From contig JACOXP010000009.1 in NCBI GenBank assembly GCA_016182295.1, positions 1-38,084 on the forward strand: a DNA stretch of 38,084 nucleotides, read 5' to 3'. Under the pieces are notes generated by a model, which was not told the origin of the DNA, did no database searches, and saw only the letters and a list, made by a program, of their open reading frames with translations. Of the stretch, positions 1 through 38,084 are shown piece by piece. The stretch is from Candidatus Harrisonbacteria bacterium. Its GTDB lineage: Bacteria > Patescibacteriota > Minisyncoccia > UBA6257 > WO2-44-18. Position 1 is the stretch's first letter. Every line of letters begins with the position of its first letter. Position numbers and translations under genes: made by a program.

Positions 1-45
1 TCGCCACCTCGCTCGCACGGCATCGCTGCGGTCTTCGATTCCCGC

Positions 46-71
46 AATCAGGCAAATAAATTTGCCTGATT
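46..71. repeat. Perfect inverted repeat next to tRNA-Cys
   Basis: An 11-base arm (46-56) is exactly complementary to 61-71 around a TAAA loop. It lies just 3' of the minus-strand tRNA-Cys, where a transcript end is expected, but no T-run follows on the minus strand, so it is not a standard intrinsic terminator. It could be a processing or 3'-stabilising hairpin. Confidence 0.5.
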
Positions 72-81
72 AAAGCGCCGG

Positions 82-153
82 AGGCGCGGGCGGGAATCGA
101 ACCCGCGTATAGGAGTTTTGCAGACTCCCGCCTTACCACTTGGCTACCGCGCC
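82..153 (-). tRNA. tRNA-Cys (anticodon GCA)
   Basis: The reverse complement folds as a full cloverleaf. The acceptor arm is GGCGCGG/CCGCGCC, the anticodon loop is CTGCAAA giving GCA, and the T-arm contains GGTTCGATTCC. The discriminator base is U73, as is usual for tRNA-Cys. CCA is not encoded, so a CCA-adding enzyme would be needed. Confidence 0.95.
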
Positions 154-178
154 ATAATTCCAAAATTCCTAATTTAAA

Positions 179-523
179 TTATTGCTTTTTTGCTAAAATT
201 GCAAGCGCCAACGCGGAAAAGAAAATCGCCACATCGCGGAAGGTCACCAGAAAAACTCCAAGCGAGGAAAAAATAATCGCCAGCATAAAAAGCGCTGTGA
301 GAATCGCCGGCCAGAAAATTTTAATTCCGGAAAGAATCCAAAGACCTATCAGCAATTCACTTACCGAACCGAGAATTACCACGCTGTTAAAAAACGGCAA
401 AGCTTGAAGAAATTCCGGATAGAACCCAGTCCAAGCGCCGGGAACCACCATGGCTGAAATCGCCGCGTAGATCAAAACAAAACCAATCCCAATCCTCAAA
501 AAAACCGCCGCCAAGTTTTCCAT
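179..523 (-). CDS. DoxX-like small integral membrane protein
   Basis: This 114-residue protein is almost entirely hydrophobic with about four predicted membrane segments, roughly residues 5-25, 45-65, 70-90 and 93-111. The N-terminal pattern LRIGIGFVLIYAA and the central GSVSELLIGLWIL resemble the DoxX/DUF417-like family. Members of that family are small inner-membrane proteins, often tied to redox homeostasis, but no catalytic residues can be pointed to here. The ATG at 523 is supported by a TATAAT box (536-531, minus strand) ending 7 bases upstream, which implies a leaderless message. It stands alone between tRNA-Cys and a structured intergenic element. Family assignment is moderate and substrate is unknown. 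Confidence 0.6.
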   Translation of the reverse strand: MENLAAVFLRIGIGFVLIYAAISAMVVPGAWTGFYPEFLQALPFFNSVVILGSVSELLIGLWILSGIKIFWPAILTALFMLAIIFSSLGVFLVTFRDVAIFFSALALAILAKKQ

Positions 524-530
524 AGTCTTA

Positions 531-536
531 ATTATA
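531..536 (-). promoter_or_regulatory. -10 box of the DoxX-like gene
   Basis: A perfect TATAAT on the minus strand lies 7 bases before the ATG at 523. I see no convincing -35. The spacing puts the transcription start at or next to the start codon. Confidence 0.55.
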
Positions 537-598
537 ACATTCTCAACGCGCTGACTATGAAAAGGCGGTTTGGCTATTTAGATATAGCAAGATTCCCC

Positions 599-757
599 AG
601 AGAGACCTCTCGGAAATGTCCCTGAGGGAAAGTGACGGAGGCGAGCCAGCTTGGTCGCTATCCGATAGGATAGCGTGGCGAGCCGAGTCTCTAGTGCCAC
701 GCTCCGCCGCTGGAGCGGAGCGATGGCCGGTTCCCGAGGGGACTTTCCGAGAGGTCT
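599..757. ncRNA. Candidate structured RNA or palindromic element
   Basis: A 14-base arm at 603-616 pairs perfectly with 744-757, and 618-622 pairs with 739-743 after one bulge. Inside are two clean hairpins: CGCTATCC/GGATAGCG (656-663 with 668-675, GATA loop) and CGCTCCGC/GCGGAGCG (700-707 with 715-722), the latter extended by GCCA/TGGC. The whole could fold as a closed multi-branch structure of about 155 bases. No reading frame of note crosses it. I do not recognise it as 6S, tmRNA, SRP or RNase P RNA, and the strand is undetermined. A GC-rich palindromic repeat acting only at DNA level is the main alternative. Confidence 0.4.
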
Positions 758-770
758 GATACTGAGGGTG

Positions 771-1226
771 TTATAGGACTACGATTTCCGCCTGCCTAAT
801 GCCGAATTTCTTCGCTGATTCGCGGTCAGGCATCCAAATGTCTACCCGGTCGCTGAAACGTCGATGCATCCGGTCTTCGACTACGAAAACCTTTTCTCCG
901 AAAAGTTCCGGAATTTTAATCACGGCGCCAATCGGAAGAAAGTTAGCCGCCACAATACCGTCCCGAACATGCGCGCCGGAAGCCGTAATAAACGGCGTGT
1001 CATCGGTTTGATCAGGAGTTGAGGAATAAGCGGTAATGTGAACCGTCTTTCGGTCTCGGCCCTCCTCAAAAGGACTTCGAGCCAAAATGGCGGTTTCTTC
1101 GACGTTGGCCCCCAAAAGCATCGGGCCAGCCATTCCAAAGTAAAAGACATCAACCAGTGGACTGAAATTGGCAAGAAGAGCAAGGGCGATAAAACCATGG
1201 ACCATTTTGTAACCGTATTTATTCAT
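771..1226 (-). CDS. Secreted or anchored 3D-domain protein
   Basis: With the ATG at 1226 the protein has 151 residues: a hydrophobic N-terminal segment (about 8-45) that could be a signal or anchor, then a 3D (three-aspartate) domain at about 65-151. Typical family features are TAYSS, the ITASG stretch, LPIGAVIKIP, VVEDRM and RVDIWMP, whose acidic residues form the conserved triad. The domain occurs in cell-wall-active proteins such as MltA-type lytic transglycosylases and the Bacillus YuiC/Rpf-like group, so a peptidoglycan-cleaving role outside the membrane is likely. The frame stays open to 1304, but the promoter at 1276-1304 and a leader hairpin lie there, so I chose 1226; ATG 1205 is also possible. 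Confidence 0.7.
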   Translation of the reverse strand: MNKYGYKMVHGFIALALLANFSPLVDVFYFGMAGPMLLGANVEETAILARSPFEEGRDRKTVHITAYSSTPDQTDDTPFITASGAHVRDGIVAANFLPIGAVIKIPELFGEKVFVVEDRMHRRFSDRVDIWMPDRESAKKFGIRQAEIVVL

Positions 1227-1245
1227 ATTTTTTGAAATAAAAACG

Positions 1246-1257
1246 CCCCTTTCGGGG
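1246..1257 (-). promoter_or_regulatory. Leader hairpin with GAAA loop and T-run (attenuator-like)
   Basis: On the minus strand CCCC-GAAA-GGGG is followed by CG and TTTTTATTT. It lies between the predicted transcription start (about 1269) and the ATG at 1226. The stem is only 4 bp, although flanking A/T-rich arms (near 1234-1241 and 1260-1269) can extend it. It could be an attenuator, a 5' stabiliser, or a weak terminator for the upstream operon. Confidence 0.35.
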
Positions 1258-1275
1258 TATTTATATTTCTGGCGT

Positions 1276-1304
1276 ATTCTAGCATAGCGCCAAATAAAAG
1301 TCAA
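1276..1304 (-). promoter_or_regulatory. Sigma-70 promoter of the 3D-domain gene
   Basis: The minus strand carries TTGACT (1304-1299), a 17-base spacer and TAGAAT (1281-1276) preceded by TGC, an extended -10. The predicted start is near 1269. Confidence 0.65.
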
Positions 1305-1418
1305 TAGCGTATCTATACAGCCACGTTCGAACCTATTTTAGCAAAAACTTCTGATTCTGACGAACGCCTCCGCGCTGCCGCAAAGTGAAGTCATTAACGA
1401 CACGATGAATGCTTAACG

Positions 1419-2783
1419 TCATAGCATATAAGGAACATCCGATCCGCGTGTGGGAAAAGCATAGAGAACGCGTTTTAAATCATCTGCTGAAATACCAAAC
1501 CTTATCGCAACGGCAAAAACATTAATGAGTTCATCCGAGTGCGGACCGAAAAGATGGGCGCCTAAAACTTTTCCGCTCCCTTCTTCAATAATAACTTTAT
1601 GCCCAGAGTAAGCTTCGTTGCGCAAACGCGCGCTAAACCACTGAGAAGTGTCGGCGTAATTTAGGCGGTATTTCAATCCGTTTTTCTTCGCTTCGTCCTC
1701 TCCCATGCCAACGGATGAAAGCGGAGGAACGGTAAAAACAACGCTGGCAAGAGCGGTGTAATCCGGCTTTTCACGATTACCCTCTAGAATATTTTTTGCG
1801 ATTATTGTGCCGTCATATCCGGCGCGCGGCGTAAGGGGCGCGGCAAGATATGCCACCGCGTCTCCTCCGGCATATACCGAGGGATTGCTTACGCTCTGAA
1901 GAAATTCGTTAACTTTGACCCCGCGCTTGTCATATTCAATTCCGGCCGCTTCAAGGTTGAGATCGCTAATTGCCGGAATGCGTCCTGCGCCATGAACAGC
2001 AATATCTGCGTCAAATGTATATGTTTTCCCGTTGCGTTCTCCGTTCACTCGCACGCCCTGGCCGATTTTTTCTATCTTTGTTACCGAAATTTCTAATTCA
2101 ATTCCAATGCCTAAAGCCCGGCTTCGTTTGAGTAAAATGTCTGTTAATTCCGGCTCGAATTGTTCAAGGGGCCGCTCCCCTCTATGTAGAATAGTAACTT
2201 TCGCTCCGGCGAGTGCGGCAACATGTGAAAATTCAAATGAAATATATCCGCCGCCGATAAAGATAATTCGTTTAGGAAGTTCCTTCAACTCAAGAAAATT
2301 GTCGCTTATCGTCAAATGCTCAAAACCTTCTATGGGTAGCCGCGACGGTTCAGCACCCGTTGCTATAACGATGCGTTCAGCCTCAAGCACGTTACCATCT
2401 ACGACAATCGTATTCGGGCCTTCAAATCTCGCGTGACCATGATACATATCAATGCCTTTCTTGGCGTAGCCCTCCTCCGTTTTTTTAGGCGTTGCATCGG
2501 TGTCTATCCGCTTGAAGCGCATGAGTGCCGGCCAGTCAATGCCGTGCTTTGCCGCGGACAGGCCATTTCCTTTCATCCGCCGAATAGCATCAACTGCCTC
2601 TGCCGCGCTTACCAGAATTTTTTTTGGATGACAGCCGCGAAGGGCGCAGGTCCCGCCGAACGGACGGGAATCAATAACCGCAACTGATTTTCCCGCCTTC
2701 TTCGCTTGCGCAGTCGGAGCCCCGGATGCCGAACCCGTTCCAATAGCTATAAGGTCGTATTTTTTTGCGGTGTTTTTTATCAT
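1419..2783 (-). CDS. FAD/NAD(P)-dependent disulfide reductase-like protein
   Basis: This 454-residue flavoprotein has the class-I disulfide reductase layout. The N-terminal FAD fold has GTGSASG (about 16-21), the redox pair is in GGTCALRGCHPKK (Cys46, Cys51), the second dinucleotide fold starts near IIFIGGGYISFEF, and a GGDAV FAD motif follows. After the second fold, ILHRGERPL supplies Arg residues that favour NADPH. The C-terminal His-Glu pair of glutathione reductase and lipoamide dehydrogenase is missing: the usual HPT..E reads AFPTRGSD, then ends PYML. It is therefore probably not ordinary glutathione reductase and its substrate is unknown. It is the last gene of the repressor/MerA/NADPH operon, starting 4 bases after the fusion gene's stop. 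Confidence 0.8.
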   Translation of the reverse strand: MIKNTAKKYDLIAIGTGSASGAPTAQAKKAGKSVAVIDSRPFGGTCALRGCHPKKILVSAAEAVDAIRRMKGNGLSAAKHGIDWPALMRFKRIDTDATPKKTEEGYAKKGIDMYHGHARFEGPNTIVVDGNVLEAERIVIATGAEPSRLPIEGFEHLTISDNFLELKELPKRIIFIGGGYISFEFSHVAALAGAKVTILHRGERPLEQFEPELTDILLKRSRALGIGIELEISVTKIEKIGQGVRVNGERNGKTYTFDADIAVHGAGRIPAISDLNLEAAGIEYDKRGVKVNEFLQSVSNPSVYAGGDAVAYLAAPLTPRAGYDGTIIAKNILEGNREKPDYTALASVVFTVPPLSSVGMGEDEAKKNGLKYRLNYADTSQWFSARLRNEAYSGHKVIIEEGSGKVLGAHLFGPHSDELINVFAVAIRFGISADDLKRVLYAFPTRGSDVPYML

Positions 2784-2787
2784 ACTT

Positions 2788-5166
2788 TTATACTTTATGC
2801 CCGCCGAATACGGCGCGGAGCGATGAAAGAATTTTTCCGGTAAACGAAGGGTGCTTTTTTGAACGCACTCGAAAGAGATACGAATCTTTTATAACCGGCG
2901 CGGGAATGCCTAATTCTTTAGCGGTTTTCACCGTCCACTCCCCTTCGCCAGTATGCGCTACGATCCCCGATGCTTTTTTTAAATCTTCTCCGTATTCTCT
3001 AAAGCCCTCTTCGAGCCACCCCGTCAGGCGCGAGGTAATAATGCTGTTCTGATTGTACACATTGGCGACATCTTTCAGAGAAAATTTAAACGGAGAATTT
3101 TTGAGTATCGTAAATCCTTCGGCGAGCGACTGCATCATCCCATACTCAATGCCATTGTGAACCATTTTTGCAAAATGTCCGGCACCGGATTTTCCCAAAT
3201 ATCCAGAAGGTGTATCGGACATCGCGTCGAAAATCGGCCTGCTTTTATCATATATCTCTTTTTCACCACCGGCCATGATGGCAAATTTTCCGAGTTGAAT
3301 AGAAACCGGCCCGCCAGAAACACCGACATCAAGAAAATGAATACCTTTGACTTTTAACTTCTTTTCGCGTCGAATCGAATCTTTGTAGAAAGAATTTCCT
3401 CCGTCAACGACGACATCTCCTTTGTCTAAGATATGCGCAAGACCTCCTGCTCCAAAAATCACTTCATCCACGGGCTTACCGGCCGGAACCATAAGCCATA
3501 CGGTGCGTGGCGTATGAAGTTTGTCCACGAAATCTTTCAGAGAATATGTGCCGACAACGCCTTCTTTTTCAAGCTCTCTAGTGGCTTCGGGCGCTCTGTT
3601 GAGCCCAACAACCTGCCATTTTTTTGCGGCTAAACGTCGAGCAAGATTCCCGCCCATTTTCCCTAAGCCAATAATTCCAATTTTACCGGCGAGGGCACCG
3701 GTTTTTATGTCTTCGCTGTCCGGCCGTTTTTGCACAAAAGACGGACATGGTGTCGTATCCGGTTTGTATTCTGCCAGAGGAATAAGATGACGCTTCCATT
3801 CATCCACGATCGAATCCGTGAATTTCCATGCCGCTTCGATTTCGTTTTGGGAAACAAAAGATGTCTGTTCGCCCATTATTGTCGCGTACAGCACTTTCGC
3901 ATACTCCGCCACATATTGAATTTTCACCTCTTTTTCGTAAAGAAAGAATGAAAATACGCGTTCTTCCAAAATACGATCAAAGCCGGGTTTTTTTGTCCAG
4001 AAATGGATAATGATTTCATCATTCGGTTCGAGACGGAACACTATTTGGTTTGGCCGATGCGGCCCGACTTCGCACAAAAGGCATGCTTTGGGGTGCTTTA
4101 ATGTAACGACAATCTCTTTGCGCGCTTCGGCTAGGCGTTTTCCAGCCTCAATAACAATCGGCACGCCGTTCCAACGCGGGTCGTCAAGTTCGGTTTTCAG
4201 AGCAAAGTATGTTTCCGTAACTGAATGCTCGCGCACGCCGTCCACTTCAAGATAGCCCTTGTATTGGGCACGAAAAGTGTTTTTTTGAATTGAATCTTTG
4301 GTCCACGAAAGTAGGGCGGTTAAGACACGGGCGCGATTCTCGCGGATCGTTTCGGCATTGCTGAGAGCAGGATGTTCCATAAGCAAGGTTGCGAGCATGG
4401 CAAGCAGGTGATTTTGGCCGACATCGCGCAACGCGCCGACCGCATCATAAAAACCACCGCGCCCTTCGACTCCTATGGATTCAAGAAGTCGAATATCTAT
4501 GCGCTCAATGGTTGTGTTGTCCCAGGTGTTTTCAAAAAGATTATTAGAGAAACGAAAATTTTCTATTCCCTGAATAATCTCTTTAAATAAATAATGATCT
4601 ATGCGGTAAAGCTGTTCCTCCTTAAAGTATGCCAAGAGAAGGGACTGCAAGTTTTGCGCGCTCATTAAATCCGTACCGAAGGGTTTTTCAATAAGCAGGC
4701 GGCTCCAGCCAAGTTTACCGCCACACGGCAAATTCAGCTTCACTCCCGCCAAATTTTCAAAAATCGGTTTGTAGGTTGCTGGGGGCGCGGCAAGATAGAA
4801 AAGTTTGTTTGCGCAGACGCCCCATGATTTTTCTGACGCCTCAATGGACTTAGCCAGCACGCGGAAGGCCGCGGCATCTTCAAACTTGCCTGCATGATAC
4901 GAGAAGAGATCCGCAAAGCGGGAAAGTTTTTCATCACGTATTTCCGAATTGCTTTTATTGCGGACTGCGGATTCTATAGACGATTTGAATTTGTATTCAG
5001 ATATATCGCCGCGCGAGAATCCGATAACAGAAAAACGGTCTCCTAGGAGATTCTGATCAAAGAGTCGCCAGAGCGACGGAATAATCTTTCGCGTTGCCAA
5101 ATCGCCGTTGATGCCAAAAACGACAAGAATAGTCGGTGTATTATTTTTTTGCGGTTTATCTTTCAT
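2788..5166 (-). CDS. Fused glucose-6-phosphate / 6-phosphogluconate dehydrogenase
   Basis: One 792-residue chain joins both NADPH-producing steps of the oxidative pentose phosphate pathway. Residues 1 to about 480 are G6PD: VFGINGDLATRKI at the nucleotide site, the substrate motif RIDHYLFKE (about 188-196) and QNHLLAMLATLLME. From about residue 494 comes 6PGDH of the short (roughly 300-residue) type, with IGIIGLGKMGGNLA, VVDGGNSFY (about 590), VGVSGGP and HFAKMVHNGIEYGMMQ. The joining segment is about 15-20 residues and there is no 6-phosphogluconolactonase domain, so the lactone must open spontaneously or through another enzyme. The gene starts 42 bases after merA and ends 4 bases before the next flavoprotein gene. 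The nicotinamide specificity of the 6PGDH half (NAD or NADP) is undetermined. Confidence 0.93.
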   Translation of the reverse strand: MKDKPQKNNTPTILVVFGINGDLATRKIIPSLWRLFDQNLLGDRFSVIGFSRGDISEYKFKSSIESAVRNKSNSEIRDEKLSRFADLFSYHAGKFEDAAAFRVLAKSIEASEKSWGVCANKLFYLAAPPATYKPIFENLAGVKLNLPCGGKLGWSRLLIEKPFGTDLMSAQNLQSLLLAYFKEEQLYRIDHYLFKEIIQGIENFRFSNNLFENTWDNTTIERIDIRLLESIGVEGRGGFYDAVGALRDVGQNHLLAMLATLLMEHPALSNAETIRENRARVLTALLSWTKDSIQKNTFRAQYKGYLEVDGVREHSVTETYFALKTELDDPRWNGVPIVIEAGKRLAEARKEIVVTLKHPKACLLCEVGPHRPNQIVFRLEPNDEIIIHFWTKKPGFDRILEERVFSFFLYEKEVKIQYVAEYAKVLYATIMGEQTSFVSQNEIEAAWKFTDSIVDEWKRHLIPLAEYKPDTTPCPSFVQKRPDSEDIKTGALAGKIGIIGLGKMGGNLARRLAAKKWQVVGLNRAPEATRELEKEGVVGTYSLKDFVDKLHTPRTVWLMVPAGKPVDEVIFGAGGLAHILDKGDVVVDGGNSFYKDSIRREKKLKVKGIHFLDVGVSGGPVSIQLGKFAIMAGGEKEIYDKSRPIFDAMSDTPSGYLGKSGAGHFAKMVHNGIEYGMMQSLAEGFTILKNSPFKFSLKDVANVYNQNSIITSRLTGWLEEGFREYGEDLKKASGIVAHTGEGEWTVKTAKELGIPAPVIKDSYLFRVRSKKHPSFTGKILSSLRAVFGGHKV

Positions 5167-5208
5167 ATCACCGTTGTTTAGACAGAAAAAACTTTACGAT
5201 TATCAGTT

Positions 5209-6669
5209 TTATATACAACAACTTAATTTAGAAATATCTTTTGTAAACGATAGCGCGACAATTTTTATCGCTTCTGAAAGCGTTGGGAACATCGGGAGCG
5301 AATTGACCACATCGTCAATCGTGTTTTTGTTTTTTACCAACATCATCGCCTCGGCGATCAGCTCTCCGGCGTTTGGCGCGAGAATATGCACGCCGAGAAT
5401 TTGTTTCGTTTTCGGATGAATCGCCATTTTTATCATTCCCTCGGTGCGGTGCATGATAATCGCTTTTGGCACATCCTCAAACGAAACTGTGCGGCAGGCG
5501 CACACTCCCATTTGCTTCATCTGCTCGTCTTCAGTAAAGCCGACACCCGCAAGCTGAGGGTCGGTAAAAATAGTGTAGGGCACGGCATTATAATCTATGC
5601 TTTTGAGCGCCTGCCCTTCCGAAGCTCCGGAGGAGCGAAGGAGGGCGTTTTCAGCGGCGAGCGTTCCTTCCCGTCCGGCGGTTGGTTCAAGCCGCAAGGG
5701 TCCGCTCGTAACATCACCCACCGCGAAAATATTTTTGTTGGAAGTTTGGAAATGCTGATTTACAACGACCGCCTGCCCTTTGTTCACCTCAACGCCGACA
5801 ACATCAAGACCAAGCCCTTGCGTGTTGGGTGTTTTGCCTGCCGCTAAAAGTATTTCATCGGCGGACACTTCTTCCTGCCCCTCGCCGATCTGGTACGAAA
5901 CAATTTTTTTATCGCCCTCTTTGCGCGCGTTTTTTACCTCAACATTGGTCTTGATAATAATTCCTTCTTTTGAAAGTATCTCGGTGAGCCGATCAGTAAG
6001 AGCTTTTTCAGAGTGCGGAAAAATTGAATCGCCGCGCTGTAAAATAGTTACTTTCGTGCCAAAACGGCTGAACATTTGGGCAAACTCCAAGCCGACAGGG
6101 CCTGCACCGATGACGACTAATTCTTTCGGTTGTTTTTCAAGGCGCAACGCTTCGATATGTGTAACAAATCCAATTTCGTGGATACCCTCAATCGGCGGCA
6201 CATTGGCGGTGGAGCCCGCGGCGATAATAAATTTTTCCGCACTCAATTTTTCCCTAGCTTGCCCTGAACTTGTCGAACCAGTCGAAGAGGTCACCTCTAC
6301 CTCATTTTGAGAAACAAATTTTGCCTTTCCCTCGATTGCTGTTACATGTTCTAAATTTTTCAAGACCTTTTCATATTTCTCTTGACGTAGTTTTCCCACA
6401 AGCGAAAGTTCGTCTTTCACAACTTTTTGAAAATCAAAATTTTTCACTTCAAGCTCTACGCCGGCAACGCCGTGATGTTTGGCGTGGTGTAAAATTTCTC
6501 CGGCGTAAAGAAGTGTCTTTGACGGCACACAACCAACATTGACACAAGTGCCGCCGAGCGGAAGTCCCGAATTCACGAGCGCAGTCTTTGCGCCGAGCTC
6601 ATTGGCGCGGATTGCCGCCGCAAACGCGCCCGCTCCACCGCCGATAATGATAAGGTCAAATTTTTGCAT
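5209..6669 (-). CDS. merA: Mercuric reductase-like flavoprotein (MerA type)
   Basis: This 486-residue class-I flavoprotein has GGGAGAFAAA at the FAD site, the redox motif GGTCVNVGCVPSK (Cys42, Cys47) identical to MerA, a second fold at VVIGAGPVGLEF, and a C-terminus ending KLSCCI. That terminal vicinal Cys pair is the hallmark by which MerA hands Hg(II) to the active site. The C-terminal catalytic His of lipoamide dehydrogenase is replaced (MFPTLSEA), as in MerA. There is no N-terminal heavy-metal-associated domain. MerA reduces Hg(II) to Hg(0) with NADPH in the cytoplasm. A short repeat at 6257-6277 adds STSSGQA around residues 131-138. The ATG overlaps the arsR-like stop by 14 bases, suggesting coupled translation. 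Another thiol or metal substrate is possible. Confidence 0.82.
   Translation of the reverse strand: MQKFDLIIIGGGAGAFAAAIRANELGAKTALVNSGLPLGGTCVNVGCVPSKTLLYAGEILHHAKHHGVAGVELEVKNFDFQKVVKDELSLVGKLRQEKYEKVLKNLEHVTAIEGKAKFVSQNEVEVTSSTGSTSSGQAREKLSAEKFIIAAGSTANVPPIEGIHEIGFVTHIEALRLEKQPKELVVIGAGPVGLEFAQMFSRFGTKVTILQRGDSIFPHSEKALTDRLTEILSKEGIIIKTNVEVKNARKEGDKKIVSYQIGEGQEEVSADEILLAAGKTPNTQGLGLDVVGVEVNKGQAVVVNQHFQTSNKNIFAVGDVTSGPLRLEPTAGREGTLAAENALLRSSGASEGQALKSIDYNAVPYTIFTDPQLAGVGFTEDEQMKQMGVCACRTVSFEDVPKAIIMHRTEGMIKMAIHPKTKQILGVHILAPNAGELIAEAMMLVKNKNTIDDVVNSLPMFPTLSEAIKIVALSFTKDISKLSCCI
6257..6277. repeat. Short dispersed repeat, copy 1 (inside merA)
   Basis: A 21-base element with core CCTGAACTTGTCGAA is identical to the copy at 31316-31336 in glyS and similar to 20626-20642. 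It is in frame and encodes STSSGQA on the minus strand. Confidence 0.8.
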
Positions 6670-6985
6670 AGTGATTGATTCTATCTTTCATCACCTCAAC
6701 AACAGGTGATTTTTTAAGTTTGTAATACACTGTGCGGAACTCGCGGCGGCTTTCAACCATATCCGCTTTTTGTAGCTTGCGGAGGGTGTGTGAGACGGCA
6801 GAAATGGAAACCCCAATGATTTCGGCAATTTCACCTACTGAAATCTCTTTATGGCGGCATAGAAGATAACAGATTTTAAGGCGTGTTGGGTCGCCGACCA
6901 TGTTAAATTCTCGCGCGCAAGCGATAATCGCATCTTTATTCCCAAGCTCTTTTTTAAGGTCGCTCTTTTTCATACTTGAATACAT
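6656..6985 (-). CDS. ArsR-family metal- or stress-responsive repressor
   Basis: Starting at ATG 6985 the protein has 109 residues, the usual ArsR length. The winged helix is clear: FNMVGDPTRLKICYLLCRHKEISVGEIAEIIGVSISAVSHTLRKLQKADMV, then the wing RREFRTVYYKL. Candidate sensing thiols or ligands are Cys residues in the IIACAREF and CYLLCRH stretches; the second pair sits where ArsR/CadC-type sensors bind metal. The frame stays open to 7156, but that part runs through tRNA-Leu and the promoter, so it is not coding. The -10 box ends 6 bases before ATG 6985; ATG 6973 is an alternative. It heads the merA operon and probably represses itself through the palindrome at 6976-6991. Confidence 0.85.
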   Translation of the reverse strand: MYSSMKKSDLKKELGNKDAIIACAREFNMVGDPTRLKICYLLCRHKEISVGEIAEIIGVSISAVSHTLRKLQKADMVESRREFRTVYYKLKKSPVVEVMKDRINHYAKI

Positions 6986-6991
6986 ATTCAA
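6976..6991. promoter_or_regulatory. ArsR-type operator
   Basis: TTGAATA-CA-TATTCAA is a perfect 7-2-7 inverted repeat of the form bound by ArsR/SmtB-family repressors. It begins immediately after the -10 box and covers the predicted transcription start and start codon of the repressor gene, so a bound dimer would block the operon. Confidence 0.75.
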
Positions 6992-7020
6992 ATGATAGCG
7001 GACAAAAAGAAAAAAGGCAA
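6992..7020 (-). promoter_or_regulatory. Promoter of the arsR-merA-zwf/gnd operon
   Basis: On the minus strand TTGCCT (7020-7015), a 17-base spacer and TATCAT (6997-6992) form a good sigma-70 promoter. The predicted start is near 6985, at the ATG. Confidence 0.7.
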
Positions 7021-7077
7021 CGAGTAATTTATTCATAAGGAGTTCCTTAAACTTTTCCGCGCAGGAAAGTTTTGTCT

Positions 7078-7162
7078 TGGTGCCCGGGGGGAGAGTCGAA
7101 CTCCCATGCCTTTCGGCGCACGATTTTGAGTCGTGTACGTCTGCCAATTCCGTCACCCGGGC
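7078..7162 (-). tRNA. tRNA-Leu (anticodon CAA)
   Basis: Acceptor GCCCGGG/CCCGGGC, anticodon loop CTCAAAA giving CAA, a long variable arm as expected for Leu, T-arm GAGTTCGACTC, discriminator A73 and an encoded CCA. It lies between the divergent arsR-like operon and parB. Confidence 0.95.
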
Positions 7163-7190
7163 GCGGTTTTCCTATTTTAAACTAAGCAAT

Positions 7191-7196
7191 TATAAT
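7191..7196 (+). promoter_or_regulatory. -10 box of parB
   Basis: TATAAT ends 7 bases before the ATG at 7204. A weak -35 (TTTCCT, 7168-7173) lies 17 bases further up. The message is predicted to be leaderless. Confidence 0.6.
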
Positions 7197-7203
7197 AAAT
7201 AGC

Positions 7204-8076
7204 ATGGAGAATACTCCAATTCAAGGACCGGTATTTTTGATAGAAGTGGACAAAATCTCCCCCAACCCGCAGCAGCCGCGGCGGGATTTTAATAAAGAAG
7301 AATTAAGTGAATTGGCGGCATCTATAAGAGAATTTGGCCTGCTCCAACCGATAGTCGTAACCAAACTCGAAAAAGAGAGCGAGACCGGGACGGAAATCGC
7401 TTATCAATTGGTGGCCGGGGAACGCCGTTGGAGAGCGGCTCAAATGCTGGGCCTAGAGAGAATTCCAGCCATTATCCGAAACGTCGATCTGGAACGAGAG
7501 AGATTGGAGTTAGCCGTTTTGGAAAATGTCCAACGGGCAAACCTTAATCCGATTGAATCCGCTCGCGCTTACGCCCGCTTGCAAGATGAATTTAAACTAA
7601 CTCAACGGGAGATTGCCGCCAGAATCGGAAAGAGCCGCGAAGTAATCGCCAATACAATGCGCCTGCTTGGGTTGCCCACCGAAGTTCAGGAAGCAATAAG
7701 CAGGGGTGAAATCAGTGAAAGCCAGGGACGGTTATTGTTGACGGTTGACGACCAAATTCAGCAAAAAATGCTTTTCAGCGATCTTTTAAGAAGCAATTTG
7801 AGCGTTCGCGAGTTGCGCAACCGCATTCAAGCCCTAAAAATTTCCAAAACAACGCAAGACATTGCCCCGCCGACAGCATCCGTCGTCGACGCGGAAACCT
7901 CGGCCCTGCAAAAAGAACTGGAATCGGCGCTCGGCGCCAAAGTCCGAGTGGAGAAATCCGGAGAAACCGGAAAATTGATAATTAGTTTTTATTCTCCGGA
8001 AGAACTTCGGGGAATAGTCGAAAGATTGGCTAGACGAGACGATAATTTGCCTCCTTCACCTCCTTTAGCTTTTTGA
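7204..8076 (+). CDS. parB: ParB/Spo0J-family chromosome partition protein
   Basis: This 290-residue protein has the complete ParB layout. The N-terminal CTP-binding domain (about 8-110) has PNPQQPRRDF, LLQPIVV and the signature GERRWRAAQMLG. A helix-turn-helix follows (about 125-190, LTQREIAARIGKSREVIANTMRLL), then a C-terminal dimerisation segment (about 240-280). It loads onto parS and spreads as a DNA clamp for chromosome segregation. Unusually, no parA is adjacent, and I noticed no parS-like 16-mer in the window. The stop lies inside the convergent rel gene, a 47-base overlap. Confidence 0.92.
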   Translation: MENTPIQGPVFLIEVDKISPNPQQPRRDFNKEELSELAASIREFGLLQPIVVTKLEKESETGTEIAYQLVAGERRWRAAQMLGLERIPAIIRNVDLERERLELAVLENVQRANLNPIESARAYARLQDEFKLTQREIAARIGKSREVIANTMRLLGLPTEVQEAISRGEISESQGRLLLTVDDQIQQKMLFSDLLRSNLSVRELRNRIQALKISKTTQDIAPPTASVVDAETSALQKELESALGAKVRVEKSGETGKLIISFYSPEELRGIVERLARRDDNLPPSPPLAF

Positions 8077-9703
8077 GTTTTTCCAAAAGTTTTTCCGTTT
8101 TCTCTTTAGGCGTCAAATTACAAGTGATTTTAATTATCGGCAAATTATTATTGACCGCCTGGATATTAAAATGAGAACGACGGATCATTTCGGAAATTTC
8201 ATTCAGCAATCCTGAACGATCTTGAACGACAAGTTTAATTTCAGTGGACTGCGGTTCTTTCTTGGCAAAGGTGGTCATCACGCGACGAAGCGCCGATTTA
8301 ATGTGATTTTTCGCGCTACCGGTACGGACGAAGTTCAGCCAGGATTCCGACGGATGTTTCGTTTTTTGAGTGATAATTTCTACGACATCTCCCGATTTCA
8401 ACGAATGACTGAGCGCGACGATTTTGCCGTTAACTTTAGCTCCCGAGCATTGATTGCCTATTTCGGTGTGAATTTGATAAGCGAAATCAACCGGTGTCGC
8501 GCCATCGGGCAAATCAATCACCTCCCCTTTCGGCGTAAGGGTTAAGATTCTGTCTTGGAAAAAATCTATCTTGAGCGAATTAAGAAAATCCTCCGGATTG
8601 GTAAAACTATTTTGCCATTGGCGAAGCTGTTGAATCCAGCCGAGTTCCTTTTTATCGGCAACGGCTGCCACCCGCTCCAAATATCCCTTGGTGTCTTTGG
8701 CTTGATGATAGGCGAAATGGGCGGCAATACCGTTTTCCGCTTCGTTGTGCATTACTTCCGTCTTGATCTGAATTTCGGTAATTTTGTTTTCCGGACCAAA
8801 AACGGTGGTGTGCAAACTGCGATAACCGTTGGCTTTCGGCAACGCGACATAATCTTTAAAGCGATGAGGCAACGGCGGCCACATTTTGTGAATAATTCCA
8901 AGCGCGGCGTAGCAATCTTCAACGCTGGGCACGATTATCCTTAACGCCACCAGATCATAAATGCTCTCGATATTCATATCGTAACGAAGCAGTTTTTTAT
9001 ACAAACTGGTGTAGCGCTTTGCCCGAGATTCGATTCTAGAAACGGTAATATCGTTTTTCTTGAATTCCGATTCAATCATCGGTTTAAGACGCTGGGCGTA
9101 TTTTTCACGCTCTTCAAATCTGACTTTAATATTTTCGATAAGCCATTTGTGCTCTTGCGGATAAAGATACGGAAAGGCAAGATCTTCCAACTCGCCGCTT
9201 AATTTCTGCATTCCCAACCGATAAGCGAGCGGCGCGTAAATTTCCATCGTTTCCAGCGCGATCCGTTTTTGTTTTTGGGAAGGCACGGCGTAAAGCGTCT
9301 TCATGTTGTGAAGACGATCGGCCAGTTTCACCAAAATCACGCGGACGTCCTGACTCAAATACAAAATAAATTTGCGAAGGTTTTCTACTTTTGCTTCGAT
9401 TCCTCGATAACGAACTTTGCTGATTTTGGTAACTCCATCGACAAGAAAGGTAACGTCTTCGCCGAATTGATTTTTTATTTCTTCCAAAGTATGGGGGGTG
9501 TCCTCGACAACATCATGAAGGAGGGCCGCGGCGATTGTCGCTTCATCCAGTCCCCACTCCGCCACTGATTCCGCGGCGGCGGCGCAATGGACGAAATAGG
9601 GATCTCCATTTTTCCTTTTCTGACCGACATGCGCCTGTTTGGAAAAATCATAGGCGCGTTGCACTAAATTGTTTTGTTTATAAATTTCTTGAAGTCTTGC
9701 CAT
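8030..9703 (-). CDS. rel: Compact bifunctional (p)ppGpp synthetase/hydrolase (Rel/SpoT family)
   Basis: From ATG 9703 the protein has 557 residues. In order: an HD hydrolase domain with ALLHDVVEDTP (His63-Asp64) and RLHNMKTL; a synthetase domain with HRFKDYVALPKANGYRSLHT, whose RFKD motif is the form found in bifunctional Rel enzymes; a TGS domain (ILTLTPKGEVIDLPDGATPVDFAY); and a C-terminal ACT-like domain (about 490-557). The helical and zinc-finger regions usually found between TGS and ACT are missing, which explains why it is shorter than the usual ~730 residues. That region contacts the ribosome, so sensing may differ. The frame runs open to 9913, but SD-like AGGA and the MARLQEIY start favour 9703. 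Confidence 0.9.
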   Translation of the reverse strand: MARLQEIYKQNNLVQRAYDFSKQAHVGQKRKNGDPYFVHCAAAAESVAEWGLDEATIAAALLHDVVEDTPHTLEEIKNQFGEDVTFLVDGVTKISKVRYRGIEAKVENLRKFILYLSQDVRVILVKLADRLHNMKTLYAVPSQKQKRIALETMEIYAPLAYRLGMQKLSGELEDLAFPYLYPQEHKWLIENIKVRFEEREKYAQRLKPMIESEFKKNDITVSRIESRAKRYTSLYKKLLRYDMNIESIYDLVALRIIVPSVEDCYAALGIIHKMWPPLPHRFKDYVALPKANGYRSLHTTVFGPENKITEIQIKTEVMHNEAENGIAAHFAYHQAKDTKGYLERVAAVADKKELGWIQQLRQWQNSFTNPEDFLNSLKIDFFQDRILTLTPKGEVIDLPDGATPVDFAYQIHTEIGNQCSGAKVNGKIVALSHSLKSGDVVEIITQKTKHPSESWLNFVRTGSAKNHIKSALRRVMTTFAKKEPQSTEIKLVVQDRSGLLNEISEMIRRSHFNIQAVNNNLPIIKITCNLTPKEKTEKLLEKLKKLKEVKEANYRLV

Positions 9704-9725
9704 TTTCCTACTCTCAACGTATATT
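9697..9725 (+). promoter_or_regulatory. Promoter of the Nudix-like gene
   Basis: TTGCCA (9697-9702), 17-base spacer, TATATT (9720-9725). The -35 covers the rel start codon, and the divergent rel promoter (TAATAT, 9726-9721 on the minus strand) shares the same -10 bases, so the two promoters should exclude one another. Confidence 0.6.
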
Positions 9726-9766
9726 AGACGTGGGTTCTTTTCAACTTTTTTAAACGGAGGCGACCA

Positions 9767-10237
9767 ATGGGTCAGAAACGATCGGTCGGTTTGGTAGTTG
9801 TAACTGATATCCCCAATATGGGGCGCGTGGCGGTACTTAATCGTCGCGGTGATTTTAACTACGAGACTATGAAGCCTGAATCTTATCCCGGCGGCTGTCA
9901 GGTCACAGTTCATGGAAAAGCTGAAGAGAATGAAGAGATTACCGAAGCGCTGAAGCGAGAGGAATTGGAGGAATTGGGCGAGCTTGGTTACGCCTTCGAT
10001 TCCAATAAGTTTATTGAACTTTCAAGACTGGAAAGTGAGGACAAGCTTATTGTCACGTACGGAATTTATGTCCCGCCGGAATCTTTTCCCCTCGTTTTTC
10101 TCTCCGCGAATCAGGTTGAGGGTATTCAAGATCTTAGAACCTTCGATAAGAAAGAGGGCGTGACTGATCGGCGAGTTGTTGCCATGTTTCTTGATGAGAA
10201 AGAGGCCATTCGTCTAGCCTTTGAAAAACTGCGATAA
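9767..10237 (+). CDS. Nudix-like hydrolase
   Basis: This 156-residue protein contains a near-canonical Nudix box: GKAEENEEITEALKREELEELG follows the G-x5-E-x7-RE..EE.G spacing, with Glu where one hydrophobic residue is usual. Nudix enzymes cleave nucleoside diphosphates linked to another group; the substrate cannot be read here. SYPGGCQVTVHGK just before the box matches the usual GG..E lead-in. A strong Shine-Dalgarno GGAGG (9756-9760) precedes the ATG, and a clear terminator follows, so the gene is a stand-alone unit. It lies divergent to rel and next to an HD hydrolase of (p)ppGpp type, which would suit a nucleotide-housekeeping role. Confidence 0.65.
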   Translation: MGQKRSVGLVVVTDIPNMGRVAVLNRRGDFNYETMKPESYPGGCQVTVHGKAEENEEITEALKREELEELGELGYAFDSNKFIELSRLESEDKLIVTYGIYVPPESFPLVFLSANQVEGIQDLRTFDKKEGVTDRRVVAMFLDEKEAIRLAFEKLR

Positions 10238-10250
10238 CGTTGATGATCTT

Positions 10251-10280
10251 ATTCCAACTCTAATGGGTTGGAATTTTTTT
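10251..10280 (+). terminator. Intrinsic terminator of the Nudix-like gene
   Basis: ATTCCAAC (10251-10258) pairs perfectly with GTTGGAAT (10267-10274), followed by TTTTTT. Confidence 0.85.
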
Positions 10281-10308
10281 AATTTTCGGCTATGTTGTGA
10301 TTATTGAA

Positions 10309-10878
10309 ATGAACTTGACCACTAAAATTGAAAAAGCGATTAAGAAAGCGGCTGCGTTGCATACCGGACAGACACGACGATTTGATAATTTAACTCCCTA
10401 CATAACCCATCCCTTTTCCGTCGCGATTATCCTTTCAAAATACACCAACGATGAAAATATCGTCATCGCTGGCTTACTCCACGATACTTTGGAAGACACC
10501 AATTATAAACCGGAGGAAATGGCCGCGGATTTTGGCGCGGAGGTAAAAGATATCGTGCTTGGAGTCTCGGAGCCGCCGACAAAAGAAAAAGATAGCCGTA
10601 ACTGGGCAGAAAGAAAGGAAGCCTACCTAGATCAGTTAAGCAAAGCTCCGGAAGGAAGTTTGATGGTTTCAGCGGCGGATAAAATTCATAACCTCTCATC
10701 GTTGATTGAAGAATATGAAACTTATGGGCCAAAACTTTTAGAGAAATTTCATTCCTCTCCGGCTCAAAGACTGGGATTTGATAAAAAAGTTCTAAAAATT
10801 ATCCGGGAAAGATTAAACAATAAGATTGCGGAGGAATTGGCAACGGTTATTCAGAGGGCTGAGAATCTTTTTCTTTAG
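10309..10878 (+). CDS. Small HD-domain hydrolase (SpoT/MESH1-like)
   Basis: From ATG 10309 the protein has about 189 residues (GTG 10297 adds four). It resembles the hydrolase half of SpoT: AAALHTGQTRR, YITHPFSVAIILS, GLLHDTLEDTNY with the HD..ED metal and catalytic residues, and SAADKIHNLSSL. That pattern is typical of stand-alone small alarmone hydrolases (MESH1 type) that remove the 3'-pyrophosphate of (p)ppGpp. No synthetase, TGS or ACT domain follows, only a helical tail. With the Rel protein nearby it would be a second alarmone-degrading activity. Some HD proteins of this shape hydrolyse other nucleotides. Its end overlaps the convergent topA by 32 bases. Confidence 0.75.
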   Translation: MNLTTKIEKAIKKAAALHTGQTRRFDNLTPYITHPFSVAIILSKYTNDENIVIAGLLHDTLEDTNYKPEEMAADFGAEVKDIVLGVSEPPTKEKDSRNWAERKEAYLDQLSKAPEGSLMVSAADKIHNLSSLIEEYETYGPKLLEKFHSSPAQRLGFDKKVLKIIRERLNNKIAEELATVIQRAENLFL

Positions 10879-12844
10879 ACGCTTCGGGCGCTGGATTGCG
10901 CGGGTCAGTCCACGACGCGTAATCGCATTTCGGATAACGGCCGCAGCCCCAGAAAATTTTTCCTTTGGCGCGGCCACGGGTAACGCGCCGCTCGACAATT
11001 TCCCCTTCTCCGCATTTTTCGCATTTTAGACCGATTGATTTAGGCGGTTCTTTGGGAAGTTGTTTGGTGGTTTTACATTCCGGAAAACCGGAGCAAGCCA
11101 TAAATTTTCCAAAGCGGCCATATTTGATCACCATCGGTTTGCCGCATTTTTCGCACTTTTCGTCGGTTGTTTCCTCCGGCAAAAGTTCTTTTTTGGAAAC
11201 TTCTCCGTATTTTTCTTCGAGATTCTTGGAAAATGGGACATAAAAATCGCCGATAACTTTTTGCCATTTTTCTTTTCCGGCGGCGACTTCATCCAGCTCT
11301 TCTTCCATTTTGGCGGTAAATTCTACGTCAACGATGGTCGGAAAGTGTTCCGTTAAAACTTTATTAACCAATTCCCCCATTGGTGTTGGCACAAATTTTC
11401 CGCCTTCTTTAATAACATAATTTCTGCTCTGTATAACCGAAATAATAGGAGCGTAGGTGGACGGGCGGCCGATACCGTATTCTTCCAAAATTTTAATCAA
11501 GCTCGCTTCGGAAAAGCGGGGCGGCGGTTCGGTAAAGTGCTGATCCGGCCGAATTACTTCCACTTCGGGAACATCTCCTTTTTCAACCGAAGGTAATTCC
11601 TTTGTGGAAAATTTTTGCGGCCAAATTTTAAGATAGCCGTCGAAAACTATTTCCTGGCCGCTTGCTCGCAAACCATATTTTCCCGCTTCAACTTCCAAAG
11701 CTGTCGTGGATATTTTTGCCGGCGGCATTTGAGAAGCAACGAATCTCTGCCAAATCAATTTATAAAGTTTCCGTTCCGCCTCTTCTTCAACTTTGATTCC
11801 TTCGGGAGCGGTGAAAACATTGGTGGGGCGAATGGCTTCGTGCGCTTCCTGAGCCAGCTTGGATTTTCCTTTAAAAACACGCGGAGCGGAAAGAGCGTAA
11901 TCGCTTCCCAATTCTTTAGTCAGCCAATCTTGCGCGGCGGCTACCGATTCTTTGGAAAGATTGACGGAATCGGTACGCATATAAGTGATGTGTCCGTTTT
12001 CATAAAGCCGCTGGGATAAAAACATTGTCTTTTTAGCGGAAAACCCCAAGCGCTTAGCCGCTTCCTGTTGAAGCGTGCTGGTTATAAACGGGGCAAGAGG
12101 ATTTCTTTGGACAATCTTTTTCTCAATCGAAGCGATTTGGAATTTTTCTTTTTCGAGCTCTTTGGTTATTTTTTTGGCGTCGTCTTCGGTCTTGATTTCA
12201 AATTTATCCAAAGTTTTCCCGTCAATACTGACAAGATTGGCCTCAAACGACATGCCGGACTTATTCAAAACGGCGGTGATGGTCCAGTATTCTTCGGGTT
12301 TGAAATTTCGGATTTCCTGCTCGCGCTCGACAATCAGTCGCAAAGCCACCGACTGCACGCGGCCGGCTGAAAGACCGCGGACAATTTTTTTCCACAAAAA
12401 CGGCGAAAGCTTATAGCCGACCAGCCGATCTAAAATGCGGCGGGCCTGCTGAGCGTCAACTAAATGCTCGTCAATCGTCCGAGGGTTTTTAAGGGCGTTT
12501 TCGATAGCCGATTGGGTAATCTCGTGAAAAACGATCCGTTTCGCCTTATCCAATCCTAAAAGCTCTTTTAAATGCCAAGCGATCGCTTCTCCTTCGCGGT
12601 CTTCATCTGTCGCCAGAATTACTGAATCGCTTTTTTGCGCGTCCGCTTTCAATTGCTTAACAACTTTTTTTGATTTGACCGGCACTATGTATTTGGGCTC
12701 GAAATTTTTTTCTACTTCTATGCCCAAAGTGCTTTTTGGCAAATCTCGAATATGCCCGTAAGAGGATTCGATTTTATATCCCTTGCCAAGAAATTTTGAA
12801 ATTGTTTTCGCCTTAGTCGGCGATTCCACGATAACTAACTGCAT
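10847..12844 (-). CDS. topA: DNA topoisomerase I
   Basis: This 665-residue type IA topoisomerase starts with the TOPRIM fold (LVIVESPTKAKTISKFLG, then ATDEDREGEAIAWHL carrying the DxDxE metal site). The active-site Tyr is in GHITYMRTDSVNLS (about residue 288), and RPSTYAPIISVIQSR follows. Two C-terminal four-Cys zinc ribbons are visible (CEKCGKPM...CSGFPEC and CEKCGEGE...CGRYPKC). It relaxes negative supercoils by single-strand passage. It lies 4 bases downstream of dprA, probably in one transcript. The C-terminus ends in a charged SKEKDSQPSE tail. Confidence 0.96.
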   Translation of the reverse strand: MQLVIVESPTKAKTISKFLGKGYKIESSYGHIRDLPKSTLGIEVEKNFEPKYIVPVKSKKVVKQLKADAQKSDSVILATDEDREGEAIAWHLKELLGLDKAKRIVFHEITQSAIENALKNPRTIDEHLVDAQQARRILDRLVGYKLSPFLWKKIVRGLSAGRVQSVALRLIVEREQEIRNFKPEEYWTITAVLNKSGMSFEANLVSIDGKTLDKFEIKTEDDAKKITKELEKEKFQIASIEKKIVQRNPLAPFITSTLQQEAAKRLGFSAKKTMFLSQRLYENGHITYMRTDSVNLSKESVAAAQDWLTKELGSDYALSAPRVFKGKSKLAQEAHEAIRPTNVFTAPEGIKVEEEAERKLYKLIWQRFVASQMPPAKISTTALEVEAGKYGLRASGQEIVFDGYLKIWPQKFSTKELPSVEKGDVPEVEVIRPDQHFTEPPPRFSEASLIKILEEYGIGRPSTYAPIISVIQSRNYVIKEGGKFVPTPMGELVNKVLTEHFPTIVDVEFTAKMEEELDEVAAGKEKWQKVIGDFYVPFSKNLEEKYGEVSKKELLPEETTDEKCEKCGKPMVIKYGRFGKFMACSGFPECKTTKQLPKEPPKSIGLKCEKCGEGEIVERRVTRGRAKGKIFWGCGRYPKCDYASWTDPRNPAPEASKEKDSQPSE

Positions 12845-12848
12845 TATA

Positions 12849-13877
12849 TTAAATAAAATATTTTCCGCCTTCTTCTTTTATTAAACCCTGAATCGCAAGA
12901 AAAGTCAGGCTGCGATTAATAACAGAAACTTCTATTTTGCTTAATTCGCAAATCTTGTCAATATCCACCGGCTCGCCGACCTCTTTGATCACGGCTAAAA
13001 TTTCATTTTGCTTGCCGTCGTTGGCAGATGAAAATTTGGACTGGCTGGCGACATTTTTAATCGGCAAATTAAGATCATCGAAAACGTTTTCTGGATCGGA
13101 AACCAAACGCGCGCCGGCGCGCAGAAGCTCATGCGAACCTCTATAATTTTCGTGGCTTATCGGGCCCGGCAACACGAACACTTCCCGATTTTGCTCCACG
13201 GCAAAGTTGGCAGTAGCCAGCGAACCGGAACCGATCGGCGCCTCGACAACCAAAGTGCCCAAAGAAAGACCGCTGATAATCCGATTTCTCTCTAAAAAAC
13301 GGTGCGGCCAGGATTCAGAACCGATCGGATACTCGCTGACCAACGCTCCGTCGTTATCTAAAATTTTTTCGGCAAGTTTCGCGTTTTGCCGAGGATAAAC
13401 CCAATCCAATCCGTTAGCTAACACCGCTATCGTCTTTCCGCCAACTTCCAGCGCTCCCTCATGGGCCGTTGTATCAACTCCAAGAGCAAGACCGCTTATG
13501 ACCGCCACCCCTTGATTGGCGAAAAATTTAGAAAAGCTTTTCGCGACTTCTCTGCCGGCTAGAGTAGCTTTCCTGGTGCCGACAACGGCAATTCTGGGAT
13601 TGTCGTCAAAAAGATTTCCTTTAAAATAAAGCGCTATCGGGCCTCCGGCTATTTCTTTTAAAAGTTTTGGGAAACGTTCTTCTTTGGCAAAAATAACTTC
13701 AACGCCGTTTTTCTCTAATTTTTCCCATTCTTTTTCAGCGTTGACCGAACTATAATCTTTGCTAAGCTCCCGCCAAGCCGCCCGCCAGGATGAAAAACGA
13801 TTGGCAATTTTCCGCATTTTCAGCGGATCACCATATTGCGCCACATTTAAAGCATTATAGGCAATGGCTTCGTCCAT
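12849..13877 (-). CDS. dprA: DNA-processing protein DprA/Smf
   Basis: From ATG 13877 the protein has 342 residues. The Rossmann-like DprA core is clear: YFKGNLF, IAVVGTRKAT, FANQGVAVISGLALGVDTTAHEGAL, TIAVLANGLDWVYPRQN, SEYPIGSESWPHRFLERNRIISGLS and PGPISHENYRGSHELLRAGA. A C-terminal winged helix (about 285-342) follows. DprA loads RecA on incoming single-stranded DNA during natural transformation. The open frame extends to 13994, but that part opposes the PilO-like gene, and TATTGT (13890-13885, minus strand) ends 7 bases before ATG 13877. A PilO-like gene is divergent from it, which hints at a DNA-uptake neighbourhood. Confidence 0.93.
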   Translation of the reverse strand: MDEAIAYNALNVAQYGDPLKMRKIANRFSSWRAAWRELSKDYSSVNAEKEWEKLEKNGVEVIFAKEERFPKLLKEIAGGPIALYFKGNLFDDNPRIAVVGTRKATLAGREVAKSFSKFFANQGVAVISGLALGVDTTAHEGALEVGGKTIAVLANGLDWVYPRQNAKLAEKILDNDGALVSEYPIGSESWPHRFLERNRIISGLSLGTLVVEAPIGSGSLATANFAVEQNREVFVLPGPISHENYRGSHELLRAGARLVSDPENVFDDLNLPIKNVASQSKFSSANDGKQNEILAVIKEVGEPVDIDKICELSKIEVSVINRSLTFLAIQGLIKEEGGKYFI

Positions 13878-13884
13878 ATATGTT

Positions 13885-13890
13885 ACAATA
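13885..13890 (-). promoter_or_regulatory. dprA promoter (divergent with the PilO-like gene)
   Basis: Minus strand TATTGT ends 7 bases before ATG 13877, with TTTAAA 17 bases upstream. The plus strand of the same 21-base gap has TACAAT (13884-13889) for the gene starting at 13899. Both transcripts would have virtually no leader. Confidence 0.5.
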
Positions 13891-13898
13891 GTATAGTA

Positions 13899-14423
13899 AT
13901 GACTACTTTTAAAAAGCAACTTTTGATACAATTGGTGATCGGCGTCGCCGTATTGCTGGTTGCGGTCATCGCGACTGAAATCGCCGCTTCCCAACTTGAA
14001 AAAAACTCAGAAAAAATAAGGGATCAGAAGCGGGAGCTTTCTCTGCGCACTTCGGCAACCGCCAATTTCGCCGAATTGAAAAGCAACTTTGATCTCGCTC
14101 AACCGGCGATCGCGATACTAGATCAATTCTTGCCGCCCAAAGACGATCTTATAAACTTCGGCAGAGATATGGTAAATCTTGGCAAACAGCATGGATTAAG
14201 CATCGGGTTCAATTTCGGCAACGAAACCTCAAGCAGCGCGAGCGGGGCGGGATCAATTATTTTTTCAATAAGCGGTTCGGGTAGTTTCAACGGATTTCAG
14301 CAATTTTTAAACGATATTGAAAAAAGCTCTTTGTTTATAAAAGTAACTTCTTTTGACGTAACTAGAAGCGCCCCAAATGATGAATATAATATTCTGATGA
14401 ACGGAGTGGTATTCTTTAAATAA
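13899..14423 (+). CDS. PilO-like type IV pilus assembly protein
   Basis: This 174-residue protein has an N-terminal membrane helix (about 8-30), a charged coiled-coil stretch (about 33-75) and a C-terminal alpha/beta domain (about 85-174) with LPPKDDLINFGRDMVNLGKQHGLSI and GFQQFLNDIEKSSLFIKVTSFDV. This order and the GSFNGFQQFL..IE pattern match PilO of the inner-membrane pilus alignment complex. No PilM, PilN or PilT lies in the window. The next gene encodes another small membrane protein 2 bases later, probably the same transcript. Assignment is by architecture. Confidence 0.65.
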   Translation: MTTFKKQLLIQLVIGVAVLLVAVIATEIAASQLEKNSEKIRDQKRELSLRTSATANFAELKSNFDLAQPAIAILDQFLPPKDDLINFGRDMVNLGKQHGLSIGFNFGNETSSSASGAGSIIFSISGSGSFNGFQQFLNDIEKSSLFIKVTSFDVTRSAPNDEYNILMNGVVFFK

Positions 14424-14425
14424 TT

Positions 14426-14617
14426 ATGAAAAAGATCTCTGCAATTTTTTACACGATTGGCGGCACGCTCGCGGTTCTGCTGACTGTATACATCGGTATT
14501 TTAATTGGGACATTGGTAAAAGGGATGTCGGTTATCACGCAAGCCGACTTGATAAAGCCGATTGAAGTTGCTAGTTTTAATTTAGAAAAATTCGAAAGTT
14601 TGAATATTGGCGAATAG
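14426..14617 (+). CDS. Small single-pass membrane protein
   Basis: A 63-residue protein with one hydrophobic segment (about 7-30) and a short polar C-terminal tail. It starts 2 bases after the PilO-like gene and is probably co-transcribed, so it may belong to the same envelope complex. The last base of its TAG stop is the first base of tRNA-Ile. I do not recognise a family. Confidence 0.6.
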   Translation: MKKISAIFYTIGGTLAVLLTVYIGILIGTLVKGMSVITQADLIKPIEVASFNLEKFESLNIGE

Positions 14618-14688
14618 CGCGTGTAGCTCAGTGGTAGAGCACAGTCCTGATAAGACTGGGGTCGAAGGTTCGATTCCTTCCACGCGCA
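14617..14688 (+). tRNA. tRNA-Ile (anticodon GAT)
   Basis: Acceptor GCGCGTG/CACGCGC, D-arm AGCTCAGTGGTAGAGC, anticodon loop CTGATAA giving GAT, T-arm GGTTCGATTCC, discriminator A. CC but not the full CCA follows. Confidence 0.95.
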
Positions 14689-14694
14689 CCGAGC

Positions 14695-14769
14695 GCGCCC
14701 TTAGCTCAGTGGTAGAGCGTTCCCTTGACATGGGAAAGGCCAGAAGTTCGATCCTTCTAGGGCGCACCA
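14695..14769 (+). tRNA. tRNA-Val (anticodon GAC)
   Basis: Acceptor GCGCCCT/AGGGCGC, anticodon loop TTGACAT giving GAC, T-arm AAGTTCGATCCTT, discriminator A and encoded CCA (14767-14769). The next gene's ATG begins at the following base. Confidence 0.95.
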
Positions 14770-15465
14770 ATGCAACCAGAAATTTTATATCAAGACGCCG
14801 ACGTTGTGGTAATCAACAAACCGGCCGGACTTTTGGTGCATCCGGTAAAAATTTCGACGGAACCGACTTTAACCGCTTGGCTATTGGAAAAATTTCCGGA
14901 AATCCGCAATGTTGGTGACGATCCCGAAAATAGACCCGGAATAGTCCATCGTTTGGATAAAGCAACCTCCGGAGTAATGGTAATCCCCCGCACTCAAAAA
15001 GCGTTCGAGTTTATAAAAAATCAATTTCAAAAAAGGACGGTTAAAAAAACCTATATCGCTTTGGTTTGGGGCAAAGTCGCGCAAACATCAGGATTAATAG
15101 ACAAACCGCTGGCGATTAAAACCGGCTCCACTAAAAGGACTACTCGTATAATAGGCGGAAAAATGGTCAAAGAAGCGAAAACCGCTTATCGGGTCAAAAA
15201 ACTCATCGGCAATTTCACTTTATTAGAAGTAGAGCCGCTGACCGGCCGAACCCATCAAATTCGCGCCCATCTTGCTTCCATTGGCCATCCGGTAGTCGGC
15301 GATAAGATTTACGGAAAGAAATTGCCGCCGGAAGGATTGTCGAGAATGTTTCTGCACGCGGAATCGCTGGAATTCACCCTGCCGAGCGGCGGGAGATTTA
15401 AAGCGACGGCTGATCTGCCAACAGAGTTAAATTCAGCGTTAAGCGCGCTGGCAAAGTTTCTGTAG
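14770..15465 (+). CDS. RluA/RluD-family pseudouridine synthase
   Basis: This 231-residue enzyme has the RluA-family signatures: ADVVVINKPAGLLVHP, the catalytic-Asp motif GIVHRLDKATSGVMVI, KTYIALVWG, and the C-terminal LLEVEPLTGRTHQIRAHLASIGHPVVGDKIYG. It isomerises specific uridines in rRNA or tRNA. The N-terminal S4 RNA-binding domain of RluC/RluD is absent, so the protein is close to the minimal catalytic unit. The ATG follows directly on the CCA end of tRNA-Val, so the message probably emerges by tRNA 3'-end processing with no leader. Its 3' end overlaps the convergent DUF4012 gene by 68 bases. Confidence 0.9.
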   Translation: MQPEILYQDADVVVINKPAGLLVHPVKISTEPTLTAWLLEKFPEIRNVGDDPENRPGIVHRLDKATSGVMVIPRTQKAFEFIKNQFQKRTVKKTYIALVWGKVAQTSGLIDKPLAIKTGSTKRTTRIIGGKMVKEAKTAYRVKKLIGNFTLLEVEPLTGRTHQIRAHLASIGHPVVGDKIYGKKLPPEGLSRMFLHAESLEFTLPSGGRFKATADLPTELNSALSALAKFL

Positions 15466-17362
15466 AATATCCAAAGACGCGAGATTTGCTTTCTTTCCAA
15501 ATATGCCCCTCCGGCGCTTCTAAGATAATTTCTAGGGCGCTTTCCACGCCAGATTGCTTTTCAAAAATAAATTGATAGGGCTGTTCGGCGGCAAGATTAA
15601 TCGGCCGCGCTCCCAAATAATCAACTTGAAGGGTTTTTGTCTCGCCGGCTTTCACGCTTAACCAAGAAGAAAAAACGGATTTACCGAAAACTAATTCGCT
15701 TGTTTCAATATTTTCTAAATCAGGATCAATTCGGTAATTAACCTCGGAGTAATCAATAATCGGGTAAACAATTTTTTTGGTGGCGCCGGTGATTTTTTCA
15801 AGCTCGGAACCAGGTGTCACGTAAATTTGCATAAAATCCTGATTGGTTTTCCGATACCACTGATCTTTTTCATCGGCGCCGTTGTGAGTTCGCGTGATGG
15901 AAACTTTATTTTTCACAAAACCTCGCCCATCGATCTTACTTTCAAATTTCACTGATTGCTTCATAAAAGCGTCGCTTTTCCCACCGGCGATATTAGCGTT
16001 GACAATCGCCAGATATTCCCCGATAAAATCATCCGACAACTTCGCCACCGCGCCGGAAACCCCCAAATCGCTAAGAAGATCATTCACCGCCGAATCGTCG
16101 AAATAAACCATAATATCTTTGGCTTCGATAAGTTTACCCAATTTTTCAGAAAGAATTTTTTTGTCGGATTCGTTAAGTTTAGAAAGTTTATCAAAAATTA
16201 TTGGCGCTAAAACTTTTAGGATGCGTTTGGGCTCGCCCTCCGCTTTGTCTTCTCCGGTTTCAACTTCCCGTTGAACTTCCGCAAGAAAATTATCCGAATC
16301 GATAGTGAGATCATATTCCAATAATTCAATCGGCCCCAAGGTTTCCAGGAGGTCTTCAATAACTCTCACGTTAAGACCGATTGCTCCGCTAAACTTAATT
16401 TCTTGTTCGCTGTAAATTTTGGATTCCTCAAGCAAAGAAATGGCTTTTTTGGCCGACTGAGGAAAGTCGAAGAACCAGTTGGAATCGCGGGCGCCCCAAC
16501 GGCCGGTAGTCCCTTGAAGTTGCTTTGGCGGAATAATTTTAGCTTCCAATTGACCGTCGGGATCGTAGATATCCCTGACGTTAATATCCAGTAAACTGCC
16601 CCGAAAAAACGTAATCATGGCGTAACTGCCGATAAATCCTCCTCCGGGCCTGATTTCCGATGGATTTTGAAAAAGCACCAACAAACGTTGTTTTTTTGGC
16701 TCTTCCATCCAACCGATCAGGGCTCCCAAAGCTTTTTCGATTCTGACAAGTCGGTTGCTGAAATCAAAAAATTCTTCGTCCAAAGTATAACCGATAGAAA
16801 TGGCTTGTTTTTTCAGCTTCTCGCTAAGAGACGATATTTCCGAAATTTTATCGCCGACTTTTTTGACCGAAGCTATCAATTCCGTACCCCGTTTATTCAC
16901 CGAAAGGGCGATGGCGTTATTTCTTAAATTTTCCAGTTCTTCGCTAATTCCCAGCGCGTTTTCGCTGATTTTAAACAAGTTCGCCAGAACCGCCGGCACC
17001 GTTTTGAGCGGACTTTGCGAATTAAGATCTCCTAATTCTCCAGCCACGTTTTCAAAAGAATTTTGAGCTTTTTCAAAATCAAATTCCAACAGAGCTTTGG
17101 CGCCCTCTTTAAAATTTTCATAAACTCCCGGGGCTAAGCTGACCGCTTTTCGTTCAAATCTCACAATATTAAATCCGAAAATTCCCAAAACCAACAAAAA
17201 CACTGTCAGCGTGGCGAACGCCGGAACTTTGAGATCGTTGGTTTTTTTAATCGGTTCCGATCTAGAAACCGGAATATAGGGAATTTCAAGCGGGATGCGC
17301 GTTTTGGCCGCGGATTTTCTTTTCGACACCGGAGGGCGAATATCAAAAATTCTTCTGGCCAT
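15398..17362 (-). CDS. DUF4012-domain membrane-anchored protein
   Basis: This 654-residue protein has a basic N-terminal cytoplasmic stretch (1-48), one membrane helix (about 50-70, AFATLTVFLLVLGIFGF), a helical region rich in K/E (75-200) and then the DUF4012 domain. Its hallmark is LLVLFQNPSEIRPGGGFIGSYAMI, followed by DPDGQL, RDSNWFFDFPQSA and a long extracellular beta-rich C-terminus. The family is common in Patescibacteria, Actinobacteria and Chloroflexi; its function is unknown, possibly cell-envelope polymer handling by analogy with LytR-type neighbours. It overlaps the upstream glycosyltransferase gene by one base, suggesting a shared envelope-glycan role. Confidence 0.88.
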   Translation of the reverse strand: MARRIFDIRPPVSKRKSAAKTRIPLEIPYIPVSRSEPIKKTNDLKVPAFATLTVFLLVLGIFGFNIVRFERKAVSLAPGVYENFKEGAKALLEFDFEKAQNSFENVAGELGDLNSQSPLKTVPAVLANLFKISENALGISEELENLRNNAIALSVNKRGTELIASVKKVGDKISEISSLSEKLKKQAISIGYTLDEEFFDFSNRLVRIEKALGALIGWMEEPKKQRLLVLFQNPSEIRPGGGFIGSYAMITFFRGSLLDINVRDIYDPDGQLEAKIIPPKQLQGTTGRWGARDSNWFFDFPQSAKKAISLLEESKIYSEQEIKFSGAIGLNVRVIEDLLETLGPIELLEYDLTIDSDNFLAEVQREVETGEDKAEGEPKRILKVLAPIIFDKLSKLNESDKKILSEKLGKLIEAKDIMVYFDDSAVNDLLSDLGVSGAVAKLSDDFIGEYLAIVNANIAGGKSDAFMKQSVKFESKIDGRGFVKNKVSITRTHNGADEKDQWYRKTNQDFMQIYVTPGSELEKITGATKKIVYPIIDYSEVNYRIDPDLENIETSELVFGKSVFSSWLSVKAGETKTLQVDYLGARPINLAAEQPYQFIFEKQSGVESALEIILEAPEGHIWKESKSRVFGYSTETLPARLTLNLTLLADQPSL

Positions 17363-18456
17363 TAGCGAAATTTATTGAAAATATCCAAGGTCTGAGCGGC
17401 TGTTTTTTCCCAACTAAACCGCGCCGCGTTTTTAAGACCCAATTCGACCATTTTATTCCTCATATTGTCATCGGAAAACAATTCAATTATCTCCGCCAGA
17501 TCAACCGGCTTCCAAGGATTAACTCGAAAAGCGCTATCCCCAACCACTTCCGGCAAGGAAGTCCGGTCAGCGACAATTGCCGGACAGCCGGACGCCTGCG
17601 CTTCAAGCGGAGGAAATCCAAAGCCCTCAAAAAAAGACGGGTAGGCGAAAACTCTTGCGGCGTTGTAAAGTTTTACTCTTTCCTCGCCGGCAACCGGACC
17701 TTTCAAAACTATATCTTTGGAAAATCGGGAATGCTTTATTTCCCGGAGAATGTCGCGGTAGAGCCAACCGGGGCGCCCGGCCAGCACCAACCGCCAATCG
17801 CGGAATTCCGGTTTTTGTTTGAGAAGATTAAACGCCTTAATAATTGTCGGCACGTTTTTTCTGGGTTCCAAAGTGCCGAGATATAAAATGTATGGATTGG
17901 TTGATGAGTTGGCTGATTTTCGATTCGGTTTGAATTCCTTAGAAATGCCGGAGTAAATCACGGAAATTTTTTTGGGATCAACGCCAAGCAACTCAACTAA
18001 ATCTCGTTTGGTTGCGTCAGAAACAGCTACTAAATGCGACGCCGCGTTCGCTTGCTTGCGGACGTCTTGAAGCCAGTGCCAAAATTTCTGCCGTCCGGAA
18101 AAAAATTGCGGGTGATGCAAAAAAGATAAATCGTGAAAAGTGATAATTCGGGGAGTGCGGCCAACGGACAAAATATTGAAGTGCGGGCTGAAAATCAAAT
18201 CGGTTCTTATCAATCGATCGACTTTCGGGAAAGAAAAAAGGCGCGCCGACAAATCCAGTATCTTGTTTGGCAAATGCCAATCGATGATGTTTGAAAATCT
18301 CGGCTCTGGGGATTTTTTGCGAAACCCGTTATAAAAAAACGAATAGCTGTTTATTTTATCAGCCGCCAATAATGACCGAGTAATATTGCGAGTGTATTCC
18401 TCTATTCCGGAAGCGCCCCCCCGGCCCAATAATCGTAGATCAACAAGGATTTGCAT
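17362..18456 (-). CDS. Glycosyltransferase family 4 (GT-B fold)
   Basis: This 364-residue enzyme begins MQILVDLRLLGRGGASGIEEYTRNI, the acceptor-side domain of GT4 enzymes. FHDLSFLHHPQFF sits mid-protein. The donor-side domain has ILYLGTLEPRKNVPTIIKAF, LVLAGRPGW and the nucleotide-sugar site AYPSFFEGFGFPPLEAQASGCPAIVA with the E-x7-E pattern, then LPEVVGDSA. It resembles mannosyl- and rhamnosyltransferases of surface polysaccharide synthesis; the sugar cannot be read. It is translationally linked to the DUF4012 gene and divergent from rplS. Confidence 0.9.
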   Translation of the reverse strand: MQILVDLRLLGRGGASGIEEYTRNITRSLLAADKINSYSFFYNGFRKKSPEPRFSNIIDWHLPNKILDLSARLFSFPKVDRLIRTDLIFSPHFNILSVGRTPRIITFHDLSFLHHPQFFSGRQKFWHWLQDVRKQANAASHLVAVSDATKRDLVELLGVDPKKISVIYSGISKEFKPNRKSANSSTNPYILYLGTLEPRKNVPTIIKAFNLLKQKPEFRDWRLVLAGRPGWLYRDILREIKHSRFSKDIVLKGPVAGEERVKLYNAARVFAYPSFFEGFGFPPLEAQASGCPAIVADRTSLPEVVGDSAFRVNPWKPVDLAEIIELFSDDNMRNKMVELGLKNAARFSWEKTAAQTLDIFNKFR

Positions 18457-18479
18457 AATCTTCTTAATTATATTATATT
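18451..18479 (+). promoter_or_regulatory. rplS promoter
   Basis: TTGCAT (18451-18456), 17-base spacer, TATATT (18474-18479), which ends 7 bases before the ATG at 18487: a leaderless ribosomal-protein message. It overlaps the start codon of the divergent glycosyltransferase gene. Confidence 0.65.
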
Positions 18480-18486
18480 TTCAAAC

Positions 18487-18828
18487 ATGATTTCAGCTGA
18501 AGTGTTAATAAAAATTAAACCCGGAGCGACGGTTCGGGTCTGGGAGAGGGTTAAAGACGGCGACAAATGGCGCCCGACTAAGTTTGAGGGACTTGTGCTC
18601 GCGCGCAAGCATGGCAGCGAGCAAGGAGCAACCTTCACCGTACGGAGCACGGTTGCCGGTATTGGGGTGGAGAAAATCTTCCCGATTTACTCGCCGCGCG
18701 TTGAAAAAGTGGATATTTTAAGCTCCCCCAAGAAAGTTAAGCGTGCTAAGCTTTATTACGTCCGGGGTCTTTCCAAGAAAGAAACTCGGCAAAAACTCGG
18801 CACTGAACAAGCAACCGCCGCAAAATAG
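18487..18828 (+). CDS. rplS: 50S ribosomal protein L19
   Basis: From ATG 18487 the protein has 113 residues. It carries the L19 core: KIKPGATVRVWERVKDGDKWRPTKFEGLVLARKHGSEQGATFTVRSTVAGIGVEKIFPIYSPRVEKVDIL and KVKRAKLYYVRGLSKKETRQKL. L19 sits at the 30S-50S interface. The frame extends 12 codons upstream, but that segment carries the promoter, so 18487 is preferred. The usual bacterial neighbours (rpsP, rimM, trmD) are absent here. Confidence 0.96.
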   Translation: MISAEVLIKIKPGATVRVWERVKDGDKWRPTKFEGLVLARKHGSEQGATFTVRSTVAGIGVEKIFPIYSPRVEKVDILSSPKKVKRAKLYYVRGLSKKETRQKLGTEQATAAK

Positions 18829-18840
18829 ACGACGGTTTTT
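18813..18840 (+). terminator. Probable rplS terminator
   Basis: AACCGCCG (18813-18820) pairs with CGACGGTT (18830-18837) with one mismatch, followed by TTT. The stem overlaps the last rplS codons. Confidence 0.5.
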
Positions 18841-18851
18841 GTTACCCCACA

Positions 18852-18886
18852 TTGGCATACGCTATTACCTTGAGGTATAGTATAAT
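18852..18886 (+). promoter_or_regulatory. Promoter of the LAGLIDADG gene
   Basis: TTGGCA (18852-18857) is followed after 18 bases by TATAGT (18876-18881), overlapping TATAAT (18881-18886), which ends 7 bases before GTG 18894. The segment also holds CCTTGAGGT (18868-18876), the same 9-mer as the anticodon region of the tRNA-Leu downstream. Confidence 0.5.
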
Positions 18887-18893
18887 AATCATT

Positions 18894-19553
18894 GTGGGAA
18901 AACCTCAACACAAGGTAAGGATCAAATGGTCTCCGGAGTTTTCCTATGCGATCGGACTTTTAACAACTGATGGCAATCTTTCGTCAGATGGCCGACATTT
19001 TGATTTTACTTCCCAAGACCCGGAGCAAATTAAAAATTTAATGCGCTGCCTCGGAATAAAAAACAAGATCGGTAAAAAAATCTCGGGCCAAACAAAGCGG
19101 CGAATCGCTAGAGTTCAATTTGGCGATGTCAATTTTTATCGTTTTTTATTGACTATTGGACTAATGCCAAATAAATCAAAAATTCTAACTTCTTTAGATA
19201 TACCCGATAAATATTTTTTTGATTTTCTCCGCGGACACTTCGACGGTGATGGAACTTTCTATTCCTACTGGGATCCGCGCTGGAAATCAAGTTTCATGTT
19301 TTATGTAGAATTTATTGGGTCTAGTAAAAAACATATAGAATGGTTGCGAGATAAAATAAATCAATTTCTAACTATAAAAGGTCATATTACAAAAGGTGCG
19401 GGTCACTCATGTTATCAATTAAAATATGCCAAATCCGAATCCTTAAAACTTTTGCCAAAACTCTATCACAAAGAAAGTTTTCCCAGATTGTCACGTAAAT
19501 ATTTGAAAATCAAAGAAACTTTGGCTATAATAGGCAAACGGGGCCTTATATGA
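18894..19553 (+). CDS. LAGLIDADG-type homing endonuclease-like protein
   Basis: From GTG 18894 the protein has 219 residues with two LAGLIDADG-like helices: FSYAIGLLTTDGNLS (about 14-28) and FFDFLRGHFDGDGTFYS (about 108-124). The Asp residues at the helix ends would bind the catalytic metals. This is a monomeric two-motif layout; such enzymes cut long asymmetric sites and promote intron or gene homing. The gene is free-standing: rplS is intact on one side and the uninterrupted tRNA-Leu(GAG) begins one base after its TGA. Catalytic competence is likely from the motifs but unproven. A LAGLIDADG-derived regulator or intron maturase is the alternative. Confidence 0.85.
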   Translation: MGKPQHKVRIKWSPEFSYAIGLLTTDGNLSSDGRHFDFTSQDPEQIKNLMRCLGIKNKIGKKISGQTKRRIARVQFGDVNFYRFLLTIGLMPNKSKILTSLDIPDKYFFDFLRGHFDGDGTFYSYWDPRWKSSFMFYVEFIGSSKKHIEWLRDKINQFLTIKGHITKGAGHSCYQLKYAKSESLKLLPKLYHKESFPRLSRKYLKIKETLAIIGKRGLI

Positions 19554-19636
19554 GCGCAGGTGGCGTAACGGCAGCCGCGCAGCCTTGAGGTGGCTGTGCC
19601 CGCAAGGGCGTGGAGGTTCGATTCCTCTCCTGCGCA
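19554..19636 (+). tRNA. tRNA-Leu (anticodon GAG)
   Basis: Acceptor GCGCAGG/CCTGCGC, anticodon loop TTGAGGT giving GAG, a long variable arm (TGCCCGCAAGGGCGT), T-arm GGTTCGATTCC, discriminator A. It is uninterrupted and has no encoded CCA. It directly abuts the endonuclease stop codon. Confidence 0.95.
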
Positions 19637-19690
19637 CACTTCGACTCGCTTCGCTCGCTCAGTGTAAACACAAGAGCGAGCGAGGCGAAG
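19637..19690. repeat. Palindromic intergenic repeat
   Basis: CGCTCGCTC (19652-19660) pairs with GAGCGAGCG (19674-19682), and the loop contains a further GTGT/ACAC pairing. Outer ACTTCG and CGAAGT extend it imperfectly. It fills the gap between tRNA-Leu and the next gene and may serve as the tRNA's transcript end. The TTCGACTCGCTTCGCTCGCTCAG wording resembles repeats scattered through Patescibacteria genomes. Confidence 0.6.
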
Positions 19691-19703
19691 TACTCTAAGT
19701 AGT

Positions 19704-20135
19704 ATGAGCTTGTTAAAGATTATGAATATAAGATATATCTCTATTTTGGCATTTGTCGCTTTCTTGTTACATATTATTTGGGAAAATGCTCAAGCGCCGT
19801 TTTATGCCGGCTATCAATCTTTCTTACAACACCTTCCAATATGTTCCATTGGTGTGTTTGGCGATATTCTTATAACTTTGTTGGTTCTGGCGTTTTTATG
19901 GCTGCTAAAGAAAAATTTGCCGAGCACGAAAACTGATTTTTTTGCGCTGGCAATTATTGGGTTTGTGATAGCGGTTGCGATTGAGCAAAACGCTCTGTTG
20001 CTTGGTAAATGGAGTTACGCGCCGACGATGCCGCTTATTCCATATTTGCAAGTCGGGCTTATGCCGATCTTGCAAATGACAATATTGCTTCCTCTTTCGT
20101 TTTACATAACCGGATTATTCAATAAAAAAGTATAA
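19704..20135 (+). CDS. Polytopic membrane protein of unknown function
   Basis: A 143-residue hydrophobic protein with four predicted membrane helices (about 8-26, 48-66, 78-97 and 115-135). It contains LLHIIWENAQAPFYAGY near the first helix and conserved-looking EQNALLLGKWSYAPTMPLIPYLQVGLMPILQM before the last. These features recur in uncharacterised small membrane proteins whose function I cannot name. ATG 19722 is an alternative start. It stands alone between tRNA-Leu and the secreted-protein gene. Confidence 0.6.
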   Translation: MSLLKIMNIRYISILAFVAFLLHIIWENAQAPFYAGYQSFLQHLPICSIGVFGDILITLLVLAFLWLLKKNLPSTKTDFFALAIIGFVIAVAIEQNALLLGKWSYAPTMPLIPYLQVGLMPILQMTILLPLSFYITGLFNKKV

Positions 20136-20182
20136 ATAATCATCGGCGGCAATCCGCGCCAATAAGCTTGGCCCAACGGCTC

Positions 20183-20212
20183 TTGACAAATATAAGGGGT
20201 GTATGCTACCAT
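20183..20212 (+). promoter_or_regulatory. Strong promoter of the small secreted protein gene
   Basis: TTGACA (20183-20188), 18-base spacer, extended -10 TGC-TACCAT (20207-20212). It is very similar to the promoter at 35821-35850 (TTGACA, 18 bases, TGC-TACTCT). Confidence 0.75.
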
Positions 20213-20263
20213 GCTGGTGGTTCTTATGGTTGGGAAATGAGATCTTTTTGAAAGGAGACGGTT

Positions 20264-20569
20264 ATGCGCAAATTCGGGATGATGACAGTCGGGCTGACGA
20301 TTCTTCTGGGGGCGGGACTGCTGTTGAGCGCCGCGGCCGCTCCCGCGACGACCGACGATGGCGGCACGTATGTCACCCAAATCCGCATTTTCGCGGACTA
20401 CGACATCACGATCGGAAACACGGCAGAGCAGTCGGATCTCAAGCTTGAGAGAAACATCAATCGCTGGATTAAAGCTAACCCGGGATTCCAAATCCAGAAG
20501 ATTGATCAATGCCCAGGGCCATATAACAAATTTATGGTCCAATATCTGGAACGCCGCCAGACCGAGTGA
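20264..20569 (+). CDS. Small secreted protein
   Basis: This 101-residue protein begins with a classic signal peptide: MRKFGMM, a hydrophobic core TVGLTILLGAGLLLS, and AAAAPA as a likely signal peptidase I site near residue 26. The mature ~75 residues contain YVTQIRIFADYDITIG and RNINRWIKANPGFQIQKIDQC, with a single Cys. I recognise no family. Shine-Dalgarno AAGGAG (20252-20257), a consensus promoter and a strong terminator make it a self-contained unit. Its codon choice is more G/C-rich than the neighbouring membrane-protein gene. Confidence 0.75.
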   Translation: MRKFGMMTVGLTILLGAGLLLSAAAAPATTDDGGTYVTQIRIFADYDITIGNTAEQSDLKLERNINRWIKANPGFQIQKIDQCPGPYNKFMVQYLERRQTE

Positions 20570-20583
20570 GTTCCCCGCTCGCC

Positions 20584-20619
20584 AAGCCCCGCGCCTGAAA
20601 AGGTGGCGGGGCTTTTTTT
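20584..20619 (+). terminator. Intrinsic terminator of the secreted-protein gene
   Basis: AAGCCCCGC (20584-20592) pairs perfectly with GCGGGGCTT (20606-20614), followed by a run of T. Confidence 0.92.
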
Positions 20620-20625
20620 ATTTAT

Positions 20626-20642
20626 CCTAAGCTTGTCGAAGG
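20626..20642. repeat. Short dispersed repeat, copy 3 (intergenic)
   Basis: CCTAAGCTTGTCGAAGG is a variant of the element found in merA and glyS. Here it lies between the terminator and the htrA-like promoter. Confidence 0.65.
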
Positions 20643-20647
20643 ATTTT

Positions 20648-20656
20648 TGCTATACT
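20648..20656 (+). promoter_or_regulatory. Extended -10 promoter of the htrA-like gene
   Basis: TGC-TATACT, ending 7 bases before the ATG at 20664. No -35 at a normal distance is seen, which an extended -10 can tolerate. Confidence 0.6.
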
Positions 20657-20663
20657 AAACAGT

Positions 20664-21690
<1,027 letters not shown>

Positions 21691-21710
<20 letters not shown>

Positions 21711-21828
21711 AAGTAAGCGAATTGGCAAAAAATTCCGCTTTATCGACAATTTCCGGAATGTGATTTAGAAGGGCGAAAACGGCGAAAACCGCGACTGAAA
21801 AGAAAAGTAACGGAAAGAAATATTGCAT
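21691..21828 (-). CDS. Tiny single-pass membrane protein (45 residues)
   Basis: An ATG at 21828 opens a 45-residue frame: a membrane helix (MQYFFPLLFFSVAVFAVFALL) followed by an amphipathic tail (NHIPEIVDKAEFF...), ending at TAA 21691. It lies 18 bases downstream of glmS on the same strand and may be its last co-transcribed gene. Its end overlaps the htrA-like stop by 20 bases. No family is recognised. It could be a chance frame, but the signal-like hydrophobic core and placement favour a real small protein. Confidence 0.4.
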
Positions 21829-21846
21829 TTTAAGATTATAACATTT

Positions 21847-23655
21847 TTACTCAACGGTAACACTTTTGGCAAGATTGCGCGGTTTATCCACGTCGTAGCC
21901 GCGCAAAATTCCAGAATAGTAAGCGAAAAGCTGAAGCGGCACTATATTTAAAATCGGCTCCAGTTGCTCAATAGTTTTGGGAACGTAAAAAACATCATCG
22001 GCCAGTTTGGCCATTTTTTTGTCTCCGGCGGTGGCAATCGCCAAGATCGGACCGGAGCGCGCTTTTATCTCTTCAAGATTGGAAATCATTTTTTCGTAGA
22101 CCCGATTTTGGGTTGCCAGGGCAACGGTGGGGAAATTCTTGTCTATCAGCGCGATCGGCCCGTGTTTCATCTCCCCTCCGGCGTAACCTTCGGCATGGAC
22201 GTAGGAAATCTCTTTTATTTTCAAAGCTCCTTCAAGCGCCGCCGGATAATTGTAACCGCGGCCCAAATAGAGAAAATTGTCGTATTGAAGATATTTTTTG
22301 GCAAGCGTTTTTATCGCGCCGGAGTTTTTTATAACCGATTCTATCTTGAACGGCAGGATCCGCAATTCTTTGATTATTTCCTTATGCAGTTTTAATTTCT
22401 GGCGGGAGAGGTGGAGCGCCATCAGCGAAAGCACTCCCAATTGGGAAATAAACGCTTTGGTTGAAGCGACTCCGATCTCCGGACCGGCGTGATTATAAAC
22501 ACCGGCGACGGTCTCGCGAGCGATGCTCGAACCGACCGCGTTGACTATGCCAAGCGTAAGAAGGCCTTGATTATTGGCTTTGCGAAGCGCTGCCAGAGTA
22601 TCGGCTGTTTCCCCGGATTGAGAAACAAAAATCGCCGCTGATTGCGAACTAACGGGACGCTTAGCGTAACGATATTCGGAAGCGATGGCTATTTCGGTGG
22701 GGATATCAGCCAGCTCTTCGAATAAAAGTTTTCCGATGAGGGAAGCGTAATAAGAAGTGCCGCAGGCGAGAATTTCCAGCCGTTTGATTCTTTTCAACTG
22801 ATCGGTAACGCTTTCAAGTCCTCCCAATTTCACGGAATTTCTTCTGACCGACAACCTGCCCCTGATAGCCGATTCTAAAACTTCCGGGCCTTCGGCAATT
22901 TCTTTCATCATAAAATGTTTGTAATTCCCTCTCCTGGACTGCTCCGGATCAATTTCAAGCGGTTCCAAACGCGGCCGGGCCGGGCCAATTTTCATTCCCG
23001 AAAGGGAAAGCCAGCCCCGCTGGCCTTCTTTGAGATAAACTACTTTTTTTACCAAGCCGGCAAGAGCAGTCGGGTCGGAAGCGACATAATATTCTCCCCC
23101 GCCAACGCCGATCACTAACGGGCTTCCGAGGCGTGCCACAAAAATTTTCTCCGGTTCTTTTTTAAAAATAACAGCAAGGGCGTAAGCGCCGACGACTTTT
23201 TTAAGAGCGAGCTCCGGGCCAAATTCTTCAATGAGGTGCGCGAGAACTTCGGTATCGGTGTCGGAATAGAAATGATGGCCGTGTTTGGTTAGATCGGTTT
23301 TCAATTCCCGATAATTTTCTACGATGCCGTTGTGGACGAGGAAAATTTCTTTTTTGCAGTCCGTGTGAGGATGGGCGTTGGTTTCATTTGGAATTCCGTG
23401 CGTCGCCCAACGAGTGTGGGCAATCGCCGCGGTCGCCGCTTGTGATTTTGCGCCACGAATCGCTTTTTCCAAATTATCTAGTTTCCCAACCGCTTTTATT
23501 ACCTTCGGACCTAATACTTGATGCTTGATGCTTGAAACCGCATTAAAAAAGGCCACGCCCGCAGAATCGTAGCCCCTATACTCAAGTTTGCGAAGATTAT
23601 CAAAAACAATTGGTAGCCCTTCTTTTTTTCCTATGTAACCGGTGATGCCGCACAT
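21847..23655 (-). CDS. glmS: Glucosamine-6-phosphate synthase (isomerising)
   Basis: This 602-residue enzyme converts fructose-6-phosphate and glutamine to glucosamine-6-phosphate, the entry to amino-sugar and peptidoglycan precursors. The N-terminal glutaminase begins MCGITGYIG with the catalytic Cys as residue 2 (exposed after Met removal), and has RGYDSAGVA, HTRWATHG and HNGIVENY. Two SIS domains follow with CGTSYYASLIGK, VSQSGETADTLAAL, SSIARE and EGALKIKEISYVHAEGYAGGEMKHGPIALI. It ends LAKSVTVE, the usual GlmS tail. A 7-base tandem repeat encodes an odd SSIKHQV stretch near residues 40-46. It lies 16 bases downstream of leuS. Confidence 0.97.
   Translation of the reverse strand: MCGITGYIGKKEGLPIVFDNLRKLEYRGYDSAGVAFFNAVSSIKHQVLGPKVIKAVGKLDNLEKAIRGAKSQAATAAIAHTRWATHGIPNETNAHPHTDCKKEIFLVHNGIVENYRELKTDLTKHGHHFYSDTDTEVLAHLIEEFGPELALKKVVGAYALAVIFKKEPEKIFVARLGSPLVIGVGGGEYYVASDPTALAGLVKKVVYLKEGQRGWLSLSGMKIGPARPRLEPLEIDPEQSRRGNYKHFMMKEIAEGPEVLESAIRGRLSVRRNSVKLGGLESVTDQLKRIKRLEILACGTSYYASLIGKLLFEELADIPTEIAIASEYRYAKRPVSSQSAAIFVSQSGETADTLAALRKANNQGLLTLGIVNAVGSSIARETVAGVYNHAGPEIGVASTKAFISQLGVLSLMALHLSRQKLKLHKEIIKELRILPFKIESVIKNSGAIKTLAKKYLQYDNFLYLGRGYNYPAALEGALKIKEISYVHAEGYAGGEMKHGPIALIDKNFPTVALATQNRVYEKMISNLEEIKARSGPILAIATAGDKKMAKLADDVFYVPKTIEQLEPILNIVPLQLFAYYSGILRGYDVDKPRNLAKSVTVE
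23517..23536. repeat. 7-base tandem repeat inside glmS (CTTGATG x3)
   Basis: CTTGATG is repeated with period 7 (23517, 23524, and CTTGAAA at 23531). It lies in frame in the glutaminase domain at a variable surface stretch. Confidence 0.7.
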
Positions 23656-23671
23656 AGCCAGTACTCAAATA

Positions 23672-26029
23672 TTAGCTCTCAACTATGAAGTTAATCAACC
23701 GGTCTTTTACGAAAATTATCCGCTTGATTTTTGAAGGATCCAGCCACTTATTCATTCCGGGGGCGGTCATAGCCAATGCTTTAGCGTTGGTTTCATCTAT
23801 ACCGCGGTGAGCGGTGAGTTTGCCACGCGTCTTGCTGTTCACCTGGATTATCAACTCAAACGATTCTTCTTCCGCCAACCGCTCGTCCCATTCCGGCCAT
23901 TTTTCCTCGTCAAGAAGCGTTTTGTGGCCAAGTAAACTCCAAAGCTCCTGGGCAAGATGCGGCGCGAATGGAAAAAGCAGTTTGCAGTATGTCTTGTAAA
24001 AATCTTTGGAGAGAGTTTCTAATTTTTCCGCGTCATTAAGCGCGATCATCAAAGCGCTGACGGCGGTGTTGAAATGGAAATTTTTGATATCTTCCGTAAC
24101 TTTTTTGACGGTTTTATGAACCAAACGAACGGCGGCTTCATTTTCTCCAGTTTTTTTGTCTCTTCCAAAATTATAAATTCGCGCCAAAAAACGATGAGGG
24201 CCGATAATTCCCCGCGGATCCCAGGGTTTGACGTCCTCAAGCGGCCCCATAAACATTTCATAAAGCCGCAGTGAATCGGCGCCGAATTTCTCCACCATAT
24301 CATCGGGATTAACAACATTGCTTCGGGATTTGGACATTTTCTGCCCATCGGGTCCCAAAATAAGGCCTTGATTCACTAATTTCGCAAACGGCTCCTTGGT
24401 GGAAACAACACCGATATCGTAAAGGAATTTATGCCAAAATCTGGCGTAAAGAAGATGAAGGACCGCGTGCTCAACGCCGCCAACGTAAATATCCACGGGA
24501 AGCCAATGCTTAAAAACATTTTGATATTGGGAAATTGGAAATTGGAAATTGGAAACTTCCCGCATCAGATACGCGAGGTAATACCAACAGGAACCCGCCC
24601 ATTGAGGCATTGTATTGGTCTCCCGCTTGGCCGCGCCACCGCATTTTGGACATTTAACGTTAACCCATTTTTTAATTCCGGCCAGCGGGGATTCCACGCC
24701 ACCAGTCGGCTCATATTTTTTAACCTGTGGCAATTTCACCGGCAAATCTTCTTCCGGAACCGCAATATTTCCGCATTTCTCGCATTTAATTACGGGGATG
24801 GGCTCCCCCCAATATCGCTGGCGGGAAAATATCCAGTCCCGCAATTTGTAATTTATTGTTTTTTTAGCTCCTAGTTTTTCTATAACCTCTTCTTTGGGAA
24901 GCAGCGGTTCGTCAATTATCGGCAAATCAAACTTTTTTGCGAACTCGCGGTCGCGCTCATCATGTTGAGGTACCGCCATAACAGCGCCAGTGCCGTAATG
25001 GGCCAGGACATAATCGGCAATCCAAACCGGCACTTCTTTTTTATTCCAGGGATTGATCACGTAAACGCCATCAAGCGGCACTCCCGTTTTCTCTTTCCCT
25101 TCCTGCTGTCTTTCTTTTTCGCTCTTACTTTTAGCGGATTTGATATAAGCGGCGACTTTTTCCCAATTGCGGATTTTGGATTTTAATTTTTCGATTACCG
25201 GGTGTTCCGGCGCGATTACCATATAAGTGACTCCGGCGATGGTATCCGGACGGGTCGTAAAAACTTCAAGATCGCCGTAATAAATGCGGTCGCAACTGAA
25301 AGAAAACTTTATTAAAGCGCCTTCCGATCGGCCGATCCAATTTCGCTGCATTTCTTTGACTCGCTCCGGCCAGTCCAAGCTTTCCAAATCGGAAAGCAAA
25401 CGATCGGCGTAGGCGGTGATTTTCAAAATCCATTGCTTGAGATTCTTGCGTTCGGTTTTGCCGCCGCAACGTTCGCAAACCCCGTCGGCTACCTCTTCGT
25501 TGGAGAGCACTGTTTTGCAAGAAGAACACCAATTCACCGGCACTTCCGCTTCATAAGCAAGGCCCTTTTTAAAAAGCTGGAGGAAAATCCATTGTGTCCA
25601 TTTATAATATTCTGGATCGGTGGTGTTTATTTCTCTTTGCCAATCATAGCTAAAACCCAAACTATTGAGCTGATTTTTGAATCGTTTGATGTTGTTTTTT
25701 ACAACAATACTCGGGTGAATTTTCTTTTTGATGGCGTAATTTTCCGCCGGCAATCCGAAGGCGTCCCAGCCCATCGGATGCAAAACGTTGTGGCCGTTCA
25801 TCCGTAAAAACCGCGCCATAATATCGGAAGCGGTATAGCCCTCGACGTGGCCGACATGAAGCCCATCGCCGGAAGGATACGGAAACATATCCAAAACGTA
25901 GAACTTGCGGCGGCCTTGGCTCGCCGAAGCCCCGCGAAGCGGGGCGGAGGCAGCCCAAAGCTTATACTTATTTTTAGCCCAAATTTTCTGCCATTTTTTC
26001 TCAATTTTCTTAAAATCGTATTTTGGCAT
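23672..26029 (-). CDS. leuS: Leucyl-tRNA synthetase
   Basis: This 785-residue class-I synthetase has the HIGH-type motif DMFPYPSGDGLHVGHVEGYTA, a zinc-like CSSCKTVL...CERCGG knuckle, the CP1 editing domain (TTRPDTIAGVTYMVIAPEHP and AVPQHDERDREFA) and the KMSKS loop GQKMSKSRSNVVNPDD, then the anticodon-binding helices. Editing residues are present, so misacylated tRNA should be cleared. Two segments look inserted: SAPLRGASASQGRR (about 23-37) encoded by a GC-rich hairpin repeat, and SNFQFPISQ (about 492-501) encoded by a 7-base tandem repeat. It is transcribed with glmS downstream. Confidence 0.97.
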   Translation of the reverse strand: MPKYDFKKIEKKWQKIWAKNKYKLWAASAPLRGASASQGRRKFYVLDMFPYPSGDGLHVGHVEGYTASDIMARFLRMNGHNVLHPMGWDAFGLPAENYAIKKKIHPSIVVKNNIKRFKNQLNSLGFSYDWQREINTTDPEYYKWTQWIFLQLFKKGLAYEAEVPVNWCSSCKTVLSNEEVADGVCERCGGKTERKNLKQWILKITAYADRLLSDLESLDWPERVKEMQRNWIGRSEGALIKFSFSCDRIYYGDLEVFTTRPDTIAGVTYMVIAPEHPVIEKLKSKIRNWEKVAAYIKSAKSKSEKERQQEGKEKTGVPLDGVYVINPWNKKEVPVWIADYVLAHYGTGAVMAVPQHDERDREFAKKFDLPIIDEPLLPKEEVIEKLGAKKTINYKLRDWIFSRQRYWGEPIPVIKCEKCGNIAVPEEDLPVKLPQVKKYEPTGGVESPLAGIKKWVNVKCPKCGGAAKRETNTMPQWAGSCWYYLAYLMREVSNFQFPISQYQNVFKHWLPVDIYVGGVEHAVLHLLYARFWHKFLYDIGVVSTKEPFAKLVNQGLILGPDGQKMSKSRSNVVNPDDMVEKFGADSLRLYEMFMGPLEDVKPWDPRGIIGPHRFLARIYNFGRDKKTGENEAAVRLVHKTVKKVTEDIKNFHFNTAVSALMIALNDAEKLETLSKDFYKTYCKLLFPFAPHLAQELWSLLGHKTLLDEEKWPEWDERLAEEESFELIIQVNSKTRGKLTAHRGIDETNAKALAMTAPGMNKWLDPSKIKRIIFVKDRLINFIVES
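24526..24554. repeat. 7-base tandem repeat inside leuS (ATTGGAA x4)
   Basis: One variant unit (ATTGGGAA) and three perfect ATTGGAA units run head to tail. On the coding strand they encode SNFQFPIS, reading the 7-mer successively in all three frames. Confidence 0.8.
25913..25956. repeat. GC-rich palindromic repeat inside leuS
   Basis: GCCCCGC (25929-25935) and GCGGGGC (25939-25945) form a perfect 7-bp stem with a GAA loop, flanked by GGCTCGCCGAA and GGAGGCAGCC. It adds an Ala/Ser/Gly/Arg-rich stretch next to the N-terminal catalytic fold of LeuRS. Confidence 0.7.
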
Positions 26030-26046
26030 ATACGCCTATTTTACAA

Positions 26047-26075
26047 TAAAAAAAGCCCGCGAAATAGCGGGCTCA
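26047..26075 (-). terminator. Intrinsic terminator of the 97-residue protein gene
   Basis: On the minus strand AGCCCGC (26073-26067) pairs with GCGGGCT (26060-26054), followed by TTTTTTT. The stem begins at the TGA stop codon. Confidence 0.92.
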
Positions 26076-26366
26076 TCGGCCACTTTGTTTGTATCGCTCT
26101 TGTTGATCGTGAATCGCCAAGATTAGCGCATGAATTCCGTAAACTTGTTCGGGATTCGGCTCGCCAAAAGCTTCCTCAATCCAGTCATCGTTAATGGACA
26201 GACTGAGCCTTCCATCTTGCCGCCAATCCACGAAAATCAAATCATTGCCAAATTGACAACTGAAAGCATTGCCAATTATCACTCTCCACATAATCTCGTC
26301 GTTTTCCGTATATATTTTCAGGAGCGCGATTGTCCGACGGGCGACCTCGGGATCTAGATTCGACAT
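26073..26366 (-). CDS. Hypothetical 97-residue soluble protein
   Basis: The protein is acidic and mixed alpha/beta: a helical start (LDPEVARRTIALLKIYTENDEIMWRVI), a beta stretch (LIFVDWRQDGRLSLSI) and a helical end (EQVYGIHALILAIHDQQERYKQ). There is no signal peptide and no known motif. A consensus Shine-Dalgarno GGAGG (26375-26371), its own promoter inside the tatD 3' end, and a strong terminator make it an independent unit. I do not recognise a family. Confidence 0.75.
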   Translation of the reverse strand: MSNLDPEVARRTIALLKIYTENDEIMWRVIIGNAFSCQFGNDLIFVDWRQDGRLSLSINDDWIEEAFGEPNPEQVYGIHALILAIHDQQERYKQSGR

Positions 26367-26391
26367 AACACCTCCAAAAAGAGCTTTTGAA

Positions 26392-26419
26392 ATTATATAG
26401 TTATTTTAAAAACTTGCAA
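26392..26419 (-). promoter_or_regulatory. Promoter of the 97-residue protein gene
   Basis: Minus strand TTGCAA (26419-26414), 16-base spacer and perfect TATAAT (26397-26392), overlapping the tatD stop region. Confidence 0.55.
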
Positions 26420-27226
26420 GGCGTTTTTGGTTGTCTGCTCGGCGATTTTTTCGATTGATTCTCCGCGTAACTCCGCTAAATGTTTTGCGGTTTCGATGAT
26501 ATAAGCCGGTTCGTTACGTTTGCCACGATGCGGCTCCGGCGCGACATAGGGCGCGTCGGTTTCGAGCATAATACGGTCTAAAGGAATGTAATTTAAGATT
26601 GTGTCATAATCGCGGGAAAAGGTTATGACGCCGCCGAAGGTAAAATAAAACCCCGCCTCCAAAAGTTTCTTGGTAACCGTAAGAGAGCCGACATAAAAAT
26701 GATTAATTTTCGGCACAGAAATCGGATTTTCTCTAAGAATTTCGAGCGTATCTTCGTAAGCATCATCGCTGCCCGCCGATGGTCTGGTGTGCATCATTAG
26801 CGCCTTTCCTAGTGATTCGGCAAGCTTTATTTGCTCACTAAAGGCTTCTTTCTGATTCTTGACGTGGTCTTCGCGGCTAGCGTCCGTCAGCCGATAATAA
26901 TCAAGTCCGCACTCTCCTATAGCCACAACTTTTGAATCTTTGGCAAGCTCGCCAAGTTTTTTTACGTCAAATTTTTCCCTTACCGGCTCTTTTTGCTCCT
27001 TGCGATCGTGATACCAATTTTCGCTCAAATGATTCGGGTGAAAACCCACCGTTGCCCAAATGTCATTTGGGTATTTTTTAGCAAGTCCGATGGCTAACTT
27101 GGAAGTCGCGGCCTGCGTTCCAACGCAAATCATTTTTACCCCCACTTTTTGAGCGCGCTTGATTACATCGTCTCGGTCTTTATCGTAAAGAGGAAAATGG
27201 ACGTGGGTATGCGTGTCAAAAATCAT
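26393..27226 (-). CDS. tatD: TatD-family metal-dependent hydrolase (DNase)
   Basis: This 277-residue TIM-barrel hydrolase has the TatD metal ligands: MIFDTHTHVHF at the N-terminus, GECGLDYYR in the middle, a His in MMHTRPSAG, HFYVGSLTV and the closing MLETDAPYVAPEPHRGKRNEP. TatD proteins are 3'-5' exonucleases and general phosphoesterases linked to DNA repair. It is somewhat longer than the usual ~260 residues because of the NWYHDRKEQKEPVREKFD loop after the second strand. Its ATG overlaps the metG stop by 4 bases, a pairing found in many bacteria. Confidence 0.94.
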   Translation of the reverse strand: MIFDTHTHVHFPLYDKDRDDVIKRAQKVGVKMICVGTQAATSKLAIGLAKKYPNDIWATVGFHPNHLSENWYHDRKEQKEPVREKFDVKKLGELAKDSKVVAIGECGLDYYRLTDASREDHVKNQKEAFSEQIKLAESLGKALMMHTRPSAGSDDAYEDTLEILRENPISVPKINHFYVGSLTVTKKLLEAGFYFTFGGVITFSRDYDTILNYIPLDRIMLETDAPYVAPEPHRGKRNEPAYIIETAKHLAELRGESIEKIAEQTTKNALQVFKITI

Positions 27227-28644
27227 AGCCGCGGAAACAAAACTCCAATTTTGGAAACTCGTAAAGTTTTTTTATCAGACCAGTGAATGGCTTTGGTGAT
27301 TTTACCGGACGTTTCCGGCAGAAACGGCACGAGTAAAACCGCCAAATTATCTAAAATAACAACGGCGTTCAAAATCTCATTTTTCTTTTCTCCCTCCCAA
27401 AGTTTTTTCTCGTTGACGTAAGCGTCTCCGCAGCCAATCAATTCCCAAATTGCCGAAAGAGCTTCGTGCAGTTTAAATTCGTTAACTTTCTTTTCAACCG
27501 TCTTTCTGGTCTGATCTATCGTCTTGCTAATTGCTCTTTCAACAACTTTTTTTAAATCGATATCAACTTCGCCCAGTTTTTCTCCAAGCGCCAAAACACG
27601 AGCGGCAAAATTGCCAAGACCATTCGCCAAATCTCCATTATATCGCTCTTTAAATTTTTCTTCGCTGTAATCGCCGTCTTCGCCTGACGAAATCTCTCGC
27701 AAGAGATAATAACGAACGGCATCCGAACCATACTTTTTAACCAACTCCTCCGGAGTAACCACATTACCAATCGTCTTGGACATCTTCTGGCCGTCAACGG
27801 TAATAAATCCATGAACAAAGATTTTTTTAGGCAATTTTAAACCGGCTGAAAGGAGCATTCCCGGCCAAATGGCGGCGTGGAAACGTAAAATATCCTTTCC
27901 GATAACGTGAATATCGGCCGGCCAGTATTTCTCCGGAAGAAGATAATTGGAAAGGGCGTCCGCCCAGACATACATCGTGCTGTCCGGATCACCAGGCACC
28001 GGCACTCCCCAGCTTAAATCTTTGTTGGGGCGGGAGAAGCTGACATCTTCTAAACCGTCGGAAATTAAGCTCAAAATCTCGTTTTTCCGGGATTCCGGCA
28101 GGATTTCTATACCTCCTTTCTTGATAGCTTTCTTAATTTTTTCGGAGTATTTGGAAAGTTTAAAAAACCAATTTTCTTCTTCAATAGTTTCCGGCTTAGT
28201 TTTGTGATCACGGCAAACTCCGTCTTCCAAATCTTTCTCGGTTATAAACGCCTCATGACCCACGCAATACCGACCGCGATAGATTTTTTTATAAAGGTCG
28301 CCGGATTTCTCAATCGCCTTCCAAATTTTTTGAGCGTTTGGCCAGTGACGCTTTTGATCCGAGGTACGAATAAAATCGTCCCAGGATAAATTCAAAACTT
28401 TTTTGAGATTTCGGAATTTTTCAGAAATTTCATCAGTAAATTTTTTCGGCGAACTACCAGCCGCCTCGGCGGCCCGGACGATTTTTGCCCCATGTTCATC
28501 GGCGCCGGTCAAAAAGAAAACATCAAAGTCCCGCTGGCGTCGCCAGCGAGCCAAAACATCCGCCTGTATTGATTCCAGAGCGAATCCAATATGCGGCGGG
28601 GCGTTAACATAAGCTATTGAGGTTGTTATATAAAACTTTTTCAT
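27223..28644 (-). CDS. metG: Methionyl-tRNA synthetase
   Basis: This 473-residue class-I synthetase has YVNAPPHIGFAL (HIGH motif, about residue 15-23), FLTGADEHGAKI, KSGDLYKKIYRGRYC, WADALSNYLLP and the KMSKS loop GQKMSKTIGNVVTPEEL (about 290), then the anticodon-binding helical domain. The zinc insertion is of the reduced, metal-free type (YCVGHEAFITEKDLEDGVCRDH). There is no C-terminal tRNA-binding (Arc1p-like) extension. It forms an operon with tatD. Confidence 0.97.
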   Translation of the reverse strand: MKKFYITTSIAYVNAPPHIGFALESIQADVLARWRRQRDFDVFFLTGADEHGAKIVRAAEAAGSSPKKFTDEISEKFRNLKKVLNLSWDDFIRTSDQKRHWPNAQKIWKAIEKSGDLYKKIYRGRYCVGHEAFITEKDLEDGVCRDHKTKPETIEEENWFFKLSKYSEKIKKAIKKGGIEILPESRKNEILSLISDGLEDVSFSRPNKDLSWGVPVPGDPDSTMYVWADALSNYLLPEKYWPADIHVIGKDILRFHAAIWPGMLLSAGLKLPKKIFVHGFITVDGQKMSKTIGNVVTPEELVKKYGSDAVRYYLLREISSGEDGDYSEEKFKERYNGDLANGLGNFAARVLALGEKLGEVDIDLKKVVERAISKTIDQTRKTVEKKVNEFKLHEALSAIWELIGCGDAYVNEKKLWEGEKKNEILNAVVILDNLAVLLVPFLPETSGKITKAIHWSDKKTLRVSKIGVLFPRL

Positions 28645-28646
28645 AT

Positions 28647-28674
28647 CTAGATACTAGATTCTAGTTTCTAGATT
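28647..28674. repeat. 7-base tandem repeat upstream of metG (CTAGATT x4)
   Basis: Four successive 7-base units, CTAGATA, CTAGATT, CTAGTTT and CTAGATT, fill the 34-base gap between the transporter gene and metG. Confidence 0.8.
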
Positions 28675-28678
28675 CTCG

Positions 28679-29698
28679 TCAAAGTCCCAGACCGCGACGG
28701 CGAGCTTTGGAAGCAGACCATTCTTCGGCGAATTCCTGGAAAAGCACCGCCGCCGGAACGGCTAGAATCAAACCGACAAAACCAAAAACTTGAGCCCCGA
28801 TTAGAAGCGCGATCAAAATAACCACCGGAGAAAGGTCGGTAGTGAGTTTAGAAACCAGCGGCACCAGGATATTGTTTTCGAGTTGCTGAATAATAATAAA
28901 CAAAATCAAAGCGTAAAAAGCGAGAGCGGTCGAAGTAGTCAACCCCACAAGAACCGCCAAACTGCCGCTGAAAATTGGACCAACGTAAGGCACTAATTCG
29001 AAAATTCCGGCAACAATACCGAGGAGCAAGCTGTATTTCACCCCCAGAACCCAAAGGCCCAAAAATACCAATAAACCGACGCCAAAGCTCAAGACTACCT
29101 GCCCCGCCAGCCAGCGGCCGATTTTTTGTTTGATTCGATAGTAAAGATCGATGGTTTTATTCTCGTAAGCGGACGGCAGAATGGTAATCAAAAACTTTTC
29201 AACCCCGTCTTTCCCGACAGTAAGATAGAAGGACAGGACAAACACTGAAAGCGCGGTTGTTAAACTTCCTAAAAACTTTGTGCCAATTTCCAATAGCGAG
29301 GTGCTGCCGCTTAAAAGAACGTTGGTAATTTGGCCGAGCGCTTTATTGACGGAGTCAATCAAGCCGGAAGTGTCAATAAAGTCAAAAAGCGTGCCGGAAT
29401 ATCTGTCTAAACTACTAAGAAAAGTGTTGAACTCGGCCAGCGCGATCGGAATAACCACGTAAGCGATTAACGCGATAAGGAAAATTAAAATTATGTAAAG
29501 AACAAGGGTGCTTAAAATTCTGGGGATTTTGCGTTTCTCAAGCCAACTAACAATCGGATCTAAAGCGGCGGAGATAATCAAGGCCAAAAAGAGCGCTATT
29601 AAAATATCGCGAGCAATAAAAAGTATTGCCGCTAAAGCAACCATAAACAAAATTCTCCAAAGAGAACTCCAACTAATTGCTATGCCTCTTCCGTCCAT
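28679..29698 (-). CDS. AI-2E/PerM-family transporter
   Basis: This 339-residue membrane protein has about eight predicted helices. The family pattern is clear: paired N-terminal helices (LWRILFMVALAAILFIARDILIALFLALIISAAL), DPIVSWLEKRKIPRILSTLVLY, the mid-protein VLSFYLTVGKDGVEKFL, and the C-terminal GIFELVPYVGPIFSGSLAVLVGL with QQLENNILVPLVSKLTTDLSPVVILIALLIGAQVFGFVGLILAVP. Members export autoinducer-2 or act as sodium/proton antiporters; the substrate is unknown. TATATA ends 6 bases before the ATG, so the message is probably leaderless. Confidence 0.92.
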   Translation of the reverse strand: MDGRGIAISWSSLWRILFMVALAAILFIARDILIALFLALIISAALDPIVSWLEKRKIPRILSTLVLYIILIFLIALIAYVVIPIALAEFNTFLSSLDRYSGTLFDFIDTSGLIDSVNKALGQITNVLLSGSTSLLEIGTKFLGSLTTALSVFVLSFYLTVGKDGVEKFLITILPSAYENKTIDLYYRIKQKIGRWLAGQVVLSFGVGLLVFLGLWVLGVKYSLLLGIVAGIFELVPYVGPIFSGSLAVLVGLTTSTALAFYALILFIIIQQLENNILVPLVSKLTTDLSPVVILIALLIGAQVFGFVGLILAVPAAVLFQEFAEEWSASKARRRGLGL

Positions 29699-29704
29699 TA
29701 CCTT

Positions 29705-29710
29705 TATATA
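29705..29710 (-). promoter_or_regulatory. -10 box of the AI-2E-type transporter gene
   Basis: TATATA on the minus strand, 6 bases before the ATG at 29698. It overlaps the end of the upstream peptidase gene's flank. Confidence 0.45.
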
Positions 29711-29711
29711 A

Positions 29712-30986
29712 CTACAAACTCAGCAATTTTTCAAATCGTTTCTTATCCTTATAGGGCCCGATGATCGCCAAATTAAGCTTGTCGTTACGGAAGATGTCCT
29801 TAGCCAGCTTAATTACTTCATTTCTACTTACTTTCCCAACCGCTTTCACGATTTCATCCGGAGTTTTCAATTTTTCCCCTAAAATTTCCTGGCCGCCGTA
29901 AAAATTAGCCATTGCGTCCGAACTTTCCAGCCCAAGCAAGAACCTTCCGGAGAGGTGATCCTTGGCTCGTTGTAAATCACCGGCACTCAAATCACCACCG
30001 GCTATTTTGGAAAGCTCGTCGAGGGTCGCTTTAATGGCAATATCCAGCTTTTCATGATTCACACCGGCCGAAACAGCGAAAAATCCGTGATCCGTGAAAA
30101 GGTCGGCATCGGCTCTGATGGAATAAGCCGCTCCTAATTCCCCTCGGACTTTTTGAAAAAGACGGGAGCTCATTCCACCGCCCAAAACATCGGCCAGGAC
30201 GTTCAACGCGTACCTACGTTTATCATAGGCATCGAAAGCCCGAACGCCCATCACTATATGGGCTTGATCGGATTCTTTGTGCCGCAGAAGAATAGCCGGT
30301 TTCTGCTGTGATTCTTTTGTCTTAAGTTTGCCCATTTTTTTACCAGTATTAATGCCGGTAAAATGCCGTTTAATGCTTTTGGCAATACCGCTTGGATCAA
30401 ATTTCCCGGCTACCACTATAATCGTAGCTTGAGCAACATATTGCGCCGCCCGATAGTCGGTTAATTTTTGACGAGTAAGTTTATTTACTATTTCTTTTGT
30501 GCCGCCAATATCCCAGCCGGCCGGTTGGTCGCCGTAGAGCAAATCCATAAAAAGATCTTGGACTTTGCGCGGAGGCGTATCTTCATACATATTTAATTCT
30601 TCAATAACAACGCCTTTTTCTTTCTCGATTTCTTTTTCGTCAAGCTTTTGGTTCAAATAAATGTCGGAAACGACGTCTAAAATTCTTTCAGTGTGCTTCG
30701 GCTGGGCTTTGGCAAAATAGCCGGTCCATTCTTGTGAAGTAAAAGCGTTGTATTCGGCGCCGATGCCATCCAATTCACTGGAAATATCAATGGCGTGCGG
30801 CCGGCGAGTAGTCCCCTTGAAACACATATGCTCCAAAAAATGAGAGATGCCATTGATATCTTTCGTTTCATATTTGGAACCGGTAGCAACTAAAACTAAA
30901 ACGGTGGTGGTCAAACTGTCCGCTTCCGGAACTAAAACGATCCGCAAACCGTTTGGCAAAGTTATTTTTTTAAATCCTAAGCTCAT
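29712..30986 (-). CDS. M16-family zinc metallopeptidase
   Basis: This 424-residue protein has the inverted zinc motif HFLEHMCFKGT (HxxEH, about residues 47-51), with the third ligand Glu expected in VVIEELNMYEDTP. The second half-domain has the family R/Y signature ADVLGGGMSSRLFQKVRGELGAAYSI. It resembles the single-repeat bacterial PqqL/YmxG-type processing peptidases. It is presumably cytoplasmic, since there is no signal peptide. Its start overlaps the glyS stop by 17 bases, so translation is probably coupled. Confidence 0.94.
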   Translation of the reverse strand: MSLGFKKITLPNGLRIVLVPEADSLTTTVLVLVATGSKYETKDINGISHFLEHMCFKGTTRRPHAIDISSELDGIGAEYNAFTSQEWTGYFAKAQPKHTERILDVVSDIYLNQKLDEKEIEKEKGVVIEELNMYEDTPPRKVQDLFMDLLYGDQPAGWDIGGTKEIVNKLTRQKLTDYRAAQYVAQATIIVVAGKFDPSGIAKSIKRHFTGINTGKKMGKLKTKESQQKPAILLRHKESDQAHIVMGVRAFDAYDKRRYALNVLADVLGGGMSSRLFQKVRGELGAAYSIRADADLFTDHGFFAVSAGVNHEKLDIAIKATLDELSKIAGGDLSAGDLQRAKDHLSGRFLLGLESSDAMANFYGGQEILGEKLKTPDEIVKAVGKVSRNEVIKLAKDIFRNDKLNLAIIGPYKDKKRFEKLLSL

Positions 30987-32445
30987 TGATGAGATATTCT
31001 TCGAGTTTCGCTATTTTAATTCTTTTTTGCTTCATCGAATCGCGGTCGCGCACGGTAACATCTTTTTTCTTAGCCGAATCAAAATCAATGGTAACACAAA
31101 ACGGCGTTCCGATTTCGTCCTGCCGACGGTAGCGGCGGCCGATGCTTTGAGTTTCGTCATATTCGCAAACGAATTTTTCCGAAAGTTCATCAAAGATCTT
31201 TTTGGCCAGCTTGGAAAGCTCCGGTTTTTTAGAAAGCGGCAAGACGGCCACTTTCACCGGCGCCAGCCAGTGAGGAAATTTCATAACTACGCGGGTGGCG
31301 CTTTCGCCCTCTTCCGCTTGCCCTGAACTTGTCGAACGGGCAGTTGGGGCCTGTTCTTCTTCGTAGGCCTCGAGCATCGCTACCAAAACCGATCTGTCTA
31401 CTCCCCAAGTTGGTTCAATCACGTGGGGAATAAATTTTTTCTTGGGATCCTCCGGATCAGCGTAAGAAAGATCCTGACCGCTTGCCTGGGAGTGATTTTT
31501 GAGATCAAAATCGGTTCGATAAGCCAGGCCGTAAAGCTCTTCATTGCCAAACGGGTAGTCGTAATCCACATCCACGGTGCGCTTGGAATAATGAGCGCGG
31601 TCCTCGGCCGACACTTCCCGATAATGAATTTTCTTTTCGGAGACACCAAGGTGTTTCAGCCATTTTTTCATCTCGCCAAGCCAGTGATCAAACCATTTCT
31701 CCCAATCTTTTTCTTCGCAGAAATACTCAATTTCCATTTGCTCGAATTCTCGAGTGCGGAAAATGAAGTTGCCCGGCGTAATTTCATTGCGAAACGCCTT
31801 CCCGGCCTGGGCAATACCGAAAGGCAACCGCTTGCGCGTCGTGTCAATAATGTTTTTAAAATCGACAAACATCGCTTGGGCTGTTTCCGGGCGAAGATAA
31901 ACTTCGTTGGCCTTTTCTTCCGCCGGACCCATAAAGGTTTTGAACATTAAGTTGAATTGTTTAGGTATGGCGACTTTAATCCCCCCCCCACAAGTAGGGC
32001 AATCCCAATATGAATTTTCTCTTTCATATGGATATTTTTCAAAAGCTTCTTTTGGGTTCTTAAATAAAAGTTCGTGAAATTTTTCAGATCTTTCTATGCC
32101 TTTTTCATCGGGGGCAGTCCTTCCTTGAGATGGAAGAAATCTAAGCTGATCAGCTCTGAAACGATGATGGCACTTTTTGCATTCTATTAAGGGATCGGAG
32201 AAGTTTTTTAGATGACCGCTGGCTTCCCAAACTTTAGGATTCATCATCAAAGCGGCGTCCAGACCGACAATGTCGGCGCGCTGGCGGACAAAACGCTTCC
32301 ACCATTCATCTTTGATGTTTTTTTTGAGTTCCGCTCCAAGCGGTCCGTAATCCCAAGAATTGGCAAGACCGCCGTAGATTTCCGATCCCGGAAAAATAAA
32401 ACCGCGGCGTTTTGCTAAATTAACTATTTTTTCCATTAAATCCAT
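30970..32445 (-). CDS. glyS: Glycyl-tRNA synthetase (alpha2 type)
   Basis: From ATG 32445 the protein has 491 residues. It is the dimeric class-II GlyRS found in archaea, eukaryotes and many bacteria, with GFIFPGSEIYGGLANSWDYGPLG, a zinc site (CKKCHHRF...CPTCGGG), RPETAQAMFVDFKN, KAFRNEITPGNFIFRTREFEQMEIEYF and IEPTWGVDRSVLVAML, then the anticodon-binding domain. An in-frame repeat (31316-31336) encodes STSSGQA at about residues 370-377, between catalytic and anticodon domains. The frame is open to 32499, but that part overlaps the upstream gene and lacks GlyRS similarity. Confidence 0.96.
   Translation of the reverse strand: MDLMEKIVNLAKRRGFIFPGSEIYGGLANSWDYGPLGAELKKNIKDEWWKRFVRQRADIVGLDAALMMNPKVWEASGHLKNFSDPLIECKKCHHRFRADQLRFLPSQGRTAPDEKGIERSEKFHELLFKNPKEAFEKYPYERENSYWDCPTCGGGIKVAIPKQFNLMFKTFMGPAEEKANEVYLRPETAQAMFVDFKNIIDTTRKRLPFGIAQAGKAFRNEITPGNFIFRTREFEQMEIEYFCEEKDWEKWFDHWLGEMKKWLKHLGVSEKKIHYREVSAEDRAHYSKRTVDVDYDYPFGNEELYGLAYRTDFDLKNHSQASGQDLSYADPEDPKKKFIPHVIEPTWGVDRSVLVAMLEAYEEEQAPTARSTSSGQAEEGESATRVVMKFPHWLAPVKVAVLPLSKKPELSKLAKKIFDELSEKFVCEYDETQSIGRRYRRQDEIGTPFCVTIDFDSAKKKDVTVRDRDSMKQKRIKIAKLEEYLINELRI
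31316..31336. repeat. Short dispersed repeat, copy 2 (inside glyS)
   Basis: Identical over 21 bases to 6257-6277 in merA, in the same orientation and same reading frame (STSSGQA). Confidence 0.85.
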
Positions 32446-32458
32446 GGTGTGATTTATA

Positions 32459-34177
32459 TTATTGAACCAACCCCTGGTCGGAACTGACGGTTTTGTCATC
32501 CGGCAATAAGGTGGTTACTCCGAAGTCGGCATTGTTGAGTTGAAGACCGGTAAAATCATCAATGGCTTTGATCCGAGTATCTCTGATTAATTCCATATAT
32601 TTTCCAACATCCGCGCTGGAAGGAGTTACTTCAATTTGGAAAACCGCTTCCATCGGACTGGTTACCACGCCGGTAGTCGCCGGCACTCGACTGATATTCC
32701 AGACGATTTCCTGCGTTCTTTCATTATATATCGGTTCGCTCGATCCGCCGCTTTTAACGATTTTTACGAAACGGGCATTGCTGCCAAGAAAAGCCCTTAC
32801 TTCAACGTCTTTAATATCAGTGCTGTAGTTGGTTATAAGCCAGTGAATTGTGTATTGGGTTGAGTTGTTGACGCGAGGCGGCCAGGGGCCGGAATTGGCT
32901 ACGCCGGAAGCGGCATCTCGGAAAAACGCGCGGGTGTCTATTGCCACAGAACCGGAAACTTTGGTTTCCAAAGCGGCTATTCCAATGGTTTTGTCGGCGG
33001 TAACAAAGTGAGGAACCGTCGGCGATTCAATTGAGCCAGATGCCTTCAAAAGAAAATTCTTGTCGCTCAATCTCCTAATCGGGTAATTTTCTTTGGCTTT
33101 GATTGAAAAACGCACTGAACCGGATTCTCCCGGAAGCAAAGTGGCAAGTTCCGGAAGGTTGGAAGCGTTCCAGGTGAGAGTGTTGTCAGTGGATCGAAAA
33201 CTGCCCAGAGTATCTAACGTGGGGAAATCAAACATTTCTCCAATCAGCTGGGCGCTGATAACAACGTCCCGCAGACCGATATCGGTATTGTTGGAAAAAT
33301 TCAAAGAATAATTAAGAATATCGCCCGCTTTCACGATATATTCCGGATCCTCGTTGAGAAAAATGCGAAGCGAAAGAGGAGAGGTGGCGATAGATAAAGT
33401 GGCTGTCTTGACGCTGATCGGATAGGACTGGCCGAGAAAACTCGCTTCGACAGACGCCTTGATATCGAAAAAAGCGCCGTCGGGACCGATGATCCGACCG
33501 GTGATTTTAAATTGGTTTTCCGATCCTTTTCTAAGCCCGCCAAGCACCCAAGTATTGTTTCCCACGTCCGGAGGCAAAGCCGATTTAATAAACGTGTAGG
33601 TCAATGGGTATTCCAGTTTCAGTTTCAAGTCCTGAAAATCAATATCGGAAGAGTTTTTATAAGAAATTTCGGTTTCAAAACTTTCGCCGCTAAAAACTTT
33701 CTGGGGAGCGGCGATGTCTAAAACGATACCGTAACTGCCCACCGCCAGATCAAGTGTCTGGCGTTTTTCAAACCGAGAACTTAACGAACCGGAGAGGAAA
33801 TTGGCGGCCGCTTCAATCCGTTTAAAAGAATTTTCGCCGTCCAAAGCGATCAATTTAAAGATGGCTTGATTGACCCCTCCGGCGCTTAAAGTTTTAAATT
33901 CCCGCAAGTCAACATTCTTGGCCGGCGGCGATCCCAGAAAAGCGATGCCTTCCGGCAAAGACAGAGAAAGCCGGAGGTCTTCAAAGATATTTTGCGAGGT
34001 GTTGGAAACTTCCACGGTAATTTCAAAAGGCACGCCGATAGAAACTTTTTCCGGACCCTGGATGTCAATCTCCAGACCGCGGGAAAGACGCCCCTGATAA
34101 GCGGAGTAAATAAGCAGACCGCCTCCCAAAACAATTACTACGGCAAAAATTATTGTTACCTTAGCGCGAAGAGACAT
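32459..34177 (-). CDS. Membrane-anchored surface protein with Ig-like/DUF11-type repeats
   Basis: This 572-residue protein starts with a short cytoplasmic MSLRAKV, a membrane helix (about 7-27) and a long extracytoplasmic part. That part is built of repeated beta-sandwich units marked by FEITVEVSNTSQNIFEDLRLSLSLPEGI (about 50), FETEISYKNSSDIDFQDLKLKLEYP (about 165), LNYSLNFSNNTDIGLRDVVISAQL (about 285) and YTIHWLITNYSTDIKDVEVRAFL (about 430). This N...D.ed..l.l.lP pattern is typical of DUF11/CARDB-like domains in surface adhesins or stalks. No sorting signal is seen. It lies between recO (11 bases) and glyS (14 bases), an odd place for a surface protein but probably co-transcribed. Confidence 0.8.
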   Translation of the reverse strand: MSLRAKVTIIFAVVIVLGGGLLIYSAYQGRLSRGLEIDIQGPEKVSIGVPFEITVEVSNTSQNIFEDLRLSLSLPEGIAFLGSPPAKNVDLREFKTLSAGGVNQAIFKLIALDGENSFKRIEAAANFLSGSLSSRFEKRQTLDLAVGSYGIVLDIAAPQKVFSGESFETEISYKNSSDIDFQDLKLKLEYPLTYTFIKSALPPDVGNNTWVLGGLRKGSENQFKITGRIIGPDGAFFDIKASVEASFLGQSYPISVKTATLSIATSPLSLRIFLNEDPEYIVKAGDILNYSLNFSNNTDIGLRDVVISAQLIGEMFDFPTLDTLGSFRSTDNTLTWNASNLPELATLLPGESGSVRFSIKAKENYPIRRLSDKNFLLKASGSIESPTVPHFVTADKTIGIAALETKVSGSVAIDTRAFFRDAASGVANSGPWPPRVNNSTQYTIHWLITNYSTDIKDVEVRAFLGSNARFVKIVKSGGSSEPIYNERTQEIVWNISRVPATTGVVTSPMEAVFQIEVTPSSADVGKYMELIRDTRIKAIDDFTGLQLNNADFGVTTLLPDDKTVSSDQGLVQ

Positions 34178-34187
34178 TGCAATATGT

Positions 34188-34694
34188 TTATTTTAGAACA
34201 AAACTCTTTGGACTGCCAGATTTAAAGAAACAGGCGGGGCAGGAATAGATTAAATCCCCTATTAAAAAGTGTTTGAGCGAGGCGGACCCGCAAATGCCGC
34301 AGGAAGCGAATTTCTTATCAAAACCCAGCACGCCAAGGATTTGTTCTCCGTCCGGATTCTTGCCGGCAAGAACCCCCCAAAGATCCAAGTCCGGCTCGCC
34401 TTCCGGAGCGAGCTCTTTCACTAAATTTAAAGCGGCGAGCGTTTCCCGATTTGTTGGCAAAGCGGCGATTTTTAAAGCGTCCACTATTTGAAAACGATTT
34501 TTCTGCACTATTTTTATATCTATCAAATTTAACGGCTCAAGATGAGCCGATAGTTTAGAAACGATTTTTCTGGCGCTTGTAGCCCGCCCGATAATTTTCC
34601 CAAAAGCTTCGGTGTACAGAAAAACCCGGGAGTCGGCTTCGCCGTCCGGCTCTTTATCGAGCACAACTGCTTTGGTGTAAAATTCCTCCGTCAT
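34188..34694 (-). CDS. recO: DNA repair protein RecO
   Basis: This 168-residue protein has the RecO order: an N-terminal OB fold (YTKAVVLDKEPDGEADSRVFLYTEAFGKIIGRATSARKIVSKLSAHLEPL), a helical middle and a four-Cys zinc finger (CGICG...CPAC). RecO helps load RecA onto SSB-coated DNA. At 168 residues it is shorter than the usual ~230-250, mainly in the helical region and after the zinc finger. TAATAT ends 6 bases before the ATG. It heads a recO/surface protein/glyS/M16/transporter run. Confidence 0.88.
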   Translation of the reverse strand: MTEEFYTKAVVLDKEPDGEADSRVFLYTEAFGKIIGRATSARKIVSKLSAHLEPLNLIDIKIVQKNRFQIVDALKIAALPTNRETLAALNLVKELAPEGEPDLDLWGVLAGKNPDGEQILGVLGFDKKFASCGICGSASLKHFLIGDLIYSCPACFFKSGSPKSFVLK

Positions 34695-34700
34695 TGGTCT

Positions 34701-34706
34701 ATATTA
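34701..34706 (-). promoter_or_regulatory. -10 box of recO
   Basis: TAATAT on the minus strand, ending 6 bases before the ATG at 34694: leaderless architecture. Confidence 0.55.
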
Positions 34707-34723
34707 CAATAGACTAAGTTTAA

Positions 34724-34761
34724 CAAAAAAACCCGCTCTTTTCCCCAAGGAAGCGGGTTTT
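34724..34761 (-). terminator. Intrinsic terminator of the patatin-like gene
   Basis: On the minus strand AACCCGCT (34759-34752) pairs with AGCGGGTT (34737-34730), followed by TTTTT. It starts at the patatin stop codon and separates that gene from recO. Confidence 0.88.
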
Positions 34762-35695
34762 AAGATTCAAGCGTCGCCAAAATCTCTTCAGTGCGCTCGT
34801 AACCATGCTTAATCGATTTTAGAATATCGCCTTTTTCACCATATCCCAAACTCAAAGTATCGATATTCATAGATGAATCAGTCAGAACCAAACGCTTCTC
34901 CACTGGGCCGTCTTTGAATAGTTCCCAAATGCGGCGTAGAAACGGCGAATGATTTTCTTTCGCCCATTTTACGTCTTCTGGGAAAACTCGAAACTTACCG
35001 CCAAAATTCTCTTTTAAATTCGATTCAATTTGTCGGTCAGTCATGAAGGAATTTTTCTTTATAAGTCGCTGAACAGCGTTAAGTTTTGCGGGGTTTACGG
35101 TCTGTCTTGGCTGACCGGTTTCCACCAAAAAAATTGTATCCATATCAGACAGAGATCTCGCGGAAATGCCGCAGGGATCAGAATAAGTTTGGGCATGAAT
35201 CTCTTCGGGTGGGAAAATCCCAGAATAGCTGGCGGAGGCTTTAATAAACTGCCTCAATAATTTATGTTGGGCCGGATCATCTTTGAATTCATGATTGCCA
35301 ACTATCTCTATCTCCTCTGTGGTTTCGTTAAAAACAGCAATTTCAAGACTTATCGGAGAATTAATAATCTTGCTCATATTAAGATTATTAACCAACCGCC
35401 AAAGTCCCTTATCGCTACAAAACGCGTTATTTCCCCTGGCGGCGTGCCAAAGTTTTACAAAACCGCTGCCAGAAAAAACATATCTATAACCGATCTCGTC
35501 AATTTTCGACCAAAACATTTTCAAAGCATTGGATCCGGATTCGACGTAACCGGCTCCGTTGAACGCGCCGCCAGAGGCGCACAGAATTTTTTCGATTTTA
35601 ATGCCAACTTTGTCAATATATTCCAAAAAGCCCACTTGAATAGCGCATCTTAATCCTCCGCCCGGTAAAATCACGCCGACTCGACCGAGATTCAT
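34760..35695 (-). CDS. Patatin-like phospholipase with atypical active-site motifs
   Basis: This 311-residue protein has the patatin oxyanion loop PGGGLRCAIQVGFL (about 11-24) and the nucleophile region KILCASGGAFNGAGY, where Ser41 sits in C-A-S-G-G, so the first Gly of G-x-S-x-G is Cys. The partner Asp, normally in DGG or DGA, would be in TYSDPCGIS (about residue 174) after the familiar SGIFPPEEI stretch. Patatins cleave acyl esters of membrane lipids. The unusual motif edges leave activity open. It has its own SD (AAGGAG, 8 bases before the ATG) and terminator, so it is a stand-alone unit. Confidence 0.8.
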   Translation of the reverse strand: MNLGRVGVILPGGGLRCAIQVGFLEYIDKVGIKIEKILCASGGAFNGAGYVESGSNALKMFWSKIDEIGYRYVFSGSGFVKLWHAARGNNAFCSDKGLWRLVNNLNMSKIINSPISLEIAVFNETTEEIEIVGNHEFKDDPAQHKLLRQFIKASASYSGIFPPEEIHAQTYSDPCGISARSLSDMDTIFLVETGQPRQTVNPAKLNAVQRLIKKNSFMTDRQIESNLKENFGGKFRVFPEDVKWAKENHSPFLRRIWELFKDGPVEKRLVLTDSSMNIDTLSLGYGEKGDILKSIKHGYERTEEILATLES

Positions 35696-35793
35696 TTGCC
35701 GACTCCTTTACATAATCTTATTTAAAAAATTTAAAACTGCCGAATCAATTATGGCATTTTTCCAACAAAGAGTCGATGGCGATCGTCAAGATA

Positions 35794-35813
35794 CAGAAAA
35801 TGTCATGGGAGTC
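35794..35813 (-). repeat. CCCATGACA repeat, copy a (inverted)
   Basis: CAGAAAATGTCATGGGAGTC. Its reverse complement shares CTCCCATGACA with the copies at 37463 and 37929. It lies 7 bases upstream of the -35 of the next promoter. Confidence 0.7.
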
Positions 35814-35820
35814 AAAAAAC

Positions 35821-35850
35821 TTGACAAGTAGCATACTGCTGTGCTACTCT
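35821..35850 (+). promoter_or_regulatory. Strong promoter of the zinc-ribbon gene
   Basis: TTGACA (35821-35826), 18-base spacer, extended -10 TGC-TACTCT (35845-35850). The leader is about 35 bases. Confidence 0.75.
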
Positions 35851-35890
35851 GCAACCAGTTTCAATCAACTTATTTGAAAGGGGGTGTGGC

Positions 35891-36082
35891 GTGGAGTACG
35901 TTGAGGAATGCACCGTGACGTGTTGCGTCTGCGGCAAGCAGTTCACCGGCCAAAGGGTCGCCGACTCCAAGGAGGAGCTGGACAAGACCGGCTGGTACAA
36001 TGCCGTGGAGGAGACCCTACTTCTCGAGACGTGCCGTGAGTGTCTCGACAAGGAGAAGGCCAAGACCAGCGCAACGGCCTAG
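35891..36082 (+). CDS. Small four-Cys zinc-ribbon protein
   Basis: From GTG 35891 the protein has 63 residues. CCVCGKQF near the N-terminus and CRECLDKEK near the C-terminus form a probable zinc knuckle, separated by an acidic stretch (ADSKEELDKTGWYNAVEETLLLET). Such small ribbons usually bind nucleic acid or protein; the function here is unknown. A G-rich SD (GGGGG near 35880) and a near-consensus promoter suggest strong expression. Codon choice is strikingly G/C-ending (GAG, AAG, GTC, GAC), unlike all neighbours, which points to recent transfer. Confidence 0.75.
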   Translation: MEYVEECTVTCCVCGKQFTGQRVADSKEELDKTGWYNAVEETLLLETCRECLDKEKAKTSATA

Positions 36083-36088
36083 CCAAAC

Positions 36089-36523
36089 CTAGTGCTGAGC
36101 ATCACTCAAAACTGCTCTTTTTTCTTTGCCAAAATCCATTCTCATTCTTCTCTTCTTATACGAGCTGACTTCTTTTTTCAATTGTTGTCTTAGGCCGCTG
36201 AAACTTTTAGAGTTAGATAATAACTCAAGCGCTTGTTCGGCAGTTCGGATTGCTTCCAAATAATTTTTTTCTCCAGCTAAAGAAAATGATAAGTTAGACC
36301 AAGCTAAACCGAATCTCGGCTCCAACTTGATAGCCTTCTTATAATATCTAATCGCCTTTTGCTGATTACCCGCTGCTCGAAATACATTGCCAAGACTATT
36401 ATAGAGTTCTGGTTTATTTTTCGTACGTCTATAATATTTCTTAAAATATATCTCCGCGCTCTTAAAGTCTCCTTTGTGCAACATCTTTATCGCGGTTGAT
36501 TTGTAATTTTCGTTATTCCCCAT
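36089..36523 (-). CDS. TPR-repeat protein
   Basis: From ATG 36523 the protein has 144 residues with three tetratricopeptide repeats: STAIKMLHKGDFKSAEIYFKKYY, PELYNSLGNVFRAAGNQQKAIRYYKKAIKLEP and GLAWSNLSFSLAGEKNYLEAIRTAEQALELL. A basic tail follows (KKRRMRMDFGKEKR). There is no signal peptide, so it is probably a cytoplasmic protein-binding scaffold. A TATAAT box (36541-36536, minus strand) lies 12 bases before the ATG. It converges on the zinc-ribbon gene with a 6-base gap. Confidence 0.8.
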   Translation of the reverse strand: MGNNENYKSTAIKMLHKGDFKSAEIYFKKYYRRTKNKPELYNSLGNVFRAAGNQQKAIRYYKKAIKLEPRFGLAWSNLSFSLAGEKNYLEAIRTAEQALELLSNSKSFSGLRQQLKKEVSSYKKRRMRMDFGKEKRAVLSDAQH

Positions 36524-36589
36524 GCTACCTATTACATTATAATAAAAAAATTTCATGCGGAACGAAAAATCAAAAATAATTTTTTCGCC

Positions 36590-36618
36590 AAGTCCGATTC
36601 TTGATGGGTCGGGCTTTT
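36590..36618 (+). terminator. Terminator-like hairpin without an obvious upstream gene
   Basis: AAGTCCGAT (36590-36598) pairs with GTCGGGCTT-type bases (36608-36616) with G-T pairs, followed by TTTTTT on the plus strand. The nearest plus-strand gene ends over 500 bases upstream, with an opposing gene between, so the hairpin may be left from a lost gene. Repeat copy b follows directly. Confidence 0.5.
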
Positions 36619-36620
36619 TT

Positions 36621-36646
36621 TATTCTCACCTCTCATAACACTTCAT
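36621..36646 (+). repeat. CCCATGACA repeat, copy b (diverged)
   Basis: TATTCTCACCTCTCATAACACTTC, two mismatches from the copy at 37463. It contains the last codons and stop of the toxin gene on the minus strand. Confidence 0.7.
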
Positions 36647-36842
36647 AAACCACTCGCCAGTCTCCAACGCGGAACTTAAAAAAGTTCTTCCACTTCCCGC
36701 GTAGAGGATCATGCTTAACTTGATCAAAGCTGTCTTTGAACCATTGAAGTTTTTCAAGAAGGCGGCTTTTGGCTGGTTCGCCGATGCGCTTCAAGTCCTG
36801 CTCTGCCACGTCAGTAACTTCGATTCGCCAATCTATCTCCAC
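36633..36842 (-). CDS. RelE/ParE-family toxin, short at the C-terminus
   Basis: A 69-residue protein matching the RelE/ParE fold: an N-terminal strand (DWRIEVTDVAEQDLKRI), two helices (PAKSRLLEKLQWFKDS), then PLRGKWKNFFKFRVGDWRVVYEV, where the RVGDWRV strand carries the conserved Arg. The usual last strand and tail (commonly ...IGHRREVY) are missing: translation stops right after YEVL, and those last codons lie within repeat copy b. The gene is 2 bases downstream of its antitoxin. The toxin cuts mRNA or poisons gyrase in intact relatives; activity of this shortened form is doubtful. Confidence 0.8.
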   Translation of the reverse strand: MEIDWRIEVTDVAEQDLKRIGEPAKSRLLEKLQWFKDSFDQVKHDPLRGKWKNFFKFRVGDWRVVYEVL

Positions 36843-36844
36843 AA

Positions 36845-37054
36845 TTAATGAACCTCGTATTGCTTCAAAACCTCGGTCAAACTTCTTGTTTTGTCAGCTT
36901 TTCTGGAGCGAATCGATTTGCGCAGTCGGGTTTCAAATTCGGGCCTTAATTCCAAACCAAAATCGGGGTCATTCAAAAATTCTCTTAAGACCTCAATGAC
37001 TTGCTTTTTGACCAAACTATTTAGCTTTGCTTCTTCTAAACTCGTCTTAGCCAT
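36845..37054 (-). CDS. Antitoxin partner of the RelE/ParE toxin
   Basis: A 69-residue helical, charged protein (KKQVIEVLREFLNDPDFGLELRPEFETRLRKSIRSRKADKTRSLTEVLKQYEVH) immediately upstream of the toxin. The size, order and C-terminal SLTEVLKQY segment suit an antitoxin that wraps its toxin. No clear ribbon-helix-helix is seen at the N-terminus, so DNA binding and autoregulation cannot be confirmed. TGA-TATACT on the minus strand (37069-37061) ends 6 bases before the ATG, giving a leaderless start. Confidence 0.75.
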   Translation of the reverse strand: MAKTSLEEAKLNSLVKKQVIEVLREFLNDPDFGLELRPEFETRLRKSIRSRKADKTRSLTEVLKQYEVH

Positions 37055-37060
37055 GTTCTT

Positions 37061-37069
37061 AGTATATCA
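37061..37069 (-). promoter_or_regulatory. Extended -10 promoter of the toxin-antitoxin pair
   Basis: TGA-TATACT on the minus strand, ending 6 bases before the antitoxin ATG at 37054. Confidence 0.55.
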
Positions 37070-37090
37070 CCTTGAAAAATTTTTGCAAAA

Positions 37091-37113
37091 TTATCTCCCG
37101 TGACCCCTCTTCG
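37091..37113 (+). repeat. CCCATGACA repeat, copy c (diverged)
   Basis: TTATCTCCCGTGACCCCTCTTC, same orientation as copies b, d and f, with several substitutions. It lies between the toxin-antitoxin pair and the next small gene. Confidence 0.5.
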
Positions 37114-37153
37114 CTTTTCGAGCTTCGGACTGGCGCAGCGCTTCTACTACCTA

Positions 37154-37183
37154 TTGACCGCGTCCTAAAGATTCTTTTAATCT
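37154..37183 (+). promoter_or_regulatory. Promoter of the 76-residue protein gene
   Basis: TTGACC (37154-37159), 18-base spacer, TAATCT (37178-37183). The 18-base spacer matches the other small-gene promoters in the window. Confidence 0.5.
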
Positions 37184-37218
37184 TAACGTGGCACGTTGAA
37201 TTTCTTCAGAGGGAAGTC

Positions 37219-37449
37219 ATGAAAAAGTACAGAATTCTCAAGTCGGTAATACTAAGTTTTCTAACTCCGCAGGACCAAAGTGATGAAATCATCGAGCCGA
37301 AAGATGGAGTCATACTGGAAAGTGACGGCCGTACAATCTGGGCCATCAAAAATAGGAAACGGCACGAATCAATAACCGTAGCTCACGCTATCGAATATTG
37401 GCTTGATATCGGAGCAATTATAGAAATTTCATCGGAGGAAGGTCAATGA
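37219..37449 (+). CDS. Small orphan protein (76 residues)
   Basis: From ATG 37219, preceded by GAGGG as SD, the protein reads MKKYRILKSVILSFLTPQDQ, then a beta-like DGVILESDGRTIWAIKNRKRHESI and a helix AHAIEYWLDIGAIIEIS. There are no Cys residues, signal peptide or membrane helix. The frame is open upstream to 37072, but the promoter and SD fix this start. The stop lies inside a terminator hairpin. I recognise no family. Confidence 0.65.
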   Translation: MKKYRILKSVILSFLTPQDQSDEIIEPKDGVILESDGRTIWAIKNRKRHESITVAHAIEYWLDIGAIIEISSEEGQ

Positions 37450-37463
37450 GGCCTTCTTTTTTT
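37438..37463 (+). terminator. Intrinsic terminator of the 76-residue protein gene
   Basis: GAAGGTC (37438-37444) pairs with GGCCTTC (37450-37456; one G-T pair) around AATGA, followed by seven T. It spans the TGA stop codon. Confidence 0.85.
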
Positions 37464-37487
37464 ATTCTCACCTCCCATGACACTTCT
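37463..37487 (+). repeat. CCCATGACA repeat, copy d
   Basis: TATTCTCACCTCCCATGACACTTCT starts at the end of the terminator T-run, the same arrangement as copies b and f. Confidence 0.8.
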
Positions 37488-37568
37488 GTTTTTTTAATAA
37501 CCAATCGCAGGAATTCTCTTTATTTTAGGCCGTTTTTCAATCTACGATACTACCAGATTTGCCGAGAC
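37488..37568. other. Short AT-rich gap between two inverted repeat copies
   Basis: No credible gene is seen here. The segment lies between copy d and the inverted copy e, so the two copies could pair into a long hairpin with this stretch as the loop. Confidence 0.4.
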
Positions 37569-37590
37569 ATAGAAAATGTCATGGGGACTT
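37569..37590 (-). repeat. CCCATGACA repeat, copy e (inverted)
   Basis: ATAGAAAATGTCATGGGGAC is nearly identical to copy a and abuts the -35 of the next promoter. Confidence 0.75.
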
Positions 37591-37617
37591 GTATTTTAAT
37601 TCCTTCTACTGTAATAT
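37589..37617 (+). promoter_or_regulatory. Promoter of the 72-residue membrane protein gene
   Basis: TTGTAT (37589-37594), 17-base spacer, TAATAT (37612-37617). The leader is about 35 bases. Confidence 0.6.
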
Positions 37618-37659
37618 TTCAATTAGTACGGTTCCTTTACTTTTCCGGGAGGTGTTTCA

Positions 37660-37878
37660 ATGATTAAACCCTTTGTTTTGTTATCTTTTTCTTGGCTTCT
37701 AACAAGTCTGGCGTTCATCGGTGTCGGCATTTATCGAACAATAGCGCTTGATACTTACGGATTCATAATATGGGGCCTTATCATGTTGGCCATGTATAAA
37801 GTATGGATCACACCAGATAATAAAAAATGGACTTACTGTGATTGTTGCACGTGCGAAAAGGATTGCTGTAAAAAGTAA
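37660..37878 (+). CDS. Small membrane protein with Cys-rich tail
   Basis: A 72-residue protein with two predicted membrane helices (about 4-24 and 31-48), then a soluble tail DNKKWTYCDCCTCEKDCCKK holding six Cys. The tail pattern CDCCTCEKDCC could bind a metal ion or cluster at the membrane surface. SD GGGAGG (near 37648-37653) is well placed, and a terminator follows. No family is recognised. Given the metal- and thiol-linked operon elsewhere in the window, a metal-binding role is possible but only inferred. Confidence 0.7.
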   Translation: MIKPFVLLSFSWLLTSLAFIGVGIYRTIALDTYGFIIWGLIMLAMYKVWITPDNKKWTYCDCCTCEKDCCKK

Positions 37879-37902
37879 CCAATACCACCATTCTCCGCTA
37901 AC

Positions 37903-37923
37903 GGGCCGCCCTGCGGCCTTTTT
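37903..37923 (+). terminator. Intrinsic terminator of the Cys-tail membrane protein gene
   Basis: GGCCGC (37904-37909) pairs perfectly with GCGGCC (37913-37918), followed by TTTTTCTTT. Confidence 0.85.
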
Positions 37924-37928
37924 CTTTA

Positions 37929-37949
37929 CTTATCTCCCATGACACTTCT
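37929..37949 (+). repeat. CCCATGACA repeat, copy f
   Basis: CTTATCTCCCATGACACTTCT, directly after a terminator, as in copies b and d. Confidence 0.8.
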
Positions 37950-37972
37950 ATTACTTTTCCTATAAACTATTT

Positions 37973-38005
37973 TGTCAAGGAAATTTCATGGAAATTTCCT
38001 TGACA
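37973..38005. promoter_or_regulatory. Perfect 15-base palindrome over the -35 box (operator candidate)
   Basis: TGTCAAGGAAATTTC (37973-37987) and its exact reverse complement (37991-38005) flank ATG. The right arm ends in the TTGACA -35 of the last promoter, so a bound dimeric regulator would block RNA polymerase. Confidence 0.6.
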
Positions 38006-38028
38006 TCTTCATCAATTTAGGCTATACT
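38000..38028 (+). promoter_or_regulatory. Near-consensus promoter of the truncated last gene
   Basis: TTGACA (38000-38005), 17-base spacer, TATACT (38023-38028). Confidence 0.8.
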
Positions 38029-38062
38029 GTTCTCTAGAACATCGCTAGAAATGGAGGCTACT

Positions 38063-38084
38063 ATGGATCGTGCAGAAATGGGGG
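38063..38084 (+). CDS. Start of a gene cut by the window end
   Basis: ATG 38063 follows a good SD (GGAGG, 38053-38057) and a strong promoter. Only MDRAEMG is visible, so nothing can be said about function. It fits the same promoter, SD and small-gene style as its left neighbours. Confidence 0.6.

What the first reader, a model, noticed from the sequence alone, without database searches (positions are those of the whole stretch)
35794..38084. Small-gene array bordered by a recurring CCCATGACA element
Six copies of a 20-25 base motif occur in about 2.2 kb and I noticed none in the first 35 kb. Direct copies b, d and f directly follow plus-strand terminator hairpins; inverted copies a and e directly precede promoter -35 boxes; c lies between two units. 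The units carry unrelated small genes: zinc ribbon plus TPR, toxin-antitoxin, orphan protein, Cys-tail membrane protein. Units such as 37569-37949 have inverted copies at both ends. This looks like a modular cassette array with a site not resembling integron attC.
Basis: partly seen in the sequence, partly recalled or inferred. Interest (0 to 1): 0.82.

Follow-up and report, generated by a model that had tools for sequence, protein, structure and literature searches.

The report
Phage-att cassette array in Patescibacteria
The repeated motif is a copy of the last codons of the secA gene, which a family of temperate phages of tiny Patescibacteria use as their docking site; strings of one-gene passenger cassettes are delimited by the same site, giving these bacteria an integron-like gene array that appears to run on phage integrases instead of an integron integrase.

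Summary
The motif is real, clustered and not a general intergenic companion; a profile built only from other genomes recovers the window sites (E down to 2e-8). In relatives it is the 3' end of secA (KYKKCHGx-stop; AAGTGTCATGGGxxxTRA), followed by arrays of mostly single-gene cassettes (median 480 bp), all sites in secA orientation (31 of 31 in 13 loci). The same sequence is the attachment site of temperate phages: a non-IntI tyrosine integrase lies 0.4-0.8 kb away, two phage contigs carry it as attP, and prophages of 35.2 and 49.8 kb have both att ends. Near-identical prophages abut different cassettes with breakpoints inside the core, and one phage lineage sits in secA in one contig and in a cassette site in another. 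So the window holds an att-delimited cassette array, like accreted cis-mobilizable elements but with one-gene units, not an integron. Inverted copies are the far arm of a composite site, not unit borders. Movement of cassettes by phage integrase is inferred. In this MAG secA is missing from the bin and the array is probably not secA-anchored.

The parts
37457..37518 (-). att site d (AAACAGAAGTGTCATGGGAGGTGAGAATAAAAA), 3' half of composite site
   Evidence: held-out profile E=1.8e-8
37564..37589 (+). site e: inverted far arm (CCCATGACATTTTC on - strand) of the composite site e-d
   Evidence: conserved ~100 nt upstream of a direct site in many loci; held-out E=0.019
37471..37588 (-). composite ~112-nt att element (far arm + core), sequence-conserved, no covarying fold
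37916..37987 (-). att site f
   Evidence: held-out E=2.9e-5
37094..37155 (-). att site c: core split by a palindromic ~35-nt insert (GTCACGGG ... AGAAG); same insert position in C11, G298 and G322
36614..36675 (-). att site b, degenerate (AAGTGTTATGAG); supplies the last codons and stop of the ParE-like toxin
   Evidence: held-out E=0.38
35758..35819 (+). site a: inverted far-arm type, array edge next to the patatin-like gene
   Evidence: held-out E=0.005
35812..36629 (.). cassette a-b: zinc-ribbon-like ORF 35891-36082 (+) and TPR protein 36089-36556 (-)
   Evidence: TPR_2 E=1e-14, no Pfam hit for the zinc ribbon
36644..37093 (-). cassette b-c: ParE-like toxin 36633-36842 and small partner 36845-37054
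   Evidence: ParE_toxin E=5e-8
37156..37471 (+). cassette c-d: 76-aa orphan ORF 37219-37449
   Evidence: no Pfam hit; unique among 384 class genomes
37589..37933 (+). cassette e-f: 72-aa membrane protein with Cys-rich tail, ORF 37660-37878
   Evidence: no Pfam hit
36590..36616 (+). terminator before site b
37434..37460 (+). terminator before site d
37903..37919 (+). terminator before site f
37948..38084 (+). start of a further cassette cut by the contig end (ORF start 38064); possibly continues into the end of contig C11
   Evidence: the join is inference

Best explanation
The motif is the attachment (att) core of a family of Patescibacteria temperate phages. Their tyrosine integrase integrates at the 3' end of secA, within the SEC-C codons KYKKCHGx-stop, and the incoming element restores the codons and stop. 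Passenger cassettes of about 0.25-1.3 kb, usually one gene with its own terminator and no integrase, are bounded on both sides by direct copies of that core and have accumulated in tandem at secA and at secondary places. The window is one such array. Shown: identity of the core with secA 3' ends and with phage attP/attL/attR; uniform orientation at secA; no integrase gene in the cassettes; breakpoints inside the core; phage insertion at a cassette att. Inferred: cassettes are excised and inserted by phage integrase acting in trans or in cis with the prophage, so that arrays behave like an integron served by visiting phages.
For: secA end equals the motif. Arrays start at secA, 31/31 sites in the same orientation in 13 loci, 0 in reversed control. 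55 bounded cassettes, median 480 bp, gene orientation 25-/24+. Integrase within 0.4-0.8 kb of the site in four genomes. PHROGs: tape measure, tail, Sak4-like, SSB, endolysin, integrase. attP with phage genes on both sides in L142/L143. attR of three prophages 97-98% identical up to the core, then different cassettes; attL the mirror image. Same NUDIX cassette 99% identical after the core and unrelated before it in a prophage flank and a host array. One phage lineage in secA (L220) and in a cassette att (L230) next to a cassette also known from G298. Complete prophages of 35,161 and 49,820 bp. Held-out recovery of the window sites.
Against: G000 has no such integrase and its secA is not in the bin, so its own array is not shown to be secA-anchored or active. 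Most array genomes have only a Xer recombinase. No circular cassette or excision event was observed. Two G000 cassette ORFs have no relatives in 384 genomes, so transfer of the window's own cassettes is not shown.
Confidence: 0.8

Rival explanations
1. Decayed-island (CIME accretion) reading: cassettes are worn-down remains of former prophages or islands that integrated one after another at att sites and now only sit there; no active cassette exchange.
For: Tandem accretion with loss of integrase is the known route elsewhere (PMC3146451, PMC5704250). Several sites are degenerate or split by inserts.
Against: Cassettes are small, single-gene, with a terminator at a fixed place, and recur intact in unrelated families (HAD 70-87%, NUDIX 72%, IRKFDLS 69% identical), also one at 99% in two contexts.
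Confidence: 0.3
2. The chromosomal Xer recombinase moves the cassettes, as with pdif modules.
For: Xer is often the only tyrosine recombinase in array genomes.
Against: No canonical dif-like sequence in 10 of 13 genomes. The exact core AAGTGTCATGGG is absent from 315 of 384 genomes, so it cannot be an obligatory Xer site of that form. Phages carrying the site encode their own, different integrase (about 25% identical to Xer).
Confidence: 0.12
3. A true integron with unusual attC sites.
For: Single-gene cassettes in tandem and a composite ~112-nt site with complementary ends.
Against: Integrases score 38-58 bits against the TIGR02249 cut-off of 265. Core is GTCATGGG, not GTTRRRY. RNAalifold finds no consensus structure, and the window copy folds no better than shuffles. 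Most sites lack the far arm.
Confidence: 0.04
4. Transposons or MITEs with CCCATGACA terminal inverted repeats.
For: Some units have inverted copies at both ends (37574-37947).
Against: Sites in secA-anchored arrays all point one way. Breakpoints lie inside a shared core.
Confidence: 0.03

Closest known systems
Tandem ssrA-specific genomic islands and CIMEs of Dehalococcoides (PMC3146451); CIME-ICE/IME accretion (PMC5704250)
   Same: Tandem elements bounded by direct repeats of the 3' end of one conserved gene, many without an integrase, next to integrase-bearing elements with the same specificity.
   Different: There the target is ssrA and the islands are kilobases long with many genes; here secA, a tyrosine phage integrase and units of about 480 bp with one gene, also at loci away from the target gene.
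Chromosomal (super)integrons
   Same: Tandem, mostly single-gene cassettes with varied, often orphan genes and toxin-antitoxin pairs, behind a fixed anchor.
   Different: No IntI and no attI/attC pair; the site is a phage att core derived from secA codons; cassette genes face both ways and often carry their own terminators.
pdif (Xer) modules
   Same: Small modules, toxin-antitoxin content, tyrosine-recombinase-type sites.
   Different: No 28-bp XerC/XerD sites in alternating orientation; phage-encoded integrase linked to the site.
Temperate phages integrating in 3' ends of protein genes
   Same: attP carries the end of the gene so that integration restores it.
   Different: secA as target was not found in the held papers; the att site is shared by a resident cassette array.

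Membership tests
Integron | IntI-type integrase with its own cut-off | tested here: not met
   TIGR02249 38-58 bits for phage integrases, 120 for the G000 Xer, cut-off 265
Integron | attC with GTTRRRY core and conserved foldable structure | tested here: not met
   core GTCATGGG; no consensus structure, z-scores -0.4/-0.8
Integron | tandem single-gene cassettes | tested here: met
   55 bounded cassettes, median 480 bp
cis-mobilizable element (CIME) | att sites on both sides, no integrase or transfer genes | tested here: met
   tyrosine-recombinase profile finds nothing inside bounded cassettes
cis-mobilizable element (CIME) | shares att specificity with an integrase-bearing element that can sit beside it | tested here: met
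   prophage attR abuts cassettes; phage found in a cassette att
cis-mobilizable element (CIME) | actual mobilisation | not testable with these tools
   needs excision assays or long reads
Temperate phage att site in a 3' gene end | attP next to integrase; attL/attR share a core; gene end restored | tested here: met
pdif/Xer module | XerC/XerD-type 28-bp sites in alternating orientation | tested here: not met
   uniform orientation; canonical dif-like pattern absent in 10 of 13 genomes
Transposon/MITE | terminal inverted repeats, transposase, target duplication | tested here: inconclusive
   site orientation argues against; transposases were not systematically searched

The most novel reading that the evidence does not exclude
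A phage-served integron: Patescibacteria keep banks of one-gene cassettes whose exchange is catalysed by integrases of temperate phages at a secA-derived att site, so that phage infection both threatens the cell and reshuffles its accessory genes.
Probability: 0.45. Interest if true: 0.87.

Novelty: new variant of a known kind. Interest (0 to 1): 0.74.

Why it matters
It would give a mechanism for gene gain in bacteria with very small genomes and few known mobile elements, name an attB for their temperate phages (little is known of phages of CPR bacteria), and be a second independent route to integron-like cassette banking. It is directly testable: the site, the integrase and many natural donor and acceptor sites are now in hand. 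It also warns that assemblies of these genomes can break at such arrays and that secA can be lost from bins.

Tried and rejected
General promoter/terminator companion: rejected by genome-wide counts. attC-type folding: no support. Rfam: no match in six integrase/att loci. Canonical dif: mostly absent. SecA and SEC-C in G000: none found, so the anchor of the window array stays open. Integrase search in viral contigs with a single sequence failed; an alignment was needed. First genome contigs pattern was one base short and found nothing; the corrected one gave 7 stretches, 6 with titles naming Parcubacteria-group lineages and one titled only 'bacterium' (G315). Two G000 cassette proteins have no relatives in 384 class genomes. 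A cassette-type pattern in viral contigs gave nothing. Literature: no held paper found that describes secA as an integration site or such arrays in Patescibacteria; most subscription papers and preprints are not held.

Full report
Observation. The window is a whole contig (C15) of a 632-kb MAG in 19 contigs. The motif CCCATGACA occurs four times exactly in the window, all between 35.8 and 37.95 kb; near matches elsewhere are at chance level. With up to two mismatches, CTCCCATGACACTT is found 8 times in the genome: four at this contig end, two at the end of contig C11, two isolated. The C11 end has the same anatomy, gene - terminator - T-rich stretch - site. Terminators precede b, d and f. A profile built only from other genomes finds the window sites again.

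What the site is. In a genome of the same family (G003) the perfect hit is the last codons of secA...CPCGSGKKYKKCHGK-stop, written AAGTGTCATGGGAAATAA. In the class, 69 of 384 genomes hold the exact 12-mer AAGTGTCATGGG, against about ten for the reversed pattern, often in clusters 300-800 bp apart. Non-secA copies keep the shape of the secA end: CCnTGCGG ... AAAGTGTCATGGG + 3 nt + TRA.

Arrays. With secA oriented forwards, arrays start at secA and run downstream. In 13 secA-anchored loci all 31 sites (secA ends included) point the same way; the reversed control gives none. Fifty-five bounded units have a median length of 480 bp, mostly one gene (by eye NUDIX, HAD, GNAT, ASCH, cytidine deaminase, RelBE-like, orphans), facing either way (25 against 24). 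The genus with G302, G547 and G396 shows three different first units after secA. Homologous cassettes recur in different families and positions. Other genomes carry arrays away from secA (G354, G298).

The driver. Thirteen of 16 searched genomes have just one tyrosine recombinase, two have none, and G322 has a second, different one beside a site. Relatives of that second integrase in G452, G288 and G145 also lie 0.4-0.8 kb from a site. Their neighbours are phage genes: tape measure, tail, endolysin, Sak4-like, SSB. In IMG/VR contigs L142 and L143 the site lies between integrase and the Sak4-like gene, that is, an attP carrying GCGKKYKKCHG-stop. The left ends of prophages follow secA directly in G145, G288 and G574. 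Two contigs hold whole prophages, 35,161 and 49,820 bp, with both att ends. More distant members of the integrase family end at other gene 3' ends, for instance an L33-like end in G141 (read by eye).

Breakpoints. Three prophages are 97-98% identical up to the core and then abut three different cassettes; on the left, diverged secA genes join identical phage DNA inside GAARTAYAARAAGTGTCATGGG. A NUDIX cassette is 99% identical downstream of the core in a prophage flank and in a host array, with unrelated upstream DNA. In congeners, the HAD cassette follows secA plus one unit in G465 but a phage integrase end in G322. One phage lineage lies after secA in one contig (L220) and after a cassette in another (L230); that cassette's last codons (AVAFMLSTLTMPFFKKLW) match a cassette of G298. 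So the phage integrase does use cassette att sites, at least as an integration target; excision and insertion of cassettes themselves are inferred.

The inverted copies. Copies a and e belong to a far arm, CnCATGACATTTTCTAT..., which lies about 100 nt before a direct site in some 20 loci. Together they form a sequence-conserved element of about 112 nt. The ends are complementary, but RNAalifold finds no consensus fold and the window copy is not more stable than shuffles, so attC-like single-strand recombination is not supported. The phage attP core itself is an inverted repeat, CCCTGTGGCACTTTTTA - 14 nt - TAAAAAGTGTCATGGG (z = -3.2), as expected for tyrosine recombinase arms; the far arm may be an accessory binding site (inference).

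The window array. G000 has no such integrase, and neither secA nor a SEC-C motif was found in the bin. The ends of C11 and C15 can be read as two halves of one cassette, which would give a single array between an Hsp20 gene (C11) and the patatin-like gene (C15), not anchored at secA; this join is inference. Its cassettes: TPR plus zinc-ribbon-like ORF, ParE-like toxin plus partner, and two small proteins without Pfam matches, one of them searched and found in no other of 384 genomes. Site b is degenerate and supplies the toxin's last codons.

Judgement. The system works like an integron cassette bank and resembles accretion of cis-mobilizable elements, but its site is a phage att core made from secA codons, and its units are single genes. 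I found no description of this in the held literature.

Noticed in passing
window 37094-37155; L009:6030-6078; L052; L096 about 2880-2960: A palindromic ~35-nt insert (CGCTGTGCCCGTCCGTAGCTCGAAGAGCGAAGGAGG type) splits the att core at the same point in several genomes; perhaps a MITE-like element aimed at the core, or one that silences the site.
   Followed up: partly
window 36543-36643 and L009:6917-7020: The first ~100 bp (terminator part) of two G000 cassettes is nearly identical although their genes differ (TPR versus a RelE-type pair), suggesting fusion or conversion between cassettes.
   Followed up: partly
window 5209-6669 and 30970-32499: In-frame inserts STGSTSSGQAREKL and ARSTSSGQAEEGES inside two conserved proteins, looking like Rickettsia-palindromic-element-type repeats.
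   Followed up: no
window 37973-38005: Perfect 15-bp inverted repeat TGTCAAGGAAATTTC/GAAATTTCCTTGACA overlapping a strong promoter-like sequence before the last ORF; probably an operator.
   Followed up: no
window 18852-19553: LAGLIDADG-like ORF directly before tRNA-Leu at 19554.
   Followed up: no
L137 (G141), L134/L135 (G328, G385): Other members of the same phage integrase family seem to end at the 3' ends of other genes (an L33-like end; a conserved WYRxEMGYT...LVxHVxKxG end), so the family may have switched targets.
   Followed up: partly
L096 1320-1390, L105 900-980, L121 2660-2750, L030: A long conserved hairpin and a small HTH gene sit between the phage integrase and attP; no Rfam match.
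   Followed up: partly
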